Positions 1 to 64,000 of a stretch of DNA of 64,000 nt are shown piece after piece. Position 1 is the stretch's first letter. Every line of letters begins with the position of its first letter. The stretch covers positions 2,500,803-2,564,802 of the forward strand of contig KB445793.1 of assembly GCA_000320605.2 (NCBI GenBank). Direction: 5' to 3'. The translations under genes were made by a program, and so were the position numbers. The notes under the pieces were generated by a model. That model had not been told where the DNA came from, ran no database searches, and saw only the letters and a list, made by a program, of their open reading frames with translations. The DNA is from Gelatoporia subvermispora B. Lineage: Eukaryota; Basidiomycota; Agaricomycetes; Polyporales; Gelatoporiaceae.

Positions 1-2175
1 CGAAGGATATGAAACCTTCTGAGAGTAATTATTGCGACAGTCCTTGCGCTCAAGCCAATATGCTGGAACGTCAGAGGGTGCATCATGTCCCTATACAATA
101 TTTAGCACTTAACATTTATGACGTATACTATAACTGACCTGGGTGCAACTTCTATTATACCAGGAAAAATGAAGTGCTTCAAAGGTAAAGTCAGGACCGT
201 CGTCCAAAGAGTTCTTGTGAGGCAGTGCCTCTTGTCCTAGGCAAGCAAGAAGACTGTCCAAAAGGGATGATTTGAGCTCCTCTGGCATACTGTTGCATAT
301 AAAGCAAAGTAGAGAATTGTCATCGCAGTTGATCCTAAGAACTTGACTGAGATAAACTAGCGGTCAGCAAATATAGAATACTGAGCATAATGTTAACGTA
401 CTTCACGATCTCACTTGAGAAGGTAACCCAGGACTTAGCCTTCAAGTTACGCTTTCCCCCTATATATTGATCTTGCAGCTATTTATGACTAAGTATACAC
501 TTGTTTAAATCTAGGATATATCACTTACCTTTTTCTCTAGCTCCTCAACTGAAGTAACTGCAATCGCCTTAGACACAAGTCTCCGCTGACCTTCGGTCCA
601 CTTCCAGTTCTCTACACGATCTGTCTTGTACGGCTTTTTGCTACGTTCAGATAACTTAAAGCTCATTAAGATGGTCGCCAAAGACTGAGACGATGTAAGG
701 GATGAGTTGTTACTGGCGACTACAGTTGGAGTCACACAGCGAGAGGAAGACAAATCGCCAGAGTGAGATGTAGAAGTGTCTGGTTCAAGAACAGTAGACT
801 GAAGCATCATGCAGGACTCCTCAGCACAGGGTACCAGACAAAGATGCCAGATGTCTGGGTCTCTGGGCTGATATGCGAAGTTTCTGGCACGTAAAATCAA
901 AAGTGAGCAACCTTCCCAAAGAGAGATATTAGAACTTACTTTTTATTAATTTCTACGAATACTTGATCTACCGCATCCAGATTCTGGCAGTTGATAAAGA
1001 ATGGAATACCAAAATTTACCAAAACGTCATTTGGAAAGAAAGCGCTTAGGGCTATAGAAAGTGTAGCCCTCAAGCGTGCAATAATGGGTACAATTGAATC
1101 CTTAACCAAACGGCCTGCGACAGAATCTAGAAAGATATCAAATAAATGGTCACAAAGGAAGTTAAAACGAGCTTACCTTTGTTGGGAGTTCGTAATATAT
1201 GGCCCAGCCAATATGATGCTTTGGCGTTAAGATCTATGATCTTGTCTTGAATATGTAGTGCCGCAACAATGATCAATATATATATAGATCCTGTTAAAAT
1301 ACTTAAGATCTGTTCACTTATTAATTACTGTTAACTTACCACCAGATGCGAGCTGCGCAAACTGGGTACCCGATTGAACGTATCCTAGGAATGTGGAACG
1401 GGAAATGAGGGTATTGCCTCCGAAAACGTAGTCATATATCTTAGTAAGGGAGGACAGAGATGGATCTGTACGCATCAAGCTGAAGAATATCAGTGTCAAA
1501 AGGATGATAGATGTCACTAATTACTTACCTAGTACAGGCAAGTAATAAATGAATATAAGTAATCATGAAAATAAAAGCGTGGCGAGTAGCGTCATCTGTG
1601 AGTGCCTGGATTTTGCAGACTACGTCTCGGATGCTAGCACTGGGGGAGAATGAGGAGGGATAGGGACCTTGCTGAAATATAACCCTGATCCAGAATTGTA
1701 GCTGCAAATCTGAATGATTTTGGGCAGAGGCAAGTAGGCCCAGAACTCTCAGTACGCTAGAGTTCACTACGTCAGGGGCTTGATGAGTAGCTTGCCAAGG
1801 TCTGGCTCTCCGTGCACAAGTCCCGAGAGCAACGGAACGGCTGCGAGTAACCGTTTCTAATTCCGACAGTAAGTTTAGTGTTTGAAGTGCTACGAAATAC
1901 ATGCCATTTTGAGAATTTGACCTTAACGGTCCTACATTACTCTCTACAAGCTCTGAGCCACCTTCAAATACGTTCTCAGAAGCGGAAGGACTGCCCAGCC
2001 CAGGTTCCTGAACGCTCAGACAAGTCCAGGTAGGAGAGGTATCCAGTAAGGTCTGAGCTCGACTTCTAAGTTCAAGAAGCTGAGAAGAGGAGCTAGAAGG
2101 AATAAGAGAAATAAGAAGTTGCAGATCTTCCACAGAGACCGGAAGAAATAAGGGGGATGATGTAGCGGGCAACAT
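1..2175 (-). CDS. TET/JBP-like 2-oxoglutarate Fe(II) dioxygenase, N-terminal part (runs off left edge)
   Basis: Eight exons fit in phase: 2175-1529, 1479-1340, 1290-1177, 1126-940, 883-529, 478-402, 346-139 and 90 to beyond the left edge, all with GT-AG introns. They give about 606 residues. The diagnostic part lies at residues ~480-606: IGGKRNLKAKSWVTFSSEIV, then PEELKSSLLDSLLACLGQ, EALHFSWYNR and, after the next intron, GHDAPSDVPAYWLERKDCR. I recall this order from basidiomycete TET/JBP proteins just before the beta-helix core. The catalytic HxD...H...R residues would lie beyond the edge, so activity cannot be judged. Known family members oxidise 5-methylcytosine and are often carried by KDZ transposons (Iyer et al. 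2014), which fits the Plavaka transposase at 10.3 kb. The start at 2175 is the first ATG after an in-frame TGA. The family call is from memory of the motif block; the coding exons are visible directly. Confidence 0.6.
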
Positions 2176-2225
2176 TTCCGCCAGGGCTCAGGTGAATAGC
2201 AGAGAAGGCGTGAGAAACTGTCCAG

Positions 2226-2245
2226 GCAGCTGGACACTTTCCCAC
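2226..2245 (+). repeat. left arm of 20-bp inverted repeat
   Basis: The plus strand reads GCAGCTGGACACTTTCCCAC. Its reverse complement recurs at 8165-8184 with one mismatch (19/20). The arm ends about 50 bp upstream of the TET/JBP-like start codon. Pairing does not extend on either side, and no target-site duplication is visible directly next to the arms. Confidence 0.6.
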
Positions 2246-2373
2246 AGTAGTGCTAGCTGTAAGCCCAGAATTATAGGTGCTGCGAGTACGAGCTTTTTGC
2301 CGGTAAGCACAGGAGATCAACAGTTATCTAAAAAAAGTGTGCAAGGAGGCCCAAGTACCAGGTAGTTTTAGAA

Positions 2374-2622
2374 ATGACCAGAGGAAGAAAGTACAACTCT
2401 CGTTCAGCGCCCGCCCAAGCTGTGAAGTCTGTATTCACACGGCCCAGTATCGTCAGCCACCTTCGTTGTCGACCTCGTCTAGACAAACTGGCCTCCACAT
2501 TCTCTCTTTTTCGATTTCTTCGAGAGCAGGAACAACCCAGAGACAGACAACATTATCTTCTGGACAAACGGTGGACCTGGGTACTCATCTTCGTCGGGAC
2601 TGTTTACGGAGCTAGGTGCGTG
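2374..2622 (+). pseudogene. unassigned coding-like fragment
   Basis: This open frame ends in a hydrophobic stretch (residues ~66-81, [16 protein letters not shown]) followed at 2623 by a good splice donor, GTGCGT. That suggests one captured exon of a membrane protein. I do not recognise the parent gene. It is the first piece inside the left inverted-repeat arm, on the same strand as the other fragments. It could be a chance frame. Confidence 0.25.
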
Positions 2623-2731
2623 ACGTGCTACTAGGTGTTGTGTCCGTATCGCTTACAACATGTCCGTGATAACCTAGGACACTGCAGAGTGAACACACCC
2701 CACAACATCACATACAACCTGTACTACGGAA

Positions 2732-3052
2732 ATGCGAACCAAGCATGTTCCAACTCGGCCTCTTGACAGGGAGGACAAGGCAGATCACGCCGCGCTCGCC
2801 CGCTGCCTCGCCACCCACACCCACTTCCCAGTCGCAGTGCCCAACTACTGTTGTACAACTCCTGAGTCGCCCGTTTAGCACCCCACCCACGCCGAGGATG
2901 CACTAGCCTTCCTTGAGTTCCTGCTCACTTGGGAGGGCCAGATAGACAGAGGCTGTACAATGTGCGCCGGCTATATCCTCTCGGGCACAGCTACTTGGTG
3001 CACATGCTCAACTCCATCTTGCTCGCGCTGGTCACAGACGACGTGTCATCGT
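2732..3052 (+). pseudogene. kynurenine formamidase-like alpha/beta hydrolase fragment
   Basis: Translation gives EDKADHAALARCL, THFPVAVPNY, TTPESPV, HPTHAEDALAFLEFLLTWEG and, after a frame change, RLYNVRRLYPLGHSYLVHML. This matches the central part of the fungal kynurenine formamidase (BNA7-type) family, including the nucleophile elbow GHS. A TAG at 2876-2878 interrupts the frame and a shift lies near 2951. The N-terminal HGG oxyanion region and the C-terminal Asp/His residues are absent, so it cannot encode an active enzyme. The family identification is from memory; the stop and the frame change are visible. Confidence 0.5.
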
Positions 3053-3072
3053 AGAGTGTTGTAACCCCCGCA

Positions 3073-4235
3073 CGATTGCGTAGGGCGGAGCTGATGGGTG
3101 GGGAGGAGAGGGTGCGGGAAATCTGGGATGGGCTGGAACGGCTGCAACAGGCAAACGAGCAGAGTGAGTCTTACAGCTTGGATCAATCTCATTCTCTGTA
3201 CGGAGGATTAATACACTCACTAGCTCGAGAACGTGTCAGGACTCTCCGCAGCAACCTCTCAGCTCGGCGCAGGACGCTAGCAATCGCCACATCTACCTTC
3301 CTCCACTCTCACGGTAGCACAGGTCACTCCCCGCACTCAAATTCTGTATCACCTCAAGGGCATTCTCCGACCCCTCCGGGCTCATTTCTGTCTGGCCAGA
3401 GCGGCTCTCTGATATCTTCATCCCCCTCTGGTCGCCCAATTTACACTAGACGACCCTCATTGAGTCATGCGTCTGCGCAGCCACTCTCGTCGACCTCCAG
3501 CTCCCGCATGCCGATACCCAGTTTCCGGCCGTCATACCCAATACCCATATCCTCTCCGCAAATCACTTGTACTGGACTATCTACTTCTCCGCAGACACCG
3601 CGCCCGCCAGGGACGTCTCCGGGCGCTGCAGGATCGCATTCTTACTCTGTAGCGGGCCTGGCGTATCACCTCTGCCTGGCGACAGAGGTAGCGACAGTTT
3701 TGCACGCCAGATCGATAATGTGGCGTACCAGCTGGCTGCACTTTCCGACACGATTGCACATGCACGATCTGAGTTGGTGCAGGAACTTGTGGAAGTGTTC
3801 AGTGTGGTGGAGGTGCGTCGTCCTCTACTCAAATGGATCGAGATCAATGTTGAATGTAATGGTGCAGGTAGGAGGTCGTCCACCGCTGGGAGGCAAGGCT
3901 GGCACGAAAGGTGAATGGACAATCGGCGGGCTCGTCCTACCCATTCCGGGCGACATATGCCGTAGGTGCACATCATAATTGTACCGAACTGCCATCCTCA
4001 CCTCACGAGGCCTGCACAGGATATCCTCCGGATCATATCAATGCCGTCATCATCCATACACTACATTTCCTCTCTTTACTCTCCTTCTATCTCGGTATCA
4101 AGCTCCTGTTTGAGGTTGTGTGGGGTAGATCTACGATGTCCCCTTCATCCGTAACGGACTCAGGGCAGCTGGGAGTAGGAGTGCCATGGATAGGGGTGAC
4201 GATGAGAGGGGAAGGTGGAGGATGGGCCAGGTTCG
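3073..4235 (+). pseudogene. ATG14/UVRAG (Vps38)-like gene fragment
   Basis: The first part (RRAELMGGEERVREIWDGLE, IHSLARERVRTLRSNLSARR) is a predicted coiled coil. It is followed by a Ser/Pro-rich stretch, then, after a frame change near 3640, ELVQELVEVFSVVE. An intron follows (donor 3812, acceptor 3866), then GGRPPLGGKAGTKGEW and VLPIPGD, another intron (3970 to ~4019), and YPPDHINAVIIHTLHFLSLL. This is the core layout of fungal Atg14/Vps38-type subunits of the autophagy and endosomal PI3-kinase complexes. The piece stops near GVPWIG...GGWARF, where FAS2-derived sequence begins. The frame break and truncations mark it as a pseudogene fragment. Confidence 0.5.
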
Positions 4236-6613
4236 TCTCATGCCATCTTGGTTGGCTACGACTATGGAGCTCGCGAAGCGTCTCGGTTCGGAAACGGAGG
4301 CGAAGTCATGGTTAGATGGCGTGGTTGCCAGCTACGCTCAGCGCTCAGGCATCTCCTTGTCCGCCGGTGGTGCCAGAGGTGCCAGTGGAGGTGCTTCTGG
4401 CGGTCCGACGATCAACAGCGAGGAGTTCTTAAAGTTCAAGGCCGACCAGGATCAGTTCGCTGCTCAGCAGATTGAGCTCTACATGCGCTATCTCGGTCGC
4501 AACTCCAAAGCAGGCGAAATCAAGCATGATGCTGAGAAGGCGAATGTTGCCGCTTTCCAGGTAAAGTTGGATGCGATCTCAAAGGAGCACGGTGACACGT
4601 ACGTCAACGGTATCCAGCCGGTCTTCGACGTACTCAAGGCACGTCACTTTGACTCCTCTTGGAACTGGGTCCGTCAGGATGCTCTTCTCATGTTCTACGA
4701 CATCATCTTCGGCCGTCTTAACACCATCAATCACGACATGACTGCTCGTTGCATTGCCATCATGAACCATGTCGACCCCGAGCTTGTGACCTATATGCAG
4801 TCGTACATCAATCGCTGCGATCCGAACCGGGGCAAGACGTACAGGTTGGCCAAGCAGTTCGGTCAGCAGCTCATTGAGAACTGCCGAGAGGTCATTGGTC
4901 AGCCTCCACTGTACAAGGACGGTATGTGCGAACTACCTCTAACTGAGTCTCGCTAACGCATTCACAGTAACGTTCCCCACCGCACCTCACACTGAGGTCA
5001 CGGCGAAGGGCAACATCGTGTATTCAGAGGTCGTCAGAGAGAACGTCCACAAACTAGAGGCCTATGTGGAGGAGATGGCAAGCGGCGACACTATCACTCC
5101 GCCTGCCAATATCTAAAAGATCCAGGAGGATGTTCTGAAACTCTGGAACATTGTCAAGACGCAGCCGGAGATTAGCGAGGAGCAAAAGAACCGTATCAAG
5201 GCTTTGTATGGAGGTGTCATTCAGTCGCTCCACAAGTGTCCAGAGTTCCATCCTCGTCACTCTGGTCCTCGTAAGCGCCGCTCCTCGTCGCAGTTTCTCA
5301 GACCCCAGATCTCTGGCGTCACTACCTCCATCACGGCAGACAAGGTCCCACTTCTCCACCTTAAGCGCAAAGTTGGCACCAACTGGGAGTGCAGCAGCAA
5401 CCTGACAAGCGTGTACTTGGATATCCTGCACGAGATTGCCACCTCCGGCACCACGTTTAAGGACAAGAACGCTCTTTGCACCGGCGTCGGCAAGGGCTCG
5501 ATTGGTGTCGAGATCGTCAAGGGTCTACTCTCTGGTGGTGCTTATGTGGTGATTACCACGTCGAGATACAGCCGTGCAACTGTCGAATACTACCAGGGAT
5601 CTTCCAGCAGTTCGGCAGCAAGGGTTCCGCTTTGACTGTGGTTCCCTTCAACCAAGGTTCCAAGCAGGACGTCGAGGCCCTCATTGACTACGTCTACTCT
5701 ACCCTCGGTCTCGATCTGGACTACATTCTCCCCTTCGCTGCCGTCCCTGAGAACGGCTGCGAGATTGACGGTATCGACGACAAGTCTGAACTTGCCCACC
5801 GCATCATGTTGGTGAATCTCCTTCGTCTGCTCGGTGCGGTCAAGAACAAGAAGGCCAGCCGTCAGTTTGTCACTCGACCGACACAGGTGATTCTTCCCCT
5901 ATCTCCCAACCATGGTCTATTCGGCAACGACAGACTTTACTCCGAGTCCAAGATCTCGCTCGAGACGCTTTTCAACCGCTGGAACTCAGAAAGTTGGGGA
6001 GAATACCTCTGTCTCGCAGGTGCCGTCATCAGGTAAGTGCCCATCATTGCTATCTCTACTCTTGTGCCAAAGTTGACCATTGTGATAGATGGACCCGAGG
6101 CACCAGCCTGATGGACGCTACGAACATGGTCACTCACGAAGTGGAAGGGTATGGCGTACGAACGTTCTCCGCCAAGGAGATGGCCTTCAACATTCTGGGT
6201 CTCATGCACCCGCTCCTGTTCAGCATAACTCAAGTGGAGCCGATCTGGGCTAATCTCAACAGAGGTATGGACCATCTGCCGGACCTGGCGGAGATCACGA
6301 CCCGCATCCGCACAAGCCTCAACAAGAAGAGCGAGCTCCGTCGTGCAATTGCTAGAGACAACGCTGCCGACTTCAAGGTTGTCAACGGCATTGAAGCCGA
6401 GCATGTCCTCCAGACTGTCGATGTCACCCCCCATGCCAACCTTCGGTTTGAGTACCCTCAACTTGAGTCGGTCGAGTCGCTTGCAGATGTGTCTAAGCTG
6501 CGTGGCATGATCGACCTGGAGAAGGTTATTGTCATCACGGGTTTTGCCGAGGTGGGCCCTTGGGGCAGCTCTCGTACGCGATGGGAGATGGAAGCCCGTG
6601 GCGAGTTCACGCT
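4236..6613 (+). pseudogene. FAS2: fatty-acid synthase subunit alpha (FAS2) fragment
   Basis: The piece starts at MELAKRLGSETEAKSWLDGV (4266), downstream of the acyl-carrier domain. It continues through the structural region (ARHFDSSWNWVRQDALLMFY) and the whole ketoreductase domain ([20 protein letters not shown] near 5490, [39 protein letters not shown]). It ends abruptly at WGSSRTRWEMEARGEFT (~6611), before the ketosynthase and phosphopantetheinyl-transferase parts. Introns remain (4922-4967 and 6032-6089). A TAA at 5114-5116 and a one-base deletion at about 5596 (YYQG / IFQQFG) break the frame, and a normally glycine position after AVI reads Arg. Sequence is otherwise well kept, which suggests recent capture. 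A functional FAS2 must exist elsewhere. Confidence 0.85.
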
Positions 6614-6615
6614 CC

Positions 6616-7393
6616 ACCGTTCCCACCACCTCCACCGTTCATCCCCCTGGATGCACAGAGTGCCAAAGATCAAATTGGCCTGCTCAAGCAGTATTATTAG
6701 TCGCGTTTTTCCGCACTACCCACCACATACCCCCCAGCGCCTGCCACAGTTCCCCTCATTCCATACCCTTCTGGTTTTGTACCAGGACCCTCATTTATCC
6801 CCCCTGCCCAGCCTCTGTATGACCTCGCCAAGCGCGTGGACCCGCACTCCGGGCTGCCCGTCCCCGTGGCGTGCCTCAACTTCGGCCCCGCCAATGCACT
6901 CGGTAGCGTCAAGATTCACAATGGCGAGCACGTCCTCATGGGCCAGTACCTTACCAAGCTCTCCTCGCTCGGAAGGTGCGTCCGCGGCCTTTTTTTTTAC
7001 GCGTGCAGGCGGGTGCTGAGATGCCACATTGTGCCTGTGCAGCTCCAAGAACCGGAGGTTTGTTGCCTCCGATGGGCAGGGGTACCACTGGGCACATCAG
7101 GCGGGCCAGGACGACAAATGGGTGGTGAGTGCACCCCGGCTATAGCTACACACCATCCCGGCATCTGACAGACCGCGTGCAGTGCCAGAACGCGAGCAAC
7201 TACCATATCATGTCGTACACGCTCAAGGCCGCAGGCGAGCCAAAGTACACCGGCTCGTCCGGCTGCGCGCTGACCATTGAGGAGGACTATGCATACCTCA
7301 CCCCAGGTTCGTCATGTGCCCATTTGTGGGTGTGCTCGTCCCGCTCACCCGGATTGGCAGAGCTCCTAGCCTCACTCACCATTATGCGCCACA
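6616..7393 (+). pseudogene. small basidiomycete DUF protein fragment (DUF6593-like)
   Basis: Four exon pieces splice in phase: to 6975, 7043-7124, 7183-7306 and from 7361. They give a Pro-rich N-terminus (FIPPAQPLYDLAKRVDPHSG), then RRFVASDGQGYHWAHQ, KWVCQNASNYHIMSY, GEPKYTGSSGCALTIEEDY and [13 protein letters not shown]. The F.ASDG..Y.W / ...A.Y.L / ...SLTIMRH pattern is common in small uncharacterised basidiomycete proteins; the DUF number is uncertain. An in-frame TAG lies at 6698-6700. The frame passes straight into FKS1 sequence at about 7393, so the original C-terminus is gone. Confidence 0.45.
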
Positions 7394-7669
7394 TCGCTGA
7401 TCGAATGGGATAACCTCATCAAGGACACGAAGATCCTTGCCAAGGAACCGGCAATGTACAATGGGTCAAACCCCTTTGGTGTCGACGAGAAGGGACAGTC
7501 TAAGCTTGACGACCTTCCGTTCTATTGCATCGGTTTCAAGAGTGCCGCGTTGGAGTTCACCCTGTGCACGTGCATCTGGGCTTCACTTCGCACGCAGATG
7601 CTGTACCGCACTGTCTCTGATATGATGAACTACATGAAGGCCATCAGCACCCATTGCCCGATTATTTGA
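7391..7669 (+). pseudogene. FKS1: 1,3-beta-glucan synthase (FKS1) fragment
   Basis: The frame [52 protein letters not shown] and [13 protein letters not shown], then MMNY, matches the strongly conserved segment before the catalytic core of fungal glucan synthases. Two positions that are normally Arg (TLRTRIW) read Cys (TLCTCIW). Homology stops after MMNYMKAI, and the frame ends at TGA 7667-7669. This is about 90 residues of a protein of roughly 1,800, so it has no function as glucan synthase. Confidence 0.8.
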
Positions 7670-8164
7670 CTTATAATATATCTATCTAATCCGTTCTATC
7701 TGTTGTGGGACACGCTGCTTGTCCTGTCTCACCTATGGTACTTGATTTCCTGGTCATCAGTGTGCCTGTCACATTGTGTGCTATGTGCTTTGATTAGCTT
7801 GAAATTGTCCACAACGGTGAGAATAGAGCAGTAAAACTAGGCAGCAATTTATGCCCTGTTAAAATATGCTAGAGTTTGCGCATGATAACTTTAACTGCGA
7901 GCTTATTTTGCCTCCTTTTATCTTAAGATTGTTACTGATGATTCTCTTAGGGTAAGTGCAACTACGTCTCGCAAGTAGGGGTTCTGTTTCTACGTAAGTT
8001 AGTGATATTCAAGCATCTGGTCCACATTATGAGCTGTACTAACGCATATAAATGGGTGAGCTGGTTCTTTTGACATACGCCGGTTTGACCTAACCTGTAG
8101 ATCTCAGCAAAACCACAGACATGTGTTCTAAACATTATGCCCAATAGCAGCAAGGCGGCTAAGG
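7670..8164. other. AT-rich spacer, no gene seen
   Basis: Sequence between the FKS1 fragment and the right repeat arm. No coherent frame or RNA gene was found. A weak GGACA/TGTCC hairpin near 7709-7725 was checked as a Helitron 3' end, but no CTRR terminus follows it. Confidence 0.4.
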
Positions 8165-8184
8165 GTGGGAAAGTGTCCAACTGC
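8165..8184 (-). repeat. right arm of 20-bp inverted repeat
   Basis: The plus strand reads GTGGGAAAGTGTCCAACTGC, the reverse complement of 2226-2245 with one mismatch. A weaker related string (about 15/20) occurs near 10139-10158, just upstream of the Plavaka gene, so the motif may belong to KDZ ends in general. Confidence 0.55.
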
Positions 8185-8329
8185 TAGTATACAATGCACA
8201 CAAATAACGTCAAGAGCCTACATCCAGCAACTTCAAATTTTCTACGGAGACCTAGTAAGCGAAGTACTAAGTGGATAAAAGGCAGGCTTACCTAGCACAG
8301 ATGAATTGGGATTATCACTTTGTTCGCGC

Positions 8330-9963
8330 TCATACTGTACGCTGACTCTCTTGAGATGATCCCTCTTCCTGCTCCTCTTCACGACGCCTCTTCTGTCTCT
8401 GCCAGACATTCTGAAAGCCTGCCCCAGTAACACTTTCCACAGCTGATTTCTTCGTCTCAAGAGCAGCGTTATGATTCTCCGGATAAGCATCATTGATACG
8501 CGTAAGCAAGGTTGACACTACTCCATCTTGAAAGAGTGTAACAATGTGGTTCCAGTCAATGGGAGGTTGAAGAGGTGCGTTGGAATTTACTGGTATACGT
8601 ATGTTAGAAGAGGCTGTAGCCGATGACTCTGGTGTGCAAAGGATTTGCTTGATATCCAGGAGAATCATGCTAAGAGCTTCATTAACGTCATCGGCATATG
8701 ATTGGAATTTATTCTTGCTCTTGCAACCAGGAACAAGATCCTATACAAGCAATGAAATCAGTAGTAACATTTAGAGTGCTAACATTGACTAACTATTTCA
8801 ATAGATTGCTCAGGAAAGAACCGATGAAGCACCTCCGCAGTAAGACTAATTTTTCCCAGAAACCGCTGGCCGTGAACATCAACAGGCCCCCAACCACCAC
8901 TATCAGCCAAAAGCTGAATCAATTCAGCTTTAGAATAAGATGTTTTCTTGAATGTAGCGGCAAGATTTGAATTCCGACCAACGGTATGAGACGTCTCCTC
9001 AAGGTTAAATACAACAGCACCCATAATTGTAATATTCTGAGGAGTGGTGAAGTGAGTGCGAATAACTTTGAGGACGTCACGATGTGTTTGAGTATTTGCA
9101 AACTCATAGATAAAAACACATAGGTCGGAGTCAGCCGCTTTGATATTGCCATCCAAAGTAAACCATCCAACGCCTTCAATCTTGGTACCGTTTGCTTGAG
9201 TATACCATTTGGTCACTGACTTGTCATTGCCTAGGTTGTCATTCAAAGATTCCGCCAAATTCTCCATGAAATATGATGTGATGGCATCATGCATAGGGGC
9301 GATGCCAGGCCATTCGATAAATAAGGTGCGTTTAGTTTTCCACCACCAAAAGCTAGCTTTTGATATGAAGCAGATCTTATTACAATCATAGAATATTTAC
9401 TTACTGAAAGCGTGCACCATTTAACTGCTCAAGACCTTCTACAAATGTTTGCACGACGACTACTTCAATATTATCAAATTTCTTGATATATTGATAATGT
9501 TAACGCAATGAAAGAAAGGCATTTGCTAACAACATACAACAGTGCTAGGTGTGGACGGTATTTGGTTGCGTTGGATAAGTGATCTGGTGTATTCTAGTGG
9601 CTTCCTTTTTGCATCAATTGTTGTTATAGGCGCCATGGTACTTGAATCCTCAACAATCGCAGCTGGCTGGGATTTGAGAAGTGATGTTACAGCAACATCT
9701 GAAACATCTACGAGGAAATCCACCGACAGATAAGCCAGATCCTGAAATACTTTGTAAGAAGTCTATACCGCTGCAACTTTCAACTTGCTCCTTATTCCTC
9801 GGAGATACAGCTGTACTGTTGGCTTGTCGGGCGTAAAAAAAGGAAGAGGCTCTTTGTAAAGAGGTACGTTCAGAGGCTTCACCGTAGACCAAGTTAGCCA
9901 TGAGAGGCAAATTGAAAGAAGTGTTACACCTAAAGGAGATGCCTGTTGCTCGCACGTCGACAC
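8330..9963 (-). CDS. unrecognised 480-aa protein, divergent from the Plavaka transposase
   Basis: Five exons join in phase: 9963-9769, 9741-9541, 9481-9405, 9352-8794 and 8740-8330 (stop TGA 8330-8332). Conserved-looking segments include FFTPDKPTVQLYLRGI, KFDNIEVVVVQTFVEGLEQL, TLFIEWPGIAPMHDAITSYF, DSDLCVFIYEF and GWGPVDVHGQRFLGKISL, and the tail is Lys/Arg/Glu-rich. I do not recognise a family. The EW...HD...D..V.IYEF pattern faintly recalls PD-(D/E)XK-like proteins of basidiomycetes, but this is weak. The start faces the transposase start 386 bp away, as ancillary genes do in KDZ elements, so it is probably element cargo. The intron 9742-9768 is only 27 nt, which makes that junction the weakest part of the model. 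Confidence 0.5.
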
Positions 9964-10348
9964 GTCAACAGGCGTGTATAAACTTTACTCTCAGCAAGGT
10001 TCCAAACCTAGACATTGTGCAATCTATCCTTCTCATTTACTTCAAGCAATAACCAGATCTCATTATGATACTTTTTCTGACTTCTGAGCTACGTACAGAA
10101 GCTAATGCTACTGAAGGCTACGCGTTAGATCTATTAATCGTGGGAACTTGTCCTAGCGCCTGGATGCTTTCACACGTTTACCGCATTCGAAAGCGTCTAT
10201 TTGCTCCGCTGTGCGCAATCTTAGCCTGCAACTTTCTTCGTATTGGTATCAACTACCTCTGCCTCACATTTTGCTAGATCCTTTCACGGTACGTATATAT
10301 CTCAGACTTGCACTATCCAACTAAAGCTGTTTTTATACATAATTAGCT
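9964..10348. promoter_or_regulatory. divergent intergenic region of the KDZ block
   Basis: Lies between the starts of the unknown minus-strand gene and the Plavaka transposase. It contains an open frame at 10065-10277 with no recognisable content and the string near 10139 related to the inverted-repeat arms. It is presumably a shared promoter; no specific site can be supported. Confidence 0.3.
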
Positions 10349-13300
10349 ATGGATAACTCTGAGCTAGAAAACCGCCGCTGCCCAGCTTGCTGTCGGATAT
10401 TTAATACCTCTCAGGGCATGGTTGCCCACTTATCTTCAGCAAGAACTTGCTCATGGTATCGCAAGGGAAAAAGAAGACAACAAGATGCAGAGGATCTAAC
10501 TTCAGATGTTGCGATGGACGTGGATACTCTGGAGTTTCAACCTGGTAATTTTGAAGAGACAGTTCAAACTGTCACACAAAATGAGGAGGAAGAGCAGGAT
10601 GTGGAAGAGATTATAGATGAGCTAGATGATGAGTTTTTCCAGTTCATACCTGCAAATAGCACTTATGAAGACATTGCAGACCCAATGTCTCAACCTAGTG
10701 CATCTACGTCAAGTTCCTCAAGAACTCGCTCTGCCATGGTACTGGATGATGATGAAGACTCACGGATAGTAGACATCCATTCAACTGCAGGCCGTGTCGT
10801 CCATGTGGACGAGACTCTTAAGCTGCACTGGCTACAAATATTTGGATCTGAGGATCAACCCAGTTCCTCTAGCTGTGATCGTTGGAAACCATTTGCTTCT
10901 AAACTGGATTGGAGAGTGGCATGCTGGGCTGTGAAGGAGGGTGTAGGCCAGAAATCCTTAGATCGTCTGTTGTCAATTCCTGGTGTGCGTATACTTTGTG
11001 TCTCATATTTTGTATTTTTATACAGCTATTTATCTATCTATCTATCTATATCTTAGGTTTCTGAACGCCTTGGACTGTCTTTTCACAATTCACGCTCGCT
11101 GTATCAAATAGTAGATGCTGTCCCTGACCGTGCAACTTGGAAATCTAAAATCCTCGCTTTCAAGAATCGGCCTGATGAACATCATTTGCTATAATACAGA
11201 GATCCTTTAGAGGCCATTCAGGCTCTGTTAAGCAATCCTGCACATGCAAAGAATCTGGTTTATAAGCCTCAAAGAGTTTACACAGACTCTGATCACCAAA
11301 ATTGTATTTATCATGAGATGTAGACCGGAAAATGGTGGCATGCAGTGCAGGTGAGTGATTTCTATATCTAGGTACTTTTCGTGGTCACATACTCATAGTT
11401 AATCTTAGGAGCTATTACCTGTGGGCGCAACAGTTGCCCCAGTGATAATTGCCACCGATAAAACTCAATTGACGTACTTTTCCGGGAACAAGGCCGCCTA
11501 TCCAGTTTACTTAACGCTGGGCAACATTCCTAGAGCTATACGTCGCAAACCATCACAACATGCTTCCATCCTTATAGGTTACCTATCCTGTGATAAAATC
11601 TCTGGACATGGTCTTACCGCTCAGGAAAAACGTTCCAGAGGCCAGCAGCTTTTTCACAACTCTATGCGTATCATCTTACAGCCACTCATCAATGCTGGGA
11701 CTCATGGAGTAAAAATTGCAAGCGGTGATGGTACCGTACGAATAGTATATCCAATCTTGGCAGCATACGTCGCAGATTTTCCGGAGCAATGTCTGGTTAG
11801 CTGCACTAAACACGGTACTTGCCCTAAATGCCGCTGTACAGCAAATCAGCTAGAGCTACCTGTACCTCATGAAGCTCGCAGTCAAGCTTGGACGTTACAT
11901 ATCATTGCCTCAGCAAAAGCTTCCACCACCACTTTCTCGCGCTTTCACAATCAATGTATGGAATCAGATGTCTCTGGATCTGTATATTAACCCTTCTGGG
12001 AGGGATTTCCCTATTGCGATATCCATAATGCTGTTACGCCCGATGTTCTACACTAGCTATACCAAGGAGTATTCAAGCATATCGTATCTTGGTGTCAGGA
12101 AATCATGAATCCTGATGAGTTAGACCAACGGATACGTTGTCTTCCTCTTGCATTTGGTATACGTTATTTCAAGAACAGCATTTCGGGCCTGGCTCAAATC
12201 TCTGGAAGTGAGCGGAAAGACATGGCCCGCATCCTACTGGCCTGTCTTATAGGCAAAGTTCCAAAAGCATTTCTGATCGCCTTTCGTTCCATTCTGGACT
12301 TCATCTACTTGGCGCAATATCCTACTCATGACGACACTACACTGGGCTATTTAGAGCAAGCCTTAGACTGCTTCCATCAGCACAAGTCGGTTATCATGAA
12401 TTTAGGTGTACGAGATCATTTGAATATTCCCAAATTCCACTCGCTCCTTCATTACGTCCAGTCAATACGGTTCTACGGCGCCACAGACAACTACAACACC
12501 GAAATGTTTGAGCGGTTGCATATTGACTTCGCAAAGGAGGGTTGGAGAGCTTCTAATCATAGAAATGAACGTCCTCAGATGGTTCGTTGGCTTAGTCGCC
12601 GAGAGAAGATCGTTCATTTGGAGAGCTATTTGAAGACTACAAAGCAAACGGTAGATCAAGATATATTGAAAAATCGACAGGGCCATGCTATCAAGATTGC
12701 AAAATTTCCACAATCTCCAAAACAAACTCTCTCTGCAGTGGAAAAAACACATTGCGCTCCAGGCTTCACACATTCTCTCAAAACTTTTCTTAATCTCTTG
12801 AATAGCCGTTCACTGTCAAGAGCAGAGCTTAACAATGCAATACTTCCCTTCAATCATATTGATCTATATCATAACTTTAAACTTACTCCTACCGCATTGC
12901 ATGATGACATTACAAAACATGAAGTTATAAAAGCCAAACCAGCAATCAAAGGACAACCTGCACAGTTTGATACGGTTGTTGTTTTCAATTCTCATGATGC
13001 AGAGTCTACAGGAGTAGCAGGTAAGTGCTTACTATATGCTCAAAATATAACATATCATTGATAATCATACTTCTAGGAACTCGTATAGGGCGTCTCAGGG
13101 CAATTTTCACGTTACCCTCAACAATCCATGAAGGAATAAGACCCGCACCTCCGACATGGCCAAAGGGGCCGTTGGCATACATTGAATGGTATTCTCCCTT
13201 AAAATCTACTGCAAATTCTGATTCTCTTATGTATACTGTATCAAATATGCCATTACGGCCAGACGGGATACCTATAGGACAAGTGATACCTCTGACATAT

Positions 13301-13360
13301 ATACGTCAGTCCTGCCAACTAATTCCTCACTTTGGAACATCATCTCCTAGAGAGATATGA
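10349..13360 (+). pseudogene. Plavaka (KDZ superfamily) transposase, inactivated
   Basis: Exons 10349-10984, 11057-11350, 11409-13020 and 13077-13360 join in phase. The N-terminus carries a zinc-finger-like cluster (C11, C14, H27, C34) and an acidic region. The core shows typical Plavaka motifs: GATVAPVIIATDKTQLTYFS, YPVYLTLGNIPRAIRRKPS, CPKCRCTANQLE, PFWEGFPYCDIHNAVTPDVL, AQYPTHDDTTLGYL, IPKFHSLLHYVQSI and NYNTEMFERLHIDFAKEGWR. Four in-frame stops interrupt it: TAA 11192-11194, TAG 11321-11323, TAA 11988-11990 and TAG 12054-12056. The residues normally found there (Trp, Gln) would need only C-to-T or G-to-A changes. No frameshift was found, so decay is by point mutation. Element ends were not located. 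Confidence 0.85.
11031..11051 (+). repeat. (TCTA)n microsatellite
   Basis: About five TATC/TCTA units lie inside the first intron of the Plavaka gene, just before its acceptor. The repeat may be length-variable. Confidence 0.8.
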
Positions 13361-13559
13361 ACATCAGATAACATCTTGGACGTAGTAGACAAATTTTATC
13401 TCAATAACTGGGCCAGTTTATATACATATCAGACACTGTGGTAAACTGAGCTCTCATATTAGAAGCTATATTCTGATAGTAATGAAAGACTGCTATAGTT
13501 GAGCAACTGCTCTAAGAGGATTATAGAGACAAGAGAGCATATAGCAAAGATGTATAGAT

Positions 13560-14310
13560 AAAGTAATTTTCCTGATGCATCATCCACGTCAAGGTCGATT
13601 ATCACGCTTTCGGTGCGTTGAATTGCGAGAGGAGCGGGACGCTTGCGGGGAGGAGCATCATCATCCGAGCCCTGATTTGGATCGGAGGGACCGCGACGCT
13701 TTGGCGGTTTGATAGCCGGGCGTCCATGTTCTGAGGTACGCGACTGTTCTGAGCCGGCATCTGTCTGTGAGGCAGCTAGCCCGTTGGCTGACTTAGTAGG
13801 TTTTGTTTTTGACTAGTGCGTACTCTCACCTCCGCCTGTGCGTCCATGCAAAGCTGACGACAGATCATTTGTTTTTTTTTGGCTGGCGTAGACTCTTCAG
13901 CAGCCTGGGCCGCCTTTAATGTGGGAATGCGAGTACGCACTGGGCGGTCTATGTTTGACATGGTAGACCGTCACGCTCTTTGGGCTAGGAGCCGGGTTGT
14001 ATCAGCCCAGAATAAAATGAGAATAGATTTCGATTATGCTACTATAGTACAACCCGCCGGTATTACTTATTTAAGGTGTGCCGACGTGCCACCGCGTCCC
14101 AATTAGCTGTGGCTGACATGAAGAAAAGGCTGGTCCTCAACCGGTTGTGATCAGTCCCCCCGGTCCCTGTGGTTTCCCCTATAGCCAAGGACTGGGACCG
14201 AGACCGCAGACAGGACCGACAGGGACCGACAACAGGTCCTGTCCCTACCGACTCCGTCCCATCCGACCAGCGGTCCTGCACGGTCCGGAGGACAGGACTC
14301 GTCAACACTA
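13560..14310 (-). mobile_element. probable truncated hAT-like transposon end
   Basis: From 14310 to 14110 the sequence is crowded with GGTCC/GGACC units (at least eight), the kind of subterminal repeat found in hAT elements. Just inward, on the minus strand, is the start of a protein (13961: SNIDRPVRTRIPTLKAAQAA) followed, in a shifted frame, by a Lys/Pro-rich stretch with RRGPSDPNQGSDDDAPPRKR. This resembles the N-terminus of a transposase or its regulator, but no catalytic domain or BED finger follows before the Plavaka 3' side. It is interpreted as a solo end of an older element cut by later insertions. Confidence 0.35.
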
Positions 14311-15317
14311 GTGTGTCCCTTCTGGCATTGTGGATCTGCTGCGCTTAATTCGTTTGTTGCGAGTGTTGTTCGATTTGTTTGTTGCATGTTTCTCCCGATG
14401 CCGCCCAGATCGCGGCGAGGCTTATCTCTGCGATCTCTGCATGGTTCTCAATGCTCAAAGACTCATATTTCTTTGCTGGTGAAGCCGAAAGATCGAACTT
14501 CCTCGCGTTTGGCCTAGATTTCTGTCTTGGTGCTCTTGAAAAGATTTGAATTGCCTCCAGTCCCTCTAGCTGGCAGCCACAGACGCGTGAGGTGCGGCGC
14601 AGCCGTAGCACGCCAGACTCAAACTCTACTGAACCGAGAATTTTTGCCCCCGGCCTGTAATTTAGTAAGTCGCTGGAATGGTGCGTTGCTAACAAAAACC
14701 CAGCAGCATCGGATTCTGCACATGATTCTCTGACTCAGTCAGGATATTCTCGCGGGGGTGGTCATTGTCGACCAAGTGCACCCATCCCGAAGAACAACTC
14801 TTCGAGGTCTCGATTCCTCGAAGATGATGCAGAAAGGGCTAAGCCTTGTCGAATGTCAGGTCGGCGCGCAAACTTTTGCATGAGCTCGGCTATGTCCGAC
14901 GATGCATAATTCTCTGCTTCACGATGAACACGACTGTGCAAGCGACCGACAGTTTCAGCACCAGGAAGGTATCTCCCGAGCTAGACATCCAATGAACTTC
15001 GGACACATTCGGCATCGACATTTCCTCACGAGCTGAAGGGGCGCTTAGAAACTCCGTTCTTGGATTGTACCTCGACGATGGTAGACGCCAGCCTTCTGAT
15101 ATGTCTGCTGACCGGAATATGCTCCAAATGACCACGTACATGCCCTTCCGATGAAGTCAATGCTTAGATACGAAGCAGGAACTTGACGGCTGCTTGCATG
15201 CAGATCTTGCGACTCATGCAGACCTTGCGACTCATGCAGACCTTGCGACTCATGCACTCCAGCAAACCAGGGACAGAGTTCGATAGCTGTCGTCCGACAT
15301 GTGGAACCTAGGCATGT
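14311..15317. other. intergenic; one unexplained open frame
   Basis: A minus-strand frame of 116 codons (14345-14695, with YRPGAKILGSVEFESGVLRL) has no recognised family and no supporting splice context. No RNA gene was seen. An 18-bp tandem repeat lies at 15197-15256. Confidence 0.3.
15197..15256 (+). repeat. 18-bp tandem repeat, 3.3 copies
   Basis: The unit CATGCAGACCTTGCGACT begins at 15197, 15215 and 15233, with a partial fourth copy at 15251. The first copy differs by one base (T for C). It lies just beyond the 3' end of the methyltransferase gene. Confidence 0.9.
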
Positions 15318-16097
15318 TCAAAAAATGAACGGGTACATTTTGTACGGGACACGCTCCGGATACTCCAAGAACTGCTTCCCGAACCGCTGGCGCAGCGCCT
15401 CGTCTTCTTGTGCCACCTCACAAAATTCCACTGCCTCGAACCACAGCAAGATCACCATCCAGCTAGCCAGGATCGCCCGCGTCCACCAGGTCGCCAGCAC
15501 ACCGCACTCCCGTACCCAAGAGCCACTCCCGAGCATGGTCATCACGATTCCGACGAAGTACACTTGGCCGGCCGCGTAGCTCGGGTGCCGCACGAAGGCG
15601 TAGGGACCGGTGGTCACCAACTTGTGGTCTTCAGCTAAGGAAGGGCCGGAGTTATAATGACCGCCGATCCTGCGGTAGCATGCCTTGCGGAGGATCGAGC
15701 TGGCAACAATCAGCGCGCATGCAATGTGGAACGTCGTAGTGAAGCGGATGGCAGGTGCGTCGGTCGTGTCGAGGCATATTGCAGCACTGATCGTGTGGAG
15801 TGGCCAGTGCGGGTTTCGATAGCGCAGGATGATGAGGTTCTCGCAGGCCAGTGCGATGTATACGACCAACTGTTTATTTGGATTGTGTCAGAATCCGGAG
15901 AACACGTCAGGTCTGGATAATACTCCAACCTTCGCGACAGTACGCAATATGCCAGCTACTCTTGTATCAGGCGCATCTGTCTCTCCCGGTTTCTGGTGTC
16001 CTCGGGTGGTGTTCTTGGGAGGCGTCAGGACGACATACGTGGCTATCCAGCTCCAATCCAACGCGGAGAGTTTAATCAACGGGTCGAGGACGAACAT
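15318..16097 (-). CDS. isoprenylcysteine carboxyl methyltransferase (ICMT/PEMT-fold) family membrane protein
   Basis: Two exons, 16097-15930 and 15869-15318, join in phase 0 across a 60-nt intron and encode 239 residues. At least four hydrophobic segments are visible. The family signature is clear in the C-terminal half: GPSLAEDHKLVTTGPYAFVR HPSY (SAM and phospholipid methyltransferase motif), an ExxL...FGKxFxxY block and the ending VPYKMYPFIF. Members methylate the carboxyl group of prenylated C-terminal cysteines in the ER, or act on related lipid substrates. Fungal genomes hold several paralogues of unclear substrate, so STE14 identity is not claimed. The start ATG at 16097 places a hydrophobic helix at residues 10-25. 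The next gene, KHA1, is divergent and 2.6 kb away. Confidence 0.8.
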
Positions 16098-18709
16098 GGT
16101 GCTTGTACGAGATGGAGACGACGAGCCTTGTATACCGGCGCATCTACACACGATATCGCGAATCACTCACGAGATCCTTGCAAGATCCAAGCAGCGCTGA
16201 TGCTAATCTCAGGTACGGGACAGGCGCAAGCGCCCAAACGTGGTGGTACCCGAGACCGGTAGTCGAGGGATTCTAACCTTGATACATAGCTCATATGTTT
16301 CGGATGTATGCAACCGAGTATCGTGGAAAACGTAAATGCTCGCAAGCATTTCGTACAAGCAGGCCGTCACCTACCACACACTGACTTTGCGCTTGTCGCC
16401 TAAGATCCCACCATTCCTGTCTCTATACCGCTTTCAGGACGCTCGAATCCTGCTCTCCTAGCAAATACCCAATGCAGACTTTGCTGCTGTGAGCCCGTTG
16501 TGTCTCATGCATTGATCAGACCACTAGCAAACCATGTGACGACTTTGTGGCAAACTCGTACACTGAATACGTTGCAGATCTCGTATTTCATCGGATTGTT
16601 CCCTCAGAAGAATTGAGTCTCTATAATTCATTTAGGCAACTGATTCGACTTGGAGGGGCCATAGGCGACTCGAAGGCTGCCTCACGCAATGTTAGAAGCT
16701 AATCAACCATGTAAAGTTGTAAACGCCAAATATATTCGCGAAAGATGAGTTTGGGATCGGCATGTCCACTTCTCTCTGTCGTCTGCAGTCCTGATCGATC
16801 TTGTAATTATGCACGGTGATTTTACACTATTTGCGCGATTGGTGGATGCTACCGTGGCATGGCTGTTGCAGCTTTCTTCACACCATATGGGTTTCGGTTC
16901 GTCACGTCTCGCATTGACGTACACATTTCTCCCTATGATGATGTCTAAGCCAGAAGAGACATTTCTCAATGCCAGTTTGTTCATAGTACATGACGGCGAG
17001 GGGGTGTATTGCATACAAGGGCGCCGTGGTCTGTCGCCACTTTCCATATCACCACAGCATTACTGCTGTGCCATTCCAATTCGGCATGGGCTGCGTTCTC
17101 GATGGTCACGGGTGAACCCTATACTTGATGAAGAGTATCCGAGTCAGTGGGCTGCATGTGTGTCCATCGGACCGCTTTGTTCGGGTGACGTCAAGTCAGC
17201 AATGCCATTGCGTTCCGCGGAAGTAGTGATATTATTAGTCGGACCTCGAGATAACTCGCGCACCTTGCAGCTGGTCGACGGAGAGGAACGTGGGAGCCGA
17301 CCTATGAGCCCTCGAATGAGGACTATCGCTGCGCTGCTATGAAACCTGTTCTGAACTCATCCTATGGAGACCCACTTCCCTTCATGCCATCGTCGGTGTT
17401 TATTGCGCGTATTGTGCCCGATCGTCCTCGATCGCAGGTCGTGCAACCCTCAGGCTCAACATTACAACCGTCATCTCGAGCGTCGTGCCCAGAATTTGAT
17501 GGTAGGATTGATTCCCTGTTGCTCGCGCTATTCCCTACCATGCTTCAGCGATTTCGATAGGCGGCGATCTTGTCGTGGGACACGGCAACGTCTGGATGTT
17601 CTATAACTGAAAATGCACTGTACATATTCGTACGAAGACGTGGGAGCGAGTGCCCTGATGATCGAAAGAGGAAGCTCGTAACGCATTTTGCGGTAGGACC
17701 ATGCCAGTCAGACCAGCCAGAACCGTCCGATGCCCTGATGACCTGTGTGTCGAAGACTCGAAGTGTGCGACCGTCATTCCGACGGGATAACGCCATTGGG
17801 TTCAGCGTTCGCGGAGTCCACGGATATCGCGGATATCGTGAGCAAGAACGAAGAGGTAATATCGACTCATCGCGGGGTGTGTTACGGTATGCCAGCTTGC
17901 CGACGCACGATACGATGAGCGGATACCGTTCGCTGGATCCGTTTTAGAAGTCGAGGGTGTTTCTTATCACGGGGGACGGCAAAGCATGCAGCCTGCGTGT
18001 AGTAGTTCTAACGCTCCACCCGAGCGGGGTAAGCATCGCAATGATCGTATCGCATCTGCAAGTCATCTGTGCCGGCCGCGAGCGACTGCGCAACTCGCCA
18101 GAACTCTCCGTGTGAATTTCTCTCTGCCGTGCAGCGCACCCCGGAAGATTGGCAGATGATGAACGATTATAGCAACCACCGCCGGCAGCGCGAGCCAACG
18201 TGGCTCGGGAGGAGGCGCTGATAAGAGGCGGTTGCTGCCATATTGCGCCAGTCCGCCATCCAGCGAGTAGTGGCCACACATGCCGTCGTCGTTGCTCCCG
18301 AGCGAGCAGAAGTATCGCTCGCGCGGGCGGGGCTGTGTGAGAAATGCACCACAGTCTGCATATTACCTTGGTATGCGGTCATGACAGAAACACTTCACAG
18401 TTATCGAATGTGCATCTGCATTTTTGAGCGAATTTTTGGAGGGCGCGTGCCTTGCGGGAGCGGGGGTGAGCGTCTAACAGCATTAGCGAAGAGGCGACCT
18501 TGGCGCCTGCCGCTAAGCATGGACGACCTCTCGGCCACTAGTCCCTCTTCTAGTTCTTATATGTAACCTCCCGCCCCCCCATTTTTCGGTTCCCTGGTTC
18601 TGTGTCCAATAAGCCCTGTTTATGACCCTTTCCGTACGACCCCCCATCTAGTCACGAACGCTCGCAACACCGTGCGCGCTGTACATTATTATACTGTGCC
18701 CCCAACATC
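16098..18709. other. long divergent intergenic region, no gene supported
   Basis: Separates the methyltransferase (minus) and KHA1 (plus) starts. Open frames at 16809-17342 and 17570-17947 show no family, no consistent codon pattern and no splice support. A short direct repeat CGGATATCG occurs twice near 17821-17838. GT-rich and pyrimidine tracts lie just before KHA1. Confidence 0.35.
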
Positions 18710-21700
18710 ATGCCAGAATTCTCCGATGCAATCATACATATTGGCCGCACACTCTTGCGCAAGAGAGATTCTGCTGGAGAGGTGGGTCCGACTACATATC
18801 ATCGTTGATTACTTACTGATAGCCCCTAGCCGGGCTTGCTCGATGGTGCTGACCCGACAGCATTCGATACATCAGACCCATTGCGGATATGGATCATTCA
18901 AGTCGGCGAGTGGCCCATTGCATCCCTTCTTACTGCTACTTACCGTGGGGGACGGCAGGCGTTATCATCATGACAACTCAACTGCTCAGCTTGATCTTGG
19001 GCAAGATCAAGCAACCAAAGGTCATTGCGGAGGTTATTGGAGGCATCCTGCTAGGTGCGTCTCTTATTCGCATCTTTCCCTCGTATCCCTCTCACCACGT
19101 CTACTGCATAGGCCCCACTGCCTTTGGTCGTATACCCGGGTTTACCGAACACATATTCCCCGATGACTCCAAGCCATACCTCTCACTCGTGGCAAACATC
19201 GGTCTCTGCCTGTTCCTGTTCCTCGTCGGTCTAGAAATCGATCTCAACATCATCAAGCGCAATGCCCGCCTTTCCATGACAATCGCTCTTGCGGGCATGG
19301 TCCTGCCCTTTGGTCTTGGAGCGGCGCTTTCTGTGCCACTATATCACACGTTCATCGATCAGAGCGTCAAGTTCACCAATTTCATGCTCTTCACTGGCGT
19401 CGCTTACTCCATTACCGCCTTCCCTGTGCTGTGCCGTATCCTGACTGAGCTAAACCTCCTCGACACCACTGTTGGCATCGTCGTCCTTTCGGCGGGCATC
19501 GGGAATGACATTGTTGGGTGGACGCTCCTGGCCCTTGCCGTGGCGCTTGTCAATGCAGGATCCGGCCTGACAGCGCTCTGGATCTTGCTCGCCTGTGTGG
19601 GATGGGCATTATTTCTGCTGTTTCCTGTGAAGAGGGCATTCCTGTGGCTCGCGAAGAGGACCGGCTCTATCGAAAACGAGCCCACGATGCTCTTCATGAC
19701 GGTCACGGTACTGCTCGTGTTCGGATCCGGCTTCTTCACGGACATCATTGGGGTAAGTCCGTGTACTCTTTAGGTATATTATTGTCGACTGACTCGGATC
19801 TTGTAGGTCCAAGCGATCTTCGGTGCCTTCCTGGCGGGCGTTATTGTCCCTCGTGAAGGCGGGCTCGCAATCGCTTTGACAGAGAAACTGGAAGACATGA
19901 TCTCTATCATCTTCCTGCCGCTCGTAAGTGCCTCGCGACCTCGGATCCTGGCCTTGTCTGAACATGATGCAGTATTTCACGCTATCAGGTCTCCAGACCA
20001 ACCTCGGGCTGCTAAACGACGGTACGGACCATCCGAGCTCCCATCCAAAGACGCGTAGCTCACAGGATTGTGCTTCGCGCAGGTATCACGTGGGCGTTCA
20101 CTATTGCCATATGCGCGCTGGCGTACTTCGGCAAGTTCGGCGGCTGCACGGTCGCGGCGCGGTTGGCCGGGTTCTCATGGCGCGAGGCGAGCACCATTGG
20201 CTCTCTCATGAGTTGCAAAGGGTGGGTATCTTGAAGCTCTATATTGTGAAACTACCGAATGCTCACTCTCTCCACCGCGCTCACCAGGCTTGTGGAGCTG
20301 ATTGTGCTCAATGTCGGCTTGCAAGCGGGTATTCTGTCGCAGCGCGTCTTCTCGATGTTCGTCCTCGAGGCCGTCGTGCTCACCTTCATGACGACGCCTG
20401 CGGTGAACTTCCTGTACCCGCCCGAGGCTCGCACACGTGCGGCGCCCACAGGCCCGAACTTCTCCACCGTGGACGAAGGCGGTGAGGGCGGTGGCCTTGA
20501 GAGCTCGCGGCGCAACTCCATCCAGGACGAATTTGAGGGCAAGCGCAAGACACGGTTCACCGTGATCCTCGATAGACTGGAGCACCTGTCCGGCATGATG
20601 GCGCTCACGCAGCTCCTGCAGCCTCCACCACCGACGTACACGGAAAAGGAGAGGGAGGCCTCGCCCACCGGCTCGGGATCGCGCCCGTCGTCGGCGAAGA
20701 AGCCCACGCACATGGGGATATCTGACGTCGCAGTCGACGCGCTGCGGTTGATCGAGCTGTCAGACCGAACCTCGGCAGTCATGAAGTCCTCGAATGCGGA
20801 TATCCTCGTCAACACGGACCCGCTGCTCGACATCTTCCGCACGTTCGGTGACCTGAACAATCTGCCCGTGTCGACGTCACTTGCGATCGTCTCGTACGAC
20901 GACCTCGCGACACGCGTCGCGGAGCACGCGCGCAGGAACAGCTCGCAACTCGTGCTCGTGCCGTGGCTGCCCCCAACCGAGTACTCTGTCGAGCCCGCCT
21001 CGGCGAACGCGCACTCAGACGCGTTCGCCGGCACCGAGTCGACCGCCGTCACGCCGCGCGCATCGTCGCATACGAACCCGTTCGAGACGCTCTTCCGCAC
21101 GTCAAACGTCGACCTCTCCGCGTCCGCGCTGCATTCGCACTTTGTCCGCATGATCTTCGCGCAGAGCGGCACGGACGTCGCGCTGTACGTCGACAGACAC
21201 CAGCCCGGCGACGCCCCGAAACCGCTCGGCGGCGCGCAGCACCTCTTCCTCCCGTTCTTCGGCGGCCCGGACGACCGCCTCGCCCTCGAGTTTGTCGTGC
21301 AGTTGTGTGCGAACCCGCGCGTGAGCGCTACGGTCGTGCGTGTGAGGAAGCCCGAGTTTGCGCTCTGCCGCAAGAGCTCGATTCAGAAGCCGGAGGCGGC
21401 GCATATAGCCAACACGCTCGAAGATCACACAGCGCGCTCGAAGCCTGTCTTGTCCAACTCTGCAGTGAGTTTTACTTAGTCCGGCTCGGTTATAACGACG
21501 TGTTAATGTCTTTGCTAGGCGTCGCAGTTGGCGGACACCGTCTACAGGAACTCGCAGCACGCCCGCGTGCAGTCCGAGACCGCTGACAACCTCATCTGGG
21601 AGCGCTACGCCGCGCACGAACTACAGAGCGACAGCCCGCTCTCAGCCGTGCTCTCGCGCATCGAGTTCTCCGAGGTGTCAACACCGTTCCCGCTGCACAA

Positions 21701-21956
21701 CGTGACCGAGCGCGCGGCCTTGCTGTACGACAATTGCCTCGAGCGCGGGAGCAGGATGCTCGCGGTCGTCGGACGCTCGCGGCGGCTGGCAGCAGATAAC
21801 CAGGCCGAGCTGAAGCAACTCATGGACGCGCACGGTACTGTCACCGGCGAGGTGCGCAGGACCGTCGGCGACATCACGGTCTCGCTAGTCATCTCCGGCT
21901 GCAAGGCCAGCGTCGTCGTCCTCCAGGCCGCCGCCGAGGCCGCGCCCGAGTCATGA
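18710..21956 (+). CDS. KHA1: K+/H+ antiporter, CPA2 family (Kha1-like)
   Basis: Nine exons join in phase: 18710-18781, 18830-18905, 18959-19054, 19112-19752, 19807-19923, 19973-20021, 20083-20221, 20288-21464 and 21519-21956, encoding 934 residues (yeast Kha1 is 873). The membrane domain is typical: QPKVIAEVIGGILLGPTAFG, LFLVGLEIDLNIIKRNARLS, SAGIGNDIVGWTLLALAVAL with the conserved Asp pair region, and AIFGAFLAGVIVPREGGLA. A long cytosolic tail of about 500 residues follows. These proteins exchange K+ for H+ in Golgi or vacuolar-type membranes and help pH and cation balance. The second intron (18906-18958) begins GCGAGT and is a GC-AG intron; only that donor keeps the frame (IIQVGVIIMTTQ). 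The gene is convergent with NOP56, 350 bp away. Confidence 0.92.
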
Positions 21957-22305
21957 AACCACATGCATAGCCCTCATGACCGACACGACCGACACGACCG
22001 TTACGACCAACCGTAGGCATTGTACAACACCACGTTGCTAACGCACCGGCATTTCTGGGCATAGTATATAGTGTAGGTGCCTGCTGCCGTCTTGTACCGC
22101 AGCACAGTTAGTAGCCTGTCGAGTATGACGGCGTCCGAATGCCCCCGCCTCGTCTATACCATATGTAGCATGTATGATAATTTTATATACATACTGTGCA
22201 CAAGGAGAAGAGCCGCCGTGAGAGAGAGAAACAGAGGAGATACAGAGCAAGAAAGAGCATAAGATACACGAAGAGCAGATGGGGAAGGGGGAAGAGAGCA
22301 AGAGA

Positions 22306-24132
22306 TTACTCCTTGCTCTTTTTCTTTTCCTTCTTTTCTTTCTTCTCCTTTTTCTCCTTTTTCTCCTTCTTCTCCTTGACTGGGGCGTCCTCCTACACAG
22401 CGTGTTAGTGCCCAAGCAGCCATCTCATGAACCAAGGTGCATACCTCAGCAACCTTTTCTTTCTTTTCTTTCTTTTTCTCTTTCTTCAACGCCTTCTTCT
22501 CCTCCTTAGACAACTTCTGCTTCTTCGCAGGCGACTCCTCATCCACATCCATATCGTCAGTGCTCTTGCGCTTCTTCTTGTCCTTCTTGGGTGTGACCTC
22601 AAGCTTGGGCAGCGCCGACTCCTCCTCGTCACTCTCATCCTCATCGTCGAGCGCCAGCTGGTCCAGAACCTTGCGGATAGCATCCGCATTCTTTGATGGT
22701 GGCTCACCGGTCTCGAAGAAGTTCAGCCGCTCCTCAACCTGCTGCCGGAGGGCCTCACCGAACATCGGCGACGGCTTGTCTAAATAAATTGATCGGTAGG
22801 TTAATGGATGGATAAATTAGTGATGGAGGGCGTAAAGCGGCGTACCAGAGTAGCAGTCTATTCGCGAAGCTATTGAGCACTTGTTAGCGAGGAAGCGCGA
22901 GATGCGGCCCTTGTGCTTAGGTCCCGCGCGGCCGATGAAAGAAGAATGATAGATGAGGCCATACTGTGGGGAATAAAGTCAGAAGCTCTGCGCGGGAGAG
23001 ACAGGTGGAGTGGGTTCAAGGCACACCTTCGGGGTGTTGCCCTTCGTCTTCAGTGCACGGAATAGAGCCTTCTCCGCACCCAAGATCTGGACAGTGCTCG
23101 CGGGGTACTTGCTCAGGTTGGTCAAGCTGCCCGCGTGGCTGATGAGGCGTGCGCCGATGCGTTCGCCGAGAAGCGCAGTCAGGCTAGGCGCGACGACGTT
23201 CATCTTCTCGGCGAGGTAGGACATGAGGGACTTGCGGTAGTCCGCGATGGACACAACGCGGATCGCGAAAGCGTTGATGTTGAGCATATCGATCTCGGCC
23301 AGCGCCGACCCCATAGAGCCCCGCGCCGCATCGAGGATGTTCTGTGCCCGCGTCGTGTCGTCGTCCAGAAGCGCGGCGAGGTCGGGCAGCTTCTCCTCGG
23401 TCAGCGTCTCCTTCGCGCCGAGGAACTGAGCAACACGGGCGTATTGGTAGTTATCCGGGACGATCCTGATCAGTTCCGGGAAGTGGTAGCCGTACCACTC
23501 GCGGATCCGCATCGAGAATAGGTTGACGTCCTTGTCGAGTTGGTCGAGGAGCGCAATCGCCTGGATGATCATGTTGTCTACCCGGTTGACGTTGAACTTC
23601 AGCTTCGCCCGCGAATAGGAGTGTCCGAGACCCAGCTGGGCCTTGATGAGGTCGTCGGCTTGCATGCCCTTGAGGAGCTTCGATGCGTGTTGGCGGACGC
23701 CGCGGATGATGTCCTTGGACACATCCGAGCTGTCCACGTCGATTTGAGGGAGTGCGCTTTTGATGGAAGAGGCGAGGACAGGATCCCAGACAGCGAGCGT
23801 CACGGTGGACTTCTTCGAGGGCTTCGAGAGGTTCAGCTCGAGCAGGGACTTCAAGTGGTCGTTGAGGACACCTGATCCGTTCTCACTTTGTAAGTCCAAA
23901 AGCCAACATCACTAAACTATAACGTACCTTCCGACACATCATTGGCGTTCTCCAAGGCATGCGCGGCACTCTTGTACGGCGAGAAACTCAAGAGCGAGGC
24001 CATCTTGGAGAACTTGGCAAAATCATCGATAGAGTCCTGGACGGCCTTTGTGAGCGAGCCAACATTCTCCTGGAGCTTGACGTCGAAGATGGCGTAGCCG
24101 GAGGCCGACTCAAAAAGAGCGTGAGTCGCCAT
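22306..24132 (-). CDS. NOP56: nucleolar protein 56, box C/D snoRNP core component
   Basis: Five exons, 24132-23928, 23871-23027, 22963-22846, 22779-22445 and 22392-22306, give 529 residues. The N-terminal NOP5NT domain ([16 protein letters not shown]), the coiled coil and the Nop domain are complete. The invariant [39 protein letters not shown] and, across an intron, NTPKYGLIYHS are readable, then [20 protein letters not shown]. The C-terminus is a long KEK/KKEK lysine-glutamate tail split by the last intron. NOP56 pairs with NOP58, fibrillarin and Snu13 to guide rRNA 2'-O-methylation in the nucleolus. The fungal protein is about 500 residues, so length is normal. The acceptor before [15 protein letters not shown] was chosen because it restores the family alignment. 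Confidence 0.97.
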
Positions 24133-26571
24133 GAGTGCAGCTGTTCCGTTCCGTTTACAAACGAAACTTTTTGCAGAAATGGCTGCTACTCTATTACCAG
24201 GCCCATTCCCAGCCGTCGGAGTGTAAACTCGCTGGTGGCTGTCCCCCCGATGTAGTAGACCCGGGTTCACTTATTACTAAGCTATTAGTTGCTCATTTAG
24301 AAGTCCGAAAAAGTCTGCTTTTGTCTGAGTGAAGGGAAATTCAACTCCGCAACAGCATCGTTCCTGACTTCCTGATGCAGCTACCAAGGCTGTGCAGCCG
24401 CATTCTCCTTCTACCTATTCAGCCATCTTGTCCAGCGACGCGTTCCTTCATGATTCAGCTCTTGTAGGATGTCCTACACTGGGGATCTTATTTCTCTATC
24501 GCGTTCATTTGATGACAACGCGTCTCTACCACCCGGAACAACTAACAATGTGCCAAGGTCTGAAGCAAATCTTAGCACCACCAAAAGTAACCAACATCTT
24601 ACGCTGCGTCTGTTTCTCGTCGTGGATTGCGTGCCTCTACGAGCTTGAACAATTCTTTCTGTTCTGGTACCCAACATCTCTCAGGTTCACGCTATCAGGT
24701 CCGCTGCCTGAAGGTAGCACGGGCAAGCGACTGCAGACCCCAGCTCTCATAGGCCTTAGCTCTCCTGCTCCGGCTGCGTCCCTTCTGTTACAGCTCCTTG
24801 CAACCAAGTTGAATAGTGGGCTTGTAGTTTATAGACACGGTTATCGCACTGCTTTGCCTCCCAGACGTCATTGTTCTGCATATTCATTCCTTGAGATTAT
24901 TCACGTCGTATTAAACGCATCTCCTGAACCCAAACAACTGCTCACCTAATTACCATGATTTCCCATTCAGGGCGGCGGGCTAGAACCTTGGCAGACATTC
25001 CATCTTTTGAGGGTCTCGTAATTTCATGTGTATTTGGGTTCTGTCAAATACCGCTGTCACAACTGTGAGCATCGCAACACGTTCCTCGCGACGCGCATTG
25101 GCTGTGCGCATGAGATACTAATACCTCCATCTTGCGTCAAATCTCAGCACTTAGCTTGCACCCCGCGCGGTCTCCCATCTCCGTCGAGCACATATACTAT
25201 TCTGAAGAACGCTCTCGAACCAGTGGCAAGCAGGCGATTTGCATTCTCTGGACCTATCCTAGGATCAGTAACGTCACTGTGTACTCCACGGTCTGAGACT
25301 GTCAAAGTCTTTGGCCGACCTCGGTGAAGGAAGTAAGGCCAACTCAGCCCTACCGGCTACTTTTGGCCTCAGGGCGGATCATTGAACCACGTCCCCAATG
25401 TCTCGCGTTTATCCGCGAACAATCGGATCCTACGCCCACAGGCGTTCACGGATACTACGTACGTCTACATCACCTTCTGCAAACTTCGCCGTTTCCTACT
25501 CTCCGCTGTTGATTTTGTCTAGAAACGCGTTGCCCGCTGACGAGCATGTGGTATGCGGGCCGATCAAGTCGCAATTATCAGCATCAACACGGAGCAAAAG
25601 GCGAATCCATCGGCAATTGATTCTTATCGGCCTCCCGACTCGCACGCCCTACCTAGGTGTCGTCCTCAAATATTCCAGAAGAGCTTTAGGCGCCCGTGTT
25701 ACCGCAGCCCGCTGGTCTGCTGTCTCCAGTACAGTCTTCCTTGCCGATGGCTGTGAATAATCTGTCAATCATCTGCTCGGACCTTCTCGCCGACGCCTTG
25801 CACACGCTACGAGAATGCACACAACAGGGCGGAGCAAGCAAGAATCCGGCAGTCTCTTCCTGCGTAATCATCAGACGGGGTTACTGGCCTTCCTCATTGC
25901 TCACCCTCCTTACTGGGGGAGCAAATTAACATTGCTCGTGTGATTTCGTGAGGCCTTCACGGCGATCTGGCCTTACTTGATTGACTTGATCTGCAGCAGT
26001 GGCATCCAAGGCTCTTGCATTTAGAGGGGTTAGGGTGCGTACTCGCCTTCCATCCTCTATCCCAGCCCCCCTCTCTACCTCACGACATCTGCTCCACACT
26101 TTCTATCCTACTGTGTCCCGCCCAGGGTGCAGTCGAAGCAGTGCCGGCCGATCCGGACCCATAGAAGTAAATACACAACAAATACAGCCAAGGAACACGT
26201 GACCATCTCCGAGACGCGGGCCGGAACGCGCGAATATCTGCAGACGGCTGCCTCGTGTTGTAGGCGAGGACAGGTCGACGGACCTGCTGCGTCGCGTTTC
26301 TCTCCAGGCCTCTCACTCGCCTGCCAGCGCTACTGCGAGGGCCTCTCGGTCCATATCTGCTCGGGGAGCTCGACTGCGAGGCCCTTGTCCTCTGGATCTG
26401 TTGACAGAGCACAGGTACATTAACGACCCCGCCACGACCAAGTACGTCTTGACGCCCAGATACATATCTGTCTCATCGGGGCTGACACCCCGCTCAGCAC
26501 CTTATAATCTCGTATTTACTCGCGACGCCTCTCTTTCGTTTTACCCCTTTCCACACCCCGCCCGATAAGCT
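24133..26571. other. divergent intergenic region, no gene supported
   Basis: Lies between the NOP56 and DUF6699 gene starts. A frame of 185 codons at 24392-24949 has no recognisable motif and no splice context. No tRNA-like B box was found. The last 100 bp before 26572 are pyrimidine-rich with TTATAAT near 26501, a plausible core promoter. Confidence 0.35.
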
Positions 26572-27590
26572 ATGCTCAAGAGCCTCACCAAACGATCGTC
26601 GACCCCGCTACCTTCCGCGCCGCGGCTGCCCAGTAGGCCTTTGCCCAGTGTGGAGGTGATAGTCTCGGAGGTCGTGCCCGTCCCGCCACGTTACGTGGAC
26701 ACCTTTTCGCCACCTACCTCTCCGCTGGAGTCGCGGCCAAGATCGTCTACTCCGCAGTCTTCGGCCATGAAGGGTAGTCGCCGAGCCCCGTACACATCTG
26801 AGGATCCGATCGTACGTTGCTCTAGTACTGCGCCCACCCATGCCAAGCAGCGTGAGAGGAAGTCCTCGCTTTCGAAGCCCCCTACTGCCTCGAGTTCAAC
26901 GACCCAGCCGGTGGCGGCGCCGACACCTCGCCTCCCTGCGAAGCCATTGAAGGGGATTTTGAAGTCAGGTGTGTACCCTTCGAATTGCCACTCGCTTATC
27001 TTCTGCGACGTCTACGGAGCGCTGGCTAATATTGGTCACGTGCCTCAGTTCCCGCACCCATGCCCATCCGCTTGCACTGGCAGTTACTGCCATATGATGC
27101 AGCAATCTGCAAGAAGAAGCTGTACTTTGATGTTGCAAGAAATATCGACTACATCTGCTTCGAGGATCCCCGTGTGGCCTTGAGCAAGGGAGACATCGAG
27201 AAGCCGATATCGAACGTTCCGGTGAACGAGATGGTGATTCGCAATCCCCTGCTTCCTCACTGGGAAATCACGATCACTCGTCGTGGTGGCATGGGCATCA
27301 ATTGTCAAGATGTCTATAGCGCGATACACGCAATATACCAGCCGGTACTTACAGAAGGCGAACGCAACTTTTACATCCGCTCACCTGAGCAGCGCAAGCG
27401 CTGTGAAGCTGCCTTCATACAGCGCTGCGCTAAGTCTACCAATCGCTTAGAAGAGCGCGTGGCTGGGATGCGCAGAGTGGACCTCTTGGAGGGGAGGACA
27501 ATTTTCATGGGGCTGATGCGACCAGACGAGGAGGAGAAGCCAGACCGCTACTGGTGCCTGCAGCTTGGCCGACCCCCTACAAGCAAATGA
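26572..27590 (+). CDS. DUF6699 domain protein
   Basis: Exons 26572-26968 and 27049-27590 join in phase and encode 312 residues. The first ~130 residues are a disordered Ser/Pro-rich region. The second exon holds the domain: IRLHWQLLPYDAAICKKKLY, FDVARNIDYICFEDP, the block NPLLPHWEITITRRGGMGIN, then CQDVYSAIHAIYQPVL. A WxITI...G...C.DVY.AI layout is typical of DUF6699, a family expanded in Agaricomycetes with no known function. The adjacent RING gene is convergent but nearly 4 kb away. The family call rests on pattern memory; the two-exon structure is clear. Confidence 0.75.
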
Positions 27591-30500
27591 AACGCCCTGA
27601 ATACTCTCCCTATCACCTTCTGTTTCGACGCCCGTTATACCAGCCTGTCCGGGTGACAATCTCGCATATGTGCAACGATGACATTCCGCTGGTACTGCTG
27701 GTCAACACTCATCGCTCGCAACCTCACTGCATCGTGCTGGTCTCCGGTGTCTGCCGCTTCCTTCATTTCCGGCCTGGTCGCTCATTCTTTACACGCGCTC
27801 AACATCCTGTTTATGTCTGTCATTCCTTATGCATGCCCACCCCACTTCACATACCACGCATCCACACTCGTGCATCCCCCGTCACACCCATCCATGTACT
27901 TCATATCATCGGCCCGTAGCGATAGCTCACCACTCCGCTTCTTGGCACGGACCTCTGCACTGCTATACCCGTATACGCTCTTTCGAGCATACCACTTACT
28001 GCGCAGGTAGTGAGAGAGATGTACTTGTACTTGACGTACCTCTGTATCCAACGCAGTCGTGTAACCGTGTATGCCTTTTTCAGCGGTCTCCGACTCCGGT
28101 CGGACGCGAGATACATTTCTCGCAGTGAACTTCCGCGTCTGAGGCCAGCTGCTCCGAGCCAAATGTGCTTCGCCTTGCAACAGAGGAGGTAAGAAGCGCA
28201 GTGGTGTTCGAATTGTGTGGAACACATGAGGTTGGCATACAGTCTGCACGTTTCCAGCAGGCGCCTCTAACTTGATGCAGCTGCTGCGCTAACGTCGTAT
28301 CAGGTGTCTGCAGGATCAGCGGATGTGCTATTTGATTCAGCTGTCCAATGCTCCCTCCCAAGCGCCTGCGGACTGGCAAGATCCGCCAACCCAGCGTCGA
28401 TCTGTAGTGTCGGTTAAGGTGCAATCGGCTTGCCCAAAAACGCAATAGCTCGAAAAGCCTCTACTGGTGGCGATGCCTCTAGTCCACCAGAGCCGTACAC
28501 AGCTAATTGTGCGCGCTCAAGAACTTTAGTTGTGGACAGACTCGTGGACCGCGTGCCACGCCACCTTGATACGTGGACCTCGCAAGACAGGTATTTGTTT
28601 TATGTGGTCGGATCATCAATACTAGAACGCAGAGGCTGCAAGCAAGGAAAAGCGCGGTATCGAAGGGGGAACGCGTGGGTTTGCATTACGCCTGAAGGCG
28701 ATTGTCACTTATGTCCCGGCACGTCCATGAGATCGACGGGTCTTAGAAAGTGCGGAAAAGCTCCGGCGAAGCATGATACCGAGCGCAGATTCCGACGCTA
28801 AGTTTTGGCGAAGGGGGGGATGTGTGAACTCGAGCACTTGGGGGGGCCTTTCGAACAACAGAACGGGCAAGAGGATGCTGTGAACCTCGACAACTGTCAT
28901 GGGCGCCTGAATTATGGTCAGCTGCTGCACGGACCCGCTACCTCCTGCCGCTTTTACACGAGGCACTTACCGCGAAAGCCATGCCGATACACCAGCGTCC
29001 ACCCGCACAGCGCGGACGGGTATTAGCGCACAAGGGCCCATGTTGCCCGAGCCGGGGACCACATTTGACGTCTCCACAGCGTAGGTTTCGATTGTTCTCC
29101 ACGTTCTAGAAATTCGAGGAGGCGGCATCTTGCCGACGCGGGAGAGACAGGAATAGAACTGACAAGCATTCGGGACATGATACCAGGACACGACTGGGAA
29201 TTATTCGTCGCGATCAGTGAAGCGGGATCCTTTAGAGAGCCACAGCCAAGACAGAGACACTGAATGTCTTTTCCACGCTGTTCCGGTTCCCCGCACACCA
29301 AAGAGTGACATATGATAGTGGCGAAATGCCGAGGACAAGATACTAGCTGCATTTGGTCGATCTGAGCAGATGAAGTGGAACAGCGCTCAGTATAGAAGAA
29401 TTTCGTACAAACGCTGAAACAGCATGATTCAGTATTATACGAGCACAAAAACGTGCTGATGGACGACTCAGCCCATGTAGGTATACGACCAACCGGGACT
29501 ATCCCTTCCCAACAGGATCCTTCGAGCAACGGGAGAAGCCAAGGCAACGGTCGGGTCCCTTGTCTCGGCTTGACAAGTCGATGATCTGTCATCGCAGTCT
29601 ATCCATAGGTCGAAGCAAAGGGTATTTTCTAAAATCCAGGTTTACATACTGTTGATAGTCACAATCCAGTCTTTCACGATAAAAGCCGCCCAAGAGCCAG
29701 AGGACAATCTGACGACGCTGAGAGACAATGTTCAGATTGCTGTGAAGTCTGCATCTTCTCCTTCACTATAGAGATGTTTCGACATTGTCAGCAGAATATC
29801 CGTAGAACATATTTCATTGAACTTGGACCTTGGTGTATTTGCTCATGTATTCTAACGTTTATAGATCGTCCGATGGGTTTTGCGAAAGCAGATAGACATG
29901 CCGGACTCTGGAGCGCGGGATCTATATTGAATGCTAGTGCCTGAATGAAGTCTTACGGGATAGTGACCGAGACCTGGGTCGATTCGAAAAGGGCACAAAA
30001 ACTCGATATCTCCCTAGCGCACAGGAAGATCAACGAGAAATGACGCTGGTCATTGGGGCACATGTTGAGCATCTCCACATCTCAAGTGGGATGATGGTGG
30101 CGTCTACACAGCGGACCGCCCGGACAGATTTCGTCAACCAGATGACAATGGCATATTGAGGTGAGACCGTTCGCACCGAGCAGCACCGACAGACCGATAG
30201 TGGCCCCGCCACGCGACCTGCGATCAGCAGTTACTATGCAATGTCTCCATACTGAGATGCAATGTCGGACTTACTTAGCTTTTCAAATTGCCCGCGCTGA
30301 GTAAACCTAGTGAACAATGCCCGAAATTATTTGTTACTCATCAACAGCCCTTCCGGACTGAATCATTCCGAACACTGTGATCCGCGGGTTTTCTTGCCGT
30401 CTGGGCAATTTTAGTTCTCATGAAAGCCCATGGAACCCGCTCGCGCCCGCTGACGAGGGCGCCGACGGAAGAGACCTGCATGATCAGAAACCTTGAACGA

Positions 30501-31466
30501 ATGAATTGCTTTTCTCAGTGGCTACACCAACTGGCAGCGCCACCTGGCAGCACTCAACTGAATGGTTGCTCAGCGGTTTGCTTGGCTCTATTAGAGTAGG
30601 ACAACAATCACTCACCCTGACGCCGTTGAGTGAATACTGAGAAATTTGGTCGGGTCGAGACAAGGTCTGAATGATCGCGTTCGAACCACATCGCGACAGC
30701 AGTAAACGCCCTGTCAGTTGCTTCCGCCGGCTGTTCTACGAGGAACAGATCGGGCTTTGGCTTGGAATGGTTGCGTCTGCAACAGGGTCAAATTTCACCT
30801 CCCTTTGAGTTCTGTCAGAGCCATACTAGGTCCTTGCAGGAGACGAACTGGGGAAGATCAAGGTCAAAGAACAAGCGCTATTTTCTGCAGCACATAGATT
30901 CGGCTCTGCGGATTTCCCATACGGTCCATCGGAACGAGCCACACATGTCATCCGGCTCACATCTCGGGAGATCAGCATTGCACCCATGGGTAGCTACCGA
31001 AGAGAACGAAACAACCCCGGGTTCTGTGTTCAACTCAGCGCCACTGCTTCTGATGCTCTTATGGCAGCACAGGGACGAGGACCTTTGCCGGGGATGGACG
31101 TACTGCAGACGTTTGCCATGTCTAGCATTGATAGTCTGTTAAATTTGAGAAGCACAGGATGTCATTCAGAACGAGCGTCACCGCTGGAGGTTTCGAGGGG
31201 TGGTGATATCGAGAGTCGACACAACAACCGCTGAGGACTCAGTACACAATATGTTTAGCTACTCTACAGTACCATGTATAGCGTCTGCTAATGTACACGA
31301 ATACGAACTGCGACAGATCCGGTATGATACATAGCAATGGGCAAGAGAGCACTCAAGATGGTCTATATCATCGAAGCCAAGGTAATCTTCCGCCTGCAGT
31401 GACGTTGAGGCAAGACATCGAGCGTGGATGTCACCCACGTCATGCCTGAGCCGAGTCCAAGTACGG
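27591..31466. other. convergent intergenic region, no gene supported
   Basis: Several open frames of 100-190 codons occur (for example minus 27827-28249 and minus 29023-29592), but none shows a family motif or a chain of in-phase splice sites. The minus frame ending near 27830 has fair codon balance (GELSLRADDMKYMDG) and could be an orphan exon. No RNA gene or transposon signature was recognised. Confidence 0.3.
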
Positions 31467-34005
31467 TTATGCAAGCGCACACGCGCCCTCCTCCCAATCC
31501 TCGCGGGAGATGGAACCGACGGCCCTGCAGACAGGACACGACACCTCCACCTCCTCGTCCCTGTCGTCCTTCTTATCCTCCTGGCCCCATCCCGCCACGC
31601 GTTCGGCGCTCACGAGGCACGACGGGTGGAACGTGTGCTCGCACACACGGTCGCCCTCGCCATGATCCTTCAGCGGGCGGATGGAGATCTGACGTAGCGA
31701 CGACACGTCGACGACAGGGACAGGGTCCTCGTCGGACGGACCGAGTCCGCAGCTGACGTCCGAACAGCGCAGGCCTATCTCGCGTTCCCGCCGCTCGATA
31801 CGCTGCCGCAACGTCGGACCAGGGGCAGCCGGGAGCGACCACCGCCGCTTGTCACGGCGCGAGCTGGGCTGCGACGGAGTCGCGGCGCCACCATTGGCGG
31901 ACCGCGCATTTGGTGGTGCCGTCATCGGGCGCGATGGTGGCGGCACACCCGCTTCCGATTGAGCGCCAGGAGCTGCAGTTCGGCCCTGGGGCTGGGGCTG
32001 AGGGCTAAATAACCGTTCGAACAAGTTGCGAGTCGCCTGATCATCTAGAGGTATGAACTGAGGTCCGCGCCTTGCAGCCATCCGCGGCTGCTGAGCTCGG
32101 CCTTCAGCCTGTGGTTGAACTTGCGGCTGGGGTTCAGCCTGAGTCGGCATCTGGCCCGGCGGAGGGCCGGCTGGGAAGATCATACTCAAGTCGAAGGTGA
32201 TGAAAGGACCCGGTGGGGGCCTGCGCGCGCGATTCTGGCTCTGCTCCGTTCCAGGGGCTGCATTAGGTGTTCCAGATGCTGCGTTAGGTGTCCCAGGAGC
32301 TGCGTTAGGTACAGCGGCAGGCGTGGGTACAGGCTCTGGAGATTGGGTTTGCGTATGAGCAGGCTGGGATCCAGCGGGAACAGGACCAGGCGCAGCGCGT
32401 CCAGACTGGCGGGGTCTTGGCACGTAGGTCAACGAATCGGGATCGATGTCAAAGCGGCACGATGGGCATGTTGTACGATGCGGCTTTGAGAACCAGGGGA
32501 GAAGACAAGATGCGTGGAAAACGTGCGAGCAGGGTAGCACGACAATCCGCGTGTCCAGTACGGCGTTCGGCTCCGATGACGGACCTGCACCTTCGCTCTG
32601 AGTGGATGCCGCCGATGGAGATCTGTCGAGGTCCGTCCACGCCTCTCTAGACTCAGTCGCGGCAGTCGCGGCCAGTTCTGCCGTCTGGTGATCCGCATAA
32701 TCTGGAGATGCATCGTCTCTGCCTGGGGAATCCAGCAGGCTCTCCCAGCAGATGACGCAGACAGGAGACTCGCCCTCTCCAGATCCCGACCCGCCTACCC
32801 TTTCCATCCTCTTGACGAGGCCCGTCGGAACGACCTCTAAGCCGCTCATAAGGCGCTTGGCACGCTGAGGATCATCCTGCTCTTCCTCCTGTGGGAACCC
32901 ATGGAAGCCGAACGGGAACATTGTTGGGATACCCTCCCCACCGAGAAGTCCCTGAAGGAGTTGCGCAAAATCGGGTAGTCCCTGCGGCATACCTTGCGCT
33001 TGCGTGTCACCAGCCGCATTCTGTTCAGCACTGCCACCCTGTCCTGCAAGATTGGCGGCAGCTGCGGGGACAATGGGTACATGGAATGTGAAGTTGAAGT
33101 GGGGTGTCCCCGGCATGTGATGCGGATGTGGATGCGGATGCGGATGTAAGTGGACATGTGGCTGATAGCCTTGGCCTTGCGGCTGCGCCTGGGGTTGACC
33201 ATCAGAATGCGCAGCGTCAGACGCGTCATTTGTAGAGGCTGGAGTACCCGTAACTTGAGGGAAGAAATCGAAAGTGTACACCAGCCTATCGAACAAGGGC
33301 GGTGGCCCATTCGGAGCGACACCCTGTGCACCACTTGCTTGTTGATTAGGTAGGTGAGGCTCAGCCTGCGGACGATCGTTAGGCAGATCATATTGGTGCT
33401 CTGCAACCTCATCGTGTAGGAGAGGAGGGTGCATGCGCTGACGATTAGTCTCACGAGTCTCATCCTCGTCCCCGTCATCCTCAACCCGAACCCTGCGAGG
33501 ATTACGCGAGGCGAAGGACGCAGACGACGATTCGGAAACGTGATCAGCATCCAACATCTCGATGTCTGGGAAGTGCACGTTGTTTGATGAGCCAGATACG
33601 GATACGAGAGGATCGCTCTCATAATCCAGACTCTGCTCACGAGGGTGGGCTGAGGGTCCCGGCACGGGTGCGGGGAAGTTAGGCTCGAGAGTCTGACGGT
33701 ATGATGTATCAGACTCCAGAAAAGTGCTGTAAAGTAGATATACTTACCGGCGCAGGAGCTGGCGTCACAGATTGGTGTCTCAACTGGTCCGGAGACGACC
33801 TGTGAGACAAGGGTTCAAGAGGTGGCATACCTGCGACCTCAGGATCGTCCTCAGGTGGCGGATGCGGATGCTGAGAGGTATGCTGATGCATGAAAGCATT
33901 CATGAGCTCATTGAGGGTTCGGCCAATCTGAGGGTGTGCGTCGAAGAGACGGTGTATGAAGTTAGGGTGGTGGTCGTGTCCGTTATTGTGTCCGTTGTTG
34001 TCCAT
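31467..34005 (-). CDS. RING-H2 finger protein with a second degenerate RING-type cluster
   Basis: Exons 34005-33748 and 33692-31467 encode 827 residues. The N-terminal half is disordered, rich in Gln, Pro and His, with an HPHPHPHPHH run. A RING-H2 spans residues ~398-498: CVIC, then about 70 inserted residues, then LPCSHVFHASCLLPWF and CPSC. Near the C-terminus (~727-806) a second cluster reads CSDVSC, then CEHTFHPSCLVSAE and CPVCR, also with inserts. RING-H2 proteins are mostly E3 ubiquitin ligases, and the first cluster keeps the expected Cys/His ligands. The middle is Pro/Gln-rich (PGTPNAA repeats). No transmembrane segment was seen. Substrate and location are unknown. Confidence 0.8.
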
Positions 34006-35396
34006 AACGAAGAGAACGTTATAACCAACGAGAGTAATGGAAAACCAAGTAGAGATGGAGGTGGTAAGTGGACAAGAGTGATGGAGGCTGTAACTGCAGG
34101 CTCGACGCGGTTATACGCTTAGTTAATCGTCCAGCGTCATCCAGCAGCACCGAGAACATTCCGGCCCCGCATCCCAATATGGAAAGTCTCCCAAGAACAT
34201 ATAAGCCTTTGTCAGCTGGCTACCGCTAAGCTCATCGCGAGAGGCTGTCTTGCTAATCAAGTATTCACCAGTGCATTTATCCCACAGTATTCTCGTAGAC
34301 TATGGTGCCACATACATACAGCGAATGCAGAGAATAAATTTCGTGAGCTCTTAGACAGACTGGCTTTTAAACGCTCTGTTAATAGAACGTGTTCGCAATT
34401 CATCCGTCAAGAACACTGTAGAAGTTAGGGCTCAAGTGTACCACATCTTGCACACTTGGTACATCTGACGCGCTTCACGTTCTCGGAACGCTCCTCGGCA
34501 GAATGTGTCGGCCGATTATTACTCCCGCTACCCCGACGTTATGCTCTACTGAGCCGTCGAGACGTGCAACAGTTACCATATAAACTTCGCAACATTCCTG
34601 CAGCCCAGTGGCATTGCCAGGGGTGACAGGCACACCGACTTCAATGTAGGCCTACCAGGACACCGAGGTTCCGATCTTCAGGAATCGTCGAGAGGTTTCA
34701 TTTTTACCATGTTCCTTTGTCTCGCGTCTCACATCTCCGCTGGATAGAACCACCGGTAGCATTTGTACTCGAGGCCGACCTTCCTATCTGTCGATCCTCT
34801 GCTGATGCTTGCTACGGTCTTATCGTGAAACGAATTTGAATGGAGGATACGCCAATTTCTTCTTCGGCTTTTTCGACGTAAGGCAGTGAATCGTTATACT
34901 TCGTCGTCTTCATGGCAATATTCGAATAAGCAGATTAACGTCTATCTTTCCCCAGAGGGGCATCACTGCGGCTATCTCCCGAGTTTCTGCATCGCTGGAC
35001 AAGTCCGGGGCCGTCAATCTCTTGCGGTAAGTCCTGACAACCACCGTGGCTACGTCTAGTCATCCGCTGTACCCGCGCAGAACAGGGGCACGCTAGGACC
35101 CTAAAAAATACCTCTCCGCCTCGATCTTCTCCCACCACACCCATCGCATCGCACATCGACTGGCGGCTGGAACTGAATTGTCCGTTACCAAGACCCGGCC
35201 TCTCGATCGCTATGTTGGTCAACTTCCCTTCTCTGCGTTGACGAACCTCACTCCGTTGTACTCCGTGGCCCAAGATGATGGCGATTGTTGCTGTGTTCTC
35301 TATATTGTGCATTATTGCGAACACGTCTTTACGAACCCACCCTCGACGGACGCAACTGAAGTGGACTATTGTGTCGACGGCGATGTCTCTGCACCA
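34006..35396. other. intergenic, no gene supported
   Basis: Upstream region of the RING gene. No coherent coding frame or repeat was found apart from weak frames after 35170 that lead into the decayed coding sequence described separately. Confidence 0.35.
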
Positions 35397-36063
35397 TGCC
35401 GGAGCGCGACGAAGTTCTACCGATCATTATCTGCAAGTTCTACGCCATATGCTCTCGCAAATTCCCTGATTAATCGTTTCGCACAAGCGTCTATGCACAC
35501 GCTCTCCTTGTATTCATCGCCAAGCAGGCCCAGCTTTCGGACTGAGCGCTGTGTTACCTCGGCACAATCGACAACGCATATCCACGCAGGGCCGAGAACC
35601 TCGCTGATATCGGCCGTGCTATCGCTCAGTTCCTTCTCCGCGAGCTCGCACCGTGACATCACGGGCCGCCTTCGCGCTCGTGTGCGCCAGTGCTCGGAAG
35701 TTGATCACCGCGGGGACGCACAATCTCCACAATCTGCCCTTGAGCCGAGTCGCATCTAGGACGGTGCTGCTGCATCGGAAGCCGATCCGCGAGGCTGCCG
35801 GCGCGCTTCTTGCGATCTCAAAGCAACGTTTGATCTGATCCTCCGCCCTTACCGTCGGTCTGGATCGAGATTCACGCGCGGGCGGCGTGGCGCATGGACA
35901 TGTGCGCCGAACTCCCAGGCGGAATCAACGGAATCCCAGGCGTTCGAATGGTCTTCGCGTCTCTCACGTACAAGCAGCCCGAGATAGTTTTCCCCTTGAC
36001 AGCACCCGAGCAGTCGCGGGCAGACTGTACTGGAGAACCGGAGTGTACCTTGCAGTTAGAATA
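35397..36063 (+). pseudogene. probable decayed coding sequence of unknown identity
   Basis: One plus-strand frame shows good codon usage but is broken by stops: PERDEVLPIIICKFYAICSR (from 35398), TAA, RTSVYAHALLVFIAKQAQLS, TGA, then GTIDNAYPRRAENLADIGRA. A nearby frame gives WIEIHARAAWRMDM, then GGINGIPGVRMVFASLTYKQ, PEIVFPLTAPEQ and a stop at 36061-36063. No splice pair removes the stops. This looks like a dying or mis-read gene; I do not recognise the family, and chance cannot be excluded. Confidence 0.3.
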
Positions 36064-36144
36064 GAAACAAAGTTTACTGCATCCGAGTCCGCGCGTGTCA
36101 GAGAGAAAATATGCATACGCAGATCCTACGTATCGCGATGCGCT

Positions 36145-38308
36145 TCATGACACCGTCTTGGCCTTGGGGGCACGTTGGTGGCGCCGCAGATATCGTCGCG
36201 CAGCAGGAACGCCGAACTAGATATCGTCAACGAGAGTTAATTCATCCAATGGAGCGGCTATTCTAAAAGTCAGGCGCACCTGCAGGGTGGGGTACAGCAC
36301 GAGTAAGAATGCACCCATTGACCAGGCCCACTTGACCCTGGTGGGGAGCGGTTCCGGAAATTGGCCTCTGCTCCACTTCGTGATTACAAGTAGCTCGGTG
36401 CCTATGGTTGCCAGCATTATCCAGACATGCTGTCCCATTCGCACGGCTCTCCTGTAGATGGTTCCAGTGATGAGCGTTAAATACGAACCCTTACTGCACC
36501 ACCAATGGCAACAACATTCAGATTGCGTACCTGGGATCGTTCACATACTGGTACAGCTCTCTCACTGCGGGGAGGGCGCAAAGGAAAACGCCGACCAGAC
36601 GGCCGATAACAATAGGATGATCGGGTTCCATCCATAGTAATGCCTGATTAGAGTGGGATCATGAACAGACCAGAGAGCGCAAGCAGCCGCGCAACTCACT
36701 TTGAGGTAGAATGGGTTGAGTTCAGCCGCAAGGAAAACAGCTAACAGTAATACAACCGTAAAATAATGAACAAATGACGCTGTGCCCTCCCATTTGAACG
36801 TTGTCCAGTCGTGTGGAGAAAACTGGCTGATTACGCGGCGAGTTTTGGAGCGGAATCCCCGGGTTTGTCGTAAGCCTCGCCAGGTGTAATGCTGCGCAGA
36901 CGGATGAGTTAAGGATACAGCATGCCTCACTACGGAGAACGTGCCTTGACTTCGAAGAATTGACAGGTTTTCATGCCTTGCGGGACACCTTCAGTTCATC
37001 ACCACGAGGCATCAGGCGATTGGCGCACCAAGGTACGTTCCGAGCCAATTGCAAATGAGGACGTCAAGGATCCACTGAGATAATTTCAGAACGGAGATAC
37101 TCAGGTAGATATCGGTGCCACTCACATGATCCCACCAACACTAACAAGACTTGAGTGTCGTCATATTCAGGGGGATAGGAATCTACACACCTCTGCGAAA
37201 TTCGGGAGCTGATGTTGCAAGCTGTATTCTGCAAATTCGAAAGCAACACTTAGGATCTAATAATAATATGAGAAGATATATGAGAATTCTCGGGAGTAGA
37301 CGCACCCAACAGAACCAGTAATCACGGAGAATCAAAGCTTTCCCGAACCATCCCAGAGCATGCGCCACGCAGAATATATCAAGAGCGTTCTAGGCAATTG
37401 CCTTGAGTCGAGCGGTTCCCGAGTAGTAGGACGGGCGACTAACCCAGATATTCTGCAATGTTAATGCACAATTCTCTGCGTAGCTTTTCTCAGGGAGTGG
37501 TTTGCCCAGACTGGTGTCCAGATACTTCATCATAGCCCTCGCCGACGGCAAGTCCTGGAACAGTAAGAAGACCAGCGCCAGCTCATATAGTACGTTGATT
37601 CCCAGAACTGCCCTCCAGAATGCTGCATAAGGGGGATTGGGCGGTAGAAGTCAATTCCAGGGTGTTTGAACGCGTCAAAGTCGGGACGCACCAGGATGCG
37701 GGCGTACGAATGGACCGTCCCGAAACTGGATAATGGAAAAGAGAAGGAAAGAGGCAATGACAGCATATGCACCACTAGCTTGCACAAATGGCTCGAAAAA
37801 TCCCGACATTCATTGGAGTGTTGTCAGCACTCACGCGCGTCTCTTATCCCTGCCCTCCTGAAGCACATCTTCGGTCATCGCAACGTACGCGAGGACTGCC
37901 ATTCCGGCACCAAGTGCGGACAGGGTAATAGGCCTATAGAAGAATCTGCCGACATGTCAGAGGTCCCTAGAGCCCTAGAGTATCCCAACACGAAGACGAG
38001 TGCGTACTCAACGGTGGTGTCGTGCTTTTCTTGGAATGGCTCTATCCGGGTATACGGTTCGGTTCGGTCTGCCTAGATACGGATGAGATTGGCTGCTCTG
38101 GACACAGCACATACAACGTACATCGTACCCTAGAAATTTATGTCGGTCTAGTATTCATGTATGAAGTAGAGTAAAACTCACATCGCACCGGGGTGCCATC
38201 TAAGCCCGGCTTCGGTTCTGGAATCTCTGTCACCGGACTGACAGCTGAGTCCGACTCCTCTGTTGGCGATGAGAGCACTGCGAAGTCTTCTTCCTTTTCC
38301 TTGAGCAT
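36145..38308 (-). CDS. phosphatidylserine synthase, base-exchange (PTDSS1/2) type
   Basis: Fourteen exons join in phase into 450 residues: 38308-38182, 38068-38008, 37945-37835, 37774-37692, 37622-37444, 37389-37306, 37256-37191, 37140-37126, 37074-37029, 36976-36945, 36891-36700, 36643-36531, 36451-36280 and 36216-36145. Family landmarks appear in order: [81 protein letters not shown] and RMGQHVW. About eight hydrophobic helices are present, and the protein ends LRRHQRAPKAKTVS. The enzyme class swaps the head group of PC or PE for serine at the ER and mitochondria-associated membrane. Yeast uses the unrelated Cho1 instead. One exon (37140-37126) is only 15 nt, and the intron 36944-36892 begins GCACGT (GC-AG). 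Confidence 0.92.
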
Positions 38309-41300
38309 ATTCGCAATGTTGAAAACGGTGGTCGAGGTCGAGCAGAGGCCTGCGAGAGGCGCGATGATGGAGCGAGCATGACGCGCCGGTTGGGTGGCAC
38401 GTTGTCGCGTCCAGTCCACGTTCGACTACATCAGGCGCTCATAAATTATCGACTGCAGACGCAGTTGCTAGTCACTCGTTCCGGTTCGGCTCAGCCAGGG
38501 CGAAATTCAAAATTCACGAATTAAAGTGGTGCGGTGCATTTGACAAATAGCTGGCTCCTCTCAACTACGACCAAGTAGATACAATGAGAATAGCTCATCC
38601 CGGCACCAATCACAGATGTGGCATTCAACTTCAGGACTGCAGCCGATCGAGAATCCGCGTTGTATGTGGAAAGGTGAGTTCACGGCTATCCTCCCATCGG
38701 GCGACCCCAAATACGCACGATACGTTATCGAGGCCTCATATCACTTGTTGCGATCTGAAACGGGCATGGGTTCGATTCCACAGATGTAATCCTTCAAGTA
38801 CACTTCTGTTGCGATCTGTGAAGTCTGAATAAGACTTCGCGCCCTGGTTGGCGCTTTGCTTCTACTAGTCAAAGTAAGTTTACCGAATGACAGGAGGTAC
38901 GCTGCTCTCCACAGTCAGCATACACGGAATCAGCAAATCCCCTGCCCGATGGACCGCTCACCGTCAAGTGGCTCGATGAGCGCCGCGGCAAGTCGCTGCA
39001 TGGGAGTCAGTCACAGTGTCACAGAAAGCTGACTTGAGGTAAATGTCGCCGGGTACTCCTCCCGCCGAGATGAATGAATTGACAGCGGCAACTCTCAAAC
39101 CCATTCCCTGCACAAGCGTCCGCCATATGGACAGCACGGGTTCTAGAGAGACGTTCCACTGGCGCACGATCCGGTTCACATCAGAAGCAGTAAGCATCCA
39201 CTTTATCAAGCTTATGGAATTATGGCTGCTCCGACCATCAAAGCGGGGAGTAACATTATCGTCGAAAATTGCAGCGAGGCACTGTAGTGCCACTGACGGA
39301 CAAGGGGAAAGAGATGTCTCCGAGTAGATGAAGTGCTTCCCAGGGAATCAGTCAGCTGGCGGAGCAGTCTTGCTGCGGATTAATTGATTACACTCGGTCC
39401 AACCAGATGACTCTTCCCGACGGTACTGCACGACCAGGATGAACAGGTGAACCCTGAACCAGCGGTCTGGAATGACCGATAGAACGGGAGCAACCATTAC
39501 ATGCAGAGAACTCGACAGTCCAAGGTATCCTCCTCGTATCTTTTATCAACAGCCTTGAATCAAAATCAGAAACACGGCGGCCCGGCATGTCGTCATATCC
39601 AAGATCTAAAGGGAGGAATTGCATGGCCTGGTTGCATAGGATGAGTTGGAGCGCAAGGATGCAATGCGTGCACATTCAGTCCTCCCGTTTCCCACAGAAG
39701 AGATGTGGAATACAGACACGCTTAGTCGCTTGCCAATAGGAACACGACGCGGACGAAATCGAGGGTTCCGCTCGTTGCTCCTCAAAGGCAAATTCCAGTC
39801 TCGCCGAGATGAGTCAGATTACAGGCGCATAATTTGGAGGAAGTTCGGAGAAATCTCCAGCGGCAGCCTGAGAACACAAGAGCGTGAGGAGCGACGTGAT
39901 TCACTCGTTTTACGCAGTATGCATGTGAGGTTCACATGTGCACACGACGGGCTGTCGTCAGCGCAGTGGCCGATGGAATGCAATGTGCTTGTGCATTCAT
40001 CGGCGTGAGGTAAACTTCCCGGTAATCAACAGCGACAATCCAGCTTGAGTGATTCTGGTGACGGGGGAGCATTCTGCGGCGCACTTGGGAACTTGAACAT
40101 CCTCTGACCTCAGAGTTCGCGCTGAAAAGAAGTCGAATACGTTCGAGACAACGTCACAGGATATTGTTCGTTGGCCAGAGCGTCAGCGGATGCTAGAACT
40201 TATCAGGTCAACATTATTTCTAGCACCAAGTCCGCCAGAATCGACGTGAGTGTTTTATGCCAGGTATCGCAGGATTGGCACGTCCAATTCGGACGGCGCC
40301 TGGACAAAATATGCCACAACAGATTGCCCGATTAGATCGACTCATTCAGCGATGCCTTCAATTGCTCTTGTTCTTGACTTGTCAGGTGCTTGGTCTGGAT
40401 CCGCTTATCTGGATTCGCTTAAGCTCTCAAGAGCTCTCGCCGGCGATATTCAGCACGCTTCGCCATACGTACAGGAAGCAGATTACTTCGGCCTGGATCC
40501 CATATTTTTGTCTACGATCCAAGCAACAGACGTGCCTGGCGTCTCGAGCTTCTGGGTGATAACCTTCGTTTTTGAATTGCATCCCACACAACAATTTCGC
40601 CCTTGGATTTATCCCCAAATCTGCTTCCTTTGGGAAGTCCGTTTTGCGCAGGTCTCCTATCAAGCGGCTCTCCGTGTGCACCAAACGATGCTCAACTCGC
40701 TCTTGGCCGGGTCCAGTCTTACTGATTTGGCTGACGGTTTACACCATTTTGCATCGCCGCACCTTTCGCTCGTCCCGGCCCGCATTCTTCTTTTCGAAAG
40801 CACGTCGAATGCCTTGCTGTGACCGTCGTCATTCTACTCCTGGACTTGGAGTAGGTTCGCTCTCCCGATTTCCAACGTTGTCTCCAGTTGCTTCTCGGAA
40901 CAGTATCAAGAACTCAACGAGCTACTTACCCGTCTCAGAATTTAGCCACATTGGTCGGTGCTGCACGGATCCGATTGTCCCCTTCTGCAGTTCTGAGCGG
41001 CGGCCCGTATCCGTCTGCCTCCTCATGCATCTGCCGCAGCCGTCTATGATCTGACGAAGGCGCATCTCATGTGATCTGTTCGGGGCTTGTACTGACAGTG
41101 AGTCCTCGCAGCATTAGCGTCTATCGCTTCCCTCAATGACTGTTCTGTCTTCTGGGACCGCATGCACACCTTGGGGTAAGGCTGGCCTTTCTCCGGGGCC
41201 TTGGCACTCTCATGCCATCTATCCCTCTGGTCGCTTGCGAGATAGCCTATAGATGCAGCGTGTTGATGCTCCAGCTTCTGTACTTGCAGAACGAAGCCGG

Positions 41301-42657
41301 CTTTGACGGAGGGCCACTGCTCGTACAACTAGATCCTTCAACCCCGGTACACTCCCTGCTGGAATGCCGTGCGAAAATGATGTCCTACAACAAATGAGGT
41401 CAAAACGCGGGCGCAAGGTGTCAATCTGGAGTAGGGCTCTCGATTCGCGGACAATGTCCCGTCCGGCTCGGGTACATCCACATCAACAGCAAGCCGCAAA
41501 CTATAACGCCACATTCTGATGTAGTCTCAGCACGTCATCCGTACGTGTCGCTGTTGGGGGGCGCGGCTTGCCACAAGATCTACGACTACCAACGCGACCA
41601 GCACGTCTCATTCAAGGGCACGGCCGGCGTTCTGGGTGGAGTCCAGAATTACATATATGTAGTCATCGGGCACGTCGATGTCTCCGGGCATATTATTGCG
41701 TGCATTGGGTCTAGCGCTAGCGTGGGAATGGCTCAATTGGCCGGTTCCATCGTCGTCTATCCACGGAGATAGCTCCGGGACGGAACGTTCAGCATGGGGC
41801 CGAGCCGTCGCGCAGACATTAGCGCCATCGACTTCCTTGAGCGGAACCAGCTGGTCCCTCGCAGCATCCAAGACGCGGTGTTCTAACAACGCACAGAGAT
41901 CAAGAACAAACATTCATTTTACGTGACCCATGGCAACAGACTGGTGATCTCCTTCCCTGCGTACCATCTGTTCTGCTTCAGAACGCGTGATGATGGGCGG
42001 CGAGGACACTCAGTAAATCGAGCAAGTCAATTATCGAGTCACGGAAAGCTCAAAATGGAAATGATCTGGAGAGGGGCATTACGCTATCGAAAAATGTGTT
42101 TCCGGATTTGACCGTGATTGGACGAGAGGCATGTGTCATTTACTGTTTGGTCAAGAAACGCATCCGCTGTAGGAGGGATCTTAGTGCCAAGGATACCCGT
42201 CTGATCATGGACGAACGCCACTGAGAGCGATTATTGGCAGAGAGCCTCAGAACAGAATTGAGACCGCGAAGACGTCGCTGCGCTCCATGTCTGGCTTCAG
42301 ATGTGGTACCTTGCCCAGCATCGTGTTCCATGCATAACGGCATCCTGGACAGCATCCCATAACACAATCTTATCTGCTTCTACCAATAGACCCACGCTAA
42401 TGGCTCTCCTGATCTCACGTTATGTCACGGTCGTACTGAAACGCCCGCATGTACTTGGAAACTCCAGAAGCATTCAGGGCCGTGGAAGTCTTACTCGCAA
42501 TCCGACCCATTTCGGCGTTACTTGTTTGGAGCAATAGGATTTTTACTGTCGATGCTCAGATCAACTGATTCTGGACCTCTGGCAGGCGTTAGATCTACGG
42601 CGCTCGCGTACTCATAAGAGTGTCGATCCAACTCCTGCTCGAACCACACCCCTCACC
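38309..42657. other. long divergent intergenic region, no gene supported
   Basis: 4.3 kb between the phosphatidylserine synthase and Zn2Cys6 gene starts. The longest frame (40250-40822, 190 codons) has no motif, and neighbouring frames on both strands are of similar length, so it is not supported. A GGGTTCGATTCC string near 38768 resembles a tRNA B box, but no cloverleaf surrounds it. It may hold long regulatory sequence or unrecognised non-coding transcripts. Confidence 0.3.
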
Positions 42658-44167
42658 ATGACCATGAGTAATGACACTGACTCCCAGTTGCCGCCACTTC
42701 AGTTCAAAGGCGAAATTATGGACTTCGATCTGGGGCTTGAGGTCGATCACCGCAAGCGGTCGGTGCTCATCACACTCGCCCGCTACACCTCCACTGACCT
42801 CCTCATAGCCGACGAAACCGAACCACACAGTCGTGTTTAAATTGCCACACTTCAAAACGAAAGGTAAGTCTTGATGCAGTGCGCGATATACACCCGCTCG
42901 TAGCTAACGCATTCGTAGTGTGATAGGAAGAGGCCCTGTCAGCGTTGCATCCAGCTCGGACTGGTAATGACATTCATTCATGTCCATCGCGTCGTTGTAC
43001 TCAATCGCCGTCGTACCTTCTCTGCAGACAGGACTATGCGTCTACGAAGTGGATGACCCTGCCCTCAGGTATGGTATGCTGTTCTGACGTGTATCCGCGG
43101 GGATGCTGACGCCTTCCGTGTAGGGACGACCCGAATATCGACGAAAACACCCGTCTGCGCAACAGGATTGCCGAACTCGAAAGTCTCGTGCGTGAGCTCC
43201 GTGGTAATGTCCGCATTCGTGATCTATGATATCATTCGTTAATATACCCTCTCAGGCAAACCGCATCCTCGATGGGCAGACCCCAACTTCTGCGATGGTG
43301 ACACCACCGAGAAGTGGCATTCACGGTCGTCCCGACGTACGCAACCGCAGTATCAGAAGCTGCGACGAGATGGGTCCGAAGATGGTCATCTTCTCTCGCA
43401 CGTTCCACCTGTCGTGAAGACCGAACAACCCACAGACGTGCCCCAACACCATCTATATCGATTTACGCCTTCCCCAACCTCAGCCAACGACCCTCACTCT
43501 GTCAATGGTTCTATGTACCGAACGCAGAGCCAGCACTCTACTCATCACACGCATGGCAACACTGCCGAGGAGCTGTGCTACTCTTCGTCGTCTTCATCTA
43601 CTTCGACGATGGGCTACGTCGAACATCGCGGAATAGACGCGGTCGCTGTCTCAAACGGCGATCAGTACTACCATCATCATTATACCCGGACAGTTCCTGC
43701 AGAAGCACCTTCGTTGCCGGCCCAGTGCCCCTGTCTGACGAATCCTGCGGCTGGGAACCCACTAATCGGGCTGGTCAACCAGCTCCAGAGCACGGTGCAT
43801 CTTCTTAGGCAGCTTCCCGAACATAATACGCGACATCAGTGCCACATTCTCAAGCGCATCGTAGAATTGGACAACGTCTTGCAGTGCGTCTGATACATCT
43901 TTTCGTCATCTCCAATTGATATCATGTAACAGGTATCGCTCGCACAGTGGGAATACATCTCCTGACGTCGTCAATTCATCCTACGAAGCACTGCCGACGC
44001 CGACGGAGAGCGAGATCATGTCGCCCGTCTCCTCGTCAAGTCATTCAAGCTTGGGTCATCCGATCCACGAGTGGCCAACTATGGCGAATTCATCGGGATA
44101 CGATGCGTATTTTCCCGTCTCGTCCGGGGAACAGGGTATCTACCACAAAACTTATCATATCAGTTGA
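42658..44167 (+). CDS. Zn2Cys6 fungal transcription factor
   Basis: Seven exons, 42658-42758, 42809-42863, 42919-42963, 43028-43068, 43124-43203, 43256-43883 and 43933-44167, encode 394 residues. The binuclear zinc cluster is assembled only by splicing: CLNCHTSKRKC, then DRKRPCQRCIQLGL and TGLC, with ligands C43, C46, C53, C59, C62 and C71. A short leucine-zipper-like coil follows (NRIAELESLVRELRG), then KPHPRW. The rest is Ser/His-rich with PSPTSANDPH, STHHTHGN, YHHHY and TPTESEIMSPVSSS segments, typical of a disordered activation region. The protein should act in the nucleus as a DNA-binding regulator; its targets cannot be told. No fungal-specific middle homology domain (Fungal_trans) is seen. 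The gene is convergent with TANGO2, 222 bp away. Confidence 0.88.
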
Positions 44168-44389
44168 CGGTTCTGTTCCTCATACATACATAATACCCGC
44201 ATCATGAGACCACGTCTTCGACCAAACACGGTGTGCGTCTTACCTTCGGAAGATTCCTGTGTGTCGTCTTATTTATCCCTGTAAGTAGCGCTGGATACCT
44301 GATTCGTTTATTCGTCTTGATCTCCGTGTAGCACCAATACCCTAGGGAACATTATACTGACAGTTGCTGGACAGTTTTATTGTAATGTA

Positions 44390-45497
44390 CTATTCCTTGG
44401 CGTCGTCTTCGATGCATATCTGAAAGCGGTGTATACGCTGCTGTTTTGGCTCAGCCTTCTTCACTATACCCTCTTGGTCTAAGATCCAAATGTCTCGCTC
44501 GATGAACAACACGTTTCCGTCGCGCCGAATCAGGATGACAGTGGAAAGGCGTGTTCCGTACGGCTCCTGTGCCGTATCATCAGGCGACTTCTGGATCGGA
44601 ACCTGTAGAGGCTCGACCTGGATCGTATTTCGCAGTCCAGTCCGGTCGGACGGCGGGATCTCGCTCTTCCAGCTTGAATGCAGCTTGCTGTCAGCGCCTG
44701 GGCTAGGCGAACGGACAGCATGGCGAGTAAAGACTCACGTCAATAGATCGAACAGACGCTCCGTGAGATCGGAATCAGGGGCATCGTCACCCAGACAGTT
44801 GAGGATGTCTTGGAACATCTGACTCCCGCGCCGGACCTTCGGCCATTCGGCCGCACCGTGGTGGTCAATGCCGTTGGACAACGCCCCGCAGCGTCTCTCC
44901 TCCTGGTCAAGGGGTCGAGCCTTAATCTTGCCCCCGCCACCGGAGTTTGTCAAGAAGGCGGCATCCAAGGACAGAGCCCGGCCATCACCATGATCGATGG
45001 GACGAGCTGGACAAAGTAGGAGTAAGTTGAAACCGGCATACCGCTTATCCTGGGCAAGGGTTCTGTCAATCTCTTCGTGCAACGTTGCGGGCGGTGTCGC
45101 CGCTAGGAGAAATGATGATGTCAAATCGCCCCTGGAAGAGCTATATCGTCCGTGAGGCTCCGTGATGTTTGTACTGTCGAAATTCAGCGTGCGGCCCAAA
45201 TGATTAGAGAACGCATGGCGTACAGAAGAGCGACCCTGCCAATACGAGTTATCCCTGCCCATGTTCCACCGGCAAGAAGGTCTCTTCCAGAAAGGACAGC
45301 ACCTGACCCTGATCCACCGTCGTTCTCATTATCGAAAGAATGCCAGTGAGCCGGAGTAGTCGGGCGAGTCAGGAACTCGTCTCTGTTGCTGCACATAATG
45401 CTGCTCAACAGTTGAGGATCAGGCACCTTTCAACGGTAGCAATGATCGCGCACAGGGCATATTTAGGATGCTCCAATGACCAGAATCCAACACACAT
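44390..45497 (-). CDS. TANGO2: TANGO2 / NRDE family protein
   Basis: Four exons, 45497-45454, 45400-45224, 45173-44739 and 44687-44390, encode 317 residues. The start MCVGFWSLEHPKYAL is followed, across the first intron, by the namesake IMCSNRDEFLTRPT, then AHWHSF, LSGRDLLAGGTWAGITRIGR and LTNITEPH. The C-terminal half has YGTRLSTVILIRRDGNVLFI and ERDIWILDQEG. TANGO2-family proteins (N-terminal Cys, NRDE motif) occur in mitochondria, ER and cytosol, are linked to Golgi organisation, heme trafficking and acyl-CoA handling, and have no settled activity. Length is close to the family norm (~280). The stop codon is TAG 44390-44392. Confidence 0.93.
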
Positions 45498-45559
45498 TGA
45501 ATTCGCGTCTCGAGTCCAGCGAAGGTTTGGAGCAGCGAGTTACTGGGATGTGATCAAAC

Positions 45560-45960
45560 TATAATGGGCGGTCAGAAGATGTCTCGGAGTAGCCGGACAC
45601 ATCGGCAGTTCTCACCTTGATGCGAAAGACAAGCGGACTGTAGAGAAAAGACCTTTGTTCTCTTGCCTGACGCAACGGGGCGTTGAACCTGCTTGATGTC
45701 ACCGATGAACGTCGGATGACCCCCACACATGTTCGAAGCTCACCGGTCAACGAGAGACGTATCAATTAAGACAAATGATACGCATGCAATGCAGGTTCTA
45801 GGCGTACGGAAATAGTCCTCGACCAAGCGAGCGTCGCCCCACAGCGGCATTCTCTTGGTAATATGACCTATTTCCAGCGCTTGGAACTCACGAATGCGAA
45901 GTCCGCCCACCAGACGCGCGGGAGACGGGCAACCAGCGTGGGCAGAGAGTCTTTGGCATC
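45560..45960 (-). other. unassigned coding-like segments upstream of TANGO2
   Basis: Minus-strand stretches with protein-like codon usage and splice sites: DAKDSLPTLVARLPRVWWAD from 45960 (after a CCTAG acceptor, ending at a GTGAGT donor), EFQALEIGHITKRMPLWGDA around 45875, and RFNAPLRQAREQRSFLYSPL (45690-45630) before GTGAGA. I could not connect all pieces into one consistent frame. They may be a small unrecognised gene or a decayed one sharing the upstream region of TANGO2. Confidence 0.3.
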
Positions 45961-46227
45961 CTAGGGCCAGCGTATGATGAGCAGTGGTCGTTTGGAGGTG
46001 GCGTGATGGTAGTGGGCAACGGTGGGAGATGCTACGGCGATTGTGCGCAGAACCGACGATGTGGGCGTGCGCGGAGTCGAATTGGCTTTTGGTCTACCAT
46101 TGCGACATGCCTCGTCTCTCCGTCACCGACAGTCTTCAGCAACACACAGCGACATACTGTGCTTAAATCCTGAGTAGAGTATTGTCATTGAGGACGACTG
46201 GTCGATAGAACGTTCAAAGTCGGAGGA

Positions 46228-46260
46228 ATGCCAACTCGGCTGGATTCACGTCCAGCATGA
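46228..46260 (+). promoter_or_regulatory. upstream ORF overlapping the ARP6 start (ATGA)
   Basis: An ATG at 46228 opens a 10-codon frame whose TGA (46258-46260) overlaps the ARP6 ATG (46257-46259) as ATGA. If the transcript starts upstream of 46228, ribosomes would meet this frame first, which could lower or tune ARP6 translation by reinitiation. Confidence 0.45.
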
Positions 46261-48147
46261 AGGCACCCATCAAAGTTGTCGTGGACAATGGCGCAAGCAG
46301 TATAAAGGCGGGGATTCTAGGGGTCGACAACAAGCGTCCCAGGTACGTGCATTGAAAGTGAACGAGCTGTTGCTGTATCGACATGTCTCATGCAGAATAA
46401 TTCCAAACGTCATTGTCCGGTCCAAAGGAGACAAGACGACATATATCGGCCATGAACTTGAGAGCTGTCGTGATCACTCCTCGCTCCATTACCGTCTGCC
46501 ATTTGAAAAGGTCTGTTAGGCAACCGCACTAGCCGCTGTGACTCAGTCTAACATATTCTGACAGGGGTATATCACGGATTGGGATGCCCAGAAAGCAATA
46601 TGGGATGGCATGTTCTCCGCTGAGCTACTGAACGTGCGCATCTCCATCATACTGCCCGCGTGAATCAATTGACATTTACGCTGCTCATTAGGTCAATCCT
46701 TCCGAGGCATCCCTATTGTTGACGGAGCCATACTTCAATTTGCCTAACCTGCAGGACGTTTACGACCAATTCGTCTTTGAAGAGTACGAGTTTTATTCAT
46801 ACTACCGATGCACGCGTGAGTACTTGGTCCTCTGTCATAGTGCTACCTATCGTTTCCTCATGGCACCGCTCCATATCCAGCGGCATCCCTCATTCCTCAT
46901 GGAACTCTCTTTACACGTACTGATCCAAGCAGGCCCGAGTGTATGCTCGTCGTTGACTCCGGTTTCAGCTTCACCCATATTGTGCCAATCATGAATGGGG
47001 AAATCGTTTGGCAGGCAGTGAAGCGGTGAGTGCGTCATGCATCATGCGTCATAGTACGTCCCCCGAGCTGAACAAAAAAAAAGGATTGACGTAGGCGGCA
47101 AACTCTTGACGAATCAACTCAAGGAGCTTGTTTCTTATCGACAATGGAACATGATGGACGAAACCTACATCATGAATCAAGTGAAGGAGTCATCTTGCTA
47201 TGTGTCTACCAATTTCCGGCAAGATATGGAAGTCTGTCAGTACGTCCTCACTTGGCAATGGTCATCCACACCCGTCTGACCCGCATTACAACTTCGCCTC
47301 TCAGGACGGAGCCGAAGAGCAATGGCATTGTACAAGAATATATCTTGCCAGACTTCTCGCTCAATCGTCCGGGTCGGATTCGCCAACCTGGTGAACCTCC
47401 GGGGGAAAGCTCCCAAATCTTATACATGAACAATGAGAGGTTCACTGTGCCCGAGATCATCTTCCGGCCAGACGACATAGGTACGCCTGGCCTTTGCATT
47501 CATGTCAAATTACTCTGACGTTCGATGCCACCATTCCTGCTTAGGACTTGACCAATCTGGCATCGCGGCTACGATAGCAAGTAGTATTGCTCAGCTCCCG
47601 GAGGAAATACAGGGGTTGTTTTGGGCAAATATCGGTCTGATCGGTGGGAATACGAAGTTCCCCGGGTTCCGTGAGAGACTGTGCGTTCCCTTTCGCATTC
47701 TCCGTCGTCTACTCCGTGCCCGACTCACGGCCATCAGGATGTCTGAATTACGCACACTCGGACCTGTGGATTGCGAAGTCGTTCTATATCTATCAACAGA
47801 GTACGGAGTCTGTCATGTTATGATGATGCTGCTAGCTAACAGTATTTGTGCTGGCCAGTCCCATCACGGAAGTATATCAGTCTGCCGTTGCGCTGGCCAA
47901 GCGTCCAGACTTCGCCGAGCGCGTCGTGACGCGCGCAGATTATCTAGAGATGGGCAGCAGCGCCTGTCATCGCAAATTTAGTGACTGGAAACCGGTTGAT
48001 AAAGATGCTACCAAAGGACGGGATATGGGTAAGACCAAAACGGGTAGGGCGCGCGATGAGGTAGAAGATGATGAGCCCTCGCCGTCAGTCAGAAGGGGTG
48101 GCAGGGCGAAGGGGAGAGGGCGCGCTACCGTCCGGCGGCAGGGGTGA
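46257..48147 (+). CDS. ARP6: actin-related protein 6 (SWR1 complex subunit)
   Basis: Ten exons, 46257-46342, 46396-46510, 46565-46633, 46692-46815, 46881-47025, 47084-47239, 47305-47480, 47545-47680, 47738-47800 and 47859-48147, encode 452 residues. The actin fold is clear: [16 protein letters not shown] (phosphate-1 loop region), [44 protein letters not shown] and [26 protein letters not shown] and SSCYVSTNF with QEYILPDF are ARP6 hallmarks rather than actin. The C-terminus adds about 60 basic residues ([12 protein letters not shown]) not needed for the fold. ARP6 works in the nucleus with Swc2/Swc6 in exchanging H2A for H2A.Z. One acceptor follows an A-run with no pyrimidine tract (47083). 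The 3' end may overlap an alternative form of the next, convergent gene. Confidence 0.93.
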
Positions 48148-48443
48148 ACTTGTGTATTCGGACTGGGCGAAATCCTCGCTGTGCCGCCAGACCCTTCGTC
48201 AGCGATTGGTCAGCCAATAATAGCAAGCTCTCTGATGGATCCAGCCAACCACAGGCGTCCAAGCGGCGAGTCCCCGCTATCTCTGTGAACTTGCTTGGGA
48301 ATGCGATTGCTCGGGAACTCAAAGACTGCATTCGCAAGTAATGCGATAGATTACAAATGTCACAGGCACAGCCGCTCCCCGGAACAGCTACTCTTCGCTG
48401 AGATAAGTCCGAACGCGTCGCCTCGATCAAACGATACAATAAT

Positions 48444-49444
48444 TCACTCCTCCGTTGGACTCTGGGGCGCCCCTGGATACTTCTGATACAGCCTACAAAA
48501 ACGTAAGTTCCCGCAGTCAATGACAGAACTATGAAGAGGACATACTCAACAAGGGCGTCCATTGTCTGCGACCATGTAGTCGGGTCCTGGCGGCACTCTG
48601 CATCGGCGGCCCTTACGTCCCGCCATACAATGGCGGGCACCATCTGGGCGTCATGCATCCACAGTGCTTGCACAAGCTTCCAGACTGGGTCAGCGTCTTC
48701 CCCGAGATGAGGCATTGCGTTCCACACTTGTCGGCAGTCGGCGAAAGACTCGTCGTCGAATCGCCCTCGCTCGTCGCTGAGGAGCTCGAACCGCAGCACG
48801 GAGTCATCCACACTTTCGACGCGGAGCCGTACGCCGAGCGCCGTCCAGACCATGCAGTCCTGCCAGGGGAATAACTCGTGCGATAGACGCAGCGGCGGCC
48901 GCATTCCGTCGACCTCTTCGCACGGGGATATCGGGATTGCATTCACCGAGCAGGAGTCCGGACAAGGTGGCAGTGTGGTGCCCACGAGATTCACAAAGAG
49001 GTCTTGGACTGTTGATTTATCGGTGACATGCACGAACGTCTGGTTGACAAGTCCAACATAGCGTTCGGATGGAAGCGCAAGTGCAGCCGCTCGCTCAGGC
49101 GTGTCATCATCGTACTGCGCAGCGATTGCCTCGGTGTCCAGAGAGAACGCTATGAATGTCCCGGGGAGAATAGCCTCAGGATCAGCGGCTGAAGATGAGC
49201 CGATCGCTTCAAAGGAAGCATCTCGAGATACCGCTGTACGAGGTCCAGAGATTCCGTTTGACGGTGCATACGAGTTCCCCAATAGGAGCGGTGCGGTTGG
49301 AAACCCTGGAGAAACTGGTCGCAAATGGAGAGTACGGATTGGGGAGGGGCGTCCAGAAATCACCGATTTGTCGATGTCGATGTTAGGTCTGGGAGAGACT
49401 GGGCCGTGATCTGAAGGTGTTGCCAGAGAGTAATCATCCTCCAT
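48444..49444 (-). CDS. hypothetical protein, 315 aa
   Basis: Exons 49444-48546 and 48492-48444 join in phase (GA|GTATGT ... TTTTTGTAG|G) and encode 315 residues. The first ~90 are Ser/Pro-rich, followed by a folded-looking part: GTFIAFSLDTEAIAAQYDDD, SERYVGLVNQTFVHVTDKST, VRLRVESVDDSVLRFELLSD and DPVWKLVQALWMHD, then ELYQKYPGAPQSPTEE. No family was recognised; the conserved-looking core suggests a real protein. If the intron is kept, the frame stays open to 48125, giving 439 residues and running 23 bp into the ARP6 coding end. It sits head-to-tail behind KIN17. Confidence 0.65.
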
Positions 49445-49729
49445 CGTCGCAGATCAGTGAACGAAGGAATCAATTGATTCGAACAGCATTGAATGGTGCG
49501 CAGGCCGTCTTATATATTGATCGCAGGTCAAAGCATTCGGGAAACTCTGTGTCCCAAGTTAAATTAGACTAACCTCTGAACGCAACTTTGTGAGTCAAGG
49601 AATGTCCCAAGTCACACACATGCGCACCAATGCGTGATGACAAAGACCGGGATTTCATACGAATGTCTATGGAAGTACAACAGGATACATGCATCATCTA
49701 GTCCGAAAGCAACGGCCACCCCTAAACCA

Positions 49730-50768
49730 TCATGCCACAAGAGTGCTAGTCTCCCTTTCCATCTTTCTCCGTTTCCTTTCCTGGTCCTCAAAAATAAGCT
49801 TTTCCGCCGCACTCATGGGGGCCGCCCGCTTCTGGCCTGCAACCTTGTCTTCTGTCGGCGGCGACGAAGACTTGGTACCAGTGGAAGCTTGCTTAAAGAC
49901 ATTCGGGCGCTTGAGTGGGTTTGCGCCAGCCTTCAGAGGGTTGGCGTTAGGCCTGAGGGGATTCAGCTTCAAGCCCATCGACAACGAGACCGGTGTGGCG
50001 GAGGCCGTAGGTGCCTTGGGCGCCAGAGAGAGGACAACCTTCTCGGTGGTCTCGTCGCGCTTCAGAACTCGCTCTTCCACAGGCGGCGGAGATTCCGAGG
50101 AAGACCCGACCTCGTTCCGTGCACGTTCGATCTGCTCAGCGATCAGCATGCGTTCGCGCTGCTCGTCGGAGGTTGTTGCCCGCTCCTTCTTGAGCGAAGC
50201 CTCCTATAGAATGCGTCAATACATGGTTCATGCTGTGTGTAGACCACAGCAAGGGAACGCACCTGCTTCGCCAATGCCTTCGGGCTGTTGTCTATCCATG
50301 CAATGAACCAGCCCTTCTCTGTCTCGTCAACTCTAGCGACACCCGTTCTGCCTAAGTGCTTGATAAACTCCGTCAGGGTAACCCATCTAGTACTGTTCAT
50401 GTGCAGATGGTGCTTGTCCTGGATGAACTCCTGGTAGACCGTGTTGGCCTTAACTCGCTTGGTGCCGAATCGGCGAGAGAGAAGCTGGACGAACTCATGC
50501 TGGAACTGAGAGGAGAAGTCGGCAATGTGACGACCGGCGTTTTCGCCGACAGTGAGCATCTGGCGAAGATGGGCCTCGGATTGCGCATGACACTTGAATC
50601 CGTTCTCGTCTCGGCACTGTTTCTCACAGACTTGACAGTACCAACGAAGTCGCTGAAGTCCCTTCGACTTCATTTTGTTGGCGAGATACTTCGGAGTTCC
50701 GACTAGGAAAGGATGTCAATCACTACCGGACGAAGTGTACTGCAGGGCGTACCTTCAGCGCGAGGCAT
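49730..50768 (-). CDS. KIN17: KIN17 DNA/RNA-binding zinc-finger protein
   Basis: Three exons, 50768-50753 (only 16 nt), 50702-50263 and 50203-49730, encode 309 residues. It starts MPRAEVGTPKYLANKMKSKG, as the family does, with a C2H2 finger at C28, C31, H44 and H50 (YCQVCEKQC, GFKCHAQSEAH). The winged-helix KN17 domain follows (FGTKRVKANTVYQEFIQDKH, WVTLTEFIKHLGRTG, GWFIAWIDNSP) and then a Lys/Glu-rich stretch. KIN17 acts in the nucleus in DNA replication, repair and pre-mRNA processing. The human protein (393 aa) has a C-terminal tandem SH3-like/KOW region. Here the protein ends instead in a disordered tail (KLNPLRPNANPLKAGANPLK), so that region is missing. It shares a 258-bp divergent promoter with DSC3. 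Confidence 0.93.
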
Positions 50769-51026
50769 GCTGGGCAAATGGTATGATAATGATGATGATG
50801 TATGCGAATGTGATGAAGGTTGAGGAGAAGGAGAGAGTAAGGAGGACCGCGGCGGAGAGCCCGGTGATCAAGCAGGTGGTGCTGACTAAGCCATTGTGGG
50901 GACAAGGCGTCCTGATTGGGAAGTGCACTGCAACTGCCAAGTGCTAGCTGGTACTCTGAACTACTGAACGCTGCTGTATCTGACCAGCTCTATACCCCGG
51001 ACGCATAGAAATTGATCTGATCCCTT
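50769..51026. promoter_or_regulatory. bidirectional promoter between KIN17 and DSC3-like gene
   Basis: The two start codons face away from each other across 258 bp, so a shared regulatory region is expected. A run of ATGATGATGATG lies near 50787-50798 and purine-rich sequence follows. No specific factor site can be supported. Confidence 0.5.
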
Positions 51027-52111
51027 ATGCCACCACTCAGCGAGAAGGCTCAGGGAAAACAACGAGCTGTGGCTCCTAACTCAGAAGCCCCCCTAGCCAA
51101 GGATCTGACCATCCGCTTCACGGAAGGAATTCCTGACCTCACTCTACAAGTAGCCGAAAAGGACGAGGTCCGCGATGTCAAGAGGAATGCATGTCGTACC
51201 TTTACATTGTAGGGCTGTGATGCTGATACGCGGATGTAGATTCGTGCTGCTAGGCCGCAGCTGAAGGACCGCCGGCTTCGACTCATACACTCCGGTCAGC
51301 TGTTACCGGATGCTACCCTGCTATATCCTCGGCTTGTTTCTGCAGAGGATCGGCAAAGACGGAATGCTTCAGTTGAGGGTGCTGCAGAAGACCAGGAGCC
51401 CGCCACGTCGAATGCATGGCTACACTGCTCTGTAGGTCCGCAGATGACCGAAGGCGAAAGTGAAGAAGAGGGCAAAGTACAGGTATGCCTCTTCTCGCCG
51501 GTAGTGAGAACTCTGCTCAGTGTCGGAGACAGACTGCACAGCTTAAGCCACTGCGCGGCTTTGACAGGCTAGCTTCCGCAGGATTTTCGGAGCAGGACAT
51601 CGCGAATATTCGGATGCAGTTCCATGCACACTCTGCAGGCGATTACCTCGATCAAGATTGGGAAGGCGAAGATTGTGAGTTCCTGTGTCCTGACATCGGC
51701 CACAGGTATTGTAATACTGATTGTCTATTGCTGCCACATAGTTGACGAACACGCGAGAGCGCTCGAGGAACAGTGGATTGATTCGTTTGACGGTGGAAAC
51801 GCACCACTGTCACAGTCATCATCCGGAGCTTCTTCGACAATATTGCACGGTATCGTCCTTGGTTTCTTCTTCCCCATCATACCGTTCTTTTTCTTTCGTC
51901 TTTCCAAGCCCGCCGTGTTCTGGGATGACGGTACCGAGCATGACGCCTTGGGCGCTTCAGTATTCTCGTGAGTGGGAACACTTCTACCTGATTCGCGATA
52001 GTACTGATGTATGATTATGCGTGCAGGAGGCGCATGCAGATCGGGATTGTGGCTGGCTTTCTCTTGAATAGCTTATTTGGCATGTGGACTTACCTCTTGA
52101 CTTCCCCATGA
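51027..52111 (+). CDS. DSC3: DSC E3 ubiquitin ligase subunit 3-like (ubiquitin-like N-terminus, DUF2407 C-terminus)
   Basis: Five exons, 51027-51188, 51240-51482, 51542-51674, 51742-51967 and 52027-52111, encode 282 residues. Residues ~25-90 form a ubiquitin-like domain (KDLTIRFTEGIPDLTLQV, RRLRLIHSGQLLPDATLLYP). Then come LRGFDRLASAGFSEQDIANI with QFHAHSA, the DUF2407 C-terminal signature, an acidic stretch EEQWIDSF, and two membrane segments (HGIVLGFFFPIIPFFFF and MQIGIVAGFLLNSLFGMWTY). This matches Dsc3 of the Golgi DSC ligase complex, which in fission yeast and Aspergillus activates SREBP and disposes of membrane proteins. The first intron begins GCATGT (GC-AG); no GT donor keeps the frame. 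Exon 3 could also start at 51533, adding three residues. Confidence 0.85.
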
Positions 52112-52515
52112 TGCTTGTAGCACACATGTGTGCCTGAGGACTTTCTCTTCCAGGGTGCATTTACGTACTCGCATTGTAATGACGGACATGGAATTATATA
52201 TCCTTTCATATTGCGTTGGCAAAGACGAGAGGGATGGTAGCTCGGCTTTGCGGTTAGTGTCGGGTAATTGACGCGCGCAAACACGACTTGGACGCGTGCA
52301 CGCGACTTGCCGCACGCGTTCATCGTCCGCCGCCGCGCCGGCCTCCAAAAAATTTGGAACTTTCAGTTCTTTACCGTTTCTGTGGCCTCTTCTTGTAACT
52401 CGTATACCCAGACCCTCCATACCCTGTTGTCCATCAATTATCTCTTATAAAAAGCCGTGTGTCTCCCTCCTTGTCATCACCCTGTGTACTCGAGCTCAAC
52501 TGTCGACCCTCCCAG
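52112..52515. other. upstream region of the importin gene
   Basis: 404 bp between two plus-strand genes. It contains two ACGCGT hexamers (52292-52297 and 52314-52319) in a CG-rich tract, and a CT-rich stretch before the importin ATG. No other gene is seen. Confidence 0.5.
52292..52319. promoter_or_regulatory. paired MCB-like (ACGCGT) sites
   Basis: Two copies of ACGCGT, the MluI cell-cycle box bound by MBF in yeasts, start 22 bp apart and about 200 bp before the importin start. The spacer also holds CACGCG. The match is only a hexamer, so function is a guess. Confidence 0.3.
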
Positions 52516-55500
52516 ATGGATCTCCAGACGCTATCCAACCTCTTCGCGAGTTCTTACAATCCCGATCCTAATGTTCAGAAGGCTGGTGAGCTGCGGATCC
52601 GTAAGGTGTGTGGCCATGTCTCGGCTGGAACCTAGAGCTGACTGGCGCGTCCCTGATGTTGTGCACAGATCGGCGGCCAGGAGGGCATGGTCACGGCTAT
52701 CTTGCAAATCATTGGCAATGATAACGTCGATCTGTGCGTATTTACGCGTTTCCTGATCTGAGCAGGCCTCCTGATCGTTCTTATAGCGCAACTCGGCAAG
52801 CTGCTGCTGTTTACTTGAAAAATCGTGTTTACACATCCTACTACGTCGACCCCGAGCACCAGCGCCCAGACCAGATTCCAATCCCCGAGTCCGACCGGAA
52901 TGCGCTCAAGGCGTCGCTTCTCCCTCTCCTTGCCGCGTCACCCTCCCGTGCAATCACTGTCCAGCTCGCGAGCACGCTCAAGAACATTGTCTCGCGTGAT
53001 TTTCCCGAGCAGTGGCCGAGCCTCCTCGGAGATGTGAAGGGACTCCTTGCGAGTAACAACATCAGGGAGGTTTCCGCAGGATGCGTGGCTACACTCGAGA
53101 TGGTGCGGGCATTCCGGTGAGTCTCCTGTGGCGCATTCGACGGGGCGGCACTCAGTTCTCAGCACAGCTTCCGTCAAAATAATGAAGTCCTGCCCGGTTT
53201 GGTTGTAGAACTGTTCCCAACACTTGTAAATATCGCGACCCAGCTCCTGAACACACCCCCCGCGAACGCATCGCAGGAGATCCCGATGATGCTCCACCTC
53301 ATTCTCAAAACTTACAAAACCAGCATCGTGCTGCAACTCAGCCGGCATCAGCAGAGTTCCGATAGTCTCGTTCCATGGGGCCGCCTGCTCTTTCAGGTGG
53401 TCAACCTACAGATCCCGAAGGAAGCTGTACCCGAGGATGAGGACGAGCGGGAGCGGTGTGAATGGTGGAAAGCGAAGAAGTGGGCGTATGGTATCCTTGG
53501 CCGTCTGTTCCACCGCTTCGGCAACCCGTCCCAGTTGCCTAGCTCAATGCAGAAGGAGTATGGTCCATTTGCGCAGCACTTTGTGACCACTTTTGCTCCT
53601 GAGATTTTCAAGATCTACATGCAGCAGGTCCAGCTTTTTGTCTCTGGCCAGGCGTGGCTCTCGAAGAAGTGCCAGTACCAGATTCTGACATTCTTCACCG
53701 AGTGGTATGTGGTCTAGATGCATCCGTATGACCCGTGCTCATGCTTGACATACAGTGTGAAGCCGAAGTCCACCTGGTCCATGCTGAAGCCACACTTTGA
53801 AACCCTAGTATCATCTTACGTCTTCCCTCAGCTGTCTTTCACCCCTGCGAAGCAGGAGCAGTGGGACTCTGACCCCATTGACTACGTCCGCACATCCGTT
53901 GGTATGTCATCTGGCATACCTCTTGAATGCACGCTTCGGTGCTGACACTTCGCTAGACGAGTACGAGACCTTTGACACCCCCGTCTCCGCCGCCACCGCC
54001 TTCCTGTTCTCGCTTGCAAGCAACAGGACAAAGACGACGTTCATGCCCATCCTTGGCTTCATTAATCGGGTGCTCCAATCGTACGTGATCCGGAAACTAC
54101 CACGAAAACCCACGGGCCATAACATATCGCTTCAGGAAACCCGCTGCTCCTCAGCGTTTCGGTGCTCTGAACATGACTGCTGCTCTCGGACCGTTCATCA
54201 TGCGTCATCCTGATGTGAAGGGCAACATGGAGCAGTTCATGGTATCTCATGTCCTCCCTGAGTTCCAGAGTTCGGAACCTTATATGAAGGCGATTGTGCG
54301 TCTGAAGTCCGTTGGTTCTTTCTGCATTGGATCTCTTATCTCCGTGTCCAGGCCTGCGAGGTTCTTGGAACGGTCGAGAAGTCCGGCATCAACTGGACAA
54401 ACGAGCAGAACCTGAACGCGCACTTCACCGCTGCCGCTGCATGTCTAGATGATCCCGAGTTGCCCGTGCGCGTACAGGCTTCTCTTGCCTTGACCGAATT
54501 GGTTCAGGTGCACGATTCTGGTACGTGCAGATCTGAGGCCTTCCTCGGCAAAATCGAGGCTCATTACGCCTACAGTGAGAGCGGCGGTTGCCCCGCAGGT
54601 CGGCAAGGTCATCCACAGTCAGTGATTTGCTCGGCGCTTTTAGCCATCACATGAATTACTAAATCGGTTACATGACAGCGTTGTTGAAGTTGTCGGAGGA
54701 AACCGACCTCGATATTCTCAACCACTGCATGGAGACTATGGTTGAGCTGTATCACAAAGAGCTTCTTCCTGTGGCGGCTGAACTCACCGCTCGCCTGGTA
54801 TGTTCCTACCCTCTCGTCGTGCTTCTCATCCTCTGATGTCGGCTTAGTGCGAGACATATGCTCGTCTGGCAAGGGAGAGTATCGCCCAGGACGAGACTGA
54901 TGGCCGGGAGGTCGACATCGACACACTCATGGAGAATGACACAGGCGAGGACAAGACGTTCGCCGCTATGGGTGTCGCGAAGACCATCGCTACTGTATGT
55001 GATTCACATGTCACGAACACTCATTTCCTAAATATGTTCCAGGTTGTCAGCTCTGTCGACTCTTCACCTGAGATCCTCGCCCAACTCCAGGAAATCATCA
55101 TCCCCATCATCGTGATGACGCTCGAGAACAAGATGCTTGGTAAGGCCAGACTTCCTCTGGTGAAATCCTAGGGCTCATCATCGCTGCGTTGTAGACCTTT
55201 TGGACAACATGTACGATCTCATTGATAGCTTGACCTTCAAACTGCGCAGCATTTCTCCAAACATGTGGCCGGTGTTCGAGCTGACATACAAGCTGTTCAT
55301 GAGCGATGCTATCGATTTCTTGGACGGTGGGTCACATGGTAACCATCCTTTGTAGTCGGAGACACTCATCATGCTGTCACAGAGATGTTGCCTTCGCTGG
55401 ACAATTTCGTCTCGTTCGGTGCTGACGTGTTCAAAGCGCGCCCAGACTACCGTCGGATGCTCTTAGAGATATACACCACCTCCATCACCAGCGAGCACCT

Positions 55501-56639
55501 CGGAGAGAACGATGCGGTCAACGGCTGCAAGCTCGCCGAGTCTATGCTGCTCAACCTCCGTGGTCATGTCGATGATGTATGTGCTGTTCCATTGCGCACA
55601 CATCGAATTGATGATTGATCATCTCCGCGCATGCAGACCCTCCAACCAGTTGTTGCGACCGCGTTCAATATCATGGATGCCGCTCAGACCAATGCTCTCC
55701 GCCTCGCAAACCTCGAGGTCCTCGTCAACACCGTCCTCTACAACCCCGCTGCGGCTCTGCACCTGATGGAGACCTATCGTCAGGGCGCTGCACGTGTCTT
55801 CTTTGACAAATGGTTCGAGGCGATCAACTCGGACAAGAAGCTTCCCCGCGTACACGATAAGAAGCTGAGCATTGTGGCCCTTTGCGCGCTGCTTGAGATG
55901 GATCCTGGCGCTGTGCCCGACTCTGTCAAGGAGGGCTGGCCGGGGATCGTCTCGGGTGCACTCCAGATCTTCAAGGACCTGCCCAAGGCTATTGCTGGTG
56001 AGCATCGCAATGATATCATGGCCCCCTTTGAGCGTTTGGTTAACACTGAATGCAGCGCGGAAGGAGCTCGAGGAAGCGCTTCAGGCCGACTCGGACGACG
56101 AAGGCAGCGATGGCGCAAACTACCTGAACCTGAACGAGGATGATGGTAAAGCCATGGCACTGTTTCGACTGGTCCATGACTGATTGTTTGTTGCAGAGGA
56201 TGTCTGGGATGAAGATTCTGCCTACATGGAGATGCTGGCGAACGAGGTGAGCGGATCAAATTTAGTCCATATGAATAGTCTCACAACTTTTGGTGTAGGG
56301 TGCCCGTCTTCGGGAGAAGTCTGCGAAACAGCTTGCGGGAGAGGACTTCTCTGACGATGAGGACGAGGATGACGAAGATATCGAGGAAGAGCTCGGTTAT
56401 ATCAGCCCGCTTGACACCGTCGACCCTTACGTCACGTTCAAGCAGGCCCTGACAGGTAGAAATTGCTCTAGTGTCTTAGTCGTGCGACACCTAATCCGAT
56501 TCCTTTCGCAGCGTTTCAAATGAAGAATGGGCATGCATACCAGCTCGCGACAACATCACTCACTCCAGAGCAGCAGACCCTGCTTATGGAGGTGATGCGC
56601 ATTGCGGAGGAGCGCAGTCCGGAGGTTGCCAACGCATAG
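52516..56639 (+). CDS. importin-7/8-type karyopherin beta (Nmd5/Sxm1-like)
   Basis: Nineteen exons join in phase: 52516-52605, 52669-52733, 52787-53116, 53168-53704, 53756-53901, 53957-54080, 54136-54295, 54352-54520, 54576-54617, 54679-54797, 54848-54994, 55043-55139, 55195-55326, 55383-55576, 55637-55997, 56056-56145, 56197-56246, 56299-56455 and 56512-56639. The product is 1045 residues (yeast Nmd5 is 1048). The importin-beta N-terminal domain is plain: NPDPNVQKAGELRIRK, then RQAAAVYLKNRVY. HEAT-like helices run throughout (TLKNIVSRDFPEQWPSLLGD, LKTYKTSIVLQLSRH, SMQKEYGPFAQHFVTTF). Near the C-terminus there is an acidic segment (EDFSDDEDEDDEDIEEEL), as in importins 7 and 8. These receptors bind RanGTP and carry ribosomal proteins, histones and stress kinases into the nucleus. 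The sequence does not separate Nmd5 from Sxm1 orthology. Confidence 0.9.
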
Positions 56640-56902
56640 TTCGGCATTCGTGACCGCTTCATGCTAGCTTTCGTGTCGTTCCGCTGATTTGCTTTCTTTA
56701 TTCTCCGGCCGCCGCTGCCGTTAATTCGCATTGCATATGGGATTCACTGGCTCGCTAGACATACATTATGTACACTTCCCTCTGTACAGAGAACAGTCAC
56801 GCCACTCTTGGCACTTTGACAATTTCTATTATACATGACATGGAGAACGCATACGAATCACGCGGACATGACTGGCTGACAATACACACAGGAATGGCAA
56901 CT

Positions 56903-59179
56903 TCACGCCAGAGGCTCACGCGGGTGCTTGCGCATGATGGAGAGGTATTCGTCCATGTCCTCGAGACCCTCCTTCATCGGTACGGTGAGATCCTCAATGC
57001 GTTCGCCGTGCTCCTTGAGGAACGCAAGCCGCTTCGCAGTCTCTGGGCGGGTGGTGTTGACGCTGTACAGTTTGAGACGGTGTGCGGACGAGGTCACATG
57101 CAGGCCCCAGCTATTTCGGGGCGGAGTTAGTACGCATGGTTCTGCGGATGACAGCGGGCAGAACGAAACGCGGGGTCGGTGTGGAGTCTGCCAAGGATCT
57201 GGACTCACTTCCACGCAGAGCGGACGAATGTCGGCTCAGTGTTATTGGACGAGTCCCAGGTGCGCACGCACACCTCGATCCATCCTTCCGCTTGAACCGG
57301 GACCTCGACCTTCCAGAGCCTCCACGCGTGGTAATGCTGCGGAGACGGACACCGCATGTCAGCGCGGTGTAGGTGAAGTGCACGAGGCCGGTCACGCACC
57401 TTCTCGGTGAGCTGATCCTGGGGCACCGACCACCAGGTATGGCCACTGGTTCCTGCGCTGTCAGCTACTGAGGGTATGGGGGGGGGGACCCTGAAGGACG
57501 TACCCGTCGGGCGAGACCTCGACGCGCTCGACCCAGTTCCCCCCGCCGCTATAGGACCAGCCCTGCATAGAGATCTTCCCGTCGTGAACAATCACTTGCT
57601 TATCCAGCGGGAAGATGATTGCGCTCCTGTGGAACATTCCGCCGGAGCCAGTTACTAGTCAGACAAACATGGGCTTGGCGGGAACAGCGGGGACGCACGA
57701 CACGGGCATGTTCTGAATGGAGAACCCATTCGAATACTTCGCGTTTTGCTTGCCGATCTGCGGGGTGTAGTAAAGGTATTCTTGCCTCTGCACGGGGCCC
57801 ATGCTCGGCTCGGCCAGTGCGTTGATCTTGTACACCCACTTCGTGCTGCGCGCGCCGATGTAGCCAGAGACGACGACGCGCAGCGGGTATCCGTGGATCT
57901 TGGGCAGCGGCTTTCCATTCATCTCCCACGCAAGCATGACCTCCTCCGCGTTGCGCACTTTGCGCCACGGGACAGACACGGCGTAATTGAAGATGTTGAG
58001 TTTCCTGTGAAGATGCTATTATATATCAACAAGGGGGGTACAATGTTGAGAGGGCGTACTTGAAGTAGGTGTCCGCGCCGATGAATTCGAGGTGCTGTGC
58101 CTCGGGCTTGAGGCCACCGCAGGCAAGTTTGAGCACCTTCTTAAGCGAGACACCACGATATACTGCGGTACCACTGTACAAATATACATGCTATGAGCGT
58201 ATGATGTGGAGAAATCATAGATCGATTTACATAGCGCCCTCGCCCCAAGGCTATGTGCACAAAATATTCAAAATGAGCGCAACGAAAGTAGATCAAATGA
58301 ACTAGGCGTACCGCTTGAATCAATTCGTCGCCTTCACCAGGGTATTCCTTGATCTGAGGAATGTCACTAGTTAGGATTTGCCCGCTATTGATCCCAGGAC
58401 GATGAATTGCTTGCCTGCTCGATACGCCGGGTACCACTGCACTGCAGCGTGACTGTCAATTCCATCTGCCTATCAGAAGTTAGACGCATGATCAAAAAGG
58501 AATCTTTCAGGAAAGACACGTACGGGAACTTGTTCGGATCTTTCAGATCTTTCATGGTGAGCTTGCAGGGCTTATTGACAAGTCCCCCAAACTCCAGTTC
58601 GAATGCATCTTCCTCGATATCAGGGACACCGCCGTGGTTGCGAATGCTGACACCTCTCAGCGTTCGTCGAGACATGATTAGGGATTTCTTACAAGTGGTA
58701 TTTATTATCCGTGATCTTGCCTTCCATAAGTTTATCCCTAGGTGTCTCGCCGTTGTACGGAAAGTCCAGCAGATGGATCATGTCAGGCTTCTCCTTCTGA
58801 ACTACGTCCCAGCTGAAGTCAACGATCCTCTTGAGGCCAAGGGCTTCATGATATTCTTTGTAACGATATCCGATCAAAACGGGGTTCGTGTCGGGGATCG
58901 GGACCAGTTGGAACTCTGTGCACCATGATGATTAGTACGAGAATGTCGGAGTATGGCTAAGTGATCATAGCTATACCTGGAGAGGGAGTAAATTTCTTGG
59001 TCTTGAGGATCTCTCGACCGACCGCCTTGCGGTCGGGGTAATCCTCCCACTCGATATACCTGGCGCAGATGTCAGAACTGCTGCATGGTAGCTGGATTCG
59101 AAACTTACCCTCTCCAACGGAGCTTCTCCTCAGGGAAGAGCTGGCTGAGAGGCTTGCCCAGGTAGGTCGGTTCAGTCAT
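56903..59179 (-). CDS. SUOX: sulfite oxidase (molybdopterin-dependent)
   Basis: Thirteen exons, 59179-59109, 59059-58977, 58915-58693, 58646-58524, 58469-58415, 58353-58312, 58250-58231 (20 nt), 58173-58060, 58004-57699, 57626-57504, 57457-57400, 57336-57209 and 57110-56903, encode 517 residues. After about 125 residues of N-terminal sequence, the Moco domain begins at FIRNHGGVPDIEEDAFELEF. The molybdenum-ligand cysteine is Cys177 in VTLQCSGTRRIEQ. GYPLRVVVSGYIGARSTKW and the C-terminal dimerisation (Mo-co_dimer) domain (WSYSGGGNWVERVEVSPDG, HYHAWRLWKVEVPV) are intact. No cytochrome b5 heme domain is present, so electrons must go to another acceptor. It should oxidise sulfite from sulfur amino acid breakdown. 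One intron (58414-58354) starts GCAAGC (GC-AG). Confidence 0.93.
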
Positions 59180-60329
59180 AGTGCAGCGAGATACGATAGG
59201 GTTGAAGAAGAGGGACCCGGGAGCTATGTTTATATAGAGGGCTGCAAGATCGCAGCGGATAGGACAACTGTCCCGATCGTGACATGCATGACATCAGATG
59301 ACGAGACACATTGCTCGTGATCTCGAGCGGCGGCTTTCCACACTGGCCTACCGGTGGCCGGACCAAACCCTCCAGCGTGCTTCGAAATGTGCATTCTCAC
59401 ATCCGTGCTGCCATGCATTACGAGCATTTCCAGAAGATCAGGGCCATACGATCGAGTTTGCTTGAATGCGGCCGCGAATCCGTGCATACGTCCTGCTGAG
59501 GGTACCTTCGGACAATACTTTGGAGAAGGTAGACATGTCTCATCGATGTCTGTGAGATGTGGACACAATAAGTTGGCTCCTGCTGCTCGCCGCTGGAAGG
59601 CTGTCAAAGGCCTCGACCCGTGATCTTCCGTTTAGCGACCGCAGACGACATATAGAGCGGCTCTTCACGCTATGATCGACAGCAGAGCCATTATTAATAT
59701 AGTGATGCCGCAAGCCGACACAAGCTCGACAGCTTAGCTTGACTTGTGTCGGCTTGCGGCATCGCCAGGCGGAAATGAATTTCAACGCTGTCCGTTTCGG
59801 GTCAGCGAGCTCATGATCGACCTCCAAATCAGGCATGACCACGTGTCATACTATCCCACTCGATCGCGAAAGTGCAGCCCGAGCCCCGGCGAGCCTCCGG
59901 CCCACCGGGCGGTTCTCTCGTCTCGCCGACCTCGCCCGGTCGTCTCCACATACCGCGCCATTCGGGTTGACTTTAGCACATTTTAAGTACCACAGCGAAG
60001 CTATCGCACGCTGAATTGAAGGCTATTGTGCAACCCGCGGTTGTCATAGATATGGGATTATATCATTTCGCGGTGAGTGGTTGCCGTCCACTATCGACAG
60101 ATTATGTTCACGCCCAATCAAGTAATATCCTCTTACAAGCTGTTCATTTTGCACATTCCTGCCGAGCGTAAGTGTTGAGTGATACAGTCAACACCGTGGA
60201 GGTTCGTCTCATATTTCGAAGCTTTTGTCTTAACTCGGGATCAACGAACGTGCCGGTCAGTGCATCTTATCCCATATACTACGAAGCCAATACAGCCGTT
60301 GGTCCAACAATCTCACAGTTCAGAATTAC
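59180..60329. other. intergenic, with a perfect long hairpin
   Basis: Lies upstream of SUOX and beyond the truncated end of the P450 pseudogene. Apart from the hairpin at 59704-59763, no gene was found; the frame at 59540-59842 simply spans it. Confidence 0.4.
59704..59763. repeat. perfect 21-bp inverted repeat (hairpin)
   Basis: The arm GATGCCGCAAGCCGACACAAG (59704-59724) is repeated exactly in reverse complement at 59743-59763, with an 18-nt loop. The loop contains AGCTTAGCT and allows an alternative pairing. It lies 525 bp upstream of the SUOX start. It may be a small palindromic element, a MITE-derived remnant or a non-coding hairpin. Confidence 0.9.
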
Positions 60330-61420
60330 CATCTGACATGACACGAACACACCGCGAAGTCATATCAATGGCAGTCACGACGATGTCGTCTGTTGCTGTG
60401 ACGCCGTCGCATGCAATCAGCAGGCGCTTGACGATTGGACGCATCCAGATAGGCAGGGCCGAGCATGCGACCATGAACTCCGTGTATATCTCGCTTCTCG
60501 AACATGAATAGGGTTTTCGCAGGATCTTACGCGTGTCCGAGAGTCTGCATAGCTACCTTGAGAGACTTGGCGATTCTCGCGGTGTTCTTGCCAGATACGA
60601 GCATCCCAAAGGGAGAGCCGAATGTAAGATCGCCTACACAGGACACTGTTACCGGTCGCAGGTACTGTATAAGAAATGTAACCTACCAATTGTATCAGAC
60701 ACGAGGAAATTAAGCCCTGAGGAACATCAGTGTGCTGACCATTGTATCGCGAAGCTGGGGCCCACATGTCATGCAATCGAACCACGCTCTGCCGTCCCAC
60801 ACAAACTAAGTCATGTCACCGGTCTTACAGGTGGTGATTGCGGCAGGACTAGCCGCCTCATTAATCTTATACATGGCGTCCCACTGCTGCGTAGGCTGTC
60901 CGACATTATTCTGCACAGTGCCTTCAAACATCCAAACAGTCTCCGGGGAGAAGAGGTGCGCCACAATACGCTTTTTTTGCGCAAGTGTGCAGTGCAGTCA
61001 CGAACATTCAACGTCCCAGGAACGGAGAATTGGGCGAGGCCGTCATGGAAATAAGACTTGAGCAAGGAACGGTTGTGCGAGTAAATGATGCCCAGAGCTG
61101 CTGGACACGCAATCAAAATGTGGTTTGGCCCGCTGCGCATGAATGGTCCTGAGAGAAGCCGTGATGTCAAGAAGATGCATATTTTTCTTGCCATACAACA
61201 CACCATATTTCTTATGCAACTTATGCACCTCCGGAGAGCGGTTGCATTCCCAGACCTTGTAGGTCAAATACAGATCTGTCAGGCTCTCCAAGAATAGACC
61301 AGAATAGGAACGAAGGCGGTGAAGCTCACCCAAATATAACACACAAAGCAAGGCAAAAAAGAGCGAACATACGAGCGGGAGAGGGTTCTCGAGAGTACTG
61401 TAGGCAACTTCGACGTTCAT
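60330..61420 (-). pseudogene. cytochrome P450 pseudogene, N-terminal half
   Basis: From ATG 61420 the frame gives a membrane anchor, SPEVHKLHKKYG and then GPNHILIACPAALGIIYSHN, SYFHDGLAQFSVPGTLNVRD and, after a frame change in an A7 run near 60971, RIVAHLFSPETVWMFEGTV. Later frames hold DLTFGSPFGMLVSGKNTARI, AKSLKVAMQTLG and SALPIWMRPIVKRLL. Homology with the intact P450 at the right edge stops near 60330, before the I helix; no heme-binding Cys region follows. Frame changes and the missing C-terminal half make it a pseudogene, very likely a tandem duplicate of the neighbour. Confidence 0.8.
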
Positions 61421-62811
61421 TCCGATACTGTAGATGAAGGTGTAGTCATGCTGGTGGCCACAATGGGGCGAAGGTAGACTAGCACTCCAAAATGCGTCGA
61501 AAAGTGGTCACTGTTCTCACCAGCTTTACAAATTCCCCATTATCCGCATATTCCGAGTGATATTCAGCCAAAAAGTGATATGTGCGAGTAGCTGAGGCAT
61601 CATAGCCGCATCGCACGAAGCCAGAGGCACACCCTCAACTTAGCGGCCGCGATGGGCAAGCTATCTTGGTCAAGGCTAAGGCACAATACGTCAGCACATA
61701 TGCAAGATCCCCCACACAATGACCCACAAGAGGCCCGACAATTCAATCCTGAGTGTAATGCGTCAGCGAAATTTGTCGCGGTCGACGTCAGTGATTAGGA
61801 GCCAAAATACGCATGAGAACGATGTGCCGCTTTGAATTTTGATAGCACTCAGAACCTGGTGAAGATACTTTGCTGACACGCGTGCCAATACAGCTTCGTT
61901 TGAATTTCGTGGCCGAGGCAAGGCGCTTCTGCCCGAGTCGAACCAGAACTTCCCGAGAACAGAGTGCGCAGGCAAATGCAATGCGGACGTGATATGGGCG
62001 TCTGGTACGACACAACAGGCTCAGGTTCGTGTTTCGATGTTCTGTTTGGCACGAATATTGCACCAGGTGCAGAGGTCTGCAACGACATTAGCGGACGTTT
62101 CATGGGCCCAATACGATTGCCACTTACACGCTTCATCTTCTTGAACCCGGTCTCTAGCTTCTGCAATCAGCATCATGATGGAAAAGCGCTTTGGGAGTAT
62201 CAGGATAGCGACACCATGTCGTCTTGAATGATGCTGACCACCGCGGCGTTCGAGCAAATAGATTCAAGGTGAGTTGCCTGGCAGCATAGTCATCACAATC
62301 TAATGCATTCGCTGCGTTTCATGGGATTTTCCGACGGCCAGGCGTCTAGATGATTTTGAGCACACACACGCCTAGCGCTAGCCCAGAGGAGACGCCTTCG
62401 TTCCTGGGCGCGAACTGTCCACATTTAGAATCAAGGACATACAGCAAATTCTCGTCCACCCGCTGCGCAAATGTTCGGTTCACTTTCTCGCAGTGCGTTT
62501 ATTATAGGTATCTCAATCTGTCACAGAGCTTACGTGCTGTCCGAATATTCATGCCAGTTATGACCGGTACCGGGTGCCCATTCTCACTGAGACGAGTCCC
62601 CGAAAAATACAGCCAACAGTCGAAATGTCTTCTGAAGCCTTCGTGGTGGCTTCGTAGAAGACAAAAATGTACATAAGTCAGTAGTATATTGTCCGGAAAT
62701 TTCTACAAGGATACAGCAGCGGATACAGCAGCGGGGTCAGGTAGCTACTGAGACGTCTGATAATCGAGGGCACAATCATCTCGGAGATCTCGAAATAGGT
62801 CACAAGCGCTC
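61421..62811. other. region between P450 copies, no gene supported
   Basis: Minus-strand frames around 61763-62257 (with PLMSLQTSAPGAIFVPNRTS) have no recognised family. A GGATACAGCAGC duplication lies near 62709-62732. No RNA gene was seen. Confidence 0.3.
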
Positions 62812-64000
62812 TCACGATCTGCGCTTCACACCGACGTGGCAGTTGAGAGGCTTGCGAATGAAGTTGTCGTGTACGGGGAGCTAGATGGTATGTCATTTGT
62901 CATTTTCAATGCGACTTTAAGAGAGCTGGTGGCGTACTGGCAGATCCGGATTCTCGAGCACAATGTCGTACAGCCGGAACACAGTCGCGATGTTGACGAG
63001 CAACTGCATCTTCGCCAGGTTCCTGCCGACACACGCCCTAGTCGTGGCGAATATGTCAGCACACAATGCCAAGAGAACCCGGTGTATGATCTAATACTGA
63101 CCTTGGTCCAACGGAGAAGGGCACGAAGGCCTTGTTCATCGCGTCTCGTTTTTCCTTATCTGCCTCAAGCCATCGTTCCGGCCTGAAGAACTCTGCGTCG
63201 TGTCCCCAGATATTTTCGTCTCTGTGAGTAGAGTATGCTGGCACACTGACGACCGTGCCCTCGGTAAATGTATGCCCGAGGATTGTGACACCTTCGGGAC
63301 CCACTACCCGAGGGAGATTAGCCCCAACAGTGGAGTGGACACGCAGGCCTTCGTCGATGACTGCGTTGAGGTACAGCAGGCGTTCGGTTTTCTCCACAGG
63401 TGCGATGGGGCCTTCTCCCGCATCTGCGAGCGCTGCATCCAGCTCTGCCTGCAGCTTCTTCTGAACGTCGGGATTGCGAGCAATCCAGTATACGATAGCA
63501 CACGTAGAACTGCCATCGCAATTAAGTTTATAAGGAGTGCGAGTTAGATAGCAGTGCTTGAGACTCACTTCGAGATGGTGTCCGAGCCAGCGATGAGGAG
63601 GGTCTGCGCCTCGGAGCTCAGCTCATCAGGGCTCAGCGGGCTGCCCTCCTCATCACGGCCTTCAAGCAACTTCGTGAGGAAGTCGGGGCGCTGTCTCTCC
63701 TCAGCATCACCATCGTACAGGGTACGGACGCGCCGTGACACCGTGGTGACAGCCATCGACATTATTTCGCGCGTTGCCGCCATGCCGTCGCTCGCCATGG
63801 GTAGACGCTTGACGATCGGGCGTATCCACGCCGGCAGCGAGGCGAACGCGATGAGGAACTCCGAGCGCCTGTTGATGGACGAGATGGCTGGGATGTCCTC
63901 TTCTTCGATCGTTGATGGCTTCTCCGTGGCACTGGGTGTGCTCCCGAGAGTTTGCATAGCAGCCTTGAGAGATTTGGCGATTCTTGCGGTGTCCTTTCCA
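62812..64000 (-). CDS. cytochrome P450, C-terminal part (runs off right edge)
   Basis: Exons from beyond 64000 to 63569, 63509-63102, 63037-62938 and 62880-62812 join in phase. In order are seen GKDTARIAKSLKAAMQTLG, the I helix LLIAGSDTISNSTCAIVYWI (with the usual acid-Thr pair as GSDT), the ExxR motif in NAVIDEGLRVHS, FFRPERWL (PERF-like) and the heme loop FVPFSVGPRACVGRNLAK split by an intron. The protein ends NFIRKPLNCHVGVKRRS. The heme ligand is the Cys in RACVG. P450s of this fungal type are ER-anchored monooxygenases; the substrate cannot be told. A truncated relative lies 1.4 kb downstream. Confidence 0.92.

Follow-up and report, generated by a model that had tools for sequence, protein, structure and literature searches.

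In this study, we analyzed a 64,000-nucleotide stretch of the Gelatoporia subvermispora B genome (the window, C3:2500803-2564802) against the organism's own assembly of 37.7 Mb in 52 contigs, and found in it a real mosaic of gene fragments taken at the DNA level from multiple sources. Eight pieces, all within 2399-7646, trace to eight other contigs; they lie between inverted ends and have diverged from their sources mainly by directional decay. We give an even chance to the explanation that the mosaic is a non-autonomous Pack-type DNA transposon, whose mobilizing partner is uncertain.

A search of positions 2200-8200 against the genome returned 14 matches on other contigs, self aside, and the best of these were re-aligned with wider loci to set the piece borders. 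The resulting features, together with those of the adjacent region discussed below, are as follows.

2210-2245, no strand: left-end hairpin, 15+6+15, 13/15 paired
2226-2245, plus strand: left arm of the 20-bp inverted repeat, agreeing with the right arm at every one of its inner 15 bases (2231-2245)
2246-2398, no strand: left subterminal sequence, 153 bases, without genome match elsewhere in these searches
2399-2461, plus strand: 63-bp piece, 87% to C2:167752-167814, beside a WD40-repeat gene
2504-2738, plus strand: serine carboxypeptidase piece, 80% to C8:1662507-1662741
2744-3049, plus strand: alpha/beta hydrolase piece, 87% to C5:1530461-1530767
3053-4250, plus strand: ATG14-family piece, 94% to C12:239460-240647, apparently containing an intron
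4255-6614, plus strand: fatty acid synthase (FAS) piece of 2.36 kb, 95% to C14:368344-370704, introns retained
6614-6815, plus strand: proline-rich gene piece, 94% to C18:485795-485996
6816-7397, plus strand: unnamed-gene piece, apparently containing introns, 87% to a pair of inverted copies, C15:964396 and C15:969286
7399-7646, plus strand: FKS1 (1,3-beta-glucan synthase) piece, 91% to C7:365956-366203
7647-8164, no strand: right subterminal sequence, 518 bases, about 44% G+C, without genome match elsewhere in these searches
8165-8184, minus strand: right arm of the 20-bp inverted repeat, without an adjoining hairpin partner
10140-10175, no strand: weakly palindromic motif related to the left end, lying immediately before the remnant below and agreeing with 2210-2245 at 26/36 in both orientations
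10343-13360, plus strand: remnant of a Plavaka transposase gene with a broken reading frame (PF18759, E 1.5e-64)

The pieces cover 2399-2461 and 2504-7646 except for gaps of 1-5 bases, and 42 bases (2462-2503) fall outside any piece. The remaining matches fell on C8 and C16, where they were weaker carboxypeptidase relatives, and on C38, where FAS-like pieces matched at 77-83% and one further short piece at 71%. Pieces were named by Pfam on the parental open frames, which gave serine carboxypeptidase for the C8 parent (4e-20), alpha/beta hydrolase below the curated cut-off for C5, ATG14 for C12 (4.5e-20), the FAS helical domain together with short-chain dehydrogenase for C14, and glucan synthase for C7 (4e-271); the neighbor gene at the C2 site carries WD40 repeats. 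An initial annotation of this DNA had recognized at least five captured host-gene fragments and proposed searching the genome for their parents. That search extended the count to eight sources, the C2, C8 carboxypeptidase and C18 pieces having been missed. Four of its five piece names (for the hydrolase, ATG14, FAS and glucan synthase fragments) received parental Pfam support, and the fifth, a "DUF" gene, did not: among the scanned parental frames, no Pfam match was obtained for its C15 frame, nor for two C18 frames. The term "kynurenine formamidase-like" for the C5 piece was the naming of that annotation, and Pfam gives alpha/beta hydrolase.

The seven larger pieces are joined almost directly. 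Their six junctions measure 5, 3, 4, -1, 0 and 1 bases, so that the fillers are tiny, and clear microhomology is absent. Breakpoints had been placed near 4235, 6614 and 7393; the second was exact, and the other two lie at 4250-4255 and 7397-7399. Parental introns, as far as the open frames show, are present in the copies, and the FAS piece, together with its introns, aligns to its parent across 2361 columns with a single gap and carries a stop and a frameshift that the parent lacks. Retrocopying, including exon joining by this route, was ruled out because the introns are kept. Comparison of open frames with match strands placed all seven gene pieces in sense orientation on the plus strand (sign test, 2 x 0.5^7 = 0.016, two-sided), the gene direction of the C18 and C15 pieces being taken from open frames alone. 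No transposase gene was seen among the open frames inside the segment. The initial description of intron-bearing pieces on one strand, with almost no spacer and without a transposase, was accordingly sound.

The inverted ends that had been described are also present. Positions 2226-2245 and 8165-8184 agree at 19/20 bases with one mismatch, they form the only inverted pair of 19/20 or better in window positions 1500-9500, and none of 200 Markov-resampled regions contained a pair as good. The hairpin overlapping the left arm is likewise strong (z -3.3 folded as DNA; 1/200 shuffles as good), its pairing exceeding that of every background window, and its outer arm, 2210-2224, forms a direct repeat of 13/15 with 8165-8179. 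A second hairpin arm was not found at the right end, where 24-70% of shuffles were as good. The inverted repeat is beyond chance and encloses 153 and 518 otherwise unmatched bases, which is consistent with these being an element's own ends. In the left flank, the open reading frame at 1525-2187 had no homologue at E 0.001; a relative at 69% lies on C1, where this frame is interrupted by stops.

Target-site duplications and further segments with the same 20-bp ends had both been suggested as checks on mobility. At the repeat edges, no match of 4-11 bp was present for starts of 2224-2233 and ends of 8177-8186; a looser scan (starts 2200-2239, ends 8160-8209) gave 12 matches, 4-6 bp long, away from the direct-repeat line, against a shuffle mean of 13.4; and ends symmetric about the inverted repeat gave only 2-bp matches, at 2218/8192 and 2228/8182. 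A second copy of the ends was not found in the own genome either. The exact inner 15-mer of the arms occurs in the 37.7 Mb only at the two arms, with three more sites, on C2, C6 and C17, at one mismatch. When up to two mismatches were allowed, the 15-base end had 71 genome matches compared with 43 for the reversed control. Fifteen of the 71 were one exact variant, TTGACATTTTCCCAC, leaving 56. This variant was rejected as an end family: 7 of the 15 sites were read, and since all seven have common flanks unlike the element ends, it belongs to another dispersed repeat. An inverted pair on C27 (7565/8623) was dropped as a relative, as it includes a copy of the TTGACATTTTCCCAC variant.

The copies retain 80-95% identity to their parents, and the differences are directional. 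Changes of C>T/G>A from parent to copy exceeded the reverse in the FAS (82 vs 25), ATG14 (40 vs 14), alpha/beta hydrolase (30 vs 3), C15 (47 vs 7), FKS1 (15 vs 4), C18 (9 vs 1) and carboxypeptidase (25 vs 9) pieces, and the 63-bp piece showed no such lean (2 vs 2). In FAS, these changes affected 54/410 CpG sites compared with 28/934 other C/G sites. Such CpG-type C-to-T decay matches the trace expected from a methylated copy, and methylation of the insert may be suggested on this ground. With the FAS pieces of C38 assumed as outgroups, the window copy carried more of the derived differences than the C14 gene did at each of three C38 loci (46 vs 13, 22 vs 7 and 13 vs 7). The same directional lean was weak or absent in the C38 pieces themselves (79 vs 81, 35 vs 20, 82 vs 90, 46 vs 32 and 59 vs 39).

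Beyond CpG decay, the FAS piece carries a silent signal. At its non-CpG A/T sites, codon position 3 differed at 16/216 and positions 1-2 at 3/734 (p 1.6e-8), and non-CpG G/C sites showed the same pattern more weakly (22/368 vs 10/504, p 0.003). No codon-position bias was detected in the ATG14 piece (5/157 vs 6/297) and no silent excess in the FKS1 piece, in which 6 changed codons were silent and 11 were not. A dead copy should accumulate changes after capture without regard to codon position. Most of the silent divergence in FAS is therefore probably older than the capture, and the donor was probably a working allele or lineage distinct from the present C14 gene. Furthermore, non-CpG divergence was unequal among the seven pieces, ranging from 2.8% to 9.4% (homogeneity p 3e-5; p 0.007 with the carboxypeptidase omitted), which fits either stepwise capture or unequal donors.

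The 104-kb contig C38, on which FAS matches lie, carries two more mosaics, which were recognized in three 9.9-kb stretches picked for these matches. The one at about 36.5 to 41 kb joins matches to C2, C7 and C11 with three non-adjacent FAS segments of C14; stretches of 61 and 279 bp within it occur at several genome sites and may be repeats. The other, at about 78.6 to 83.5 kb, joins matches to C1, C20 (three), FAS, another part of C38 and C9 (two). Its FAS piece lies on the minus strand and the open frame within a C9-matching piece on the plus strand, so orientation is not uniform there. Self-comparison of the stretches read, which may stop short of the mosaic ends, revealed no terminal repeats bounding either mosaic. 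An 18-bp inverted pair (5647/8530 of one stretch, L028) sits inside pieces.

A candidate for the mobilizing partner lies 2 kb from the segment. A protein of the Plavaka remnant matches CERSUDRAFT_63676 of G. subvermispora B with 100% identity across 92% of the query, and the motif at 10140 on its upstream side resembles the left end of the segment more closely than the best of 100 window shuffles (26/36 against a maximum of 24). Gapped local alignment of the left end with the Plavaka side gave weaker support (2/200 shuffles as good), and the right end compared with the same motif was ordinary (61/200). TGTCC is present in both motifs, at 2219 and 10149. The hairpin pattern, which was derived from both sites, was matched with at most 2 mismatches only at 2210 and 10140 in the whole genome, and at 3 mismatches there were seven further sites vs 2 control matches. 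The 10140 motif itself folds no better than shuffles (z 0.38), and 25/633 background windows are as palindromic. Plavaka has been grouped with CACTA in one broad clade, and PlavakaA ends are given as TGT..ACA with 2-bp duplications in the available portion of that report (Kojima, PMC12730594). The best TGT/ACA pair at the segment reached 11/20 and had no duplication, while the only pair among those listed with a 2-bp duplication reached 7/20. The genome contains 28 Plavaka matches, and in other copies the best such pair was 15/20 on C50 (3/40 shuffles as good, with like sequence in the C10 copy) and 14/20 on C7, and the candidate ends of the C50 copy differ from those of the segment. As judged from these motifs, the Plavaka connection is a lead rather than a membership; since both a target-site duplication and a second copy are absent, we assigned the segment neither to Plavaka nor to Pack-TIR elements.

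These observations can be accommodated as follows. Pieces of at least seven host genes would have been copied from genomic DNA, introns included, into a small element with inverted ends, probably in successive captures through gap repair that switched to unrelated templates, together with end joining. A transposase acting on the ends would have mobilized the element, most likely one of the CACTA-like Plavaka type, of which a dead relative lies close by, and the insert afterwards decayed by CpG-type C-to-T change as in methylated DNA. The initial annotation had suggested a Pack-type element mobilized by KDZ or another transposase, or a Helitron-like capture. What stands of this is the capture of several host fragments at the DNA level between inverted ends, and mobility, with no duplication or second copy of the ends found, is likely only. 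The partner to which the locus points, by a short end motif, is Plavaka. A more far-reaching version is tentative and, in our opinion, doubtful: that the segment is a Plavaka-mobilized, CACTA-like multi-gene Pack element, the fungal counterpart of soybean Tgm-Express1, which gathered sense pieces of at least seven genes stepwise, one of them from a non-resident FAS allele or lineage, and that the C38 mosaics are relics of the same process.

Three other explanations were weighed against a Pack-type transposon. The segment may be immobile filler DNA, formed when a break at the hairpin-forming site was mended with templated copies of ectopic loci; the 13/15 direct repeat would then be a duplicated staggered break and the inverted repeat the remainder of a palindrome. 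We consider this unlikely, even though that direct repeat, the tiny fillers without clear microhomology, the single copy in the genome and the C38 mosaics, in which no terminal repeats were seen, all favor it. The 153 and 518 unmatched bases, which separate the repeats from the captures, and the unequal divergence of the pieces speak against a single repair event; one such event would predict unequal divergence only if unequal alleles had served as donors, and one of the donors does resemble a different allele. The small fillers also bear on a chimeric assembly. Taken together with the 80-95% identity to the parents, where a chimera would give about 100%, and with C-to-T decay whose direction is common to all pieces except the 63-bp one, they make an assembly artefact highly improbable, and no observation in favor of one was found.

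The strong left hairpin could alternatively be read as part of a Helitron2-type rolling-circle element, in which one terminus bears a hairpin and the opposite one an inverted arm, the two constituting asymmetric terminal inverted repeats, and the fragments were captured during rolling-circle transposition. Helitron_like_N had 17 matches in the genome, all above the cut-off and several in long open frames. As far as the accessible parts of the reports go, Fusarium Helitron2 ends have inverted repeats forming part of hairpins (PMC5148889), and Helitrons make no target-site duplication, which would suit its absence here (PMC4289320). However, the left hairpin recurs within 2 mismatches at no place in the genome but 10140, the three one-mismatch matches of the end lie on contigs without a listed Helitron match, and the right end lacks a hairpin, although some Fusarium Helitron2 groups are described in the same partial source as also lacking the 3' hairpin (PMC5148889). 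In addition, Pleurotus Helitrons are reported, in the portion available, to show no tendency to capture host fragments (PMC4289320). Helitron1 ends, with TC at the 5' side and, at the 3' side, CTRR and a hairpin lying 10-12 nt from the terminus, were not recognized either: positions 2200-2260 contain no A-then-TC start, and the right arm is followed by CTAG and T (8184-8188), but no outstanding hairpin is present there (z -0.04). A Helitron2-type origin seems rather improbable to us.

Captures that combine fragments of several genes are known chiefly from plants, in agreement with the papers cited here. Among the titles and opening lines of abstracts listed from the open-licence literature, no earlier description of such a mosaic in a basidiomycete was found. 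Among fungi, the hAT-type transduplication of a histone H3-like gene in Pyrenophora tritici-repentis, termed the first in fungi, likewise places a host-type gene between the inverted repeats of a DNA transposon; it involves one such gene in many near-identical copies, the long form of which includes a complete hAT gene, whereas the mosaic consists of many fragments in one copy with no transposase inside (PMC3538342, from the part available). Within the limits of the excerpted reports, the Plavaka elements of Agaricomycotina are linked to the mosaic by the remnant next door and by the motif common to its upstream side and the left end, and are set apart by PlavakaA termini and duplications, which the mosaic does not display (PMC12730594), while Fusarium Helitron2 resembles it in inverted repeats that are part of hairpins and differs in view of the bare right end and of the fact that no ends common to other loci were found (PMC5148889).

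Animal Pack-TIR elements and plant Pack-MULEs also capture host DNA between terminal inverted repeats. Gap filling and template switching have been proposed for them, single copies arising mostly via gap filling, but the captures are short, with medians of 224 bp and, in Pack-MULEs, 305 bp, compared with 5.2 kb from eight places in the fungal mosaic (PMC8277862, sections accessible). Because its eight sources can be traced, its introns are retained and its decay can be measured, the mosaic makes the order, mechanism and silencing of capture testable in a sequenced white-rot fungus. The closest analogue is the soybean CACTA element Tgm-Express1. According to the available text, that element differs in belonging to a plant, in lying inside a known gene of which the wild-type allele also exists and in making chimeric transcripts, whereas the fungal mosaic has eight sources and no duplication found; it resembles the mosaic in its size of about 5.7 kb, in its inverted ends and in carrying fragments, both exonic and intronic, from five host genes that are unrelated to one another (PMC1947982).

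At non-CpG A/T sites, the fatty acid synthase (FAS) piece inside the element (window 4255-6614) showed an excess of silent-site differences (16/216 vs. 3/734), which suggests, from sequence comparison, that its donor was an allele or lineage different from the resident gene. Two more end-to-end mosaics, with pieces drawn from several contigs, were observed on contig C38 of the same genome (C38:34000-43900 and C38:75500-85400). Both contained FAS segments, at 79-86% identity, and no terminal repeats were seen within these two stretches.

The surroundings of the element were also analyzed. Window 1673-2139 shared 69% similarity with C1:1034718-1035163, a locus with a broken frame on its minus strand, and the left flank is possibly an old repeat or pseudogene itself. 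On the other side lies the following frame:

window 8779-9396, minus strand: an open frame, for which the database gave a single relative (163 aa; 66% identical over 78%)

Further out, window 10343-13360 holds a broken Plavaka transposase gene, the C-terminal part of which is annotated as CERSUDRAFT_63676. No close genomic copy of this remnant was found, the next seven matches by score being 38-45% identical. Beyond it, window 13578-14311 is possibly another repeat; two pieces within C25:380651-381734 matched it at 93-96%.

Elsewhere in the genome, TTGACATTTTCCCAC, the constant 15-mer of a dispersed repeat, was listed at 15 places, seven of which (L064-L070) were read. In addition, an unnamed gene on C15 was present as two inverted copies ~4.3 kb apart (C15:963000-972900), located ~18 kb from the contig end. 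The genome also contains Helitron-like genes in long open frames that are possibly intact, for example:

C42:54532: Helitron-like gene, long open frame of 2524 aa
C21:580089: Helitron-like gene, long open frame of 2090 aa
C8:1381784: Helitron-like gene, long open frame of 1833 aa
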